Positions 1 through 64,000 of a DNA stretch of 64,000 nt are shown here, piece after piece. Below the pieces are notes generated by a model. That model made no database searches. It was not told the DNA's origin and worked only from the letters and a program-made list of their open reading frames with translations. The stretch is from Cellulomonas edaphi. Its GTDB lineage: Bacteria; Actinomycetota; Actinomycetes; Actinomycetales; Cellulomonadaceae. The DNA is taken from contig NZ_JAUCGR010000003.1 in NCBI RefSeq assembly GCF_030362815.1, positions 186,001 to 250,000 of the forward strand, written 5' to 3'. Within the stretch, counting starts at the first letter, position 1. Each line of letters opens with the position of its first letter. Made by a program: the position numbers and the translations under genes.

Positions 1-651
1 ATCGGTGCCGGCTGGTACGAGCACGAGTGGCGCGCCTACGGCTACGGGTTCCCGAGCGCGGGCGAGCGGATCGCGATGCTCGACGAGGGCGTGCAGATCT
101 TCAAGCAGCTGTGGACCAACGGGGTCGCGACGCTCGACGGCAGGCACTACCAGGTGTCTGGCGCGCAGCTGGCGCCGCTCCCGCTCCAGGTGGACGGGCC
201 GCCGCTGTGGATCGCGGGCGGCGGTGAGCGCAAGACGCTGCGCATCGCGGCGGAGCACGCGCAGTACACCAACTTCGACGGCACGCCCGAGGTGTTCGCG
301 CACAAGTCGCAGGTGCTGCGGGGCCACTGCGACGCGATCGGGCGCGACTTCGGCGAGATCACCCGCTCCGCCAACTTCAACGTCGTGATCGGCGAGACGC
401 AGGCCGACGTGGACGACCGCATCGCCTGGGTCGAGGAGCACTACGCGCTCACGGTGCCCGAGCGCGCGCCCGGCGTCGCCGAGGACTTCCGCAAGGGCCC
501 GCTGGTCGGCACACCCGAGCAGGTGGTGGACGCGCTCACCCACCTGCAGGGGCTCGGGATGACGTACGCCATCACCTACTTCGCGGACGCTGCCTACGAC
601 CGCGCCAGCATCGAGCTGTTCGAGAGCCAGGTGGTCCCCGCCCTGCGCTGA
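1..651 (+). CDS. LLM-class F420-dependent oxidoreductase, 5' partial
   Basis: This is the C-terminal 216 residues of a luciferase-like flavin/F420-dependent oxidoreductase; the start lies left of the window. The visible part opens with a GAGWYEHEW segment followed by GERIAMLDEGVQIFKQLW, and continues with PLWIAGGGERKTLRIAAEHA. Both are typical of the second half of the TIM barrel in this family, where coenzyme F420 binds. The tail has a GTPEQVVDALTHL helix usual for the family. The substrate cannot be told from the sequence. It ends two bases before the stop of the convergent beta-propeller gene, and I see no terminator between them. Family assignment is firm; the precise reaction is unknown. 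Confidence 0.85.
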   Translation: MGAGWYEHEWRAYGYGFPSAGERIAMLDEGVQIFKQLWTNGVATLDGRHYQVSGAQLAPLPLQVDGPPLWIAGGGERKTLRIAAEHAQYTNFDGTPEVFAHKSQVLRGHCDAIGRDFGEITRSANFNVVIGETQADVDDRIAWVEEHYALTVPERAPGVAEDFRKGPLVGTPEQVVDALTHLQGLGMTYAITYFADAAYDRASIELFESQVVPALR

Positions 652-653
652 CC

Positions 654-2213
654 TCAGGGGCGGCCGAGCAGCACCAGGCGGGTGCGGTCCTGCCGTTCGC
701 CACCGCGCGACGCGGCGTGCACGCGCTCCTCGACGACGGCGAGCGACTGCGCCGGGCCGGTGGCGTAGGCGGACAGCACCGCGCCGGCGCCGTAGTGACC
801 CGTGCGCTCCCCGGTCCGGGAGTCCATCACCGTGACGTCCGCCCGGTCCTCGCGCGCGTCCCGGTCGAACCACGGGTTGAGCCCGCCGACGTCCGTCAGC
901 ACCGCCGCCGAGCCCGGGCCCAGCGGCTCGCCCGCGTCCCGGACCACGGCCGGGGAGCCGCCCACCGACCAGAGCCACCTCGTGGCGGGCGGGTCGGTGG
1001 CCACCACGCGGGCCCCTCCGGTCGGGTCCAGGACGACGTCGTCGGAGACCGTCTGGGCGAACCAGTCCCGGCTCGAGCGCTCCCGCACCCCGGCGCCCGG
1101 CAGGGGGCACATCGACCCGTCGTCGAGCTCGATCACCACCGCCTCGTCGTCCTCGCCCGCGCCGGCCCTCGTGTAGACGGCGCGGTCCGTGCCCACCCAG
1201 TCCAGGGACGCGGCACAGTCCCCGGCCCGCTGCCACGACGGCACGCCCCCACGAGACAGCGAGAAGGTGCATGCCCCGACGTCCCGGGCGGGGGTGGACC
1301 ACAGCACGGCGTCGCCCGCGAGCGCCAGCGGTCGGCTCTCGCTCGTGGGCCTGGTCTCGAGCACCGCCCCCGAGCGGACGTCGGCGAGCTGCGTCGCGCT
1401 CCCCAGGTCGAGCGGGACCACGGCCGGCAGCCCGCGCGCCGTGACCTGCGCGGAGGCGCCGCCACCGACCACGGCGGACAGCGCTCGCGCGTCGCGCGCC
1501 CACAGCTCACGGCCTGCCTCGTCGAGGGCCACGACCCGGTGCACCATCGTCCCGTCGTCGTCGGACGACCACCGCGCGAGCACCACGACGCCGTCGCGCG
1601 CGGCGACGGGCACCTGGGAGCCGTCGGCCGCGGACGGTCGGACCCAGTCCCGCGTGCCCGCGGGCAGCGAGTAGGACGCCACACCGGTCGGCGTGGCGAT
1701 CACGACGTGCCCCGATCCGGCGTCCTCGACCGTGCGCGGCCCGGCGGCGCCGGTCGCGATCCGCGCGGTCTGCTCCCCGGTGGCCCGGTCCAGCACGCGC
1801 ACGGAGTCGCGCCCGACCACGACGATGCTCCGGCCGACCGGGAAGGCGTCGTGCACGTCGTCGGACCACGGCCGGCTCCACAGCACGCCCTCCGCGTGGG
1901 GCCGCGCCGCCTGCCACGGCACCCACACCGCCCCCACGGCGAGCGCGCCCGCCACGACGACCGCCACGGCGATGTCCCGGTCACGGACGGGCGCCGTGCG
2001 CCGAGCGGAGGCCAGCCACACGACGAGCAGGCCGGCACCGGCCGCGGCCACCAGGACGCCGCCGATCCACAGCGCGGGCGACGGCTCGTGCTCCGCCGGC
2101 CAGGACGAGACCGAGGCGAGGCACAGGACGCAGCCCAGGGCCAGCAGCCCGGCCCCCACGGCGAGCGGGCGCCAGCCAGGGCGTGCGCGCACGGCGCCGT
2201 CCTGCTCGCTCAC
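654..2213 (-). CDS. membrane-anchored PQQ-like beta-propeller protein
   Basis: The protein has 519 residues. Its N-terminus carries about three hydrophobic helices (roughly residues 14-35, 45-67 and 78-98), followed by a long extracytoplasmic region. That region holds repeated short beta segments, such as SIVVVGRDSVRVLDRATGEQ and VVIATPTGVASYSL, which look like PQQ-type (quinoprotein-like) propeller blades. No quinone ligands or catalytic residues are evident, so a structural or binding role is more likely than an enzymatic one. I chose the GTG at 2213 because an AGGGGG ribosome-binding site lies about six bases upstream; an in-frame GTG further upstream (2261) lacks one. It is the last gene after glmS, mazG and acpS on the same strand. 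Confidence 0.7.
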   Translation of the reverse strand: MSEQDGAVRARPGWRPLAVGAGLLALGCVLCLASVSSWPAEHEPSPALWIGGVLVAAAGAGLLVVWLASARRTAPVRDRDIAVAVVVAGALAVGAVWVPWQAARPHAEGVLWSRPWSDDVHDAFPVGRSIVVVGRDSVRVLDRATGEQTARIATGAAGPRTVEDAGSGHVVIATPTGVASYSLPAGTRDWVRPSAADGSQVPVAARDGVVVLARWSSDDDGTMVHRVVALDEAGRELWARDARALSAVVGGGASAQVTARGLPAVVPLDLGSATQLADVRSGAVLETRPTSESRPLALAGDAVLWSTPARDVGACTFSLSRGGVPSWQRAGDCAASLDWVGTDRAVYTRAGAGEDDEAVVIELDDGSMCPLPGAGVRERSSRDWFAQTVSDDVVLDPTGGARVVATDPPATRWLWSVGGSPAVVRDAGEPLGPGSAAVLTDVGGLNPWFDRDAREDRADVTVMDSRTGERTGHYGAGAVLSAYATGPAQSLAVVEERVHAASRGGERQDRTRLVLLGRP

Positions 2214-2276
2214 GTCGTTCCCCCTGCGTCGCGGTCCGATGCTGGGACAGTACCGAACCACGAGGCACCCACAGGC

Positions 2277-2630
2277 TCAGTCCCGCTCGGCCACCACCAT
2301 CGCCGACGCGATGCCGGCGTCGTGCGAGATCGACAGGTGGAATCGCGTCACGCCCAGCTCCGCAGCCCGCGCGGCCACCGTGCCCGTGACCTCGACCACC
2401 GGCTGCGCGCCGGCCACGCGCTGCACGGTCGCGTCCTGCCAGCTCATCCCGGGCGGTGCGCCGAGCGCCTTGGCGATCGCCTCCTTGGCCGCGAAGCGTG
2501 CCGCCAGGGACGTCTCGGGCATCTCCTGCTCGGCGGGCGTGAAGAGCCGGGTCCGCAGGGAGGGGACGCGACGCAGGGTCGCCACGAAGCGTGCGACGTC
2601 GACGACGTCGATGCCCACGCCGACGATCAC
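2277..2630 (-). CDS. acpS: holo-[acyl-carrier-protein] synthase
   Basis: The enzyme transfers 4'-phosphopantetheine from CoA to the serine of acyl carrier protein in the cytoplasm. The 117-residue product has the usual AcpS length. It carries the magnesium-binding motif [12 protein letters not shown] (Asp8), the [12 protein letters not shown] helix with Glu50, and LSISHD near the C-terminus. The GTG at 2630 gives the classical IVGVGID N-terminus and overlaps the mazG stop by four bases (GTGA), which implies translational coupling. CoA supply is encoded nearby by the divergent coaA gene. Confidence is high. Confidence 0.95.
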
Positions 2631-2956
2631 GTGCGGTCCGCCTCGGTGATCAGGTGCCGGTAGCGGAACCACTTGTCCTCGAGCGCGGCGTCGAGGTCGA
2701 CGCCGAACCGCTCGGCCAGGAGCAGCACGTGCGCCAGGACGTCCGCGAGCTCGGCACGCACGGCGTCGTCGACCTCCTGCTCGGAGCGGCCGCGGTCCCG
2801 CGTGCGGCCGGAGCGGGCCAGGAACGCCTGCGTGAGCTCGCCCACCTCCTCGTGCAACTTGAGCACGAGCCAGTCGTCGGTGCGATCCACGTCGAACAGG
2901 CGCCCGTAGACGCGCGAGATCGTCTCGATCTCGGCCTGCGCGGCCGCGATCTCCAC
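2627..2956 (-). CDS. MazG-like nucleotide pyrophosphohydrolase
   Basis: This 109-residue all-helical protein has the MazG-superfamily metal-binding pattern. HEEVGEL supplies the EExxE motif (Glu36, Glu37, Glu40) and [13 protein letters not shown] supplies the ExxD partner (Glu69, Asp72). Such enzymes hydrolyse non-canonical or damaged nucleoside triphosphates to monophosphates. It is a short, single-domain form, unlike the two-domain MazG of enterobacteria. The GTG at 2956 follows the glmS stop by two bases, and its own stop overlaps acpS, so the three genes form one tightly coupled operon. The true substrate is unknown. Confidence 0.8.
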
Positions 2957-2958
2957 GA

Positions 2959-4815
2959 CTACTCGACCGTCACGGACTTGGCCAGGTTGCGCGGCTGGTC
3001 CACGTCGAGACCCTTGGCGGTCGCGAGCTCGCACGCGAACACCTGCAGCGGCACCACGGCGAGCAGCGGCGCCAGCAGCGTGGGCGACTGCGGCACGTAG
3101 AACACCTCGTCGGCGTAGGGCCGCACGGCCTCGTCGCCCTCCTCCGCGATCACGATGGTGCGGGCGCCGCGGGCGCGGATCTCCTGGATGTTGGAGACGA
3201 CCTTGGAGTGCAGCGAGTCCCGCCCGCGCGGGGACGGCACGACGACGAACACCGGCAGCCCCGGCTCGATGAGCGCGATCGGCCCGTGCTTGAGCTCGCC
3301 CGCCGCGAAGCCCTCCGCGTGGATGTAGGCGAGCTCCTTGAGCTTGAGCGCGCCCTCCATCGCGACGGGGAAGCCGACGTGCCGGCCCAGGAAGAGCACC
3401 GACTGGGTGTCCGCCATCCAGCGGGCGATCTCCCGCACGCGGTCCGCGCGGTCGAGCACCTGCTGGATCTTGTCGGGCATGGCGCGGAGCTCGTCGAGGA
3501 TCTCGGTGACCTCGTCGGCGTACTTGTTGCCCCGCAGCTGGGCGAGGTACAGGCCCAGCAGGTACGCCGCCGTGATCTGCGAGAGGAACGCCTTGGTCGA
3601 GGCGACCGCGATCTCCGGGCCGGCGTGCGTGTACAGCACGGCGTCGGACTCGCGCGGGATGGTCGAGCCGTTCGTGTTCACGATCGCGAGCACCTTGGCG
3701 CCCTGCTCGCGCGCGTGCCGCACGGCCATCAGCGTGTCCATCGTCTCGCCGGACTGGGAGACGGCCACCACGAGCGTGCGCTCGTTCACCACGGGGTCGC
3801 GGTAGCGGAACTCGTGCGCCAGCTCGACCTCGACGGGGATGCGGCACCAGTGCTCGATCGCGTACTTCGCCACGTGCCCCGCGTACGCGGCGGTGCCGCA
3901 CGCGATCACGATGATCTTGTCCACCGACCGCAGCACCGACTCGTCGATGCGGACCTCGTCGAGCACCAGGCGGCCGTGCGCGTCGGTGCGGCCCAGCAGC
4001 GTGTCGGCCACCGCGTGCGGCTGGTCGTGGATCTCCTTGTCCATGAAGGAGCGGAAGCCGCCCTTCTCGGCCGCCTCGGCGTTCCAGTCCACGGTGTAGT
4101 GGCGCGCCTGCGCCGGCTGCCCGTCGAAGTCCGTCACCGTGACCGAGTCAGGCGTGATGGTGACCACCTGGTCCTGGCCCAGCTCGAGCGCGTCGCGCGT
4201 GTGCGAGATGAACGCGGACACGTCGGAGCCGAGGAAGTTCTCCCCCTCGCCCAGCCCGACGACGAGCGGCGAGTCGTGGCGGGCGCCCACCACGGTGCTC
4301 GGGTCGTCGGCGTGCACGGCGAGCAGCGTGAAGGTGCCGTGCAGCGTGCGCGCGACCGCCGACATCGCCGCCGTCAGGTCGCCGGTCTGCTCGTAGGCGC
4401 GGGCGATCAGCTGCGCGGCGACCTCGGTGTCCGTCTCCGACGTGAACTCGACGCCCTCGGCCACCAGCTGCGCCTTGAGGCTCGCGAAGTTCTCGACGAT
4501 GCCGTTGTGGATCACCGCGAGCCGGCCGGCCACGTGCGGGTGCGCGTTGGTGTCGGTCGGTCCCCCGTGCGTGGCCCAGCGGGTGTGCCCGATCGCCGCC
4601 GTGGCCGGGTCGAGCGGGTGCAGGTCCAGCTCCTCGACGAGGTTGGCCAGCTTGCCGGCCTTCTTGGCGGTCTCCAGGCCGGTGCCCGGGCCGACGAGCG
4701 CCACGCCCGCGGAGTCGTATCCCCGGTACTCGAGCCGCCTCAGCCCCTCGAGCACGACGTCCAGGGGACGGGCACTGGCCTGCTGGCTTCCGACGTAGCC
4801 GACGATTCCACACAT
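2959..4815 (-). CDS. glmS: glutamine--fructose-6-phosphate aminotransferase
   Basis: GlmS makes glucosamine-6-phosphate from fructose-6-phosphate and glutamine, the first committed step to UDP-GlcNAc for peptidoglycan. The 618-residue product has an N-terminal class II glutaminase domain beginning MCGIVGYVG, where Cys2 is the nucleophile after Met removal. Two SIS sugar-isomerase domains follow, and the C-terminus [13 protein letters not shown] is characteristic of the family. The ATG at 4815 is fixed by the need for an N-terminal cysteine. No ribosome-binding site precedes it, and a TAGACT box sits seven bases upstream, so the transcript is probably leaderless. I see no glmS ribozyme. glmM, the next pathway enzyme, lies about 4 kb away. 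Confidence 0.97.
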
Positions 4816-4822
4816 GCGCGTG

Positions 4823-4884
4823 AGTCTATCCGCGCAGCGGCGGCTGCCCGCCGGGGCGCCGACCGGCTGGGCGTCCGGCACAAT
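4823..4884. promoter_or_regulatory. divergent leaderless promoters of glmS and coaA
   Basis: The 75-bp gap between glmS and coaA holds two -10-like boxes pointing outward. On the minus strand TAGACT (4828-4823) ends seven bases before the glmS ATG. On the plus strand CACAAT (4879-4884) ends six bases before the coaA GTG. Neither gene has a Shine-Dalgarno sequence. This spacing puts transcription starts at or next to the start codons, as in leaderless actinobacterial mRNAs. The -35 boxes are not clear. Confidence 0.5.
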
Positions 4885-4890
4885 CGTCGC

Positions 4891-5841
4891 GTGCCCGCGT
4901 CGCTCTCACCGTCCACCCCGTACGTGGACCTGGACCGTGCGGCGTGGACCCGCCTGTCGGCCTCCACGCCCCTGCCGCTGACCGACGCCGACGTCGACCG
5001 CCTCGCAGGTCTGGGCGACCCGATCGACCTCGCCGAGGTGGACGCGATCTACCGGCCCATCTCCCGGCTGCTCGACCTCTACGTCGAGGCGACCCGCGGT
5101 CTGCACCGGGCGTCCAGCACGTTCCTGCGCGAGGACATCGTCGCGACCCCGTTCGTGATCGGCGTGGCCGGGTCCGTGGCGGTGGGCAAGTCGACCACCG
5201 CGCGCCTGCTGCGCGAGCTCCTGGCCCGCTGGCCGGCCACGCCCCGCGTCCAGCTGGTCACCACCGACGGGTTCCTCTACCCCAACGCCGAGCTCGAGCG
5301 CCGCGGGCTCATGGACCGCAAGGGCTTCCCCGAGTCGTACGACCGTCGCGCGCTGCTGCGGTTCGTGTCGAAGATCAAGGCCGGGCGGCCCGAGGTCCGG
5401 GCGCCCGTGTACGACCACCTGACCTACGACATCGTCCCCGGCCGCGAGATCGTGGTGCAGCGTCCGGACGTGCTCGTCGTCGAGGGGCTCAACGTGCTGC
5501 AGCCCGCACGTCCCACCGCGGAGGGCACGTCCAACCTCGCGGTGAGCGACTTCTTCGACTTCTCCATCTACGTCGATGCGCGCACGCCCGACGTGCGCCA
5601 GTGGTACGTCGACCGGTTCCTCAGCCTGCGCAGCACGGCGTTCGCGGACCCGAGCTCGTACTTCCACCGGTACGCGTCGCTGTCGGACGACGAGGCCGTC
5701 GAGCTGGCCGAGCACATCTGGGACACCATCAACGCGCCCAACCTGGAGCAGAACATCCTGCCCACGCGCAGCCGGGCGGACCTCGTGCTCACCAAGGGCC
5801 ACGACCACTCGGTCGAGCGCGTGCGGCTGCGCAAGATCTGA
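4891..5841 (+). CDS. coaA: type I pantothenate kinase
   Basis: CoaA phosphorylates pantothenate with ATP, the rate-limiting first step of CoA synthesis. The 316-residue product has the usual length of the prokaryotic type I enzyme. The P-loop [12 protein letters not shown] lies at about residues 91-102. It is followed by [11 protein letters not shown], the KGFPESYD segment and the [10 protein letters not shown] region, all conserved in CoaA. The GTG at 4891 is chosen because the protein then starts just before the conserved [10 protein letters not shown] segment and because a -10-like box lies immediately upstream. The gene is divergent from glmS. Its stop codon abuts the stop of the convergent lipoprotein gene with no space between. 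Confidence 0.96.
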
Positions 5842-6441
5842 TCAGGGGCTCGGCGCCGGGGACGCCACCAGCAGCGCCACGGGGTAGCTGGTCGCGTCGG
5901 TGAGGTTCAGGCCGTCGAGCGCCGTCCGCACGCGCTCGCAGCGCCCGGCGGGCACCACGACGCGGACCGCTCGACCCAGCGCGTCGACGAGCCAGAGGTC
6001 CATGGGCTCGGCGCTGCACGAGCCGGCGTCGGCCGTCGCAGCACGCGAGCCGAGTGCCGCCAGCAGCGCCGTGGTGTCGCCGTCGAGCCGCCGCGCCTTC
6101 ACGGAGCTCCACGTCCCCGCGCTGTCGACGAGCGGGCCGCCCGGTGTGCACTCGAGCGCGCCCGTGGCCACGAAGCCGTCCGGGACGCTGCCCTGCGCCG
6201 GGACGTCGGCGTGGGCCTTGGCCGAGGGCGGCACCGAGGCCGCCGTGCCCGGCGCGGGCGTCAGGTGCAGCGCCGCGAGCACCTGCGGCGCGAGGCAGTC
6301 CGCCGCCGCGGCGACCCGCGCCGTGGGGGCGGCGGAGGCCGCCCCGTCCTGGTCGCCGCAGCCGCCCGTCGCCAGCACGGCACCCAGGCCCAGGACGGGG
6401 AGGAGAGTCGGAAGGGCACGACGTCGACCAGCGTGACGCAT
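5842..6441 (-). CDS. putative secreted lipoprotein
   Basis: The 199-residue protein begins with a basic segment (MRHAGRRRALP), then a hydrophobic stretch, and then VLATGGCGDQ. The cysteine near residue 27 looks like a lipidation site, though the lipobox is weak because threonine sits where leucine is usual at -3. The mature part is rich in Ala, Pro and Gly with four further cysteines, and matches no family that I recognise. An AAGGAG site lies eight bases before the ATG at 6441, which supports the start. It is on the same strand as def and dedA, 136 bp downstream of dedA. Function is unknown. Confidence 0.65.
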   Translation of the reverse strand: MRHAGRRRALPTLLPVLGLGAVLATGGCGDQDGAASAAPTARVAAAADCLAPQVLAALHLTPAPGTAASVPPSAKAHADVPAQGSVPDGFVATGALECTPGGPLVDSAGTWSSVKARRLDGDTTALLAALGSRAATADAGSCSAEPMDLWLVDALGRAVRVVVPAGRCERVRTALDGLNLTDATSYPVALLVASPAPSP

Positions 6442-6577
6442 GGCAGCGGCTCCTTCCGGTACGCGCGACGAAGGAGCCCCGCCGGGGCGCGCCACGTGGT
6501 GGAGGGGAGGCACCGCAGCCGCCCCTCCCCGAGGGTAGGAGCCCGAACGGGTGAATGCGGGGCTCGATACCAGATCG

Positions 6578-7249
6578 TTAGCCCGGGGGTACTGATCGTG
6601 AGCCGTCCGTGACCGGGCCGTCGTCCGCCGCGTCGGTCGCGGGCTCGCTCGTGCCACCGCGACGCGCCGTCCAGGTGCGCAGCACCCGGTCGACCAGGAG
6701 CCCCAGCAGGATGCCGCCCACCACGCCCACCGCGACCGCGATCGCCGGGTTGTCCTTGAGCAGCGCACCCGCGCTCAGCCCGATGAGTGCCGAGTACACC
6801 GCCCACAGCACCGCGGCGATGGCCGTGAGCGCCACGAACCGCCGCCGCCGGAAGCCCAGGGCGCCCGCGGTCATGTTGACCGCGACGCGTCCCACCGGGA
6901 TGTAGCGGGCCGCGATGATGAAGGACGCTCCGCGGCGCTCGAGCGCGCCCTCGGCCCAGTCCAGCGACGCCTGTGCGCGTCTCGACCGCATCACCCGCAG
7001 GGAGCGCACGTGCACCCGGGTGCCGATGAGGTAGGCGAGCTGGTCACCGGTAAAGGCACCGGCCGCCGCCACGAGCACCAGCAGCACGATGTTCGGGTCG
7101 CCCGACGAGCCGGCCAGCGCGGCGAGCGCGATGACGAGCGACTCGCTCGGCACCGGCGGGAAGAACCCGTCGATGGTGGCGAACGCGTACATGGCCACGA
7201 ACACCCAGGGGGACCCCGCGAGCGCCACCGCCCAGTGCTCCACCGTCAT
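6578..7249 (-). CDS. DedA family membrane protein
   Basis: This 223-residue integral membrane protein belongs to the DedA/SNARE-associated (VTT domain) superfamily. These proteins are linked to lipid-carrier flipping and membrane homeostasis. Seen features are the ATIDGFFPPVPSESLVIALAALAG segment near the N-terminus, the GDQLAYLIGTRV helix and the ARYIPVGRVAVNMTAGALG re-entrant motif with its conserved Arg and Gly. Several hydrophobic helices and a basic C-terminal tail follow. The ATG at 7249 has GGAG only three bases upstream; a GTG two codons further in (7243) is better spaced and could be the real start. It follows def by 68 bp. Confidence 0.85.
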   Translation of the reverse strand: MTVEHWAVALAGSPWVFVAMYAFATIDGFFPPVPSESLVIALAALAGSSGDPNIVLLVLVAAAGAFTGDQLAYLIGTRVHVRSLRVMRSRRAQASLDWAEGALERRGASFIIAARYIPVGRVAVNMTAGALGFRRRRFVALTAIAAVLWAVYSALIGLSAGALLKDNPAIAVAVGVVGGILLGLLVDRVLRTWTARRGGTSEPATDAADDGPVTDGSRSVPPG

Positions 7250-7317
7250 CCACTCCCGCGCGTCGTCGTGCCCTCACGGTAGGCGCTGGGACGCCGCGCG
7301 GGTCCGGCGGACGCGCG

Positions 7318-8037
7318 TCAGGTCGGGTCGAGTGCGAAGCCGAGCGCCTCAGCGGCACCGACCGGGCGCGGCTCCCCCGCCCAGCGCGTGCCGATCTCGT
7401 CGGCCGCCGCGAGCGAGCGCAGCTCGGCGCGGTCGAGGTAGAGGGTGCCGCCCAGGTGGTCCGTCTCGTGCTGCACGATCCGCGCGGCCCAGCCCGTCAC
7501 GACCTCGTCGAGAGGCGTGCCGTGCTCGTCGGTGCCGGTGAGCCGCACCGAGCGCCACCGCGCCACCACGGCCTGGTACGCGGGAACGCTGAGGCAGCCC
7601 TCGTAGAAGGCCACGCGCTCGTCCCCCACCGGCTCGTAGGCCGGGTTGAGCAGCACCCGGTAGGCGAACGCCTCGCGCTCGCGCGCCTGCGCGACCTCGG
7701 CCGACGCGACGCCCGGGTCCTCGAGCACGGCCACGGCGAGGGGCAGCCCGATCTGCGGCGCAGCCAGGCCCACGCCGGGCGCGGCGCGCATGGTGCGGTG
7801 CATGAGCGCGAGGAGTCCCGCCAGCTCCTCGCCCTCCAGCTGACCGTCGAACGGGACCGCCACGCCGCGCAGCGCCGGGTGCCCGGCGCGCACGATCGGG
7901 GCCGGGCCGGCGCCCGCGGCGTCGAGCAGGCGCAGCGCGTGCTCCCGCAGGGCGGCGTCGCGGTCGCGGGCGGCCTGGCGCCGGTCCGCCGGGCGCCGGT
8001 CGGTCGCGCGGCCGTCCGCCGGGCGGCCCTCCGTCAC
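7318..8037 (-). CDS. def: peptide deformylase
   Basis: Peptide deformylase removes the N-formyl group from new proteins using a catalytic metal. All three motifs are present: [10 protein letters not shown] (motif 1), EGCLSVP with the metal-ligand cysteine (motif 2) and QHETDHL with two histidine ligands and the catalytic glutamate (motif 3). At 239 residues it is longer than the usual 170-190. The excess is an N-terminal charged stretch of about 55 residues with repeated [12 protein letters not shown] runs that precedes the catalytic core. The GTG at 8037 overlaps the glmM stop by four bases (GTGA). Internal GTG codons could give a shorter protein, so the extension needs proof. Confidence 0.92.
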
Positions 8038-9380
8038 AGCGCGAGCCGCTCGCGCACGACCCCCGCGAGCTCGTGGGCGACCCGGTCGGCGTCGTCCTGC
8101 GTCGCGGCCTCGACCATGACGCGGACCAGCGGCTCGGTGCCCGACGGGCGCAGCAGCACGCGGCCGGTCGCGCCGAGGCCGTCCTCGGCACGCTTGACGG
8201 CGTCGGCCAGCACGCCGTCGTCGGTGCGCGACTTGTCGACGCCGTTGACGTTGACGAGCGTCTGCGGCAGGCGACGCACGTGCGCCGCGAGCTCGTGCAG
8301 CGGACGGCCCGTGGAGACCACGCGCGCCGCGAGCTGCAGCGCCGTGAGCACGCCGTCGCCGGTGGTGGCGTGGCGCGCCATGATGATGTGGCCCGACTGC
8401 TCGCCGCCCAGGGAGTAGCCCCCGGCGCGCATGGCCTCGAGCACGTAGCGGTCGCCGACGCCGGTCTCGATCGTCGCGATCCCGGCCTCCTGCATGGCCA
8501 GCTTCAGGCCCAGGTTGCTCATGACGGTCGTGACCAGCGTGTCGTCGAACAGCTCGCCGGCGTCGCGCATCGCGACGGCCAGCACGCCCATGATCTGGTC
8601 GCCGTCCACGAGGACGCCGGACGAGTCCACCGCGAGGCACCGGTCCGCGTCGCCGTCGAACGCGACGCCGAGGTCGGCGCCCGACGCCACGACGGCCGCC
8701 TGCAGCTGCTCCGGGTGCGTGGAGCCGCACTTCTCGTTGATGTTGCGGCCGTCGGGCGAGGCGTTGATGACGACGACGTCGGCCCCCGCCTCGCGCAGCG
8801 CGCCGGGACCCACCTCGCTGGCGGCGCCGTTCGCGCAGTCGACCGCGATGCGCAGGCCCGCCAGCGACGTGCCGATGGTGCCCACGAGGTGCTCGACGTA
8901 GGCGGCGCCCGCGCTGCCCGTGTCGACCTTGATGCGGCCCACCGCGCCCGCCAGCGGCCGCTCCCAGTCCTCGCCCATGCGCGCCTCGATGGCGGCCTCG
9001 AGGTCGTCGTCGAGCTTGTGCCCGCCGCGCGCCAGGAACTTGATGCCGTTGTCGGGCATCGGGTTGTGGGACGCGGAGAGGACCACGCCGATGTCCACCC
9101 CGGTGGACGCCGTGAGGAACGCGACCGCCGGCGTCGGCAGCACGCCGACGTTGTTGACGTCGACCCCCGCCGACGCGAGCCCGGCGCTCACCGCGGCAGC
9201 CAGGAACTCCCCGGACGCGCGCGAGTCGCGGCCCACCACGGCCCGCGGCCGGTGCCCCTCGAACTCGCCCCGCGTGCCGAGCACGTGCGCGGCCGCGACC
9301 GACAGGTCGAGCGCGAGCTCGGCCGTCACATCGCGGTTGGCGAGTCCTCGGACCCCGTCGGTACCGAACAGCTGACCCAT
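8034..9380 (-). CDS. glmM: phosphoglucosamine mutase
   Basis: GlmM converts glucosamine-6-phosphate to glucosamine-1-phosphate on the route to UDP-GlcNAc. The 448-residue product starts [15 protein letters not shown]. It carries the phosphoserine loop [16 protein letters not shown], the metal-binding loop DGDADRC and the substrate loop GGEQSGHI, and ends with a phosphate-binding [14 protein letters not shown] motif. All are diagnostic of the alpha-D-phosphohexomutase family. An AAGGGG site precedes the ATG at 9380. It follows the rplM-rpsI unit, from which it is separated by a strong hairpin, and is coupled to def downstream. Confidence 0.97.
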
Positions 9381-9468
9381 GTCAGACCCCTTCGTCGTTC
9401 GTGCAGCACCGTAGCCCCCGGGTGCCGGGTGCGTCGCTGCGCCGGGCGACGTCGCCGCCCGGACATGC

Positions 9469-9506
9469 CGATGGCCCCACCGGTCGAACGACCGATGGGG
9501 CCATCG
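9469..9506 (-). terminator. terminator hairpin after rpsI
   Basis: A stem of 18 bp with one mismatch spans 9469-9486 and 9489-9506 (left arm starts CGATGGCCCC). It lies 16 bases after the rpsI stop on the minus strand. There is no long T tract, as is common for GC-rich actinobacterial terminators. It separates the rplM-rpsI transcript from glmM. Confidence 0.75.
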
Positions 9507-9521
9507 TGCGGAGCGCGAGGA

Positions 9522-10010
9522 TCAGCGCTTCGAGTACTGCGGAGCCTTGCGGGCCTTCTTGAGACCAGCCTTCTTGCGCTCGACGACGCGGGCGTCGCGA
9601 GTCAGGAAGCCGGCCTTCTTCAGCGCCGGGCGGTTGTGCTCGGCGTCGACGGCGTTGAGCGCGCGGGCGATGCCGAGGCGCAGCGCGCCAGCCTGCCCGG
9701 AGACGCCGCCGCCGGTGATGCGGGCGATGACGTCGAAGCGACCCTCGACGTCGACCAGCTTCAGCGGGGAGTTGACCAGCTGCTGGTGCACCTTGTTCGG
9801 GAAGTAGTCCTCGAGCGTGCGGCCGTTGATCTTCCACTCACCGGTGCCGGGGACCAGGCGCACGCGCGCGATGGCCTCCTTGCGGCGACCGAGAGCGCTC
9901 GCCGGAGCGGTGATGCTCTGGCCGCGGCCCGTCGGGGCCGCCGTCTCGGAGGTGTAGCTGGTGGGGGTGTCGTCGCCCTCGAGGTCGATGTCGACCGTCG
10001 TCTCTGCCAC
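9522..10010 (-). CDS. rpsI: 30S ribosomal protein S9
   Basis: S9 is a structural protein of the 30S head whose C-terminal tail contacts P-site tRNA. The core runs from [17 protein letters not shown] to the invariant C-terminus [12 protein letters not shown]. The protein has 162 residues. About 40 of these form an acidic, Ser/Thr-rich N-terminal extension before the core, a common actinobacterial trait. It is 32 bp downstream of rplM, the conserved partner gene, and the pair ends at a strong hairpin. Confidence 0.98.
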
Positions 10011-10042
10011 GGGGTTTCCTGTCGTCTCTACGCGCGGCGGCC

Positions 10043-10492
10043 TCAGGCCTGCTGCGCGACCTGGGTGATCTCGAAGGGCTTCGGCTGCTGGGCCGCGTGC
10101 GGGTGCTCGGCACCCGCGTAGACCTTGAGCTTGCCGAGCTGCTGACGGCCGAGGCTCGTCTTGGGGATCATGCCCCGCACGGCCTTCTCGATCACGCGCT
10201 CGGGGTGCTTGTCCAGCAGGTCCGAGTACACGGTGGCGCGCAGGCCGCCCGGGTAGCCGGAGTGGGTGTACGCGAGCTTGCTCTCGCGCTTGTTGCCGGT
10301 CAGGGCGATCTTGTCCGCGTTGATGACGATGACGAAGTCACCGCCGTCCACGTGGGGGGCATAGGTCGCCTTGTGCTTGCCGCGCAGCAGCGTGGCCACG
10401 TGAGTGGCCAGGCGGCCCAGGACGACATCGCTCGCGTCGATGACGTACCAGGTCCGCTCGACGTCGCCGGGCTTCGGGGTGTACGTGCGCAC
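10043..10492 (-). CDS. rplM: 50S ribosomal protein L13
   Basis: L13 is an early-assembly 50S protein. The 149-residue product begins [20 protein letters not shown] and contains [17 protein letters not shown] and the conserved [19 protein letters not shown] near the C-terminus. The GTG at 10492 is preceded at eight bases by AAGG and gives the usual N-terminus; upstream in-frame ATG codons would add non-homologous residues. It leads the rplM-rpsI operon behind a well-formed promoter about 180 bp upstream. Confidence 0.98.
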
Positions 10493-10669
10493 GGTCGTAG
10501 CCTTCGTTTCGTGTTGCGTCGTGTTCACGGCGAGAACCCGCAAGCCGCGGGTCCGCCGTTGATGGCTGGTCGGTGGCATCCGCGGGCCGGCGAGTGGGAT
10601 CACCGGTCCTGCCGACGCGACGGGTGCTGAGTACACCGGCCAGCGTGCGGGGACGCACAACGAGTCACC

Positions 10670-10699
10670 AGGTTAGCCGCCGCCCTCCGAAAGGGTCAA
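10670..10699 (-). promoter_or_regulatory. candidate promoter of rplM-rpsI
   Basis: On the minus strand TTGACC (10699-10694) and TAACCT (10675-10670) are separated by 18 bases, close to the vegetative consensus. Transcription would start near 10663 and give an untranslated leader of about 170 bases before the rplM GTG. The leader holds no reading frame that I can support. Confidence 0.65.
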
Positions 10700-10726
10700 A
10701 GTCGGGAGCCTGTCACGCCGGTCACG

Positions 10727-11671
10727 TCACTCCCGCCGCGGAGCGGGTCCGTGCCGCGCGACGGGGCGCAGGGCGGCCGCCGCGGCACGCACCACGCGCT
10801 CCGTGAGGTCGTCCAGCGTGGGCGTGCGCAGCGCCCAGTGCTGCCAGTACAGCGGCACGTCAAGGTGCCGGCCGGGGCCCAGCTCGACCAGGCTCCCGCG
10901 AGCCAGTCCCTCGGCCGCGGCTGCGGCCGGCACCATCCCCCAGCCGACGCCGCTCTCGATCAGGCGGACGAAGGCGCCCTGCGACGGCACGTAGTGCACC
11001 AGCGGCGCCGCGCTGCGGCGGCCCACGACGGCCGCGACGAAGCGTTCCTGCAGGCCATCCTCACGATTGAAGGCCAGCAAAGGTGCCGCCGCGAACGCCT
11101 CGGCGCGCAGGCCGCCGCCGAACCACTGCGCGCGGCGAGCCGGGGCGACCACCGCCAGGTAGCGCATCGCACCGAGCCTGCGGACGCGACAGCCCTGCAC
11201 GGCGCGCGGGTCCGCGGTGACCGCGGCCATGACCGTGCCGTCGCGCAGCAGGCCCGCCGACAGGTCCTGGTCCTCCCGCCGCAGGTCGAGCAGGACGTCG
11301 GCCGGGAGGTCCGCGAGCGCGTCGGGGAACCAGGTGGACATCGAGTCGTCGTTCACCGCGACGGGCAGCCGCCGCATCGCGGCGGCGCTGGGCACCGGCC
11401 GCGAGCTGCCCGGGGAGGGGACCAGCTGGCCGAGGGCGTCCCGGCCGAGGACGTCGATCTGCCCCGCGAGGCGCACCAGCACCTCGCCGTCCTCGGTCGG
11501 CCGGCAGGGCCGGGTGCGCAGCACCAGCACGCGTCCCACCTGCTGTTCCAGGGCCTTGACCCGCTGGCTCACGGCCGACGGCGTGACGTGCAGCCGCTGC
11601 GCGGCGGCGTCGAAGCTGCCCTCGTGCACCACCGCGGCGAGCGCGTCGAGCTGGTCCGGATCGAACGCCAC
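10727..11671 (-). CDS. LysR-family regulator of the LysG/ArgP type
   Basis: The 314-residue protein has the LysR N-terminal winged helix-turn-helix: ALAAVVHEGSFDAAAQRLHVTPSAVSQRVKALEQ, at about residues 10-43. A two-lobed effector-binding domain follows. It is divergent from a LysE/ArgO-type exporter gene, the classical arrangement for LysG/ArgP, which activates basic amino acid export on binding lysine or arginine. The GTG at 11671 has AGGAAGG six bases upstream. An 18-bp dyad in the shared intergenic region is a likely binding site. The effector is inferred from context only. Confidence 0.88.
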   Translation of the reverse strand: MAFDPDQLDALAAVVHEGSFDAAAQRLHVTPSAVSQRVKALEQQVGRVLVLRTRPCRPTEDGEVLVRLAGQIDVLGRDALGQLVPSPGSSRPVPSAAAMRRLPVAVNDDSMSTWFPDALADLPADVLLDLRREDQDLSAGLLRDGTVMAAVTADPRAVQGCRVRRLGAMRYLAVVAPARRAQWFGGGLRAEAFAAAPLLAFNREDGLQERFVAAVVGRRSAAPLVHYVPSQGAFVRLIESGVGWGMVPAAAAAEGLARGSLVELGPGRHLDVPLYWQHWALRTPTLDDLTERVVRAAAAALRPVARHGPAPRRE

Positions 11672-11695
11672 GGCGAGCCTTCCTCAACATTGCTT

Positions 11696-11713
11696 ATGGT
11701 TCTGCAGAATCAT
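11696..11713. promoter_or_regulatory. candidate LysG/ArgP operator dyad
   Basis: ATGGTTCTGCAGAATCAT is an imperfect 18-bp dyad with one mismatched pair, centred about 49 bases upstream of the expected lysE transcription start. It contains the T-N11-A type symmetry of LysR-family sites. Its position directly upstream of the lysE -35 region fits an activator site that also represses the divergent regulator gene. Confidence 0.6.
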
Positions 11714-11717
11714 ACGT

Positions 11718-11747
11718 TGGACTGAAGATGTCGGGGCGACCTACCGT
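11718..11747 (+). promoter_or_regulatory. candidate leaderless promoter of the lysE-type gene
   Basis: TGGACT (11718-11723) and TACCGT (11742-11747) are separated by 18 bases. The -10 box ends six bases before the GTG at 11754 and there is no Shine-Dalgarno sequence, so transcription probably begins at the start codon. Confidence 0.5.
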
Positions 11748-11753
11748 CGACGC

Positions 11754-12353
11754 GTGCCCGCTGCCGCCCTCTCGGGCTTCCTCACCGCACTGTCCCTCAT
11801 CGTCGCCATCGGCGCCCAGAACGCCTTCGTCCTCCGGCAGGGCATCCGACGCGAGCACGTGCTTCCCGTCGTCGTCGTGTGCGCCGCGGCCGACGCGCTG
11901 CTCATCGGCGCGGGGGTTGCCGGCCTGGGCGTGCTCGTCACCGACCACCCCGTGGCGCTGACCCTGACCCGCTACGTGGGCGCCGCCTTCCTGCTCGTCC
12001 TGGCCGCCGGGGCGGCACGGCGGGCGCGGCGCCCGGAGCGCCTCGACCCGAGCGCGCACGGACCCGCCGGGCTGGCTCCCGTCCTCACCACGTGCCTGGC
12101 CCTGACGTTCCTCAACCCCCACGTGTACCTGGACACCGTCGTGCTGCTCGGCTCGCTCGCCCACCAGCACGATCCCGGCGCGTGGCTGTTCGCGCTGGGC
12201 GCCGCGTGCGCCAGCGTCGTCTGGTTCACCGCCCTGGGGTTCGGCGCGCGCCTGCTGCGGCCGGTGTTCGCTCGGCCCCGCGCCTGGCAGGTGCTCGACG
12301 TGTCGATCGCCGCCGTGATGGCGACGCTCGCGGTGCTGCTCCTGGTGGCGTGA
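11754..12353 (+). CDS. LysE/ArgO family amino acid exporter
   Basis: This 199-residue inner-membrane protein has the LysE-family hallmarks. These are the N-terminal GFLTALSLIVAIGAQNAFVLRQGIRREHV region with the conserved GAQN motif, about six hydrophobic helices, and the TFLNPHVYLDTVVLLG segment in the second half. Members export lysine and/or arginine. It is divergent from the LysG/ArgP-type regulator with 82 bp between the starts. The GTG at 11754 is chosen because it opens the first helix and fits the leaderless promoter. The gene ends four bases before the stop of the convergent ABC-F gene. Confidence 0.92.
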   Translation: MPAAALSGFLTALSLIVAIGAQNAFVLRQGIRREHVLPVVVVCAAADALLIGAGVAGLGVLVTDHPVALTLTRYVGAAFLLVLAAGAARRARRPERLDPSAHGPAGLAPVLTTCLALTFLNPHVYLDTVVLLGSLAHQHDPGAWLFALGAACASVVWFTALGFGARLLRPVFARPRAWQVLDVSIAAVMATLAVLLLVA

Positions 12354-12357
12354 CGCG

Positions 12358-14040
12358 TCAGCGCGCGCGTGCCACCCGCTCGACGTCCCAGACCGGTTCG
12401 GGGGTCTCGACGACCGTGCCGTCGGCGCCGAACACCAGGAACCGGTCGAACGTCCGCGTGAACCAGCGGTCGTGGGTCACGGCCATGACCGTGCCCTCGA
12501 ACGCGTCCAGGCCGGCCTCGAGCGCCTCGGCGGAGTGCAGGTCGAGGTTGTCGGTGGGCTCGTCGAGCAGCAGCAGCGTGGCGCCGCCCAGCTCCAGCAG
12601 CAGGATCTGGAGGCGCGCCTGCTGGCCGCCCGACAGCGTCTCGTACCGCTGCTCGGCGGCACCGACCAGCTCGTAGCGGTCGAGCGCCTTGCTCGCGGGC
12701 TCCCGGCCCATCCCCGCACGGTGGGTGTCACCGCGGTGCAGGATCTCCAGCAGCGTGCGACCCACCAGCTCCGGGTGGGCATGGTTCTGCGCGAACCACC
12801 CGGGCCGCACGCGGGAGCCGAGCATGACGCGACCCGCGTGGTTCACGGCCGCGACGGGGACGTCGCCCGCGGGAAGGTGCTCCGGGCCCGGGTCCGAGCC
12901 CCCGCCGGCCAGCAGACGCAGGAAGTGCGACTTGCCCGACCCGTTGGAGCCGAGCACGGCGACGCGCTCCCCGAACCAGACCTCGAGGTCGAAGGGTTTC
13001 ATCAGGCCGGTCAGCTCGAGCCCGTCGGCCACCACGGCACGCTTGGCGGTCCGCCCGCCGCGCAGCCGCACGCGCACGTTCTGCTCGCGGGCCAGCACCG
13101 TGGGCGGGCCGGCCTCCTCGAACTTGCGCAGGCGCGTCTGGGCCGCCTGGTAGCGCGAGGCGAGGCCGTCGTTGAACGCCGACTTCGTCTTCAGCGTGAG
13201 CACGAGGTCCTTGAGCTTGGCATGCTCCTCGTCCCAGCGCCGCAGCTGCTCCTCGAGCCTGCTGCGGCGGTCCTCGCGGGCCGCGTGGTAGGTGCCGAAC
13301 CCGCCGCCGTGCACCCACACCGATGCCCCGACCGCCGTGGGCTCGAGGGTCGCGACGTGGGTGGCCACTCGGGCCAGGAGCTCGCGGTCGTGGCTGACGA
13401 ACAGCACCGTCTTGTCCGAGGCGACCAGCCGCTCCTCGAGCCAGCGCTTGGTCGGCACGTCGAGCGCGTTGTCCGGCTCGTCGAGCAGGAGCACCTCGTC
13501 GGGCCCCCGCAGGAGCGCCTCGAGCACCAGGCGCTTCTGCTCCCCGCCGGACAGCGTGCGCACCTCGCGGTGCTGGGCTCGCTCGAACGGCACGGACAGC
13601 ACCGCGTCGGTGACGCGGTCCCACCCGGCCTCGGCCTCGTACCCGCCGACGTCGGCCCAGTCCACGAGCGCCTGCGCGTAGCGCATCTGCGAGGGCTCGT
13701 CGTCCATCGTCATGATCGCGAGCTCCGCGGCCGCCAGCTCGACGGCGGCGTCACGCACGGCCGGCGCGGCCAGCGATGCGAGCAGGCTGCGGATCGAGCG
13801 GTCGTCGTCCACGCGCCCGATGTCCTGGCGCATGATGCCCAGCCCGCCGCTGCGCCCGACCGTCCCGGAGTGCGGCGCCTCGTCGCCCGCCACGATGCGC
13901 AGCAGGGTCGACTTGCCCGCGCCGTTGGGACCCACGAGCGCCACGCGCGCGCCGTCGGCCACCCGGAAGGTGACGTCGTCGAGCAGCGGGCGGCCGTCCG
14001 AGAGGACGTAGCTCACGGCGGCGATGTCGATGTGTCCCAC
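12358..14040 (-). CDS. ABC-F family ATPase
   Basis: The 560-residue protein has two ABC nucleotide-binding domains and no membrane segments, the layout of ABC-F proteins, which act on the ribosome (translation factors or antibiotic protection). The first domain has Walker A GPNGAGKST near residue 37, the signature LSGGEQKR and the Walker B region LLLDEPDNALD. The second has GSNGSGKSH, LSGGQQAR and LLLDEPTDNLD. A charged linker between the domains contains the RYQAAQTRLRKFEEAGPP stretch. The first Walker B is followed by DNALD instead of the family-typical TNHLD. Whether it confers resistance cannot be judged from the sequence. Confidence 0.9.
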   Translation of the reverse strand: MGHIDIAAVSYVLSDGRPLLDDVTFRVADGARVALVGPNGAGKSTLLRIVAGDEAPHSGTVGRSGGLGIMRQDIGRVDDDRSIRSLLASLAAPAVRDAAVELAAAELAIMTMDDEPSQMRYAQALVDWADVGGYEAEAGWDRVTDAVLSVPFERAQHREVRTLSGGEQKRLVLEALLRGPDEVLLLDEPDNALDVPTKRWLEERLVASDKTVLFVSHDRELLARVATHVATLEPTAVGASVWVHGGGFGTYHAAREDRRSRLEEQLRRWDEEHAKLKDLVLTLKTKSAFNDGLASRYQAAQTRLRKFEEAGPPTVLAREQNVRVRLRGGRTAKRAVVADGLELTGLMKPFDLEVWFGERVAVLGSNGSGKSHFLRLLAGGGSDPGPEHLPAGDVPVAAVNHAGRVMLGSRVRPGWFAQNHAHPELVGRTLLEILHRGDTHRAGMGREPASKALDRYELVGAAEQRYETLSGGQQARLQILLLELGGATLLLLDEPTDNLDLHSAEALEAGLDAFEGTVMAVTHDRWFTRTFDRFLVFGADGTVVETPEPVWDVERVARAR

Positions 14041-14151
14041 GGGATGAGTGTGCGGTCCCGCGCACCCCGCGGGCGAATTCCGGCCAGCTCCTCATCTCGC
14101 CGTCCCGACCTGTCGATGAGTCAGGTACCAGCCTCGACCTCGGGAGTCCCC

Positions 14152-14475
14152 ATGCGCCGCCCCCTCGCCGCAGCAGCCCTCGCCCTCGTCCTGCTCGTCG
14201 CACCCGCCGCGGCCGCCGAGGCGTGCGGCCCCACGGCCGGAAGCACCGTCACCAGCGCGCACGCCGCCAAGACGAAGGTCTTCAAGAACTGCACCGCGAT
14301 GCACCGGTCCTACGCGGGCGGCGTCGCCAAGAGCTCCAAGGTGCACAACACCAAGACGGTCTCCGGCCACAAGGTCGCCGCGAAGTCGAAGCACAAGCCG
14401 AAGGTCAGCGCCGCGCTGTACGCGGCCAACAAGAAGCTCGACCGCGACAAGGACGGCATCGCCTGCGAGAGCTGA
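14152..14475 (+). CDS. secreted excalibur-domain protein
   Basis: The 107-residue product has a signal peptide (MRRPLAAAALALVLLVAPAA, cleavage near residue 23). A basic mature region ends in an excalibur calcium-binding domain. The domain starts at VFKNCTAMHRSYAGGVAKS and ends with the DKDGIACES signature, here separated by a Lys/Ser-rich insert. Such domains resemble the calcium-binding loop of surface nucleases and occur on actinobacterial and bacillar secreted proteins. The ATG at 14152 has GGGAG five bases upstream. An in-frame ATG at 14116 would only lengthen the signal region. No partner gene is apparent. Confidence 0.8.
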   Translation: MRRPLAAAALALVLLVAPAAAAEACGPTAGSTVTSAHAAKTKVFKNCTAMHRSYAGGVAKSSKVHNTKTVSGHKVAAKSKHKPKVSAALYAANKKLDRDKDGIACES

Positions 14476-14514
14476 CGTCTGGCGCACTCGGCCGCGCGGT
14501 GCGAGTGTCGTGGC

Positions 14515-14961
14515 ATGAGTGATGACACGTCCGCGACCCGTACCGACCCGGCCCTCGGCAGCGAGGGCGACACCGACCAGCTGCCCCGCGAGGACACGCT
14601 GGTCGACCGCGGTGTCGACGACCTGCTCGACGAGGGCTACAGCCCGCCTGAGCGCGACCGGGCCACCCACTACGGCGAGACCGCGTGGGAGGAGAGCCAT
14701 CGGGAGACGATCGACCAGCGCGCGGCCCAGGAGGAGCCCGAGGTCTGGGAGCAGCGCCCGAGGGTGAGCGGCGAGCGCGAGGAGCTGCGCGCGGGTCGGC
14801 TGGTGGAGGACGACGGCGCGGTCGAGGCCGGCGGCACCGACGCGTTCGCGATCGACGCGGGCGTCTCCGGCGGGGCCGCGAGCGCCGAGGAGGCCGCCAT
14901 CCACCTCGTCGAGGAGGAGTACGTCGACGAGGACCGGTACCGCGACGACGACGACGACTGA
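14515..14961 (+). CDS. DUF5709 family acidic protein
   Basis: The 148-residue protein is strongly acidic and has no membrane segment or signal. It contains the DUF5709 pattern: LVDRGVDDLLDEGYSPPERDRATHYGETAWEE near the N-terminus and AAIHLVEEE near the C-terminus, and it ends in a run of aspartates. The family is restricted to actinobacteria and has no known function. It lies 39 bp downstream of the excalibur gene on the same strand and may be cotranscribed. Confidence 0.75.
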   Translation: MSDDTSATRTDPALGSEGDTDQLPREDTLVDRGVDDLLDEGYSPPERDRATHYGETAWEESHRETIDQRAAQEEPEVWEQRPRVSGEREELRAGRLVEDDGAVEAGGTDAFAIDAGVSGGAASAEEAAIHLVEEEYVDEDRYRDDDDD

Positions 14962-14976
14962 CCCCGGCGGACGTCG

Positions 14977-15036
14977 CGCTCGGGCAGCCTTTGCTCGGGT
15001 AGCACTCGCTCGGGCAGCCCTCGCTCGGTCAGCAGC
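14977..15036. repeat. four tandem 15-bp repeats between convergent genes
   Basis: Four imperfect copies of CGCTCGGGCAGCCCT follow each other at 14977, 14992, 15007 and 15022. The array fills the space between the DUF5709 stop and the truA stop and runs slightly into the truA 3' end. No hairpin or function is obvious. Confidence 0.7.
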
Positions 15037-15901
15037 AGGGCGGCGGGGCCGCCTCCTCGAGGGCCCGGCGCGCACGGGTCTGGGCGGCCCGGGAGGCGAC
15101 CTCGGCGTCGGCCGGGTACTCCACCTCCTCGAGCGTCAGGCCGTGCGCGGGCGCAACGTGCACGCCGGCATCCCTGGCCCGCGCGGCCAGCAGCTGCGCC
15201 GGCCAGTCGACCGGTCGGCGGCCCTCGCCCACGGCCAGGGCCGCCCCGACGAGCGAGCGCACCATCGAGTGGCAGAACGCGTCGGCCTGCACGTCGGCGA
15301 CCACCACGCCCGCCTCGTCGCGGGACCACGAGTACCGCTCGAGCGTGCGGATCGTCGTGGCGTCGGGGCGGGGCTTGCAGTACGCCGCGAAGTCGTGCAG
15401 GCCCACGAGCGGTGCGGCCGCCGCCTCCATGGCCCCCACGTCGAGCGGCCGCCGGTGCCACACGAGGTGCCCGCGCAGCAGCGGGTCGCGGAGCGCCGCG
15501 TCGTCCGAGAGCCGGTAGGCGTACCGGCGGCGGACGGCCGAGAAGCGGGCGTCGAAGCCCTCGGGCGCGACCGTGGCCCGGTGCACCACGACGTCCGGTG
15601 GCAGCACGCCGGCAAGCCGGGAGACGAGCGCGTCCAGAGCGGGCCGGTCGCTGCGCCCGCGCACCTGCTCGAGCACGTCCGGGTCGACGTCGACGTGCGC
15701 GACCTGTCCGCGCGCGTGCACGCCGGCGTCCGTGCGCCCCGCCACCGTCAGGCGCGGGGCCGGCTCTCCACGGACCTCCGTGCGCAGCACCGTGGCCAGC
15801 CCCGCCTCGAGCACCCCCTGCACGGTCCTGAGCGTGGGTTGCACCGCCCATCCCGCGAACGCGGTGCCGTCGTAGGCGAGGTCGAGGCGCAGCCGGGTCA
15901 C
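15029..15901 (-). CDS. truA: tRNA pseudouridine synthase A
   Basis: TruA isomerises uridines 38-40 in the anticodon stem-loop of tRNAs. The 290-residue product starts with [20 protein letters not shown] and has the catalytic-aspartate motif [29 protein letters not shown] and the C-terminal [19 protein letters not shown] are further family blocks. It ends with a short Pro/Cys tail (EEAAPPPCC) that I do not recognise. The GTG at 15901 lies six bases after a TACCGT box, so the transcript is likely leaderless. In many actinobacteria truA directly follows rplQ; here about 6.5 kb separates them. Confidence 0.95.
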
Positions 15902-15907
15902 GCACCC

Positions 15908-15932
15908 ACGGTAGGCGGCCGCTCGCTACGGT
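15908..15932. promoter_or_regulatory. back-to-back leaderless promoters of truA and ppgK
   Basis: The 38-bp gap holds TACCGT on the minus strand (15913-15908), six bases before the truA GTG. It also holds TACGGT on the plus strand (15927-15932), seven bases before the ppgK GTG. Neither gene has a ribosome-binding site. The -35 region of each promoter would overlap the -10 region of the other, so polymerase binding may be mutually exclusive. Confidence 0.5.
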
Positions 15933-15939
15933 GGGGCGC

Positions 15940-16725
15940 GTGACCCGCGGCGAGCCGTACACGCTGGGTGTCGACTGCGGCGGCAGCGGCATCAAGGCCT
16001 CGGTGCTGGACGCCGATGGGACGCTGCACACCTCGCCCGTGCGCGTCAGGACCCCGTACCCGCTCCCACCCGAGCGCCTGGTGGAGACCATCGCCGAGAT
16101 CGCGGCGGACCTGCCCCGCGCCCACCGGGTCACCGTGGGCGTGCCCGGCATGATCCGGCACGGCGTCGTGGTGGCCACACCGCACTACGTCACGCGCGCG
16201 GGACCGCGCACGGCGGTCGTGCCCGCGCTGGCCGCCGCGTGGCAGGGCTGCGACATCCGTGCACTCATCGCCGAGCGACTGGGGCTGCCGACCCTGGTGC
16301 TCAACGACGCCGAGGTGCACGGCGCGGGCCTGGTGACCGGCCAGGGCATCGAGCTGGTGCTGACCCTCGGGACCGGTCTGGGCGCGGCACTGTTCGACGA
16401 GGGCGTGCTCGCCCCGCACCTGGAGCTGTCGCACGCGCCCGTCCGCCGTGGCCTGACGTACGACGTGTACATCGGGCAGGTCGAACGGCGGCGGCTCGGC
16501 AACACGCTCTGGTCGCGACGGGTCCAGCGCATGGTCGACGGCCTGTGGCCCGTGGTGCGGTGGGACACGCTCTACCTCGGCGGCGGGAACGCGCACAACG
16601 TGTCGCCCGCGGTGCGGTCACGCCTCGGCGACCGGGTGGTGATCGCCTCCAACAAGGCGGGGATCACCGGCGGCGTGCGGGCCTGGGACCTCGGCACCCG
16701 GCCGGCGGCCGGCCCGACCGCGTGA
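15940..16725 (+). CDS. ppgK: ROK-family polyphosphate/glucose kinase
   Basis: This 261-residue cytoplasmic kinase belongs to the ROK superfamily. It carries the phosphate-1 motif LGVDCGGSGIKASVLD, then LTLGTGLGAALF. The region ELSHAPVRRGLTYDVYIG plus RWDTLYLGGGNAHNV matches the actinobacterial polyphosphate glucokinase subgroup, which phosphorylates glucose with polyphosphate or ATP. I chose the GTG at 15940 because a -10-like box sits seven bases upstream; a GTG at 15931 would lie inside that box. Strict polyphosphate use is inferred from subgroup resemblance. Confidence 0.82.
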   Translation: MTRGEPYTLGVDCGGSGIKASVLDADGTLHTSPVRVRTPYPLPPERLVETIAEIAADLPRAHRVTVGVPGMIRHGVVVATPHYVTRAGPRTAVVPALAAAWQGCDIRALIAERLGLPTLVLNDAEVHGAGLVTGQGIELVLTLGTGLGAALFDEGVLAPHLELSHAPVRRGLTYDVYIGQVERRRLGNTLWSRRVQRMVDGLWPVVRWDTLYLGGGNAHNVSPAVRSRLGDRVVIASNKAGITGGVRAWDLGTRPAAGPTA

Positions 16726-16737
16726 GCCACCCGCGCG

Positions 16738-17505
16738 TCATCCACCCGGGCCAGCCGCGTCGAGCTCGTCGGCGGCCTCCAGCACGACGCGGGTGAACGC
16801 GACGGGCGCGACGGCGCTCACCAGGTGGGTCGCGCGCGGGATCACCACGAGGCGGCCGTCGGAGCAGGCGGCCAGGAACCTGCGCTCCTCGCCGCGGAAG
16901 TGGTCGAGGGCACCGTTGACGATCCAGACGGGCGCGTCGATGCGGGCCAGGTCCTCCAGCGGCCGTGCCTCCCGCATCGCTCGCAGCACCGGCACGGTCG
17001 CGTCGAGCGCGTAGCCGCCGGCGCCCACGTCGGCAGCACCGGCTGCGGGGATGGTCCGGGCGACCAGCGTCCGGTTCAGCCACGCCCCGCGGTCGGGAAG
17101 CCGCGCGATGCCGTGCGCGGCGACGCCCCACGCCGTCAGCAACGCCGCCGCCGGGCGGGTGGAGCAGCTCGCGGCGACCAGACCCGCCACCTGGTCCGGG
17201 TGCCGCGCGGCGTGCGCGATGGCCGTGTAGCCGCCCAACGACACCCCCACGACGAGCGCGCGGTCCCCCACCTGCTCGACGGCCACGCGCACGGTCTCGA
17301 CCGCGGCCGCGAGCGTGAACGGCTCGTCGAGGCGGGTCCCGTGGCCCGGCAGGTCCACCGCGACGGCCCCGCGTCCGGCCCGCTCGAGCGCCTCCACCTG
17401 GTGACGCCACATGGTGCGGGACGTGCGCAGCCCGTGCACCAGGACCACGGGCAGGACCACCTCGCCACCGTACCCGCGGCGGCTCACTCGTTCGGACCAA
17501 GACAT
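16738..17505 (-). CDS. alpha/beta-hydrolase fold protein
   Basis: The 255-residue protein has the alpha/beta-hydrolase layout. VLVHGLRTSRTMW supplies the oxyanion region, GVSLGGY the nucleophile elbow (Ser89), NGALDHF the likely acid and RATHLV the histidine. No signal peptide is present. The substrate is unknown; the sequence would fit an esterase, a lipase or a C-C hydrolase. Three in-frame ATG codons (17523, 17514, 17505) lie close together without a clear ribosome-binding site, and I took the last, which directly precedes the first likely structured segment. It is divergent from the surface protein gene. Confidence 0.75.
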   Translation of the reverse strand: MSWSERVSRRGYGGEVVLPVVLVHGLRTSRTMWRHQVEALERAGRGAVAVDLPGHGTRLDEPFTLAAAVETVRVAVEQVGDRALVVGVSLGGYTAIAHAARHPDQVAGLVAASCSTRPAAALLTAWGVAAHGIARLPDRGAWLNRTLVARTIPAAGAADVGAGGYALDATVPVLRAMREARPLEDLARIDAPVWIVNGALDHFRGEERRFLAACSDGRLVVIPRATHLVSAVAPVAFTRVVLEAADELDAAGPGG

Positions 17506-17610
17506 ACCCGTCATCGACGGCATACCCGGCGTAGCCGGGCCCGCGCGCGTCGACGCAGCCCCTAGGTTCGCTGACGACCGTGCCTGCACCCGGCCAACGT
17601 GAGGATCCCC

Positions 17611-20600
17611 GTGCGCACTCTCCCCCCTGTCCTTCGCCCCGGCGCTCGCCGTCGAGCAGCCGCCTTCACCGTGGCCGCAGGCCTCGTGCTCGGCGCGGGG
17701 CTGTCGGCGGCCGCGCTGCCCGCGGCGGCCGCCGACCCCGTCGGCTTCACCATCGACGACTTCAACGGGCACAGCATGGGTCCGCGCACGGTCCCGGCCA
17801 CGAGCGACTGGACCTGCGAGCCCTCGCAGGGGTCGTCGGTGGTCGTCTCGGGCGGCCAGATGCGCGTCACCATGCCCGGGCGGTACACGCCCGGCAACAG
17901 CGCCTGCGCGATCGCGGGCACCTGGGTGGACTGGACGCCGGCCAACCCCGTCGACATCACCAACGGCCACACGGTCGACCGCATCGTCATGAAGTACCAG
18001 GACGTCCAGCCGCAGCGGGACGGCAACCCGATCAGCTTCGGCATCCAGGTGACCGACGTGAACGGCCGGACGGGCACCGCCGGGGGGCTCGCGCGCGGCA
18101 AGGAGGACAACTTCCTCAGCGTCCGCTACGCGGCCGACCCCGCCAACCCCGCCGACCCGGCGTGGCTCGCGCCCGCGTGGAACCAGCCCCTGCCCGACCT
18201 CACGCAGATCCGCACGCTCCGCCTCACGGTCAGCGGCACGCTGCAGGACACCACGACGGCCGTCACGTTCACCAGCCTCGGGTTCGTGATGAACGAGCCC
18301 ACCTACGAGCAGCCGGCCATCCCCGACCCCGGCCCCTGGGTCTTCCCCGTCTCGACGACGACCACGAGGACGCTCGACGTCACTGGGTTCCCGGAGCCGA
18401 ACGTGTCGATCTCGGGCGGGCCCGCCTGGCTCACCGGATCGAGCGTCAAGGGTGACCACCAGAGCCGCCTCACGGTCTCCGGCTCGCCCACGGCCTACGC
18501 CGACACCACCGTGCACGTTCACGCGACGGTCACCGACTCGCTCGTGGCCGATCGTGACATCCGGGTCGTCGTGCCCTCGCCCGTCACGTTCACCCCGGCG
18601 TCGAGCCCGGCGACCACGGTCGGCGCCCCCGGCCCGGTCACGCTCGGCACGGTCGCCTCCACCCCCGTGGCCGCCGCGACGCTGACCTCCGGCCTGCCGT
18701 CGGGCACGGCGCTGCGGGTCAGGAACGGCACCCTGGAGCTGACCGGCACGCCCACCGCGGGCGGCACGTACACGGTCGTCACCACGCTCGATTCCGGCTT
18801 CGCGACCAAGCAGGTCTCCGTCCCGGTCACGGTCGCCACGCCCCCCACCGTCGCCGCAACTGCCGACCTCGAGCTGGTGCGCGGCGTCGCGGTCTCCCCC
18901 GTCGACATCGCCGTCGGCGGCGTGCCGGCGCCCTCCGTCCTCGTGGCCGGACTGCCCGGTGGCCTCACCACGACGCGGACCGGCACGGGCGTGCGCATCA
19001 CCGGGACGCCCGCCGCCGACGGCACCTCCACGGTGACCGTGACCGCCCACAACACGGCCGGCGACGCGAGCCGCACGTTCGGCGTGCTGGTCGGCACCCC
19101 CGCGGCCCTCACGGCGCCCGCGGACGCGACCCTCCGCGCCGGCGTGCCGGTCCGGATCCCGCTGGCCCTCACCGGCTACCCGCTGCCCACGGTGGTCCCG
19201 GACGGGCTGCCGGCCGGTCTCCGCGTCAGCGTGGACGCCGGTGAGACCGTCATCGACGGCACGCCGACCAGCGCGGCTGCGGGCACCGGGACCGTCCACC
19301 TCACGCCGTCCAACACCTTCGGCACCGGGTCCGCGGTCACGTTCGGGTACACCGTCGAGGCACCGCCCGTGCTGACGGGCCCGTCCACGGTCGATGCGCA
19401 CGTGGGCTCGCCCCTCGCGGCCGCCTACGCGGCGACGGGCTACCCCGTCCCGACGCTCACCCTGACCGCGGTCGACGGGGGCGCCGCCGCGATCCCGGCC
19501 GGCGTGACCGTCGAGGACGGCGTCCCCGGCGCCCTCACGCTCTCGGGCACGCCGTCGTCGACGGGCACCACCACCGTGCGGATCACTGCCGACAACGGAG
19601 TGGGGCTGCCCGTCAGCCGCGACGTCACGCTCCGATCACTGCTGACGCCGTCCTTCGGCGACGCGACCCCGACGATCGTCGCGCGCGCGGGCCGGCCGAC
19701 GTCGCTCACGCTCGACGTGCGCGGCTACGAGCGCCCCTCGCTCAGCGTGTCCGGCACGCTCCCGGCGTGGCTCGCCTTCGACGCGGCGACCGGGACGTTC
19801 TCCGGCACCCCGTCGGCCGCCGACGAGGGCGACGCGGGTCCTTTCACGATCACGGCCACCAACGGGTCGGGTGCCACGACCGCCACGCTCGCGGTGCGGG
19901 TCACCACGCCGGCGTCGCTCGACGTCACCGCGCCCGACGGGCACGCCACCGCGGGTGCGGCGCTGCCGACGACCCGCATCGGCTCGGTCGGGGGCTTCCC
20001 CCGGCCGATCGTGACCGCGACCGGCCTGCCCACGGGCGTCGCGGTGGTCACGGACCCCGACGGCACCGTGCGCCTGACGGGCACCCCGCTGGGCGCGGGC
20101 GGGCCCTTCGTGGCCCAGCTGACCGCCCGCAACGGGGTCGACGAGGACGCCCAGGCGACCGTCGGGTGGTCCGTGTGGTCCATCCCGTCGATCGACGTCG
20201 CGAGCAGCGTCACGCTGCCGGTCGGCGTCGAGGCCGAGGTCCCCGTCGCGGTCTCGGGCTACCCCGCGCCGATCCGCGTGGCGAGCCCGGCCCTGCCGAG
20301 CGGCCTGCGGTTCGACCCGGTCACGGGTTCCGTCGTCGGCACCCCCGACGTCCCCGGCACGTACTCGGTGGACCTCCGCGCCGAGAACGGCCTGGGGAGC
20401 AGCCCCGCGACCACGGTGCGCATCCTCGTCTCCGCCGAGCCCGCCTTCGCCCCGGCGCCGACGACGACGCACCTGCGACTCGGCGCCGTCGTCGACAGCA
20501 CCGTCGGCGGGTTCGCCGGGCACCCGACGCCCAGCGTCTCGTTCTCGGGCCTGCCCGCCGGCCTGGAGGCCGCGGCCGACGGCGGCGCGATCCACCTGAG

Positions 20601-22203
20601 CGGCACGCCCACGGTCGCCGGGCCCGCACAGGTCACCGTGACGCTGTCCAGCTCGGCCGGCAGCACCTCGACGAGCTGGACCGTCGTGGTGGACGACGCG
20701 GCCCGGATCTCGGCACCCGCATCGCTGTCGGCGCACCTGGGCACGGCGCTCGTGCCCGCCCCGGTGTCGGTCACCGGCTACCCGGTGCCGCGGGTCACCG
20801 CCACGGGGCTCCCTGCGGGACTGCGGCTCAGCGACGAGGGCGACGGCCTCGCCATCGTCGGGACGCCGACCGTCTCGGGGCACTTCACGGCCGAGCTCAC
20901 GGCGCACAACGGGATCGACGCCGACGCCCGCAGCACCGTCGAGGTGGACGTCCTCGCTCCGCCCGTGCTCGAGCAGCCGACCGGCACCGTGACGTTCCCG
21001 GCCGGCGCCACCTCGACGCTGACCGTCGAGGCGACCGGCCACCCGGCACCCACGCTGAGCGTCACGGACCTGCCGGCGTGGCTCACGTTCGACCCGGCGA
21101 CGGGCACGTTCACCGGGACGCCCGACGCGTCGGACGCCGGTCCCGTCGACCCCATCACCGTCGAGGCGACCAACAACCAGGGCTCCGACACGGCCGTGGT
21201 CCGGCTCGCGGTCTCCGCACCGCCGGGCGCGGCCGACGACCACGGGGCCACCACGGTCACCGCCGGCGCACGCGTCGACGCGCTGCTCACCACGGTGAGC
21301 GGCTATCCCGTCCCGACCGTGAGCGCCACCGGCCTGCCCGCCGGGCTGACGATCACCCAGGACGCGCACGAGGTGCGCCTCACCGGCTCCACCCGCGAGC
21401 AGGGCAACCACGCCGTGACGCTGACCGTCGGCAACGGGATCGGCACGGCGGTCGTCGTGCCGTGGACCGTCACCGTCCAGTCGCAGCCTGCCATGAGCGT
21501 CGAGCCCACGGTCACGGTGGCGCTCGGCTCGTCGGTGGCCGTCGAGGTCGCGGCGACCGGATTCCCCACCCCGACCGTCGTCGCCACCGGCCTTCCCGCC
21601 GGCGTGACCTGGGTTCCGGGCACGGGAGGCGGCCGCCTCACCGGGACGCCGGCGGCGGTCGGGAGCAGCCGCGTGACGCTCACGGCATCCAACGGGGTCG
21701 GGCAGGATGCGACGGCGACCGTGACGCTCGTCGTGACGGCCCCCGTGGACGAGGGCACGGACCCGGGGACCGACCCCGGCACGGAGCCGGGGACCGACCC
21801 AACCACCGAGCCGGGCAGTGATCCCGCACGCATCACGCTCTCGACGGGGTCCGTCGAGGCCGGCGGATCGATCCACGTCGACGGCGGGGGCTTCGCGGCC
21901 GGCGAGAAGGTCGACGTGGTGCTGCACTCCACGCCGACGCTCCTGGTCTCCACGCACGCGGACGCGGACGGCACGGTGCACACCAGCGCGGTGATCCCGG
22001 CCAGCACGCCCGTCGGCACGCACACCGTGGTGGTCCGCGGCGCATCGGGGGCATCGGCCAGCGCGACGCTGCACGTGCTCGCCGCGGGCGACTCGCTGGC
22101 CGGCACCGGCGCCACGCTCGCGGGCCCGGCGCTGCTGGGCGCGCTCACGGTGCTGCTGGGCGTGGGGGCGGTCGTGCTGCGTGCTCGTCGCCGCACCGTG
22201 TGA
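17611..22203 (+). CDS. sortase-anchored surface protein with Ig-like repeats
   Basis: The 1530-residue protein begins with a signal peptide (cleavage near residue 41) and an N-terminal domain of about 200 residues that I do not recognise. About 13 repeats of roughly 85-95 residues follow. Each ends in a pattern like LTGTPTAGGTYTVTVTA(x)NGVG, the signature of putative Ig (He_PIG/cadherin-like) modules. A short DPGTEPGTDP-type linker then leads to one further beta domain. The C-terminus is LAGTG (1496-1500), a hydrophobic helix and RARRR, an LAXTG sorting signal of the class E sortase type. The GTG at 17611 has GAGG six bases upstream; a GTG at 17599 lacks one. An adhesive or structural wall role is inferred. 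Confidence 0.88.
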   Translation: MRTLPPVLRPGARRRAAAFTVAAGLVLGAGLSAAALPAAAADPVGFTIDDFNGHSMGPRTVPATSDWTCEPSQGSSVVVSGGQMRVTMPGRYTPGNSACAIAGTWVDWTPANPVDITNGHTVDRIVMKYQDVQPQRDGNPISFGIQVTDVNGRTGTAGGLARGKEDNFLSVRYAADPANPADPAWLAPAWNQPLPDLTQIRTLRLTVSGTLQDTTTAVTFTSLGFVMNEPTYEQPAIPDPGPWVFPVSTTTTRTLDVTGFPEPNVSISGGPAWLTGSSVKGDHQSRLTVSGSPTAYADTTVHVHATVTDSLVADRDIRVVVPSPVTFTPASSPATTVGAPGPVTLGTVASTPVAAATLTSGLPSGTALRVRNGTLELTGTPTAGGTYTVVTTLDSGFATKQVSVPVTVATPPTVAATADLELVRGVAVSPVDIAVGGVPAPSVLVAGLPGGLTTTRTGTGVRITGTPAADGTSTVTVTAHNTAGDASRTFGVLVGTPAALTAPADATLRAGVPVRIPLALTGYPLPTVVPDGLPAGLRVSVDAGETVIDGTPTSAAAGTGTVHLTPSNTFGTGSAVTFGYTVEAPPVLTGPSTVDAHVGSPLAAAYAATGYPVPTLTLTAVDGGAAAIPAGVTVEDGVPGALTLSGTPSSTGTTTVRITADNGVGLPVSRDVTLRSLLTPSFGDATPTIVARAGRPTSLTLDVRGYERPSLSVSGTLPAWLAFDAATGTFSGTPSAADEGDAGPFTITATNGSGATTATLAVRVTTPASLDVTAPDGHATAGAALPTTRIGSVGGFPRPIVTATGLPTGVAVVTDPDGTVRLTGTPLGAGGPFVAQLTARNGVDEDAQATVGWSVWSIPSIDVASSVTLPVGVEAEVPVAVSGYPAPIRVASPALPSGLRFDPVTGSVVGTPDVPGTYSVDLRAENGLGSSPATTVRILVSAEPAFAPAPTTTHLRLGAVVDSTVGGFAGHPTPSVSFSGLPAGLEAAADGGAIHLSGTPTVAGPAQVTVTLSSSAGSTSTSWTVVVDDAARISAPASLSAHLGTALVPAPVSVTGYPVPRVTATGLPAGLRLSDEGDGLAIVGTPTVSGHFTAELTAHNGIDADARSTVEVDVLAPPVLEQPTGTVTFPAGATSTLTVEATGHPAPTLSVTDLPAWLTFDPATGTFTGTPDASDAGPVDPITVEATNNQGSDTAVVRLAVSAPPGAADDHGATTVTAGARVDALLTTVSGYPVPTVSATGLPAGLTITQDAHEVRLTGSTREQGNHAVTLTVGNGIGTAVVVPWTVTVQSQPAMSVEPTVTVALGSSVAVEVAATGFPTPTVVATGLPAGVTWVPGTGGGRLTGTPAAVGSSRVTLTASNGVGQDATATVTLVVTAPVDEGTDPGTDPGTEPGTDPTTEPGSDPARITLSTGSVEAGGSIHVDGGGFAAGEKVDVVLHSTPTLLVSTHADADGTVHTSAVIPASTPVGTHTVVVRGASGASASATLHVLAAGDSLAGTGATLAGPALLGALTVLLGVGAVVLRARRRTV

Positions 22204-22241
22204 CCCCGGTGCTCGCCTGACCGGCGAGCGACCGTGACGAA

Positions 22242-22270
22242 GGGGCCCGGACCGCTACGGTCCGGGCCCC
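22242..22270 (+). terminator. terminator after the surface protein gene
   Basis: A perfect 13-bp stem (22242-22254 with 22258-22270, arm GGGGCCCGGACCG) with a three-base loop lies 38 bases after the stop and is followed by TTC. It can form on either strand but suits the plus-strand gene. Confidence 0.8.
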
Positions 22271-22383
22271 TTCGCGATGCCGGGGAACCCCGAGGAACCC
22301 GGAAGGGGCCCAGCTCTGGCACCCGCGCTCCCCCGGTGACCCGCCGCGCACTTCCCGGGGGCCCAGCACGGGCCCCGGATGCA

Positions 22384-22422
22384 CGAGGGCCCGGGTACCG
22401 CCGTGCGGTACCCGGGCCCTCG
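22384..22422 (-). terminator. terminator after rplQ
   Basis: A perfect 17-bp stem (22384-22400 with 22406-22422) with a five-base loop lies 11 bases after the rplQ stop on the minus strand. It ends the infA-rpmJ-rpsM-rpsK-rpoA-rplQ transcript. A T tract is absent. Confidence 0.8.
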
Positions 22423-22433
22423 ACGTGCTGGCG

Positions 22434-22991
22434 TCAGGCCTTGTCGGCCGACTCCTCGGCGGCGGGCGCCTCGGTCGCGTCGACGGTGGTCTCGTCGGCG
22501 GGAGCCTCGGCGGCGGTCTCCTCGGCGGGAGCCTCCGCAGCGGGAGCCTCCTCGACCGGGGCGGCCTCGGCCTTGGGAGCGGCCTTCTTGGCGGCCTTCG
22601 TCGCCTCGCGGACGACGGCCTGCTTCGGCGAGACGGGCTCGAGGACGAGCTCGATCACGGCCATGGGCGCGTTGTCGCCCTTGCGCGGGCCGATCTTGGT
22701 GATGCGCGTGTAGCCACCCTCGCGCTCGGCCATGGCCGGGGCGATCTCGGTGAACAGCGCGTGCACCACGCTCTTGTCCTTGACGACGGTCATCACGCGG
22801 CGGCGCGCGTGCAGGTCACCGCGCTTGGCGAACGTGATCAGGCGCTCGGCGAGGGGACGCAGGCGCTTGGCCTTGGTCTCCGTCGTCGTGATGCGCTTGT
22901 GCTCGAACAGCGCCGTCGCGAGGTTCGCGAGGATCAGCCGCTCGTGAGCCGGTCCGCCACCGAGCCGGGGACCCTTGGTGGGCGTAGGCAT
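22434..22991 (-). CDS. rplQ: 50S ribosomal protein L17
   Basis: L17 sits near the peptide exit tunnel of the 50S subunit. The core (residues 1-125) has [20 protein letters not shown] and the [28 protein letters not shown] helix. Residues 130-185 form a low-complexity tail of Ala, Pro and Glu ([12 protein letters not shown] and similar) that is acidic and outside the conserved fold. The gene follows rpoA by 57 bp and ends at a strong hairpin. Confidence 0.97.
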
Positions 22992-23048
22992 GGTCAGTCT
23001 CCTTGGAAGTTCATCGTCAGTACCGAGTCAGTACTGCTCGTGCTGATG

Positions 23049-24059
23049 TCAGTACTGCTCGTCCTCGACGAAGTCGCCCTCGTCGTCGCCGTAGTAGGCG
23101 GCGGTGGTGGGGTCGAAGTCGAGCGGGCTGTCCTTGAGGGACAGTCCGAGCTCGGCCAGCTTCTCCTTGACCTCGGTGATCGACTTCGCACCGAAGTTGC
23201 GGATGTCCAGCAGGTCGGCCTCGGAGCGGGCCACGAGCTCACCCACGGAGTGGATGCCCTCGCGCTTGAGGCAGTTGTACGACCGGATCGTCAGCTGCAG
23301 GTCCTCGATCGGCAGCGCGAGGTCGGCGGCGAGCGCGGCGTCCGTCGGGGACGGGCCGATCTCGATGCCCTCGGCCTCGACGTTGAGCTCACGAGCCAGG
23401 CCGAAGAGCTCGACCAGGGTCTTGCCGGCGGACGCGAGCGCGTCACGCGGGCTGATCGCGGCCTTGGTCTCGACGTCGACGATGAGCTTGTCGAAGTCGG
23501 TGCGCTGCTCGACTCGCGTCGCCTCGACCTTGTAGGTCACCTTGAGGACGGGCGAGTAGATCGAGTCGACCGGGATGCGGCCGATCTCGGTGTCGTACGA
23601 CTTGTTCTGGTTGGCGGAGACGTAGCCACGGCCACGCTCGACCGTCAGCTCGATCTCGAGCTTGCCCTTGTCGTTCAGGGTCGCCAGGTGCAGGTCGGGG
23701 TTGTGCACCTCGACACCGGCCGGGGGCACGATGTCGGCGGCGGAGACCTCGCCCGCACCCTGCTTGCGCAGGTACATCACCACGGGCTCGTCGTTCTCCG
23801 AGGAGACGACCAGCTGCTTGATGTTGAGGATGATCTCGGTGACATCCTCCTTGACCCCGGGCACGGTGGAGAACTCGTGCAGCACGCCGTCGATCCGGAT
23901 GGACGTGACGGCGGCACCGGGGATGGAGGACAGCAGCGTCCGGCGCAGCGAGTTGCCGAGCGTGTAGCCGAAGCCGGGCTCGAGCGGCTCGATGGAGAAC
24001 CGCGAGCGGTTCTCCGAGATGACCTCTTCGGTCAGGGTGGGGCGCTGTGCGATCAGCAC
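23049..24059 (-). CDS. rpoA: DNA-directed RNA polymerase subunit alpha
   Basis: Alpha dimerises to nucleate RNA polymerase assembly, and its C-terminal domain binds UP elements and activators. The 336-residue protein shows the N-terminal domain start [19 protein letters not shown] and [22 protein letters not shown]. Its C-terminal helix-hairpin-helix region contains [27 protein letters not shown]. The GTG at 24059 has GAGAGGA eight bases upstream. A gap of 133 bp separates it from rpsK. The last codons and stop are partly duplicated just downstream (see findings). Confidence 0.98.
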
Positions 24060-24192
24060 GGTGTGATTCCTCTCAGCGAGCGTCCGCCATATGACGCACC
24101 GCAGGTACTACAGGCCGCCGCGGTCTCGGTCCACCGGGGCGGGACAGGCAGAACCCCCGGGGGCGGCGTGGCCGCCCCCGGGGTACGGATGG

Positions 24193-24594
24193 TCAGACGC
24201 GGCGACGCTTCGGCGGGCGGCAGCCGTTGTGCGCCTGGGGCGTCACGTCCTGGATCGAGCCCACCTCGAGGCCGGTCGCCTGCAGCGAGCGGATGGCGGT
24301 CTCGCGGCCCGAGCCCGGGCCCTTCACGAAGACGTCGACCTTGCGCATGCCGTGCTCCTGCGCACGACGAGCGGCGGCCTCGGCGGCGAGCTGGGCGGCG
24401 AAGGGCGTCGACTTGCGCGAGCCCTTGAAGCCGACCTGGCCCGACGACGCCGACGCGATGACGGCGCCCGACGGGTCGGTGATCGAGATGATCGTGTTGT
24501 TGAACGTGCTCTTGATGTGCGCCTGGCCGTGGGAGACGTTCTTCTTCTCCTTGCGGCGCGGCTTGCGCACTGCGGAACGGGTCTTGGGAGGCAT
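24193..24594 (-). CDS. rpsK: 30S ribosomal protein S11
   Basis: S11 lies on the 30S platform next to the 3' end of 16S rRNA. The 133-residue protein has the family core [42 protein letters not shown] and the C-terminus [11 protein letters not shown]. It follows rpsM by 71 bp. In many bacteria rpsD follows rpsK; here the next gene is rpoA and no rpsD is present. Confidence 0.98.
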
Positions 24595-24665
24595 GTCTTC
24601 TTCTCTCTACAGGGACGAGGGTCCGGCTGCGCGGCGCCTGGCGGCACCTGCTGCGGCGGACAGGG

Positions 24666-25046
24666 CTACTTGCGCCCGGCCTTCTTCTTGCCGGCCACGG
24701 TGCGCTTGGGGCCCTTGCGGGTACGCGCGTTGGTCTTCGTGCGCTGACCGCGCACCGGGAGGCCGCGGCGGTGACGCAGGCCCTCGTAGCAGCCGATCTC
24801 GACCTTGCGGCGGATGTCGGCGGCGACCTCACGGCGGAGGTCACCCTCGAGCTTGAAGCTGGCCTCGAGGTAGTCGCGCAGGGCGACGAGCTCGGTGTCG
24901 CCCATGTCCTTCACGCGAAGGTCACCGGAGATGCCGGTGGCGGCCAGGGTCTGCTTGGCGCGCGTGCGCCCGACCCCGTAGATGTAGGTCAGTGCGATCT
25001 CCAGCCGCTTCTCGCGGGGGAGGTCCACTCCGATAAGACGTGCCAT
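24666..25046 (-). CDS. rpsM: 30S ribosomal protein S13
   Basis: S13 is a 30S head protein that contacts the 50S subunit and P-site tRNA. The 126-residue product begins [26 protein letters not shown], has the [25 protein letters not shown] block and ends in a basic tail. The ATG at 25046 gives the standard N-terminus. It is preceded by an unusually long gap (218 bp) after rpmJ. Confidence 0.98.
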
Positions 25047-25201
25047 GTGCCTGGTGGCTCCTGAACTGCGTCGGAGGTCTTCCGCGCCACCTTCCCGCGT
25101 GCTGCGGGCCCCGGCCTCCGACCGAGGGTTCGCCGGTCCCGGCCGCGAGGCCGAGCACCGGAGTGGTGGTGCGCTGTGCCGGCTCCCGGGGAGCCGCCGT
25201 A

Positions 25202-25231
25202 CTGCTGGTCCTGCTGGTCCTGCTGTCCTGC
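25202..25231. repeat. short CTG-rich tandem repeat in the rpmJ-rpsM gap
   Basis: Three imperfect copies of CTGCTGGTC lie in the 218-bp gap between rpmJ and rpsM. The rest of the gap holds GC-rich sequence with no reading frame that I can support. Confidence 0.5.
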
Positions 25232-25263
25232 CGGTACTGCGAGACGCCGACGGCGTCAGGGCA

Positions 25264-25377
25264 TCAGCCCTGGCGCTGCTTGTGGCGCAGGTTCTCGCAG
25301 ATCACCTGGACGCGACCGTGCCGGCGGATCACCTTGCACTTGTCGCAGATCTTCTTGACGCTGGGCTTGACCTTCAT
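25264..25377 (-). CDS. rpmJ: 50S ribosomal protein L36
   Basis: The 37-residue reading frame translates to [21 protein letters not shown] and ends with KQRQG. It is the zinc-binding form of L36, with Cys11, Cys14, Cys27 and His32 as ligands. It was found by reading the minus strand between infA and rpsM, its conserved position. L36 binds 23S rRNA near the L7/L12 stalk base. Confidence 0.97.
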
Positions 25378-25443
25378 CGCGTGTTCCTCCGCCGCCGTAC
25401 GGTTCCCCTCGACGGGGGACATGACGGCGTGTTGATGTGGTGA

Positions 25444-25665
25444 TTACTTGTAGCGGTAGACGATGCGCCCGCGGGACAGGTCGTACGGGCTCAGCTCCAC
25501 CACCACGCGGTCCTCGGGGAGGATCCGGATGTAGTGCTGGCGCATCTTTCCCGAGATGTGCGCGAGAACCTTGTGGCCGTTGGTGAGCTCCACTCGGAAC
25601 ATCGCGTTGGGGAGTGCCTCGACGACACTTCCCTCGATCTCGATGACGCCGTCCTTCTTCGCCAT
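25444..25665 (-). CDS. infA: translation initiation factor IF-1
   Basis: IF-1 binds the ribosomal A site during initiation. The 73-residue protein begins [20 protein letters not shown] and has the OB-fold strands [20 protein letters not shown] and [17 protein letters not shown]. The ATG at 25665 gives exactly the usual IF-1 length. GGAGG precedes it with only two intervening bases, an unusually tight spacing. It opens the alpha-operon segment behind a 281-bp gap after map. Confidence 0.98.
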
Positions 25666-25849
25666 GTCCTCCGCTAACTGTCGGTCTGCTGGAACGACCC
25701 ACGACGACCTCGCTCGCGCGGCAGTGCTGCCGTCCGAATCCGAACTCCGTGGGGAGCGGGTGCGATGTCGCTCGAGCTCCTGCCGAGTGCCCGGGAGACC
25801 GGACGACGAGAGGCTCGCAAACGCGCAGGGCGCACACACCCAACGGACA

Positions 25850-25878
25850 ACTCTACGCCATGAGCCCCAGCGGACGAA
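25850..25878 (-). promoter_or_regulatory. possible promoter of the infA operon
   Basis: TTCGTC (25878-25873) and TAGAGT (25855-25850) are 17 bases apart on the minus strand, inside the 281-bp map-infA gap. The -35 match is poor. The gap otherwise holds no gene. Confidence 0.35.
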
Positions 25879-25946
25879 ACCGCCGCCGACGTGACGTGCA
25901 GGACACCGCCGCCCTCGCGCGCGTGGCGGCAACTCCCCGCCGCGGG

Positions 25947-26804
25947 TCAGTCCAGCGCGGCGATCTCGACGCCGAGCGCGCCGAGCTCCGCGGCGCCACC
26001 GTCGGGCGCGGTCAGCACCCAGATGCCGCCCTCGTGCAGCGCCACCGTGTGCTCCCAGTGGGCGGCTCGCGAGCCGTCCGTGGTGACCACGGTCCAGTCG
26101 TCCTCGAGCACGGCCGTCTCGCGCGAGCCGCGAACGATCATCGGCTCGATCGCCAGGCACATGCCGGGCCGCAGCCTGGGGCCGCGGTCACGGGCGCGGT
26201 AGTTCAGCACGTCGGGGGGCTGGTGCATGGCGGTGCCGATGCCGTGGCCCACGTACTCCTCGACGATCCCGTAGTGCACGCCGCCGTTGAGGCCCGCCGC
26301 CTGCGCGGCGTCCACGACCTCCTCGACGGCCTCCCCCACGGCTCCCAGGCGCTCGCCGCGCGCGAGGGCGGCGATGCCGGCCCACATGGCGGCCTTCGTC
26401 GTCGCGACGAGATCGTCGTCCGCGGCGCGCTCGTCGGTGCCCTCCGTGCCCGGCACGACCATCGAGAACGCGGCATCGCCGTGCCAGCCGTCGACGACGG
26501 CTCCGAAGTCGGCCGAGACGACGTCCCCCGGCTCCAGCACGCGGTCACCGGGGATGCCGTGCACCACCTCGTCGTTCACGGACACGCACAGCACCGCGGG
26601 GTACCCGTGGTAGCCCAGGAACGACGACGCGGCACCCGCGTCCGCGAGCACCCCCGCCGCGACGGCGTCGAGGTCACGGGTCCTCGCACCCGGCACCACG
26701 GCCGCCCGGATCGCCGCGTGCGCGTCGGCCACGACGAGGCCCGCGCGACGCATGAGCAGCACCTGCTCGGGCGTCTTGAGCTCGATGCGCTCGCGACCGA
26801 ACAT
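25947..26804 (-). CDS. map: type I methionine aminopeptidase
   Basis: The enzyme removes the initiator methionine and acts after peptide deformylase. The 285-residue protein has the pita-bread fold metal ligands: the aspartates in [20 protein letters not shown], the histidine in [15 protein letters not shown] and the glutamates in LAIEPMI and WEHTVAL. It starts two bases after the adk stop and belongs to secY-adk-map. The order is conserved in many actinobacteria. Confidence 0.96.
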
Positions 26805-26806
26805 GA

Positions 26807-27406
26807 TCAGCGCGCCGAGGCGCCGATCGCGGCCAGCAGCCGCTCGGTGACCTCGTCGACCTCGCCGATGCCGTCGACCTGGGCGAGCAGCCCGCGCTCG
26901 GCGTACACCGCCGAGATGGGGGCCGTCTGCTCGGCGTAGACGTCGAGGCGGTGGCGGATCACGTCTGCCGTGTCGTCCTCGCGCCCCTCGATCTCCGCAC
27001 GCTTGAGCAGCCGCTCGGTGACGACCTCGGGGTCGGCGGTGATCTCGACCGCGAGGTCGAGGCTCAGGCCGGAGTCGGCGAGGATCTGCTCGAGCTCGCC
27101 CACCTGGGCCACGTTGCGGGGGTAGCCGTCGAGCAGGAAGCCCTCGGCCGCGTCCGCCTCGGCAAGACGGTCGCGCACCATCGCGTTCGTGACCTCGTCC
27201 GGCACCAGGGCGCCGCGCGAGGAGTAGGACTGCGCAAGCACCCCGAGCTCCGTGCCGCCCTTGATGTTGGCGCGGAAGATGTCACCGGTGGAGATCGCCG
27301 GGACGCCGAGGCGCTCGGCGAGCCGCACGGCCTGCGTGCCCTTGCCGGCCCCCGGAGGGCCCAGCAGGACGAGCCGGGCGCTCGTGCCGTTCTCGGGCGC
27401 GCTCAT
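26807..27406 (-). CDS. adk: adenylate kinase, short-LID form
   Basis: Adenylate kinase interconverts ATP plus AMP and two ADP. The 199-residue protein has the P-loop LLGPPGAGKGTQ, the AMP-binding STGDIFRANI and FLLDGYPRN motifs, and a short REDD loop where enterobacterial enzymes carry a LID of about 30 residues. It lacks zinc-binding cysteines. The short form is typical of actinobacteria. The ATG at 27406 overlaps the secY stop by four bases (ATGA). Confidence 0.97.
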   Translation of the reverse strand: MSAPENGTSARLVLLGPPGAGKGTQAVRLAERLGVPAISTGDIFRANIKGGTELGVLAQSYSSRGALVPDEVTNAMVRDRLAEADAAEGFLLDGYPRNVAQVGELEQILADSGLSLDLAVEITADPEVVTERLLKRAEIEGREDDTADVIRHRLDVYAEQTAPISAVYAERGLLAQVDGIGEVDEVTERLLAAIGASAR

Positions 27407-28698
27407 CGCAGGAACCCCTCGTAGTGGCGCTGCTCCAGCTGCGACTGGATCTGCTTGACCGTCTCCAGGCCGACACCGACGACGATGAGGATCGACGACC
27501 CACCGAACGGGATGTTGCTGTTCACGTCGAGCACGATGAACGTGATCGTCGGGATCAGCGCCACGAGCGCGAGGTAGATCGACCCGGGGGCGGTGATCCG
27601 CGAGATGACGTACGTGAGGTAGTCCGCGGTCGGGCGGCCCGCGCGGATGCCCGGGATGAACCCGCCGTACTTCTTCATGTTGTCGGCGACCTCGTCCGGG
27701 TTGAACGTGATGGCCGTGTAGAAGTAGCAGAAGAAGATGATCAGGACCACGTAGAGCAGCAGGTGCAGCGGCGCGCTCTGCAGCGCGAGGTTCCGCGAGA
27801 CCCACTGGACCCAGTCCGCCGTCTGGTCACCGAACTGCGCGATGAGGCCGGGGATGGCCAGCAGGGACGACGCGAAGATCACCGGGATGACACCGGCCAT
27901 GTTGATCTTGATCGGGATGTACGTGCTGGAGCCGCCGTACATGCGGCGACCGACCATCCGCTTGGCGTACTGCACGGGGATGCGGCGCTGGCTCTGCTCG
28001 ACGAAGACCACGAGGCCGATCACCAGGACGATCACGAGCAGCACGATGATGAACTTCGAGATGCCGTTGTCGGCACCGGCGATGGACCACATCGCGCCCG
28101 GGAACGAGGCGGCGATCGAGGTGAAGATGAGCAGCGACATGCCGTTGCCGACGCCGCGCTCCGTGATGAGCTCGCCGAGCCACATGATCAGGCCGGTGCC
28201 GGCGGTCATCGTGATGACCATGATGAGCAGCGTGACCCACGAGTCGTCGGGGATCACGTCGTACTGGCAGCCGCTGAACAGCTGGCCGCTGCGCGCGATC
28301 GTGATGATCGTCGTCGACTGCAGCACGGCGAGGCCGATGGTCAGGTACCGCGTGTACTGCGTGAGCTTCGCGGTCCCGGACTGGCCCTCCTTGTGGAGCT
28401 CCTCGAACCGGGGGATCACCACGCGCAGCAGCTGGATGATGATGCTCGCCGTGATGTACGGCATGATCCCGAGCGCGAACACCGAGAGGTGCGACAGCGC
28501 GCCTCCCGAGAAGAGGTTCACGAGCCCGAGCAGGTTGTTGTCCGCCGAGGCGTCGATGCACTTCTCGACGTTGGGGTAGGACACCCCTGGCGTCGGCAAG
28601 AAGGAGCCGATGCGGAACACGACCATGATGCCGATCGTGAAGAGCAGCTTCCGCCGCAGGTCGGGCGTCCTGAACGCCCGCGCGAATGCGCCTAGCAC
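27403..28698 (-). CDS. secY: protein translocase subunit SecY
   Basis: SecY is the channel of the Sec translocon. The 431-residue protein has about ten membrane helices. Conserved stretches include RIGSFLPTPGVSY near the N-terminus, the plug region LVNLFSGGALSHLSVFALGIMPYI and the cytoplasmic loop ending SQRRIPVQYAKR. The GTG at 28698 has AGGAGG five bases upstream. A 164-bp gap containing a strong hairpin separates it from rplO, so secY-adk-map probably has its own promoter. Confidence 0.98.
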   Translation of the reverse strand: MLGAFARAFRTPDLRRKLLFTIGIMVVFRIGSFLPTPGVSYPNVEKCIDASADNNLLGLVNLFSGGALSHLSVFALGIMPYITASIIIQLLRVVIPRFEELHKEGQSGTAKLTQYTRYLTIGLAVLQSTTIITIARSGQLFSGCQYDVIPDDSWVTLLIMVITMTAGTGLIMWLGELITERGVGNGMSLLIFTSIAASFPGAMWSIAGADNGISKFIIVLLVIVLVIGLVVFVEQSQRRIPVQYAKRMVGRRMYGGSSTYIPIKINMAGVIPVIFASSLLAIPGLIAQFGDQTADWVQWVSRNLALQSAPLHLLLYVVLIIFFCYFYTAITFNPDEVADNMKKYGGFIPGIRAGRPTADYLTYVISRITAPGSIYLALVALIPTITFIVLDVNSNIPFGGSSILIVVGVGLETVKQIQSQLEQRHYEGFLR

Positions 28699-28785
28699 CT
28701 GTTCCTCCTGTACCGCTGGAGCGGCATGTCGTTCGACCGGGTCGTTCCGGCCGCGTCGCCCGGCTGTCGCTCGGGCACCCGGGGC

Positions 28786-28815
28786 ACCCTAACCGATGCC
28801 CGTCCAGATACGGAA
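28786..28815 (-). promoter_or_regulatory. possible promoter of secY-adk-map
   Basis: TTCCGT (28815-28810) and TAGGGT (28791-28786) are separated by 18 bases just after the rplO-side hairpin. Start would be near 28779, about 80 bases before the secY GTG. The -35 box is weak. Confidence 0.35.
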
Positions 28816-28853
28816 CGAGGCCGGTGGGCGTGAGAACGCACCACCGGCCTCGT
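28815..28853 (-). terminator. hairpin terminating the spc operon after rplO
   Basis: A perfect 13-bp stem (28815-28827 with 28841-28853, arm ACGAGGCCGGTGG) begins ten bases after the rplO stop. An inner GCGT/ACGC stem extends it. No T tract follows. It suggests that transcription from the spc operon ends or is attenuated before secY. Confidence 0.65.
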
Positions 28854-28862
28854 CCGGTTCGA

Positions 28863-29609
28863 TCAGTCCTGCGAGACGCTGCCGCCGGCGGCCACGATCG
28901 CGTCCTTGGCCGACGCCGAGAAGGCGTCCACCGCGACGGAGACCTTGACCGTGAGCTCGCCGGTGCCGAGCACCTTGACGGGCTGGCCCTTGCGGACTGC
29001 ACCCTTGGCGACCAGGTCGGCGACCGTCACGTCGCCGCCGTCCGGGTACAGCGCCGAGATCTTGTCCAGGTTGACGACCTGGTACTCGACGCGGAACGGG
29101 TTCTTGAAGCCACGAAGCTTGGGCAGACGCATGTGCAGCGGCATCTGACCACCCTCGAAGCGGGTGGGAACCTGGTAGCGAGCCTTGGTGCCCTTGGTAC
29201 CGCGACCCGCGGTCTTGCCCTTGGACGCCTCACCACGACCCACGCGGGTCTTGGCGGTCTTGGCGCCGGGGGCCGGACGCAGGTGGTGCACCTTGAGCGT
29301 GCCACCGTTGCCGGGCTGCGCAGCAGCCTCGGCCGCGGCGAGCGCAGCAGCGGACTTCTCCGCCTTCGGGGCGGCCGCAGCCGACGCCGACTTGGCGGGA
29401 GCCTTCTTCGCAGCAGGCTTCTTCTCGGCCTTCGCGTCGCCGGCGGCCTCGGCCTTGGCCGTGGTCGCCTTCTTCGCAGCGGGCTTCTTGGCGGCGGCGG
29501 TCGGAGCGGACTCCGCAGCAGCTGCCTTCTTCGCGGGAGCCTTCTTGGCGGCGGCCTTGGGGGCCTCCTCCGCAGCGGACTCCGTGCTGGCCTTCTTGTC
29601 GTCAGCCAT
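28863..29609 (-). CDS. rplO: 50S ribosomal protein L15 with long basic N-terminal tail
   Basis: L15 is a 50S assembly protein. The conserved fold starts near residue 104 with [36 protein letters not shown] and runs to the C-terminus at 248. Residues 1-100 are an added low-complexity tail made mostly of Ala and Lys, with repeated [13 protein letters not shown] units like those of histone H1-like proteins. Most L15 proteins have about 145-150 residues. The ATG at 29609 lies two bases after the rpmD stop. No start near the core is better supported, and the tail is in uninterrupted frame. Confidence 0.93.
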
Positions 29610-29611
29610 GG

Positions 29612-29794
29612 TCACTCGACCTCCTCGACCGCGACCAGGTGCTGCACGGTCCGGACCATGCCGCGGATCTCAGGGCGGTCCTCCTTGACGACGACGTCGC
29701 CGATCCGCTTCAGGCCCAGGGTGCGCAGCGTGTCGCGCTGGTTCTGCTTGCCACCGATGCCGGACTTCTTCTGGGTCACCTTCAGGCGGGCCAT
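29612..29794 (-). CDS. rpmD: 50S ribosomal protein L30
   Basis: The 60-residue protein [20 protein letters not shown] has the L30 fold with [22 protein letters not shown]. Its start overlaps the rpsE stop by one base (TGATG), and rplO follows after two bases. It is a small 50S protein of the spc operon. Confidence 0.97.
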
Positions 29795-30456
29795 CACGCA
29801 CCCACCTTCTCGGCAGCCTTCGCCCGACCCTCGGCCTGGGCGCGCAGGAGCGCGGCCGGCACGACGTGCTCGACCGGGAGCCCACGGCGCGCGGCCACGG
29901 CCTCCGGCTGCTCGAGACCACGGAGGGCCTCGACCGTCGCGTGCACGATGTTGATCGCGTTCGACGAGCCGAGCGACTTGCTCAGCACGTCGTGGATGCC
30001 GGCGCACTCCAGCACGGCGCGCACCGGACCACCGGCGATCACACCGGTACCCGGCGAAGCCGGACGCAGGAAGACGACACCGGCAGCGGCCTCACCCTGG
30101 ATGGGGTGGGGGATGGTGCCCTGGATGCGGGGGACGCGGAAGAAGTTCTTCTTCGCCTCCTCGACACCCTTGGCGATCGCCGCGGGCACCTCCTTGGCCT
30201 TGCCGTAGCCGACGCCGACCGTGCCGTCGCCGTCGCCGACCACGACGAGCGCGGTGAAGCTGAAGCGGCGACCGCCCTTGACGACCTTGGCGACGCGGTT
30301 GATCGTCACGACGCGCTCGAGGAACGCGCTCTTCTCTGCGGCGTCGCGGCCACGGCCGCCGCCGTCACGGCCGCGGCCGCCGTCGCGGCGGTCACCGCCG
30401 CCCGTCCCGGTGCCGCCCGCGGGCGCCCCGGTGTTGCTGCGCTGAGGAGCAGCCAT
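29794..30456 (-). CDS. rpsE: 30S ribosomal protein S5
   Basis: S5 lines the mRNA entry site and affects decoding fidelity. The core has [30 protein letters not shown] and [16 protein letters not shown]. The 220-residue protein carries an N-terminal Gly/Arg/Asp-rich stretch ([19 protein letters not shown]) of about 40 residues that is not part of the fold. The ATG at 30456 starts MAAPQRSN. It overlaps rpmD by one base and follows rplR by 31 bp. Confidence 0.97.
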
Positions 30457-30487
30457 CAGTGAGTCCTCTTCTTCCGGTTCGTCGTCG

Positions 30488-30859
30488 TCACAGCGCCAGA
30501 CCACCCTCGCGGGCACCGTCGGCCACCGCGGCCACCCGGCCGTGGTACTTGTTGCCGCCGCGGTCGAACACGACCGCGTCGACGCCGGCTGCCTTCGCGC
30601 GCTCGGCGATCAGCTCGCCGACCTTCTTGGCCTTGGCGGTCTTGTCGCCGTCCGAGCTCCGCAGGTCGGCCTCGAGGGTCGACGCGGAGGCCAGGGTCTG
30701 CCCGATGCCGTCGTCGACGACCTGAGCGGTGATGTGGCGCGCGGAGCGCGTCACGACGAGACGGGGGCGTGCTGCCGAACCCGACACCTTCTTGCGCAGG
30801 CGCAGGTGACGACGCTGACGCGCCTTCCGCTTGCCCTTGCCGATGATCTTGATCGCCAT
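30488..30859 (-). CDS. rplR: 50S ribosomal protein L18
   Basis: L18 binds 5S rRNA. The 123-residue protein shows the basic N-terminus [20 protein letters not shown], then [20 protein letters not shown] and a C-terminal [26 protein letters not shown], all conserved. It follows rplF by two bases. Confidence 0.98.
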
Positions 30860-30861
30860 GG

Positions 30862-31401
30862 CTACTTACCGGCCTTTCCGACCTTGCGGCGCACGTTCTC
30901 GCCCGCGTACCGCACACCCTTGCCCTTGTACGGCTCGGGCTTGCGGATCTTGCGGATGTTCGCGGCGACCTCGCCGACCTGCTGCTTGTCGATGCCCTGC
31001 ACCGAGAAGCGCGTCGGGGCCTCGACCACGAAGGTGATGCCCTCGGGCGGGGTGACCACGACGGGGTGGCTGAAGCCGAGCGCGAACTCGAGGTCCGAGC
31101 CCTTCGCGACGACGCGGTAACCCGTGCCGACGATCTCGAGCTTCTTGACGTAGCCCTCGGTCACGCCGGTGACGAGGTTCGCCAGCAGCGTGCGGGTGAG
31201 GCCGTGCAGCGAACGCGAGTCGCGCTCGTCGTTCGGGCGGGTGACGACGAGTGCGCCGTCCTCGTCGCGAGCGACCTCGATGGGGGACGCGATCGTGTGC
31301 GCGAGGGTGCCCTTGGGGCCCTTCACCGTCACGACGGCTCCGTTGATGTTGACGTCCACGCCGGCCGGAACCGGGACGGGGACTCTGCCGATACGAGACA
31401 T
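30862..31401 (-). CDS. rplF: 50S ribosomal protein L6
   Basis: L6 lies near the sarcin-ricin loop and L7/L12 stalk base. The 179-residue protein begins [19 protein letters not shown], has VKGPKGTL, and ends with the signature [24 protein letters not shown]. It is 25 bp downstream of rpsH in the spc operon. Confidence 0.98.
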
Positions 31402-31426
31402 TGGCTAGCTCCTTTCCGTCTCGGAA

Positions 31427-31825
31427 TTACCAGACGTAGGCGAGGACTTCCCCACCCACGCCCTTCTTGGCGGCCTGCTTGTCGGTCAGGAGGCCTGAGG
31501 ACGTGGACAGGATCGCCACGCCCAGGCCGCCGAGCACCTTGGGCAGGTTGGTCGACTTGGCGTACACGCGCAGGCCCGGCTTGGACACGCGCTTCACACC
31601 GGCGAGCGCACGCTCGCGGTTCGGGCCGTACTTCAGCTCGACGACGAGGTTCTGGCCAACAGTGGCCTCCTCGACCTTCCAGCCGACGATGTAGCCCTCG
31701 GCCTGGAGGATCTCCGCGATGTGCGACTTGAGCTTCGAGAACGGGATCGACACCGTGTCGTGGTGCGCCGAGTTCGCGTTACGCAGACGCGTCAGGAAGT
31801 CTGCGATCGGGTCGGTCATGGTCAT
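31427..31825 (-). CDS. rpsH: 30S ribosomal protein S8
   Basis: S8 binds helix 21 of 16S rRNA and is a central assembly protein. The 132-residue product has [29 protein letters not shown] and the C-terminal [26 protein letters not shown]. Two ATG codons lie two codons apart (31825 and 31819). GGAAG five bases before the first supports that one, though the second gives the more usual MTDPIADFL. Confidence 0.97.
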
Positions 31826-31854
31826 GGGGGCTTCCGCCCTTCCTCGCCGGGGTA

Positions 31855-31880
31855 TCCCGCCCTGCTCTCGCAGGGCGGGA
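31855..31880 (-). other. intercistronic hairpin between rpsN and rpsH
   Basis: An 11-bp perfect stem (TCCCGCCCTGC with its complement) closes a four-base TCTC loop in the 82-bp gap. No T tract follows, so it may be an attenuator, an RNA-processing site or a stabiliser. In many genomes rpsN and rpsH are nearly adjacent. Confidence 0.6.
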
Positions 31881-31907
31881 CCTACCGACGCTTGTTCCTA
31901 CTGTGGG

Positions 31908-32093
31908 TTACCAGCTGCTCTTGGTGACGCCGGGGAGCTCGCCGCGGTGGGCCATCTCCCGCACGCAGATCCGGCACAGGCCGAACTTGCGGTACACCGA
32001 GTGCGGACGGCCGCAGCGCTGGCAGCGCGTGTAGCCGCGAACCGCGAACTTCGGCTTCGCAGCCGCCTTGTTCTTCAGAGCGGTCTTCGCCAT
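31908..32093 (-). CDS. rpsN: 30S ribosomal protein S14, zinc-binding type
   Basis: The 61-residue protein is the short zinc-ribbon form of S14, with ligands in [10 protein letters not shown] and [10 protein letters not shown]. It is usual in the spc operon of Gram-positive bacteria. The start at 32093 lies two bases after the rplE stop. S14 assembles late in the 30S head. Confidence 0.98.
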
Positions 32094-32095
32094 GG

Positions 32096-32668
32096 TCAGT
32101 TCTCCTTGAACGGGAAGCCGAGGAGCTTGAGGAAAGCGCGACCCTCGTCGTCCGTGTCAGCGGTGGTGACGATCGTGATGTCCATGCCGCGGACACGGTC
32201 GATCTTGTCCTGGTCGATCTCGTGGAACATCGACTGCTCCGTGAGGCCGAACGTGTAGTTGCCGTGACCGTCGAACTGCTTGGGCGAGAGCCCGCGGAAG
32301 TCACGGATGCGCGGCAGCGCGGTCGACAGCAGGCGGTCCAGGAACTCCCAGGCGCGGTCGCCACGCAGCGTGACGTGCGCGCCGATCGGCATGCCCTCGC
32401 GCAGCTTGAACTGCGCGATGGACTTGCGGGCCTTGGTGACCTGCGGCTTCTGGCCCGTGATCTGCGTGAGGTCGCGGATGGCGCCCTCGATCAGCTTCGA
32501 GTCCTTGGCGGCGTCACCGACACCCATGTTCACGACGACCTTCACCAGGCGCGCGACCTGGTTGATGTTCGCGTGCGAGAAGTCCTTGAACAGCGCCGGC
32601 TTGATCTCGTCGGCGTACTTCGTCTTGAGGCGCGGCTGGGCCGGGAGCTCAATCGTCGTCTCGGTCAT
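32096..32668 (-). CDS. rplE: 50S ribosomal protein L5
   Basis: L5 binds 5S rRNA and forms a bridge to the 30S head. The 190-residue product has [21 protein letters not shown], the [32 protein letters not shown] block and [21 protein letters not shown]. It overlaps the rplX stop by one base. Confidence 0.98.
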
Positions 32669-33009
32669 CAGACGTCCTTCCCGGAGCGCTTGGCGACGCG
32701 GACGCGAACGGTCCGGGTACGGCCGTCACGCTCGACCTGCTCGGTGCGGTAGCCCACCCGGGTGCCCTTCTTGGTCTCCGGGTCGACGAGCATCACGTTG
32801 CTGATGTGGATGGGGGCCTCGACGGTCTCGATGCCACCGGTACGCGTGCCGCGCTGCGTCTGGCCGGCCTTCACGTGCTTCTGCACGCGCTGGACGCCCT
32901 CGACGACGACGCGCTGCGTCTCGGTGAGGACCTCGAGGACGCGGCCGGTCTGGCCCTTGTCGCGGCCCGAGATGACGAGGACGAGGTCGCCCTTCTTGAT
33001 CTTCGCCAT
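32668..33009 (-). CDS. rplX: 50S ribosomal protein L24
   Basis: L24 initiates 50S assembly. The 113-residue protein starts [27 protein letters not shown], a KOW motif, and has [31 protein letters not shown]. It overlaps rplE by one base and follows rplN by two. Confidence 0.98.
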
Positions 33010-33011
33010 GG

Positions 33012-33380
33012 TCAGAGCACCTCCGGAGCCAGCGAGATGATCTTCATGAACTTCTTGTCGCGGAGCTCGCGGCCCACGGGGCCGAAGATGCGCGTGCCAC
33101 GGGGCTCCCCGTCGTTCTTGAGGATCACTGCGGCGTTCTCGTCGAACTTGATGTACGAACCGTCCGGACGGCGGCGCTCCTTGCGGGTGCGCACGACGAC
33201 CGCCTTGACGACGTCGCCCTTCTTGACGTTGCCGCCGGGGATGGCGTCCTTGACGGTGGCGACGATGATGTCGCCGATACCGGCGTAGCGGCGTCCCGAG
33301 CCACCGAGAACGCGGATGCAGAGAATCTCCTTGGCACCCGTGTTGTCGGCGACGCGAAGCCGCGTCTCCTGCTGGATCAT
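33012..33380 (-). CDS. rplN: 50S ribosomal protein L14
   Basis: L14 forms intersubunit bridges and binds the silencing factor RsfS. The 122-residue product has the standard [28 protein letters not shown] start and the [28 protein letters not shown] block. A 147-bp gap with a hairpin lies between it and rpsQ, where most bacteria have only a few tens of bases. Confidence 0.98.
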
Positions 33381-33467
33381 CTACCTACTCCTGTCGTCTG
33401 GCGGGTTCTGCGCTGCGCTGGTCGCAGGCAGCCTGGCCGAACGGATAGTTGCCGTGATGCACACGTC

Positions 33468-33499
33468 GCGGCGGGGCCTCCTCGCGGTGACCCCGCCGC
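33468..33499 (-). other. hairpin in the enlarged rpsQ-rplN gap
   Basis: A 9-bp GC stem (33468-33476 with 33491-33499) closes a 14-base loop within the 147-bp gap. It lies at the boundary of the S10 and spc operons and may end or attenuate the S10 transcript. No T tract is visible. Confidence 0.5.
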
Positions 33500-33527
33500 C
33501 CGTGGGCAACTGGGGATGGTGCTGGAC

Positions 33528-33812
33528 TTACTTGGCCTTCTCGAGGACCTCGACCAGACGCCACCGCTTGGTGGCGGACAGCGGCCGCGTCTCCATGATC
33601 AGCACGAGGTCGCCCACGCCCGCCGAGCCCTGCTCGTCGTGCGCCTTGACCTTGCTGGTGCGCCGGATGACCTTGCCGTAGAGCGGGTGCTTGACCCGGT
33701 CCTCGACCTCGACCACGACGGTCTTGTCCATCTTGTCGCTGACGACGTAGCCCCGGCGCGTCTTGCGGTACGCGCGGTGCTCCGCCGTGGCGGTGGTGTG
33801 CTTCTCAGTCAT
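33528..33812 (-). CDS. rpsQ: 30S ribosomal protein S17
   Basis: S17 is an early 30S assembly protein with an OB fold. The 94-residue product shows [37 protein letters not shown] and [24 protein letters not shown]. The ATG at 33812 (MTEKHTT) is seven bases after the rpmC stop; an upstream in-frame codon would extend into rpmC. Confidence 0.97.
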
Positions 33813-33819
33813 GTCAGCC

Positions 33820-34059
33820 TCACTCGCTCGCGGACGGAGCGGTACGGATGCCGAGCTCACGCTCGCGCAGGATCGTGTAGATCCGGGCGATGTCGCGGCG
33901 CACGGCCTTGAGACGCCCGTGGCTCTCGAGCTGACCGGTGGCCGACTGGAAGCGGAGGTTGAACAGCTCCTCCTTGGACTTCTTCAGCTCGGCAACCAGC
34001 TTCTCGTCGTCAAAGGCGTCGAGCTCGGTGGGAGCCAGGTCCTTGGTCCCGATAGTCAT
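33820..34059 (-). CDS. rpmC: 50S ribosomal protein L29
   Basis: L29 surrounds the peptide exit tunnel and helps dock SRP and trigger factor. The 79-residue helical protein has [47 protein letters not shown]. Its ATG overlaps the rplP stop by one base. Confidence 0.98.
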
Positions 34060-34475
34060 CAGTTACCACCCTCGCGAACCACGAAACGGGTCTTCATCGG
34101 GAGCTTGTGCTGCGCGCGGCGCATGGCCTCGCGAGCCAGCGGCTCCGGGACGCCGGCGAGCTCGAAGAGAACTCGGCCCGGCTTGACGTTGGCGATCCAC
34201 CACTCGGGCGAGCCCTTGCCGGAACCCATGCGGGTCTCGGCGGGCTTCTTCGTGAGGGGGCGGTCCGGGTAGATGTTGATCCAGACCTTTCCTCCACGCT
34301 TGATGTGGCGGGTCATGGCGATACGAGCAGCCTCGATCTGCCGGTTCGTGACGTAGGCGGGCTCGAGAGCCTGGATGCCGTACTCACCGAACGAGATCTG
34401 CGTCCCACCCGTGGCGGCGCCGGAGCGTCCGGGGTGGTGCTGCTTGCGGTGCTTCAGCCTGCGCGGGATCAGCAC
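34059..34475 (-). CDS. rplP: 50S ribosomal protein L16
   Basis: L16 contacts A-site tRNA. The 138-residue product begins [36 protein letters not shown] and has the [32 protein letters not shown] block. The start codon is GTG at 34475, three bases after the rpsC stop. Confidence 0.98.
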
Positions 34476-34478
34476 GGC

Positions 34479-35300
34479 TCAGGCCTCCGTTCCGGTCTCA
34501 GGGGTCGCCTCGGGGTTCGCCTCGACGGCCGGCTCGGCCGAGCGCTCGCGACGCGGGGCGCCGGAGCGCGGACCGCGGTCGCCGCCACGCTCGGGACGGT
34601 CGGAGCGAGGGCCACGGGGGCCACGCGGAGCCTGGGTCGCCTGCTCGCGAGCAAACTCCTTCTCCGTGAGGTCACCCTTGTAGACCCACACCTTGACGCC
34701 GATGCGGCCGAAGGTGGTGCGAGCCTCGAAGAACCCGTAGTCGATGTTCGCGCGCAGCGTGTGCAGCGGCACACGACCCTCGCGGTAGAACTCCGTACGG
34801 CTCATCTCCGCGCCGCCGAGACGGCCGGAGACCTGCACGCGGATGCCCTTGGCGCCGGCGCGCTGCGCCGACTGGATGCCCTTGCGCATGGCGCGACGGA
34901 ACGAGACACGGCTCGCCAGCTGCTCGGCGATGCCCTGCGCGACCAGCTGCGCCTCGATCTCGGCGTTCTTGACCTCGAGGATGTTGAGCTGCACCTGCTT
35001 GCCCGTGAGCTTCTCGAGCTCGCCGCGGATGCGGTCGGCCTCCGCGCCACGACGCCCGATGACGATGCCCGGGCGGGCGGTGTGGATGTCGACGCGCACA
35101 CGGTCACGCGTGCGCTCGATCTCGACCTTGGCGATACCGGCCCGCTCGAGACCCGTGCTCATGAGCTTGCGGATCTGCACGTCCTCGCGGACGTAGTCGC
35201 GGTAGCGCTGACCCGGCTTCGTCGAGTCGGCGAACCACCGCGAGCGGTGATCAGTCGTGATGCCCAGGCGGTACCCGAGCGGGTTGACCTTCTGTCCCAC
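34479..35300 (-). CDS. rpsC: 30S ribosomal protein S3
   Basis: S3 lines the mRNA entry channel. The 273-residue product has [22 protein letters not shown], the KH-domain motif [21 protein letters not shown] and the C-terminal [16 protein letters not shown]. About 50 further residues form a Pro/Arg/Gly-rich then acidic tail, which is common in actinobacterial S3. The start is GTG at 35300 and overlaps the rplV stop by one base (TAGTG). Confidence 0.98.
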
Positions 35301-35671
35301 TATCGGGTCCGTCCCTTCGTGCTCTGGCGCTCGCTCACCACGACCGTGATGTGGCTCGAACGCTTGAGGATCTGGCTCGCACGGCCCTGCGCCCGGGGGC
35401 GGAACCGCTTGAGGGTCGGCCCCTCGTCGACGAAGACCTCGGAGATGTAGAGGTCCGCCTCGTCGAGACGCTCACTGTTGCGCTTGGCCCCCTCGACCGC
35501 GTTAGCGATCGCGGACTGCACCGTCTTGAGGACGGGCTCCGCCGCAGACTGCGGTGCGAACTTCAGCACCGCTACGGCCTCCCCGGCCTGCTTGCCACGG
35601 ATGAGGTCCACGACGCGCCGGGCCTTCTGGGGAGTGACGCGGACGAACCGCGCGCTCGCCTTGGCTTCCAT
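35300..35671 (-). CDS. rplV: 50S ribosomal protein L22
   Basis: L22 has a beta hairpin that lines the exit tunnel near the macrolide site. The 123-residue product contains [38 protein letters not shown] and [29 protein letters not shown]. The ATG at 35671 gives the normal start. No macrolide-type deletion is evident in the hairpin. Confidence 0.98.
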
Positions 35672-35724
35672 TGCTGTCCTGCTCTCTTGTCTCTGCCGCT
35701 CGGGCGTCACCAGCTGACCGGGGG

Positions 35725-36006
35725 TCAGCGGCGACGGCCCTTACGGTCGTCCTTCTCGTGGCCGCGGAACGTCCGCGTCGGGGCGAACTCGCCGAGCTTG
35801 TGCCCGACCATCGACTCCGTCACGAACACCGGGGTGTGCTTGCGTCCGTCGTGCACGGCAAAGGTGTGGCCGAGGAAGTCCGGGGTGATGACGGAACGGC
35901 GCGACCACGTCTTGATGACGTTCTTCGTGCCGGCCGTGTTCTGGACGTCGACCTTCTTCTGCAGGTGACCGTCGACGAACGGGCCCTTCTTCAGGCTACG
36001 TGGCAT
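35725..36006 (-). CDS. rpsS: 30S ribosomal protein S19
   Basis: S19 partners S13 in the 30S head. The 93-residue protein starts [20 protein letters not shown] and has [48 protein letters not shown]. It follows rplB by 12 bp and precedes rplV by 53 bp. Confidence 0.98.
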
Positions 36007-36018
36007 CTCAGGCTCCTA

Positions 36019-36858
<840 letters not shown>

Positions 36859-36876
36859 GAGTTCTCAGTCCTTCGA

Positions 36877-37179
36877 TCAGCCGACCGGACCGCCGAAGAT
36901 GTCGATCGTTCCCTCGCGGAGGGTGACGATCGCACGCTTCGTGTCCTTGCGGCGGCCGGTGCCGAAACGGGTCCGACGGGACTTGCCCTGTCGGTTCGCG
37001 GTGTTGACCGAGTCGACCTTGACGCCGAAGACCTGCTCGACAGCGATCTTGATCTCAGTCTTGTTGGCACGCGGGTCGACGAGGAAGGTGTACTTCCCCT
37101 CGTCCAGCAGGCCATAGCTCTTCTCCGAGACGACCGGAGCGAGCAGGATGTCGCGAGGGTTCTTGCCGAGGTCGCTCAC
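36877..37179 (-). CDS. rplW: 50S ribosomal protein L23
   Basis: L23 is the trigger-factor and SRP docking site at the tunnel exit. The 100-residue product has [47 protein letters not shown]. It overlaps rplD by four bases (ATGA). Confidence 0.98.
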
Positions 37180-37835
37180 TTGGACTCCTCCTTCGCACCC
37201 TTGACGGGGCCGGCGAGGAACGCGTCGAGCGCGCCCTGCGTGAAGACGACGTCATCCGAGATGAGCACGTCGTACGTGTTGAGCTGGTCGGCGACGAGCA
37301 GGTGGACCCGCTCGACGTTGCGCAGCGACTTCCACGTGATCTCGTCCGAACGCTCGACGACCACCAGGACGTTCTTGCGACCCGAGAGGTTCTCCAGGAC
37401 GGCGATCGCGGACTTCGTCGACGGCGCGGTACCGGGCGCGAAGCCCGACACGACGTGGACGCGGCCGGCACGGGCGCGGTCGGAGAGAGCACCGCGGAGC
37501 GCCGCGGCCTTCATCTTCTTGGGCGTGCGCTGGGTGTAGTCACGCGGCGTGGGGCCGTGCACGACGCCACCACCGGCGAACTGAGGAGCACGCGTCGAAC
37601 CCTGACGGGCGCGGCCGGTGCCCTTCTGCTTGTACGGCTTCTTGCCGCCACCACGGACCTCGCCACGGCTCTTCGTGTCGTGGGTGCCCTGGCGTGCCGC
37701 CGCGAGCTGCGCGACGACGACCTGGTGGATCAGCGGAACATTGGTCTGCACGTCGAAGACGTCGCCGGGCAGCTCGGCCTGGCCGGCCTTGTCACCCTTC
37801 GCGTCCAGGACGTCGACGGTCAGCGTGTCACTCAT
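37176..37835 (-). CDS. rplD: 50S ribosomal protein L4
   Basis: L4 reaches into the exit tunnel. The 219-residue product contains [46 protein letters not shown], the tunnel loop. I chose the ATG at 37835 ([14 protein letters not shown]). A GTG at 37844 overlaps the rplC stop by four bases and has AAGGG three bases upstream, so it could be used instead. Confidence 0.96.
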
Positions 37836-37840
37836 CGTGT

Positions 37841-38500
37841 TCACGCACCCTTCGCAGCGGATCGCACGACGACGACGCCACCCTTGGGGCCGGGAACGGC
37901 ACCCTTGACGAGGAGAAGACCCCGCTCGGCGTCGACCGCGTGCACGGTCAGGTTCTGGGTGGTCTGACGGGCGACGCCCATCCGACCGGCCATCTTGATG
38001 CCCTTGAACACGCGCGACGGCGTGGAGGCGCCACCGATCGAGCCGGGCTTGCGGTGGTTGCGGTGCGCACCGTGGGAGGCGCCGACTCCGTGGAAGCCGT
38101 GGCGCTTCATGACACCGGCGGTGCCCTTGCCCTTGGTGGTCCCGATCACGTCGACGATCTGGCCGGCCTCGAAGGCCGCCGCGGTGATCTCCTGGCCGAG
38201 CGTGAACTCGGCGGCGTCGGACGTGCGGATCTCGGCCACGTGCCGGCGGGGGGTGACCCCAGCCTTCTCGAAGTGGCCCTTCAGCGGCTTGGTGACCTTG
38301 CGGGGGTCGATCTGGCCGTAGGCCAGCTGGACCGCGGCGTAGCCGTCAGCGTCAGCGGAGCGCACCTGGGTGACGACGTTCGTGCCGACCTCGACGACCG
38401 TCACGGGAACGAGGCGACCGGCCTCGTCCCAGAGCTGGGTCATGCCGAGCTTGCGGCCGAGCAGCGCCGTCACGGGGCGCTCGTTCTGCTGGGTAACCAT
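37841..38500 (-). CDS. rplC: 50S ribosomal protein L3
   Basis: L3 is one of the first proteins in 50S assembly and reaches the peptidyl transferase centre. The 219-residue product has [29 protein letters not shown] and the central [37 protein letters not shown] extension. It follows rpsJ by 22 bp. Confidence 0.98.
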
Positions 38501-38522
38501 AGAAATCAGTCCCTTCCCAGCG

Positions 38523-38831
38523 TCAGAGCTTGATCTCGATGTTCACGTCCGCAGGCAGGTCGAGACGCATGAGCGAGTCGACGGCCTTCGGCGTGGGATC
38601 GATGATGTCGATGAGACGCTTGTGGGTGCGCATCTCGAAGTGCTCGCGGCTGTCCTTGTACTTGTGGGGCGACCGGATGACGCAGAACACGTTCTTCTCC
38701 GTCGGCAGCGGCACCGGACCCACGACCGACGCACCAGCGCGAGTCACCGTGTCGACGATCTTGCGCGCCGAGCTGTCGATGACTTCGTGGTCGTAGGACT
38801 TGAGCCTGATGCGGATCTTCTGTCCCGCCAT
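38523..38831 (-). CDS. rpsJ: 30S ribosomal protein S10
   Basis: S10 is a 30S head protein that also works with NusB in antitermination. The 102-residue product has [30 protein letters not shown] and [29 protein letters not shown] blocks (here [18 protein letters not shown]). It leads the S10 operon. It is separated from tuf by 2.4 kb that holds repeats and a nuclease-like gene. Confidence 0.98.
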
Positions 38832-39050
38832 GGCGTCGTCTCAATCTCTCTCTTCGAACGGTCCGTCCGACCCCCGCACTCGGGCGTGTCGCTCTTCGCG
38901 CCATGCCCGTGCGCTACGTACCGTGAGGCACGAGGTCGGTGGTTGTTGTCGAGCGTCCACCACCGGGTTGACCCCGGGGTCCGGACGCTCGCCACGTCTG
39001 TCAGCCCTGCTGGTCGAGCGCACGAGAACGCGCCACCTCAGCGGGCAACT
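38832..39050 (-). other. untranslated leader of the S10 operon
   Basis: About 210 bases between the candidate promoter and the rpsJ ATG hold no supportable reading frame. A 7-bp stem (38937-38943 with 38959-38965, arm CGGTGGT) closes a 15-base loop. Autogenous control of this operon by L4 is known in enterobacteria; whether this leader works that way cannot be told. Confidence 0.45.
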
Positions 39051-39078
39051 TGAACAGTCTGCCAGACGGCCCGGTCAA
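39051..39078 (-). promoter_or_regulatory. candidate promoter of the S10 operon
   Basis: TTGACC (39078-39073) is a good -35 box. The best -10, TGTTCA (39056-39051), follows after 16 bases and is imperfect. It lies at the edge of the repeat-rich insert, just inside the conserved side. Confidence 0.45.
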
Positions 39079-39193
39079 AGACCAATCCCGTAGGTCACAC
39101 CCACCACCGCGCACCGCGTGATCTCCCGCACACCGCCCCGCTCTCGCGCTGCCCCCGCCGCGGTTGGCCCGTCGGCGAGCGCCGCTCCCGCCG

Positions 39194-39572
39194 ACCGCGG
39201 GTCCTGCGCCGCGAGCGCGGGTCCGGCGCCGCGAGCGCGCGTCGCGCGCGACGCGCGCTCACGCCGTGCGACCCGCGGTCGCGGCTAGCGAGGGCCTGGC
39301 TGCTCGCAGGTGGTGGCGTGGGTGCAGGCAGAGCCCGCGAGCGCGAATCCTCCGCCCCGAGCGCGGGTCCTGCGGCGCGAGCGCGGGTCCTGCGGCGCGA
39401 GCGCGGGTCGCGTGCCACGCGCGGTCAAGCCACGCGACCCGCGGTCGGCACTCGAGGACCCGCGGCTCCTAGGTGGCGAGTCCCCGTGGCTCCCCTCGCC
39501 CATCGCGGGTCCTGCGCCGCGAGCGCGGGTCGCGCGCCGCGCGCGGCCATGCCGTGCAACCCGCGGTCGGGG
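39194..39572. repeat. degenerate tandem palindromic repeats downstream of the DUF559 gene
   Basis: Three related units occur at about 39194-39320, 39359-39480 and 39503-39605. Each has one or more GCGAGCGCGGGTC steps, then a palindromic segment, for example GCGGGTCGCGTG and CACGCGACCCGC as perfect 12-bp arms in the second unit. Each then has CCCGCGGTCGGGGCTAG and a piece resembling the last 35 bases of the neighbouring gene. The units are 124-165 bp apart. No gene is supportable in 38832-39572. Confidence 0.7.
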
Positions 39573-40502
39573 CTAGAGAAGGCCGGCGGCTCGTAGGTGG
39601 GCGGCGAAGCGGTGCGGGTCGAGGGCCGTGTCCCAGGTCCATCGGGTCACTCCGAGGCCGGTGGCGCGCAGGCGGTCTTCCCGAGACTTCTCGCGCCACA
39701 GCCGATCCTCCACACGCGCGTCGTCGTCGATGCCGGCCACGCGGTACTTCAGCCGGCCGTCGAACTCGCCGACGAGCCGTCGGTGCTGCCAGTAGAAGTC
39801 GGTGCGACCTATCAGGCCACCTGCGTCGGACACCTCGTGCTGGAGCTCGGGCAGCGGCACCGCGAGCTCGATCATGCGTGCGCGGCTGAGCGACTCCCCG
39901 GCCGACTCCGCGCGAGGGTCGGCGGCCTCTGCCACTCGTCGGGCAGCCCTGCTCCCCCGCCGGGCACCTAGCTGTCCGACGACGTCGAGGAGCTCGTCGC
40001 TCGTCGTCAGACCGGTGCGGAGGGCGTGGTCGGCCATCGCGAGGACCGTCGCGAACGGTGCGACGCGAGCCATGTCGCACACGGTGGTCGCCGCGTCCGT
40101 GACCAGGAGCCCGTCGCGCTCGTCAGCGCGCACCGGCAGATCGGTCTGGTGGCGCACCACGCCGCGCCACGACCTGCCGCCGGCCCGGGGCGGACCGACG
40201 ACGTGCACCACGGCCGGCCACCGCCCAATCATCGGCAGCCCCCAGACCGCGGCCGCCGAGTGGTGGGAGAACGTCGGCGATCTCAGGGTTGCGGCGGCCG
40301 CCCGCACCTGGAGCAGGTATCGCTCGGCGCCGGTGGACGCGGCCCAGCGCTCGGCTTTGACGTAGGCGTCGCGCCGGACGCGGACGAGGCGCTCGTCGGC
40401 CCGCGCCTGCCGTAGCTCCCGGCCGTCGAGACCTGCCGCACGCGCAGTGCTCGAGTGCACGAGCCCTCGACTCGCAAGCACCGAGACCGCGTCGACATCC
40501 AC
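39573..40502 (-). CDS. AbiEi-like/DUF559 putative nuclease-fold protein
   Basis: The 309-residue protein starts with an AbiEi-type winged-helix region (residues 5-50, LASRGLVHSSTARAAGLDGRELRQA). A middle region of the same superfamily follows (SAAAVWGLP, TDAATTVCDMAR). The C-terminus looks like a PD-(D/E)xK or Vsr/DUF559 endonuclease fold: Glu203, Asp235 in RTDFYW, EFDG with Glu246 and Asp248, Lys252 and the helix REKSREDRLRATG. No partner toxin gene lies beside it. The GTG at 40502 opens the winged helix. It is flanked by palindromic repeats on both sides and sits between tuf and rpsJ. Biochemical function is unknown. Confidence 0.72.
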   Translation of the reverse strand: MDVDAVSVLASRGLVHSSTARAAGLDGRELRQARADERLVRVRRDAYVKAERWAASTGAERYLLQVRAAAATLRSPTFSHHSAAAVWGLPMIGRWPAVVHVVGPPRAGGRSWRGVVRHQTDLPVRADERDGLLVTDAATTVCDMARVAPFATVLAMADHALRTGLTTSDELLDVVGQLGARRGSRAARRVAEAADPRAESAGESLSRARMIELAVPLPELQHEVSDAGGLIGRTDFYWQHRRLVGEFDGRLKYRVAGIDDDARVEDRLWREKSREDRLRATGLGVTRWTWDTALDPHRFAAHLRAAGLL

Positions 40503-40699
40503 GCGACGACAGTGCCACCGACGCGCACTGGACACCCCGCGCCATCCACAGCCATCCGCTCGACGGGTGCTACGCGCCCGAGCCCCCGGACCGTAGACAA
40601 CCGCCGCCCGCGCTCGAGGCAGGAAGCGGCTGGGCCCGGCCCAGGGGGCGGACGCACCCGGCGCTGGCCGGGGGTGAACCCGTGGGACGGGCGCGGCAC

Positions 40700-41160
40700 G
40701 ACGACCGCGGGCGGCACGGCACGACCGCGGGTCGCACGCGGCGCGCACTCGCGACGTCCGTCCCGCGCTCGAGGCACGAGACCGGCCCGGCACGCGGGGT
40801 GCAGTGCGCGGGCGGGCAGGGTCGGCCGGCGAATGGGTGTGACGGGCCGGACGTCGAGCGCGGGCTGCACGGCTCCGCCGCGGGGCGCGCGCAACGCGCG
40901 GTCGCGCCGTACGACCCGCGACCGCGGGGCGCACGCGGCGCGCGGTGGTGCCCTACGACCCGCGGTCGAAGCGGGAAGTCGGCGCGGGACGACCGCGCGC
41001 GCGGGCACGCGGGGTGGGCAGGCGAACGGTGTGGCGGGCGGACGACGAGCGCGGGCGGTGCGGCACCACCGCGGGTCGCACGCGGCACGCGGTCGTGCCG
41101 TTCGGCCCGCGGTCGAAGCAAGAAGTCGACGCGGGGACGACCAGGCGACGCGAGGACGAC
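40700..41160. repeat. degenerate tandem palindromic repeats upstream of the DUF559 gene
   Basis: At least three units of about 150-195 bp share ACCGCGGGTCGCACGCGGC, GCGGTCGTGCCGT, CCCGCGGTCGAAGC and a following AAGTCGACGCGGG-like stretch (clear copies near 40954 and 41101, a weaker one near 40765). The family is the same as that downstream of the gene and in the same orientation. Open frames through it encode only Arg/Gly/Ala-rich sequence and are not convincing genes. The region 40503-41238 otherwise holds nothing that I can name. Confidence 0.65.
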
Positions 41161-41238
41161 CAGGCAAGCGGGTAGCAGGGCGGCGCGGCCAACCAGCGGC
41201 GGGGGGCCGACGAGGGCCCGGGCCTGGGGGCAGACGAC

Positions 41239-41274
41239 GGGAGGGCCCGGGTGCCGTAGCACCCGGGCCCTCCC
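41239..41274 (-). terminator. terminator after tuf
   Basis: A 16-bp stem (41239-41254 with 41259-41274, arm GGGAGGGCCCGGGTGC) with a CGTA loop lies 28 bases after the tuf stop on the minus strand. It ends the rpsL-rpsG-fusA-tuf unit. Confidence 0.82.
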
Positions 41275-41302
41275 GGTGGATCAGTGCCCCGAAGGGCTCA
41301 GA

Positions 41303-42496
<1,194 letters not shown>

Positions 42497-42617
42497 TGGG
42501 TGTCCTCCTCAGGACTTGGTAGAGATTGCCCGTCTGCCGGTACCGGACGGTACCTGCCGAGCGAGCTGTCCTACGGGTCGGTTTATGTGATGGAACTACA
42601 GGGTTCGACCTGTGGGA

Positions 42618-44720
<2,103 letters not shown>

Positions 44721-44766
44721 GAGTATTGCCCCTTATCGGTTGGCGTGTGGGGGGTGCCGCGGGCCC

Positions 44767-44786
44767 GCCCGCCTGGGCAGGCGGGC
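44767..44786 (-). other. hairpin in the rpsG-fusA gap
   Basis: An 8-bp stem (GCCCGCCT with AGGCGGGC) closes a four-base loop within surrounding GC-rich sequence. It may act as an intercistronic stability or processing element. No T tract is present. Confidence 0.5.
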
Positions 44787-44805
44787 CGCGGCGACCGGGC
44801 CGGGA

Positions 44806-45276
44806 TTACCAGCGGTAGTGCGCGAAGGCCTTGTTGGACTCGGCCATCTTGTGCATGTCCTCGCGACGCTTGACCGCGGCACCGAGGCCGTTGGACGCGT
44901 CGAGGATCTCGTTCATGAGGCGCTCGGTCATGGTCTTCTCGCGACGGGCGCGCGAGTAGTCCGTGAGCCAGCGCAGCGCGAGGGTCGTCTGGCGCACGGG
45001 GCGCACCTCGACCGGCACCTGGTACGTGGCGCCACCGACGCGGCGCGAACGCACCTCGAGCGACGGGCGCACGTTGTCGAGCGCACGCTTGAGCACGACG
45101 ACCGGGTCGCCCTGCGTCTTCTCACGCACGCCCTCGAGGGCGCCGTAGACGATCGACTCGGCGACGGACTTCTTGCCGTCGAGCAGGATCTTGTTGATCA
45201 GCTGCGTGACGACCGGGGACCCGTAGACGGGGTCGACGGTCAGCGGCCGCTTCGGGGCCGGTCCCTTGCGAGGCAT
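44806..45276 (-). CDS. rpsG: 30S ribosomal protein S7
   Basis: S7 nucleates 30S head assembly. The 156-residue product begins [21 protein letters not shown] and has [41 protein letters not shown] and a C-terminus ending NKAFAHYRW. It overlaps the rpsL stop by one base (TGATG). Confidence 0.98.
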
Positions 45277-45647
45277 CAGCCCACCTTCTTCGCGCCGTAG
45301 CGGCTACGCGCCTGCTTGCGGTTCTTGACGCCCTGCGTGTCGAGGGCACCACGGACGATCTTGTAGCGGACGCCGGGGAGGTCCTTCACACGGCCACCGC
45401 GCACGAGCACGATCGAGTGCTCCTGCAGGTTGTGACCGACACCCGGGATGTACGCCGTGACCTCGACCTGGCTCGAGAGCCGAACGCGCGCGACCTTGCG
45501 GAGGGCGGAGTTCGGCTTCTTCGGGGTCGTGGTGTAGACGCGGGTGCACACACCGCGTCGCTGGGGGCTGCCCTTGAGGGCGGGCGTCTTCGACTTGTTC
45601 GTCTTCGCCTGCCGGCCCTTGCGGACCAGCTGCTGGATCGTAGGCAC
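45276..45647 (-). CDS. rpsL: 30S ribosomal protein S12
   Basis: S12 monitors decoding at the A site. The 123-residue product has [32 protein letters not shown] and [15 protein letters not shown]. Both lysines associated with streptomycin sensitivity (43 and 88 in E. coli numbering) are present. The GTG at 45647 has GGAG five bases upstream. A long leader of about 280 bases precedes it. Confidence 0.98.
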
Positions 45648-45931
45648 TACGTCTCCGTCTGATAGATGAGCTCTGGTCGACCGGACCCCGTCACCCTGGA
45701 CGGCCGGCATGTTCGAGGAGTGCCGCCCGTCGCGCGGCTGCCTCGGCTTGTCTGGAGTCCCGAACCGACCCCCGCGCCCGGGCGTGTCGCCCCGCTCTCC
45801 GTGGCGGCGGCCTGCCAGGTCTCCCTGGCCGGATCGACGCGACGGTGAACGGTTCTCCACCCGGCACCCCCCGACGGACGAACCGTTCGGAGTGCACGCA
45901 CGAGGGCCCGACGGCGCGGGCACGGTGTCCT
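45648..45931 (-). other. long untranslated leader of the str operon
   Basis: The stretch between the candidate rpsL promoter and the rpsL GTG contains no reading frame with family resemblance. I see no strong hairpin in it. Its length would allow regulation at the RNA level. Confidence 0.45.
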
Positions 45932-45960
45932 ACGTTACCCGGCCCCCCTGAGGGCGTCAA
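45932..45960 (-). promoter_or_regulatory. candidate promoter of rpsL-rpsG-fusA-tuf
   Basis: TTGACG (45960-45955) and TAACGT (45937-45932) are exactly 17 bases apart on the minus strand, among the best vegetative promoter matches in the window. Transcription would start near 45925. Confidence 0.7.
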
Positions 45961-46058
45961 AGTGGCTGACCAGCGGCTCGCGATCCGGCCGCCGACGGAC
46001 GCCCTCCCTCTCCGTACGAGAGTACGCCGCGGGGCCGGCGGTCGGGAGGACCAAAGGC

Positions 46059-46097
46059 CCCGAGGGGGCCCACCGCGCCGCGGTGGACCCCCTCGGG
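46059..46097 (-). terminator. terminator after rpoC
   Basis: A long stem with one mismatch (arms 46059-46077 and 46079-46097, starting CCCGAGGGGG) lies 22 bases after the rpoC stop. Its tip must open to form a loop. It ends the rpoBC transcript. Confidence 0.78.
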
Positions 46098-46119
46098 ATC
46101 GAGCTGGTGAGGACGACGG

Positions 46120-49989
<3,870 letters not shown>

Positions 49990-50058
49990 GGGGGGTCCTA
50001 CTTCCTTCGCTTGCCGGCTTCTCACCGGCGGACGGAAATGGTGCAAGGGGTGCGGGCG

Positions 50059-50090
50059 CCCGCCGCCCACCCGTCAGGCAGGGCGGCGGG
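50059..50090 (-). other. hairpin in the rpoB-rpoC gap
   Basis: A perfect 10-bp stem (CCCGCCGCCC with its complement) closes a 12-base loop. It lies just after the rpoB stop without a T tract. It could tune rpoC expression or mark RNA processing. Confidence 0.55.
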
Positions 50091-50098
50091 GCTCGGCG

Positions 50099-53608
<3,510 letters not shown>

Positions 53609-53942
53609 GAGGGGTCCTTCCCTGCAGTTCGTTTGCACGCTGCGCATGGGTCCCGGCGGATCACGACCCCCCGGCCTCGCAGCACTCCACGTCGCGCACG
53701 TACGACGTGTGAGGGCTCGGGTTATACGGGATCGCGGGCACAGGCCAGCGCAAAGCGCTAGCATACTCAGCCCGTCGGGGAAAGTCCACCCCGCACGGAC
53801 GACCGCCAGCGACCCGGGCGTTTCCGCCCATGGACGACCTCGTCGTCGTCGGCGCCATGGTGACACACGCCACCCGTGGGGCGAAACTCCGCGCCGCACA
53901 CTTCGCCCGTCGTCCGCCGCGACGAGCGGGCGGACCGGACGG
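53609..53942 (-). other. rpoB upstream region
   Basis: The gap of about 330 bp between the rplL-side hairpin and rpoB has no gene. It holds a candidate promoter at 53760-53788 and a second -10-like TATAAC near 53725 without a clear -35 box. The leader before the TTG would be about 145 bases. Confidence 0.5.
53760..53788 (-). promoter_or_regulatory. candidate promoter of rpoBC
   Basis: TGGACT (53788-53783) and TATGCT (53765-53760) are 17 bases apart on the minus strand. Start would be near 53753. Confidence 0.5.
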
Positions 53943-53978
53943 CGAAGGCCCGCACCCCCGAGGGGGTGCGGGCCTTCG
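53943..53978 (-). terminator. terminator after rplL
   Basis: A perfect 16-bp stem (53943-53958 with 53963-53978, arm CGAAGGCCCGCACCCC) with a CGAG loop lies 36 bases after the rplL stop. It separates rplJ-rplL from rpoBC, where some bacteria rely on partial read-through. Confidence 0.82.
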
Positions 53979-54013
53979 TGCGCTCCGGCGCCACACGGGC
54001 GCCGGAGCTCAGA

Positions 54014-54403
54014 TCACTTGAGCGTGACGGTGGCGCCGGCGCCCTCGAGCTGCTCCTTGGCCTTGTCGGCCGTCTCCTTGTTGACGCCCTCGAGGACGGC
54101 CTTGGGGGCGGCGTCGACGAGGTCCTTGGCCTCCTTGAGGCCGAGCGACGTGAGCGCGCGCACCTCCTTGATGACCTGGATCTTCTTGTCGCCGGCGGCC
54201 TCGAGGACGACGTCGAAGGAGTCCTTCTCGTCCTCGGCCTCGGCCTCGGCCGAGCCGCCACCGGCGGCGGGGGCGGCAACGGCAACCGGAGCGGCCGCGG
54301 TGACCTCGAAGACGTCCTCGAACGCCTTCACGAACTCGGAGAGCTCGATGAGGGTGAGGCCCTTGAACTGCTCGATGAGCTCGTCGGTGCTGAGCTTCGC
54401 CAT
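54014..54403 (-). CDS. rplL: 50S ribosomal protein L7/L12
   Basis: L7/L12 forms the flexible stalk that recruits translation GTPases. The 129-residue product has the dimerisation domain [28 protein letters not shown], an Ala/Gly hinge and the C-terminal domain [39 protein letters not shown]. It follows rplJ by 98 bp. Confidence 0.98.
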
Positions 54404-54501
54404 GAGAGGCGTTCCTTTCTTCGGTGCCAGGCGGCGGTGGTTTTCGCCGGCCTCAGCAGGGTGTGGGTGTGCGCGGCGCGCGATCTCGGCGGGTGCCGGG
54501 A

Positions 54502-55032
54502 TCAGGCAGCTGCGGCTTCCGATTCCTGCTTCTGGCGCAGGGCATCGATGACACGGGCGGCCTGGGCGGTGTTCGCGGTGAAGACGTAGGCAGCCTGGTA
54601 GAGCTTGGCCTTCATCGCGCCGGCCGCCTTGGCCAGCAGCACCTCGCGGGACTCGAGGTCCGCGAGCTTGGTGACGTCGGCAGCGGTCAGGGCGCGTCCG
54701 TCGAGGACACCACCCTTGATGACCAGTGCCGGGTTCGCCTTGGCGAAGTCACGCAGTCCCTTGGCGGCCTCGACCGGGTCGCCGGTGACGAAGGCGATCG
54801 CCGACGGGCCCGCGAGCGCGTCGTCGAGGCCGGTCAGACCAGCTTCCTTGGCCGCGATCGCGGTCAGCGTGTTCTTCACCACGGCGTAGGTTGCGTTGCC
54901 GCTGAGCGCGACGCGGAGCCTCTTGAGCTGCGCGACGGTGAGCCCGCGGTACTCGGTCAGCACGGCCGCGTTCGACTCGCGGAACTTGTCCGTGAGCTCT
55001 GCGACTGCGGCTGCCTTGTCCGGCCTCGCCAT
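54502..55032 (-). CDS. rplJ: 50S ribosomal protein L10
   Basis: L10 anchors L7/L12 dimers to the 50S subunit. The 176-residue product has [39 protein letters not shown] and a C-terminal helix for L12 binding. The ATG at 55032 has GGAAGGA six bases upstream. It is preceded by a leader with a terminator-like hairpin, as expected for an autoregulated L10 operon. Confidence 0.98.
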
Positions 55033-55069
55033 GGCAATCCTTCCAGTGGTGGTGCCACCGGCTCCGTGC

Positions 55070-55216
55070 CCCGAACGAACGAAAGAGCCCCGCGCAGGCG
55101 CGGGGCTCGACATCCGGACCAGGTCCGGGAAGCTGAACTCTCACCTGCGCTGGCTCCCGCTGAGCGGGACTTCGGGCGGTCCGACGAGTCGGGCCGACAA
55201 CCGGCGGTCTTGGGCG
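55070..55216 (-). promoter_or_regulatory. L10-type leader with attenuator hairpin
   Basis: The leader of about 184 bases ends in an 11-bp stem (55085-55095 with 55098-55108, arm GAGCCCCGCGC). On the RNA this is followed by the U-rich sequence UUUCGUUCGUUCG, so it is an intrinsic terminator placed before the rplJ ribosome-binding site. A CCGGACC/GGTCCGG dyad at 55114-55128 lies just upstream and could pair differently. L10(L12)4 binds such leaders in other bacteria; that it does so here is inferred. Confidence 0.6.
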
Positions 55217-55222
55217 GGAGCA

Positions 55223-55251
55223 ACAGTACGCGATGGGCACGCCCCGACCAA
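55223..55251 (-). promoter_or_regulatory. candidate promoter of rplJ-rplL
   Basis: TTGGTC (55251-55246) and TACTGT (55228-55223) are 17 bases apart on the minus strand. The promoter starts only 20 bases after the stop of the CHAT gene, and I see no terminator between them. Confidence 0.6.
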
Positions 55252-55271
55252 ATCCGTCGAGGACCGGCGCC

Positions 55272-57881
55272 TCACACGGGAGCGCCGAAGCAGACCAGCG
55301 GCACGAGCGCCCCGCTCTGCGCCCGGTGCTCCTCGACGGCGGTCGCCACCGCCTGGGCGATGGGCACCTGGTCGCGGAGCAGCGCGTGCGTGCGGGTCAT
55401 GACGCGCAGCGCGGTCTCGTCGGGCAGCGGGGCCACGGCCGCGACCACGCACCCCACCCCCGTGCGCAGCAGCACGCTCGCCAGGCCGAGCGCCTCTCCC
55501 CCAGCCCGGATGCTGGCGCGTCCCACCTCGCAGGACGAGAGCAGGACGAGCTCCGGCACGGTCCCGCCCATGTCCAGCTCGTGCGCGAACAGCGGGCCGT
55601 CGGCGAGCCGCACGGACGAGAACAGCGGGTTGTCCGGCTCGTGCCGGCCGTGCGCGGCGAGGTGCACCACCCCGGGCGACGCGAGCAGCTCGACCATGCG
55701 CGCGACGGTCGCCTCCTGCCCGACGAGGACCTCCCCCTGCGGCCACAGGCGCCCGATCTCCTGGGCCTCCGTCTCCGCGTGCCGCAGGCCCGGCCCCGCC
55801 GCGACGCTGACCCGCACCGGCTGGGGCGCCGCGGTACCCGCGTAACGCATCCAGTGGTGCACGGACGGCGCGACGACCGTCGGCAGCCCGGCGCGAGCGG
55901 GCAGCAGGGACCACGGCAGGACGCCGAGCCAGCCGCCCGCGACGACCACGAGCTCGCCGGGCGCGCGCAGCGCCGGTTCGAGCTGCGACTCGATACGGGC
56001 CAGGCTGCGGTCGAGCGACCGGTTCGCCACCGCGCGGAGGTCAGCCGGAACGAGCGGGTTGGCCAGCACCTCGAGGTCGGCGTGCACGCGGCGCACCTGC
56101 TCGGCGAGACCGGCCGCCGGGCCGAGCGAGTGCAGCACGGTGCTGGACGCGTCGACGCGCACCGCGAGCAGGTCGCCACGGTGCTCGAGCACGTCGAGCA
56201 CCACGCTCCCCGAGCGGTCCTCCAGGGTTCGACGCACCTCGGCAGAGCGTGTCGCCCGGGCCCCGCGTGCCGTCCCCCGCTCGTGCCACGAGCGCGCGAG
56301 GATCTCGTGCTTGAGCCGCTGCGCCTCGCGCATGTGGCGGATGCGCACGGGGTCGGACGCAGGCAGGTCCGGCGCCCCGCGGCCCGCGTCGATCAGCCGG
56401 CGCAGGTCCCAGAGCAGCTCGGCGGTCTCCGGATCGCTCGGCGGGCTGACGCGCGGCGAGCCACTGATCACGGAGCGCACACGCTCGACGGCCTCGAGGA
56501 CCGCCGACGGGCGCGCGGTGTCGAGGGCGAGCTGGAGGTCGAGGTCGGCCAGAGCCGTGCCGTGCACGGCCCCCGCCGTCCGCAGGTCGAGGGAGCCGAA
56601 GCGGGCACGGTGGGTCTCGAGGTCGCGCTGGCCGGCACGGACGTAGCGGCCCGCGCGGGCGGGCTCGTGAGCGGCGAGGGCGAGCATCGCCCGGATGCGG
56701 CGGCCGTGCAGCCGCACCGCGAGAGGGTCGTCGGTGCGCACCGGTCCCAGCGCGTCGAGCAGCGCCCCCGGCTCGCGCACCGCACCCCGAGCGAGGTCGG
56801 CCTCGATCCGGACGTACGACGCGGCGAGCTCCCACGTGCGGCGCCCGGTGGCGGCGCACAGCTGCTCCAGCACGGCTGCGCGGCGGGACAGGCCCGTCCA
56901 CGCCGTGCGGGTCCTCCCGCGCGCGGGCGCTGCCGCGAACGAGGCGGCGTCCGCCTGCAGGGCCAGGAGCGTGGCGCGGACGGCCCACGCCTCGTCCCCG
57001 CGGCGCCGGAACCTGCGCCGCGCGGAGGCGGCGAACCGGCGCGCGGCCTCCAGGTCGCCCCGGAGCAGGGCGCACTCCGCGCGGCCCAACTCGCACTCGG
57101 CGACGTCGCGGGTCAGTCGCTGGGCGGCGAACATGGCCGCGGCCTCGGCCAGCGTGCTGTCGGCGACGCCCACCAGCCCGGCCTCGAGCAGCACGTCGCT
57201 GCGGTCGCGCAGGGCGGTCGGTCGCGGCGGTCCGGGCAGGGACCGGCCGGCCGCCTCCATCTGGGCGAGCGCTTCCGGCAGGTGGCCCGCGTAGAAGTGG
57301 ACGTAGCCCAGGTTGTGCTCGGCCTTGAACAGCAGGCGCTCGAAGCCTGCGCGGCGCGACCGGCGCGCGCACTCGGCCAGGTCCTGGCGCGCCGGGCCCA
57401 GCTCGCGGCGCTCGATGTGCAGCACGCCGCGGTTGAGCAGGGCGCGGCAGCCGTCGATCGGGTCGGCGGTGTCGAGCGCGTCGATGACCGCGGTGAGCAG
57501 GCTCATGGCGTCGGCGTGCCGACCTGCGCGCAGCGCCGCCAGCCCGCGGGTCCCGTCGATTGCGGGCTGCAGGCCGGGCCAGACGGTGCCTGCGCCCGCG
57601 GCGACCATGGCCGCGAGCCGGTCCGCCGCCGCACGGGCCCGGCTGCCCGTCTCGGACTCGCTCTTGACCAGCTCGGTCAGAGCACGCGCACGCACGCGCA
57701 CGACGGCGGGGTCCGTGTCGCTCGCGTCGATCTCGTCGAGCGCCGCGAGCGCCGCCAGCAGCCGCCGGCGGGCGCGCTCGGGCCGCCCCTCCCCGTTGTC
57801 GGCGTCGGCGCGGCTGACCTGCTCGGCAACCGCATCGAGTGCTGACGGACCGGCCGCAGCCGGGCCGTGCTCTGGTGACAT
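55272..57881 (-). CDS. TPR-CHAT caspase-like protease
   Basis: The 869-residue protein has helical TPR-like repeats through roughly residues 20-500 and a C-terminal CHAT (caspase HetF-associated with TPRs) domain from about 600. The likely catalytic dyad is His744 in VVHLAAHGRH and Cys784 in LVLLSSCEVG; the domain then continues with GEALGLASVLLRTG and a typical CFGAPV end. No signal peptide or membrane segment is present, so it is cytoplasmic. The ATG at 57881 lies six bases after the stop of the 167-residue gene with only a weak ribosome-binding site, which suggests coupling. It is the third gene of the sigma operon. Cleavage of a neighbour-encoded protein is an inference. Confidence 0.88.
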   Translation of the reverse strand: MSPEHGPAAAGPSALDAVAEQVSRADADNGEGRPERARRRLLAALAALDEIDASDTDPAVVRVRARALTELVKSESETGSRARAAADRLAAMVAAGAGTVWPGLQPAIDGTRGLAALRAGRHADAMSLLTAVIDALDTADPIDGCRALLNRGVLHIERRELGPARQDLAECARRSRRAGFERLLFKAEHNLGYVHFYAGHLPEALAQMEAAGRSLPGPPRPTALRDRSDVLLEAGLVGVADSTLAEAAAMFAAQRLTRDVAECELGRAECALLRGDLEAARRFAASARRRFRRRGDEAWAVRATLLALQADAASFAAAPARGRTRTAWTGLSRRAAVLEQLCAATGRRTWELAASYVRIEADLARGAVREPGALLDALGPVRTDDPLAVRLHGRRIRAMLALAAHEPARAGRYVRAGQRDLETHRARFGSLDLRTAGAVHGTALADLDLQLALDTARPSAVLEAVERVRSVISGSPRVSPPSDPETAELLWDLRRLIDAGRGAPDLPASDPVRIRHMREAQRLKHEILARSWHERGTARGARATRSAEVRRTLEDRSGSVVLDVLEHRGDLLAVRVDASSTVLHSLGPAAGLAEQVRRVHADLEVLANPLVPADLRAVANRSLDRSLARIESQLEPALRAPGELVVVAGGWLGVLPWSLLPARAGLPTVVAPSVHHWMRYAGTAAPQPVRVSVAAGPGLRHAETEAQEIGRLWPQGEVLVGQEATVARMVELLASPGVVHLAAHGRHEPDNPLFSSVRLADGPLFAHELDMGGTVPELVLLSSCEVGRASIRAGGEALGLASVLLRTGVGCVVAAVAPLPDETALRVMTRTHALLRDQVPIAQAVATAVEEHRAQSGALVPLVCFGAPV

Positions 57882-57887
57882 GTGTGC

Positions 57888-58391
57888 CTAGAGCTCGATC
57901 TGGGGCGTGACCACCGGCACGGTGGGGTCGGACGGGCGGCGCAGGACGAGTCGGGCGGGGCCGCGTTCGACGTCGACGAACGAGAACCGACCGTCCTCGT
58001 CGGACGTGGTGACCGTCATGTCACCACCCTGGTGCAGCTCGACCTCGATCTCCTCGGCGGGTGCCGCCCAGCCGTCGACGCGGATAAGACCCGCCTCGGG
58101 GTGGACCGAGATCATGACCGTGAGGACGTCGGTGGTGAACGTGATGGTGCCGGCCTCGATGCTGGTCTCGTCGGCACGCACCGCGAGCGCCGGCTCGCCG
58201 ACGAGCCGCAGCTCGGCGACCTCGGCGTGCAGCGCCTCGATGGTCAGCGCCATGCCGATCCGGTCGACGAGACCCTCCGGCACCGGGTCGGCGACGTCGA
58301 CCATGCGCGCCAGGCTCGCGAAGATCGCCCGGTCCTCCTCGTCGAGCAAGCCGCCGGCCAGGAGGGAGAGGGTGGCTTCGTCGGGGCTCAT
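57888..58391 (-). CDS. putative sigma-partner protein with beta-rich C-terminus
   Basis: The 167-residue protein has a predicted helical N-terminus (residues 3-63, LSLLAGGLLDEEDRAIFASLARM and LVDRIGMALTIEALHAEVAEL). A beta-rich C-terminal half resembles carboxypeptidase-regulatory-like or Ig-like domains (IEVELHQGGDMTVTTSDEDGRFSFVDVE, then ARLVLRRP). It has no membrane helix and no zinc anti-sigma HxxxCxxC motif. Its ATG overlaps the sigma gene stop by four bases (ATGA), with GGAG six bases upstream. By position it may inhibit or chaperone the sigma factor and may be a substrate of the CHAT protease. Both roles are inferred; I cannot name a family with certainty. Confidence 0.7.
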   Translation of the reverse strand: MSPDEATLSLLAGGLLDEEDRAIFASLARMVDVADPVPEGLVDRIGMALTIEALHAEVAELRLVGEPALAVRADETSIEAGTITFTTDVLTVMISVHPEAGLIRVDGWAAPAEEIEVELHQGGDMTVTTSDEDGRFSFVDVERGPARLVLRRPSDPTVPVVTPQIEL

Positions 58392-59017
58392 GAGGTGCTC
58401 CAGGTGGGGTCGGCGGCGAGTGCTGCGCGAAGCTTGGCGAGGCATCGGCCTCTCGTCGGGCCGATGCTCCCGACGGGCATCCCGAGGGCTCGGGAGACGA
58501 CCGCGTAGTCGGGTCGCTCGACCATCGCGACAAGGCCGAGCAGCTTGCGGCACCGGTCGGGGAGCACGCGGACGTGGTTCCACAGCGCCTCGTCGCGCTC
58601 GGAACGGACCGCGACGCTCTCGGGCAGGTCCTCGGCCGGCGCGGTGAGCCAGTCGGTGGCGTGCTCGTCGTTGGTCTGGCGCACCTGCTCGTCGCGCGAG
58701 CGGCGCACCGTGCGCCACGCGGCGCGCTTGGCGGTGACGAGCATCCACTGCAGCGTGGCGCGCGGGTCACGGATCTGCTCGATGTCCCGCACCAGGGTCA
58801 GCCAGACGTTCTGCACGATGTCCTGGGCCTGCTCCTGGTCGGCACCCTGGGCACGGACGGTGTGCCACAGCAGTGGCGTCATGACCTGCACCAGCGCAGC
58901 GAGCGGTGCCGTCTCGCCCGCCCGGTAGGCGAGCACCGCACGCGCTGCCTGGTCAGCCAGGCCCTCCCCCTGGTCGCGGAGCGCGGTGTCGACCGGCTCC
59001 ACCAGGTCGTCACTCAT
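58388..59017 (-). CDS. sigma-70 family (ECF-like) RNA polymerase sigma factor
   Basis: The 209-residue protein has sigma region 2 at about residues 38-108 (QAQDIVQNVWLTLVRDIEQIRDPRATLQWMLVTAKRAAW). Region 4 lies at about 148-202 (RVLPDRCRKLLGLVAMVERPDYAVVSRALGMPVGSIGPTRGRCLAKLRAAL, with a helix-turn-helix). Regions 1 and 3 are absent, as in ECF sigma factors. The ATG at 59017 has GAGGGG six bases upstream; the ATG one codon earlier is spaced too closely. It leads a coupled operon with the 167-residue protein and the CHAT protease, and is divergent from the PFTE-repeat protease, which may be its target. Confidence 0.88.
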   Translation of the reverse strand: MSDDLVEPVDTALRDQGEGLADQAARAVLAYRAGETAPLAALVQVMTPLLWHTVRAQGADQEQAQDIVQNVWLTLVRDIEQIRDPRATLQWMLVTAKRAAWRTVRRSRDEQVRQTNDEHATDWLTAPAEDLPESVAVRSERDEALWNHVRVLPDRCRKLLGLVAMVERPDYAVVSRALGMPVGSIGPTRGRCLAKLRAALAADPTWSTS

Positions 59018-59167
59018 CATGGACCCCTCACAGCTGGCTCGTCGGGCGGCCGCCCCGGCCAGAGTAGGGCGGCCCTCACGAACCGGACAAGGACCGGCGT
59101 CGGCGCCTGGCGGGCGGCGGCTGGTCCTGACTCGGAACGCCCGGAAGGAGTGCTGCTGCGCCGTCCC

Positions 59168-59207
59168 AGATACACGCCCGGATTTCTTCACCCGTTCGTG
59201 TGTATCT
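59168..59207. promoter_or_regulatory. inverted repeat between divergent sigma and protease genes
   Basis: AGATACAC (59168-59175) and GTGTATCT (59200-59207) are perfect 8-bp inverted arms separated by 24 bases, in the 294-bp gap between the sigma and protease genes. Read outward, each arm gives CGTGTATCTG or GTGTATCTG. They could be matching promoter elements for the two directions or a regulator site. The rest of the gap holds no gene. Confidence 0.45.
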
Positions 59208-59311
59208 GCCGTCGGAGGCGGGACTCTTGACGTCGTGCCGCAGCGGTTCGAGGACTGGTGCGGCGGCCAGAGTTTGCCCGTTCGAGCCCCATCCCCCAGG
59301 AGACGCCCGAG

Positions 59312-61105
59312 ATGAGTGAGCAGGAGAGCGCGGACCTCACGCGCGACCAGATCCGCCCGACCAAGCGCAACGTCGAGGACGCGTTGCTCGCCCGCCGCGG
59401 CGTGATCGGCGTGGACATCGGCGAGAAGTGGTCCGGCGGCGCCCCGACCGGGCGTCAGGCGATCGTCGTCCACGTCGCCGCCAAGCGGGGGGACGACGAG
59501 CTGGACGACGCGGAGCGCATCCCCGCGACCATCGACGGCATCCCGACCGACGTGGTGCAGCACCGTGTCTCGGTTCTCTCGGTCCAGGAGCAGGCGGCCG
59601 ACGAGACCGCCGACGCCCCCGCCACCCGGCTGCGCACCCGTCCCCTCGCCGGCGGGCTCAGCTTCGGCCCGGCCGACTCCGTGACGATCCCCGTCGACGG
59701 CGTCGCGCAGCGACGGACGGTCAACGGGACGCTGGGCGTGCTGGTCGTCGAGCGGCACACCGGCCGCACCTTCGGCCTCACCAACTGGCACGTCGCCGCC
59801 GGGGACGGTCTGGAGGACCTCGGCAGCACCTGGATCCAGCCCGCCCTCGCGGACCGCGGCAACCCGCGCACCGACCGGATCGGCGCGCTCGTGCGTGGCA
59901 CGCTCACCGACCGTATCGACGCAGCGGTCGTGGCCCTGGCACCCGGCGCGCGCTGGCTGCCTGGCATCGTCGGCATCGGTCCGGTCACGGGGTCCACCCC
60001 GGCGACGGAAGGCGCGGCGGTCCGCAAGAGCGGCCGTACCACCGGGCTGCGGACGGGCACCGTCACCTCGACCGACTACACGACGTCCGTCGACTTCGGT
60101 CCCGGGATCGGGTGGCGCACCCTGCGGGAGCAGGTCCGCATCGAGCCGACCGGCGGCGAGCCGTTCTCGGCCGGCGGCGACTCGGGCTCCGCCGTCGTCG
60201 ACGAGCAGGGCCGGGTGGTCGCGCTGCTGTGGGCGGGCGAGGACGACGGCAGCTTCGCGGTGGCCAGCCCCATCGCGGTGGTCCAGGACACGCTGGGGGT
60301 CGACGTGCTCAGCGTGCAGCGCGCCCGCGCGTTGGCCGCTGCGCGGTCGAAGGCGGCGCAGGCTCGCCGTGTGCCGGCGTTCAGCAGCTGGGGCGCGGCG
60401 CTGCCGCCGATCTCGGCGGCCTACGGCTCGCGGCGCCGGCGGCGGCCCGCAGCAGGCCGTGACGGTCAGGCGCACGCGCGTCCGGCGGCACGACCGGCAG
60501 CACGTCCCGCGCCCGGTGCCTGGACCGACGGGGCCGGGAGCCAGGACGCCGGCGCGAGCGCCCGTCGCCCCGGTGGGTCGGGCGGGGTGCACGGGCAACC
60601 GTTCACGGAGCCTTTCACCGAGCCGTTCACCGAGCCGTTCACGGAGCCGTTCACGGAGGCGCTCGGGGCTGAACCCTTCACCGAACCCTTCACCGAGCCG
60701 TTCACGGAGCCGTTCACCGAACCCTTCACGGAGCCGTTCACCGAACCCTTCACGGAGCCGTTCACCGAGGCCGTCGGCGCGGACCCGTTCACGGAACCTT
60801 TCACGGAGCCGTTCACCGAACCCTTCACGGAGCCCTTCACCGAGCCCTTCACCGAACCGTTCACCGAGGCCGTCGGAGCCGACCCGTTCACGGAGCCCTT
60901 CACCGAACCGTTCACAGAGCCCTTCACGGAGCCGTTCACCGAGCCGTTCACCGAGCCCTTCACCGAACCGTTCACCGAGCCCTTCACCGAGGGCGCGACC
61001 GGAGCGCCGTCCGCCCCGCAGAGCCGCGCCCGGATCGTCGCTGCCCTGCGCCTGCGGGAAGCGTTCTGGGCCGGCTACATCGCCGCCATCACGCGGGGAC
61101 GCTGA
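59312..61105 (+). CDS. trypsin-like serine protease with PFTE-repeat tail
   Basis: The 597-residue protein has an N-terminal region (1-110) beginning MSEQESADLTRDQIRPTKRN, then a trypsin-like domain. Its triad is His160 in TNWHVAAGDG, Asp203 in TDRIDAAVVAL and Ser291 in GGDSGSAVVDEQG. A Pro/Ala/Arg-rich linker (about 375-429) leads to 29 PFTE tetrapeptides in four blocks (430-560), and the end is LRLREAFWAGYIAAITRGR. There is no signal peptide, so this S1-like protease is probably intracellular. The ATG at 59312 has AGGAG nine bases upstream. It is divergent from the sigma-CHAT operon and followed by a 279-residue gene. Confidence 0.85.
   Translation: MSEQESADLTRDQIRPTKRNVEDALLARRGVIGVDIGEKWSGGAPTGRQAIVVHVAAKRGDDELDDAERIPATIDGIPTDVVQHRVSVLSVQEQAADETADAPATRLRTRPLAGGLSFGPADSVTIPVDGVAQRRTVNGTLGVLVVERHTGRTFGLTNWHVAAGDGLEDLGSTWIQPALADRGNPRTDRIGALVRGTLTDRIDAAVVALAPGARWLPGIVGIGPVTGSTPATEGAAVRKSGRTTGLRTGTVTSTDYTTSVDFGPGIGWRTLREQVRIEPTGGEPFSAGGDSGSAVVDEQGRVVALLWAGEDDGSFAVASPIAVVQDTLGVDVLSVQRARALAAARSKAAQARRVPAFSSWGAALPPISAAYGSRRRRRPAAGRDGQAHARPAARPAARPAPGAWTDGAGSQDAGASARRPGGSGGVHGQPFTEPFTEPFTEPFTEPFTEALGAEPFTEPFTEPFTEPFTEPFTEPFTEPFTEPFTEAVGADPFTEPFTEPFTEPFTEPFTEPFTEPFTEAVGADPFTEPFTEPFTEPFTEPFTEPFTEPFTEPFTEPFTEGATGAPSAPQSRARIVAALRLREAFWAGYIAAITRGR
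60599..60991 (+). repeat. PFTE tetrapeptide-coding repeat array
   Basis: The array codes for 29 PFTE units in blocks of 5, 8, 7 and 9. The blocks are divided by ALGAE, AVGAD and AVGAD spacers, 131 codons in all. Units are 12 bp but vary at synonymous positions (CCG/CCC/CCT, ACC/ACG/ACA, GAG/GAA) while the peptide never changes within blocks. The array is in frame throughout. Confidence 0.9.
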
Positions 61106-61159
61106 CCGGGCCACCGACCGGCAGGCATCAGACCGTCACGCACGAGAGAGGAACGAGGC

Positions 61160-61999
61160 ATGTCCGTGACCGACGTCGCACACCCCGTCGACCGTCGACC
61201 GGCGCTCCACGCGGTCCAGCCCACCCACGGCTCGACCGACCTGCCCCGTCGCCCGCTGGTGCGCGAGCTCGAGGACGTCGTCGAGCGGATGCACGAGCTC
61301 GGGCCGTCGCCCCGGCTCCGCGCGGACCTCGTGTCGATGCTCGGCTCCTGGGCCTCGGCCCTCGTGGGCCTGCACCGCTCGCGCGTGTCGATCACGGCTG
61401 CCGAGCCGGCTCTGCCCTGGGTGCTGGAGGACGGGCTGCCGGCCTGGCTGGACGACCTCCCGGTCGAAGCCGGCCAGGTCTGGGCCGTGCGGGCGCACCC
61501 CGCCACGCAGCGGGCCCTCGACCGGACGCTGGCCGGCTGGTCGGCGGTGCAGAACACGCACGGCGACCCCGGTGGGGACGTCGTGACGATCGAGCGCGAG
61601 CACGGCACCGTGCGCGCGCACCTGGACGCAGCCGACGGGTCGCCGTGCCGGGGGGTGCTCGGCGACCCGCGGTGGGACGTCGCGACCGCAGCCGACTGGC
61701 TCGCGGTGGCGCTCGGCCCCGCGCTCGACCCGCGATGGGGCATCGACCCCGCGGCGACGTTCGTCAGCCGGTACCGGGCGCACGGCGGCGACGCCCTGCC
61801 CTCCCGGGACATGGCTGTGGCACGCACGCTGACCACCGCGGTCGAGTGGACGGCCCAGCTGGCCGTCCTGTCCGAGCCCGACGACGAGGCGCTCGCCTGG
61901 CTGTCGGGTCTGTGGAGCCGGCCGCTGGCGCTGCTGGGCGCGTCCGTCGGGAGCCCGACGGGCGACGCCCGGCGGCGTGCCGGCGCTCCACCGGTGTAG
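61160..61999 (+). CDS. hypothetical protein of the CHAT-sigma-protease module
   Basis: The 279-residue soluble protein has no signal peptide or membrane segment. The N-terminal third is helical (PLVRELEDVVERMHELGPSPRLRADLVSMLGSWASALVGLH). The C-terminal part (GDPRWDVATAADWLAVALG, then FVSRYRAHGGDALPSRDMAVARTL) faintly resembles the end of aminoglycoside phosphotransferase-like kinases, but I see no ATP-binding or catalytic loop, so this is a weak guess. The ATG at 61160 has a GAGAGGAAC site about nine bases upstream. It follows the protease gene by 54 bp on the same strand and is probably cotranscribed. Function is unknown. Confidence 0.7.
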   Translation: MSVTDVAHPVDRRPALHAVQPTHGSTDLPRRPLVRELEDVVERMHELGPSPRLRADLVSMLGSWASALVGLHRSRVSITAAEPALPWVLEDGLPAWLDDLPVEAGQVWAVRAHPATQRALDRTLAGWSAVQNTHGDPGGDVVTIEREHGTVRAHLDAADGSPCRGVLGDPRWDVATAADWLAVALGPALDPRWGIDPAATFVSRYRAHGGDALPSRDMAVARTLTTAVEWTAQLAVLSEPDDEALAWLSGLWSRPLALLGASVGSPTGDARRRAGAPPV

Positions 62000-62041
62000 C
62001 CCGCTCCGCAGGGGGGAGCGGGCTCGGCGGGAGGCCGACGA

Positions 62042-62084
62042 ACGACGAAGGCCCGATCCGCAGGGGGGATCGGGCCTTCGTCGT
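62042..62084. terminator. bidirectional terminator between the module and rplA
   Basis: A perfect 18-bp stem (62042-62059 with 62067-62084) with a seven-base loop lies between two convergent genes, the 279-residue gene and rplA. It can serve both strands and insulates the ribosomal operon on this side. Confidence 0.85.
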
Positions 62085-62098
62085 ACGGATCAGCAGCG

Positions 62099-62818
62099 TC
62101 AGGCCGCGTCGTCCTCGGACGTGAGGTTGCGCGTCTTGTTCTGGTCCAGCGCGATGCCGGGGCCGTTGGTGGTCGAGATCGTCGCCTTGGCGATGTACCG
62201 ACCCTTCGAGGCCGACGGCTTCAGACGCAGGATCTCGTCGAGCGCCGCGGCGTAGTTCTCCACCAGGGCGACGTCGGAGAACGACGTCTTGCCGATGATG
62301 AAGTGGAGGTTCGCGTGACGGTCCACGCGGAACTCGATCTTGCCGCCCTTGATGTCGGCGACGGCCTTGGCGACGTCCATGGTCACGGTGCCGGTCTTCG
62401 GGTTCGGCATCAGGCCGCGCGGGCCCAGGACCTTGCCCAGTCGACCGACCTTGCCCATGAGGTCGGGCGTCGCGACGGCGGAGTCGAAGTCCGTGTAGCC
62501 CTTCGCCACCTTGTCGATCAGCTCGTCGCCACCGACCTCGTCGGCGCCGGCCGCGCGGGCCTGCTCGGCGCGCTCACCCGTCGCGAAGACGATGACGCGG
62601 GCCGTCTTGCCCGTGCCGTGGGGCAGGTTGACCGTGCCACGGACCATCTGGTCGGCCTTGCGCGGGTCGACACCGAGGCGGAACGCGACCTCGACGGTCG
62701 CGTCGTACTTGGTGGTCGACGTCGCCTGGGCGAGGCGCACGGCCTCGAGCGGCGAGTAGATCCGGTCGGAGTCGACCTTCTCGGCGGCGGCGCGGTACGC
62801 CTTGCTGTGCTTGGGCAT
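62099..62818 (-). CDS. rplA: 50S ribosomal protein L1
   Basis: L1 forms the mobile stalk that handles E-site tRNA and can repress its own operon. The 239-residue product has [50 protein letters not shown] and [15 protein letters not shown]. The gap to rplK is 219 bp, longer than usual. The gene ends at the bidirectional hairpin. Confidence 0.98.
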
Positions 62819-63037
62819 CTGCTCGTTCTCCTTGGTAGCAGTCGTGGTCTTCGTCGGGCCGCACCGGCCCTGCCACTGTTTCCTCAGGGAGCCTGGGTGG
62901 CTCGCTGTTCCATGCGGGTCAGACGTTCGGCTCGTCCTTGCGGCTCGCCGTGCCCGCTGTCCCTCTTTCTCGGGCTGATCGCCGCTCCGACTCCGGCAGG
63001 GCTCGCTGCGCTCGCCCTACCTGCGTCTGCGCTCTGA

Positions 63038-63469
63038 TCAGCCCTCGACCTTGATCCCCATCGAACGCGCCGTGCCGGCGATGATCTTCTCGGCGGCGGC
63101 GAGGTCGTTCGCGTTGAGGTCCTCGAGCTTGGTCGAGGCGATCTCGCGGACCTGCTCCTGGGTCAGGGTCGCGACCTTGACCGTGTGGGGCGTCGGCGAG
63201 CCCTTGGCCACACCGGCGGCCTTCTTGATGAGCTCGGCGGCCGGCGGCGTCTTCGTGATGAAGGTGAACGAGCGGTCCTCGTACACCGTGATCTCGACGG
63301 GGATGACGTTGCCGCGCTGGGCCTCGGTCGCCGCGTTGTAGGCCTTGCAGAACTCCATGATGTTGACGCCGTGCTGACCCAGCGCCGGACCGATCGGCGG
63401 CGCGGGGGTGGCGGCGCCGGCCTTGATCTGGAGCTTGATCAGGCCGGTGACCTTCTTCTTCGGGGGCAT
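63038..63469 (-). CDS. rplK: 50S ribosomal protein L11
   Basis: L11 forms the stalk base with 23S rRNA and activates RelA-type factors. The 143-residue product begins [46 protein letters not shown], the proline-rich N-terminal domain, and ends RSMGIKVEG. It follows nusG by 82 bp. The 219-bp gap after it holds a GC-rich GCTCGCTGCGCTCGC dyad but no gene. Confidence 0.98.
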
Positions 63470-63551
63470 GATGCCTTCCGTTTCCTCTTCGTGGACCTAC
63501 GCCGTGGGCGATGACCCGGTTGCAATGGCGCCCCGGGGCGGGGCGACCCAG

Positions 63552-64000
63552 TCAGATCTTGGCGACCTGGCTGAAGGCGAGCTCGACCGGGGTCTCCCGG
63601 CCGAAGATGGAGACGAGAACCTTGAGCTTCTGGTTCTCGGCGTTGATCTCGGAGATCGTGGCGGGCAGCGTGTCGAAGGGCCCGTCGGTGACGGTGACCG
63701 ACTCGCCGACCGTGAAGTCGACCTGGATCTTCGGGGCGGCCTTCGCGCCACCGGCCGCGGCGGCGGGCGCCTTGACCTCGAGCGTGGGCGCGAGCATCGA
63801 GAAGACCTCGTCGAGCGTGAGCGGCACGGGCTGGTGCGTGTGCCCGACGAAGCCGGTGACGCCGGGCGTGTGGCGGACGGCGCCCCACGACTCGTCGGTC
63901 AGGTCCATGCGGACCAGGACGTAGCCGGGGATCCGGACGCGGCGCACGACCTTGCGCTGCGCGTTCTTGATCTCCACGACCTCCTCCATGGGGACCTCCA
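63552..64000 (-). CDS. nusG: transcription termination/antitermination protein NusG, 5' partial
   Basis: NusG binds RNA polymerase and links it to Rho or the ribosome. About 149 C-terminal residues are visible; the start lies right of the window. [34 protein letters not shown] is the end of the NGN domain. An Ala/Gly/Lys-rich linker follows, then the KOW domain [26 protein letters not shown]. It precedes rplK, the conserved order. Confidence 0.96.

What the first reader, a model, noticed from the sequence alone, without database searches (positions are those of the whole stretch)
55272..61999. Five-gene sigma / TPR-CHAT / trypsin-PFTE module inside the ribosomal-RNA polymerase gene cluster
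Two divergent transcription units form one module. One has a sigma-70-family factor, a 167-residue protein and a TPR-CHAT protease. The other has a trypsin-like protease with a PFTE-repeat tail and a 279-residue protein. Two unrelated protease folds plus a dedicated sigma factor suggest a proteolytic signalling or conflict-response system. CHAT and trypsin-like domains are known from bacterial conflict systems; this exact set is not one that I can name.
Basis: partly seen in the sequence, partly recalled or inferred. Interest (0 to 1): 0.9.

Follow-up and report, generated by a model that had tools for sequence, protein, structure and literature searches.

The report
Caspase-like protease switch for sigma factor
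Between two ribosomal-protein operons, this Cellulomonas-type genome carries a gene set, widespread in its bacterial family, for a sigma factor, a small partner protein and a caspase-like protease; the protease likely switches genes on by cutting the partner, which would free the sigma factor, and this branch has a trypsin-like protease gene instead of the subtilisin-like one that most relatives carry.

Summary
The five genes are real and sit where stated. The core, ECF sigma / 167-residue protein (p167) / TPR-CHAT protease, is syntenic in 75 of 80 fetched family loci; 69 of those 75 lie between rplA and rplJ. In 63 of 80 a subtilisin-like (S8) gene stands between p167 and CHAT; in 10, the window included, there is instead a divergent trypsin-like gene. 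Both protease types often carry short tandem repeats. Catalytic residues of all three protease types are invariant. A promoter-like element, RTGTATCWG and near variants, lies upstream of sigma in 57 of 79 loci; an opposite-strand copy occurs in exactly the 10 trypsin loci. The core matches the published gene context of ECF54 sigma factors (PMC8999054, passages). Not found in print: p167 read not as a carboxypeptidase but as a helix-linker-beta protein with an Arg invariant in 115 of 115 inside a disordered linker, hence the candidate anti-sigma factor and CHAT substrate; the trypsin variant; the shared element; the kinase-like fifth protein. Best reading: CHAT-triggered sigma release, like Craspase without CRISPR. 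Conflict or defence is not supported.

The parts
55272..57881 (-). TPR-CHAT caspase-like protease, 869 aa; dyad His744/Cys784
   Evidence: Pfam CHAT 89 bits; H740, H744, C784 in 80 of 80 family proteins; TPR-like N-terminal half
57888..58391 (-). p167: candidate anti-sigma factor / CHAT substrate; helices 5-13, 18-34, 41-64, low-confidence linker 58-78 with Arg72, beta-sandwich from 82
   Evidence: AF2 model of A1, mean pLDDT 81, pTM 0.52; PF13620 weak hit, under cut-off; Arg72 in 115 of 115; beside sigma in 75 of 80 family loci
58388..59020 (-). ECF-type sigma factor, 210 aa (ECF54-like by context)
   Evidence: TIGR02937 48.3 bits over cut-off; alignment A3
59167..59175 (-). RTGTATCWG promoter-like element of the sigma-p167-CHAT unit (GTGTATCTG on the minus strand)
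59200..59208 (+). RTGTATCWG promoter-like element of the trypsin unit (GTGTATCTG)
   Evidence: opposite-strand copy in 10 of 10 trypsin loci, 0 of 69 other family loci
59312..61105 (+). Trypsin-like protease with NAL1-like N-terminus, 29 PFT[EQ] units and C-terminal FW[AS]G[YF] tail; triad H160, D203, S291
   Evidence: Trypsin_2 E 1e-4, NAL1_N E 0.004, both under cut-off; H and D 10 of 10, GDSGS 10 of 10; tails
61160..61999 (+). p279: APH/choline-kinase-like C-lobe, likely pseudokinase; optional member
   Evidence: APH profile in 2 of 17 aligned members, best E 3e-5; AF2 pTM 0.81; top Foldseek hits are APH-like and choline kinases, E 0.02-0.1, none under 0.001

Best explanation
This module likely works like CRISPR Craspase without the CRISPR part: the TPR-CHAT protease is predicted to cut the 167-residue partner protein in its disordered linker (likely at the invariant Arg72), which would release the ECF sigma factor that the partner likely holds inactive. 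Freed sigma would then read the RTGTATCWG elements, raising its own operon and, in this branch, the divergent trypsin unit: a positive-feedback proteolytic switch with a predicted very small regulon. The trypsin (a subtilisin in most relatives) would be the output or amplifier protease; its short tandem-repeat array would act as a spacer or docking array. p279 would be a kinase-fold accessory with a likely non-catalytic, partner-binding role. Shown: gene set, synteny, co-occurrence and co-absence, intact catalytic residues, shared element, Arg invariance. Predicted by AlphaFold2: the helix-linker-beta layout. Inferred: binding of sigma by p167, cleavage by CHAT, use of the element by this sigma, the signal, and the protease targets.
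For: Core synteny in 75 of 80 fetched family loci. In 40 class loci, picked by hand from 78 genomes with hits, 38 have sigma beside p167 and 26 have CHAT within the stretch. Co-occurrence p167/CHAT: family (both E 1e-3) 80 both, 38 neither, 2 CHAT only, 1 p167 only; class (p167 E 1e-3, CHAT E 1e-40) 70 both, 235 neither, 32 CHAT only, 8 p167 only. Of the 14 class genomes without a CHAT beside p167, 13 have a strong match elsewhere. CHAT is the protease present throughout the family loci with p167: L077 and L082 have neither S8 nor trypsin yet keep Arg72. p167 layout with low-confidence stretch 58-78. Arg72 115 of 115, mostly V-R-[GSA]. Catalytic residues intact. Element: 57 of 79 family loci against a shuffle mean of 1.5 (maximum 6 in 300), 12 of 38 class loci against 0.65 (maximum 5); upstream of rplA, rplJ, rpoB, rplL, rplK 0 of 68, 0 of 76, 0 of 72, 0 of 76, 2 of 66; opposite-strand copy in 10 of 10 trypsin loci and 0 of 69 others; 3 copies of RTGTATCWG in this whole genome, two of them here, reversed control 0. 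Precedents: Csx29 cuts Csx30, which binds and inhibits CASP-sigma (PMC10028731 passages); HetF can cut PatU3, which limits HetZ (PMC12288457 passages).
Against: No binding or cleavage was tested. The helices of p167 have no listed match to a known anti-sigma fold (matches cover residues 78-167 in the main, so the helices are barely tested). Arg72 is also invariant in the 14 loci without adjacent CHAT, so it does not discriminate. 22 of 79 family and 26 of 38 class loci lack the pattern used (some family loci show near variants), and 14 of those 26 class loci do have CHAT. 32 class genomes have CHAT without a detected p167. In other genomes the strict element finds the module's own site in only 6 of 12, and the reversed control is at least as common in 6 of 12. 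The repeats share no residue that one protease would cut after (PFTE, PYTQ, PYST, NPFTRT, GYGDGV).
Confidence: 0.55

Rival explanations
1. ECF54 as published: the proteases degrade the sigma factor itself and keep it inactive, with no anti-sigma factor; p167 would be an adaptor or scaffold that delivers sigma to CHAT.
For: Proposed for ECF54 in a review (PMC8999054 section 3.3 passages). The sigma-p167 pairing also fits an adaptor.
Against: If the 'carboxypeptidase' of that model is p167, as I infer, it matches only a CarboxypepD_reg/Ig-like domain and no peptidase domain. An invariant Arg in a disordered linker of p167 is left unexplained.
Confidence: 0.2
2. Conflict or abortive-infection system: TPR-CHAT senses an invader and triggers trypsin or subtilisin to kill the cell; sigma boosts expression.
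For: Caspase-like and trypsin-like peptidases occur in predicted conflict systems, and some caspase systems sit beside ECF sigma genes (PMC8195603 passages).
Against: Fixed place between ribosomal genes (69 of 75), identities track rpoB (r 0.79-0.83), no PADLOC match. The TPR blocks are only moderately less conserved than the CHAT blocks (top-residue frequency 0.41-0.64 against 0.55-0.70, 19 sequences), not hypervariable.
Confidence: 0.12
3. Proteostasis switch: TPR-CHAT senses translation or misfolding stress (hence the ribosomal address) and the serine protease clears cytosolic proteins; sigma release works as in the best explanation but the ribosomal position is functional.
For: Retained between rplA and rplJ in 69 of 75 family loci; serine proteases lack obvious signal peptides (by eye; no predictor run).
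Against: None of the 40 class loci showed ribosomal neighbours in the same scan, though some stretches are short, and L085 in the family is elsewhere, so the address is not needed; 38 of 121 family genomes lack both p167 and CHAT.
Confidence: 0.13

Closest known systems
ECF54 sigma-factor neighbourhood (Actinobacteria)
   Same: ECF sigma with neighbours described as carboxypeptidase, subtilase and CHAT (PMC8999054 passages); the S8-type relatives here have the same list of neighbours
   Different: Here the subtilase is absent and a divergent trypsin with PFTE repeats plus an optional kinase-like protein is present; the 'carboxypeptidase' is read as a non-enzymatic candidate anti-sigma factor; membership by the ECF54 sequence model was not testable
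Type III-E CRISPR Craspase: Csx29 / Csx30 / CASP-sigma
   Same: TPR-CHAT protease, sigma factor and a third protein encoded together; the third protein (Csx30) has two domains and is cut in a flexible loop (PMC10028731 passages)
   Different: No RAMP-family protein (PF03787) in this genome, so no Cas7-11 candidate; p167 is 167 aa against about 565 in Csx30; Csx31 not looked for; a profile of this CHAT listed no Csx29 in PDB, only TPR-type proteins
HetF-PatU3-HetZ (Anabaena)
   Same: HetF, whose name is in that of the CHAT domain, can cleave an inhibitor of a gene regulator (PMC12288457 passages)
   Different: No sigma factor in that account; other substrate; developmental context
EACC/EAD caspase and trypsin conflict systems
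   Same: Caspase-like and trypsin-like peptidases, some with ECF sigma neighbours (PMC8195603 passages)
   Different: No such adaptor domain named in the Pfam and PADLOC scans (whether their models are in these libraries was not checked); core-genome inheritance
NARROW LEAF 1-type trypsin-like proteases
   Same: N-terminal and catalytic similarity (NAL1_N E 0.004; NAL1 chains E 0.0017-0.12)
   Different: Weak; the PFTE array and FW[AS]G[YF] tail are not described there as far as I recall

Membership tests
ECF54 group | Two-domain ECF sigma factor | tested here: met
   TIGR02937 over cut-off, full-length match
ECF54 group | Neighbour with CHAT domain | tested here: met
   75 of 80 family loci
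ECF54 group | Neighbour annotated carboxypeptidase | tested here: inconclusive
   p167 matches CarboxypepD_reg weakly (E 2e-4, under cut-off); a number of listed homologues carry PF13620 or 'carboxypeptidase regulatory-like' names; no peptidase domain found
ECF54 group | Neighbour subtilase | tested here: not met
   No S8 hit in the window's locus or in the other 9 trypsin loci; present in 63 of 80 family loci between p167 and CHAT
ECF54 group | Score against the ECF54 group model | not testable with these tools
   Model not in the libraries used; classification paper not held
Type III-E Craspase | TPR-CHAT protease beside a sigma factor and a third protein | tested here: met
Type III-E Craspase | Cas7-11 in the system | tested here: not met
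   Neighbours are ribosomal genes; 0 RAMP (PF03787) matches in the whole genome, control rings in 4 of 14 genomes; works-like only
Anti-sigma factor (for p167) | Constant pairing with one sigma factor | tested here: met
   75 of 80 family loci; 38 of 40 class loci
Anti-sigma factor (for p167) | Known anti-sigma fold | tested here: inconclusive
   Three helices predicted; listed matches cover the beta domain
Anti-sigma factor (for p167) | Binds and inhibits sigma | not testable with these tools
   No complex prediction or bench work available
Catalytic CHAT protease | His-Cys dyad | tested here: met
   H744, C784 in 80 of 80
Trypsin-like (S1) protease | His-Asp-Ser triad | tested here: met
   H160, D203 in 10 of 10, GDSGS in 10 of 10
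APH/choline kinase (for p279) | Catalytic Asp of the HxD motif conserved | tested here: not met
   H134 invariant but the following HxD Asp is replaced or displaced in 6 of 17 rows; filed as kinase-like, not kinase
Known defence system | PADLOC model match | tested here: not met
   0 families for all five proteins

The most novel reading that the evidence does not exclude
A widespread, CRISPR-free 'caspase-to-sigma' pathway: in Actinomycetes a TPR-CHAT protease cuts a dedicated anti-sigma factor after one invariant arginine, releases an ECF sigma whose regulon is essentially its own locus, and so fires a self-amplifying cascade of serine proteases. The serine protease is interchangeable (subtilisin or trypsin), is tied into the circuit by acquiring the RTGTATCWG promoter, and often bears a tandem-repeat array. 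This would be the ancestral logic of which Craspase is the RNA-guided version.
Probability: 0.35. Interest if true: 0.85.

Novelty: new variant of a known kind. Interest (0 to 1): 0.66.

Why it matters
In the papers that I could see, ECF54 systems are only a gene neighbourhood with a proposal that proteases control sigma. This work names a specific substrate, a specific candidate cleavage residue, a specific promoter element and an interchangeable effector protease, each testable by a direct experiment. If right, it would give a non-CRISPR, largely vertically inherited example of a caspase-like protease controlling transcription, and would show one protease fold standing in for another inside a conserved circuit.

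Tried and rejected
Rejected: the ribosomal address as needed for function (class loci carry the module elsewhere). Rejected: PFTE-type repeats as a shared cleavage site (no common residue across lineages). Rejected: the element as a palindromic operator (spacing between the two copies varies between trypsin loci, and the other family loci have it in one direction only). Tried: a wider regulon. The third genomic copy lies upstream of an ATP-dependent DNA ligase gene in this genome (named by me from its sequence). A ligase search of 33 three-kilobase loci, 3 from this genome and 30 of the 70 places in 12 other genomes, found only that one. Tried: matching the p167 helices to an anti-sigma fold; none listed. 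Tried: sequence link of p167 to PDB; 3 matches, all E 0.3 or worse. Tried: linking this CHAT to Csx29 by sequence in PDB; only TPR-type proteins listed. Tried: strict regular expressions for catalytic motifs, which passed only 45 of 80 CHAT and 53 of 65 S8; replaced by alignment columns (where the third trypsin column was set one residue off, on the Gly after Ser291, so the Ser rests on the GDSGS motif). Literature: full-text searches (plus 80, 81 on CHAT substrates). Passages were seen of PMC10028731, PMC8999054, PMC8103513 (nothing relevant), PMC12288457 and PMC8195603; no paper was read whole. Casas-Pastor 2021, Huang 2015 and the HetF-PatU3 paper of 2022 were not held, so the original ECF54 description was not seen. 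Rows apart: L083 (contig fragment), L084 and L086 (second copies), L087 and L088 (diverged version) count as lacking the core synteny. Limits: the genome search scored only some candidates per genome (at most 7, 30, 10, 2), so its counts are lower bounds; start codons were set by my own rule.
Full report
WHAT IS THERE. The window (G000:C3:186001-250000) belongs near Cellulomonas: the seven named loci with a relative of the CHAT protein are all Cellulomonas. On the minus strand it reads nusG-rplK-rplA, then the module, then rplJ-rplL-rpoB (the ribosomal and NusG names are borne out, rpoB is my reading of the sequence). Sigma and p167 overlap by 4 nt and p167 and CHAT are 6 nt apart, so they likely form one operon. 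The commonest sigma/p167 arrangement in the family is the same 4-nt overlap (38 of 75). The trypsin and p279 run the other way; the 291-nt gap between the sigma and trypsin starts holds both promoter-like elements.

HOW GENERAL IT IS. The CHAT protein was found in 82 of 121 family genomes and p167 in 81 of the same 121: 80 have both, 38 neither, 2 only CHAT, 1 only p167 (genomes are related, so the odds ratio is no probability). I fetched 80 loci, chosen from the matches. Sigma, p167 and CHAT are in order in 75 of 80. In 63 an S8 protease stands between p167 and CHAT, in 10 a divergent trypsin stands beside sigma and no S8 is seen, and in 2 (L077, L082) there is neither. The five others are a fragment (L083), two second copies (L084, L086) and two diverged versions (L087, L088). 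Of the 75, 69 have rplA and rplJ as neighbours and one more (L081) has rplA and rplL; four are cut by contig ends and one (L085) shows no ribosomal neighbour. Over the class, 78 of 345 genomes have a p167 match at 1e-3 and 102 this CHAT at 1e-40: 70 both, 235 neither, 32 CHAT only, 8 p167 only. Of 40 class loci, picked by hand from the hits with near-duplicates skipped, 38 have sigma beside p167, 26 have CHAT and 27 an S8 hit within the stretch, and none showed ribosomal neighbours; some stretches end at contig ends. For the 14 without adjacent CHAT, 13 genomes have a strong match elsewhere; the 14th assembly is 75% complete. Relatives of the trypsin domain exist outside the family at lower identity (132 proteins, 120 listed); their context was not examined.

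THE PROTEASE CHANGE. In an rpoB tree the nine trypsin-type rows with rpoB and the two diverged ones make up one group of 11 (SH-aLRT 84; quick tree, no bootstrap, midpoint root) inside a supported group whose other members are S8-type, apart from the fragment L083. One replacement of S8 by trypsin, followed by further change in L087 and L088, is the simplest reading; the label needs 2 changes on the tree, so it is not proved. CHAT, sigma and p167 identities follow rpoB (r 0.79, 0.81, 0.83; permutation maxima 0.10-0.20; 69 loci), which fits largely vertical inheritance.

REPEATS. The trypsin here carries 29 PFT[EQ] units; of 8 trypsin proteins with a readable tail after the array, 7 share FW[AS]G[YF] and L092 does not. 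S8 proteins carry arrays between a prodomain-like region (my reading) and the catalytic Asp: PYTQ, PFTQ, PYTE, PYST, PFTS, NPFHST and, outside the family, NPFTRT, NPYGRT, GYGDGV. Runs of at least 12 residues repeating at a fixed offset of 3-8 occur in 35 of 65 S8, 9 of 10 trypsin and 0 of 224 control proteins. The place is conserved and the sequence drifts, so I read them as spacer or docking arrays, not as cleavage sites.

CATALYSIS. CHAT His740, His744 and Cys784: 80 of 80. S8 Asp/His/Ser: 65 of 65, the two weak ones of L087 and L088 included. Trypsin His160 and Asp203: 10 of 10; the Ser motif GDSGS: 10 of 10.

THE ELEMENT. Upstream of sigma, TGTATCA occurs in 40 of 79 loci against 0.1 expected from ten first-order shuffles. 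The broader pattern occurs in 57 of 79, against a shuffle mean of 1.5, and in 12 of 38 class loci, against 0.65; all 12 have CHAT adjacent, but so do 14 of the 26 without it. Upstream of rplA, rplJ, rpoB and rplL (windows set at the open frame) it is absent (0 of 68, 76, 72, 76) and upstream of rplK it is in 2 of 66. A weak GAA-like preference about 16-18 nt upstream would fit an ECF -35. The opposite-strand copy is in all 10 trypsin loci and in none of the other 69 family loci (an earlier pass with a mis-set start in L098 gave 9). In this genome RTGTATCWG occurs three times, two of them here. In 12 other genomes the strict pattern finds the module's own site in 6, and the reversed control is at least as common in 6. 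That the element is read by this sigma is inferred from its presence beside sigma in and outside the family.

p279. Two of 17 aligned members match APH (best 3e-5); the model (pTM 0.81) has APH-like and choline kinases as its top Foldseek hits (E 0.02-0.1, none under 0.001), and the HxD Asp is replaced or displaced in 6 of 17 rows. It is missing in L092, L096 and L098, where trypsin abuts rplA. Of the 36 homologues found, those listed with an organism name are Cellulomonas but for one.

MECHANISM AND COMPARISON. Csx29 cuts Csx30, which binds and inhibits CASP-sigma, and HetF can cut PatU3, which limits HetZ. The present module has the same kinds of parts without RNA guidance; no RAMP-family protein was found in this genome. 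It likely works like these; it is not a member of Craspase. It is best filed as a trypsin variant of the ECF54 neighbourhood, with membership by sequence model untested.

Noticed in passing
L087, L088 (genomes G020, G093): Same genus and same rplA-rplJ slot, but a strongly diverged module: sigma and S8-like genes divergent from CHAT, with only a weak p167 hit in G093 and none in G020. The slot seems to hold alternative versions.
   Followed up: partly
13 family loci such as L044, L045, L080: A second CHAT match directly behind the first; tandem duplicates in most, while L059 looks like a split gene.
   Followed up: no
L182:3959-3967 (G000:C1:113458-113466): Third genomic RTGTATCWG copy, about 30-80 nt upstream of a gene that reads as an ATP-dependent DNA ligase; no ligase in the other 32 element loci examined.
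   Followed up: partly
window 57891-57908 (-), p167 residues 162-167: The extreme C-terminus TPxIEL is nearly invariant in the family (T 74, P 74, E 74 of 75), as for a docking tail.
   Followed up: no
G210:C154, G284:C7, G454:C22: p167 matches with one in-frame stop each in class genomes; not examined.
   Followed up: no
window 49886-53761 (+): A 1291-codon open frame runs antisense to rpoB; such frames are expected in high-GC DNA and are not evidence of a gene.
   Followed up: no
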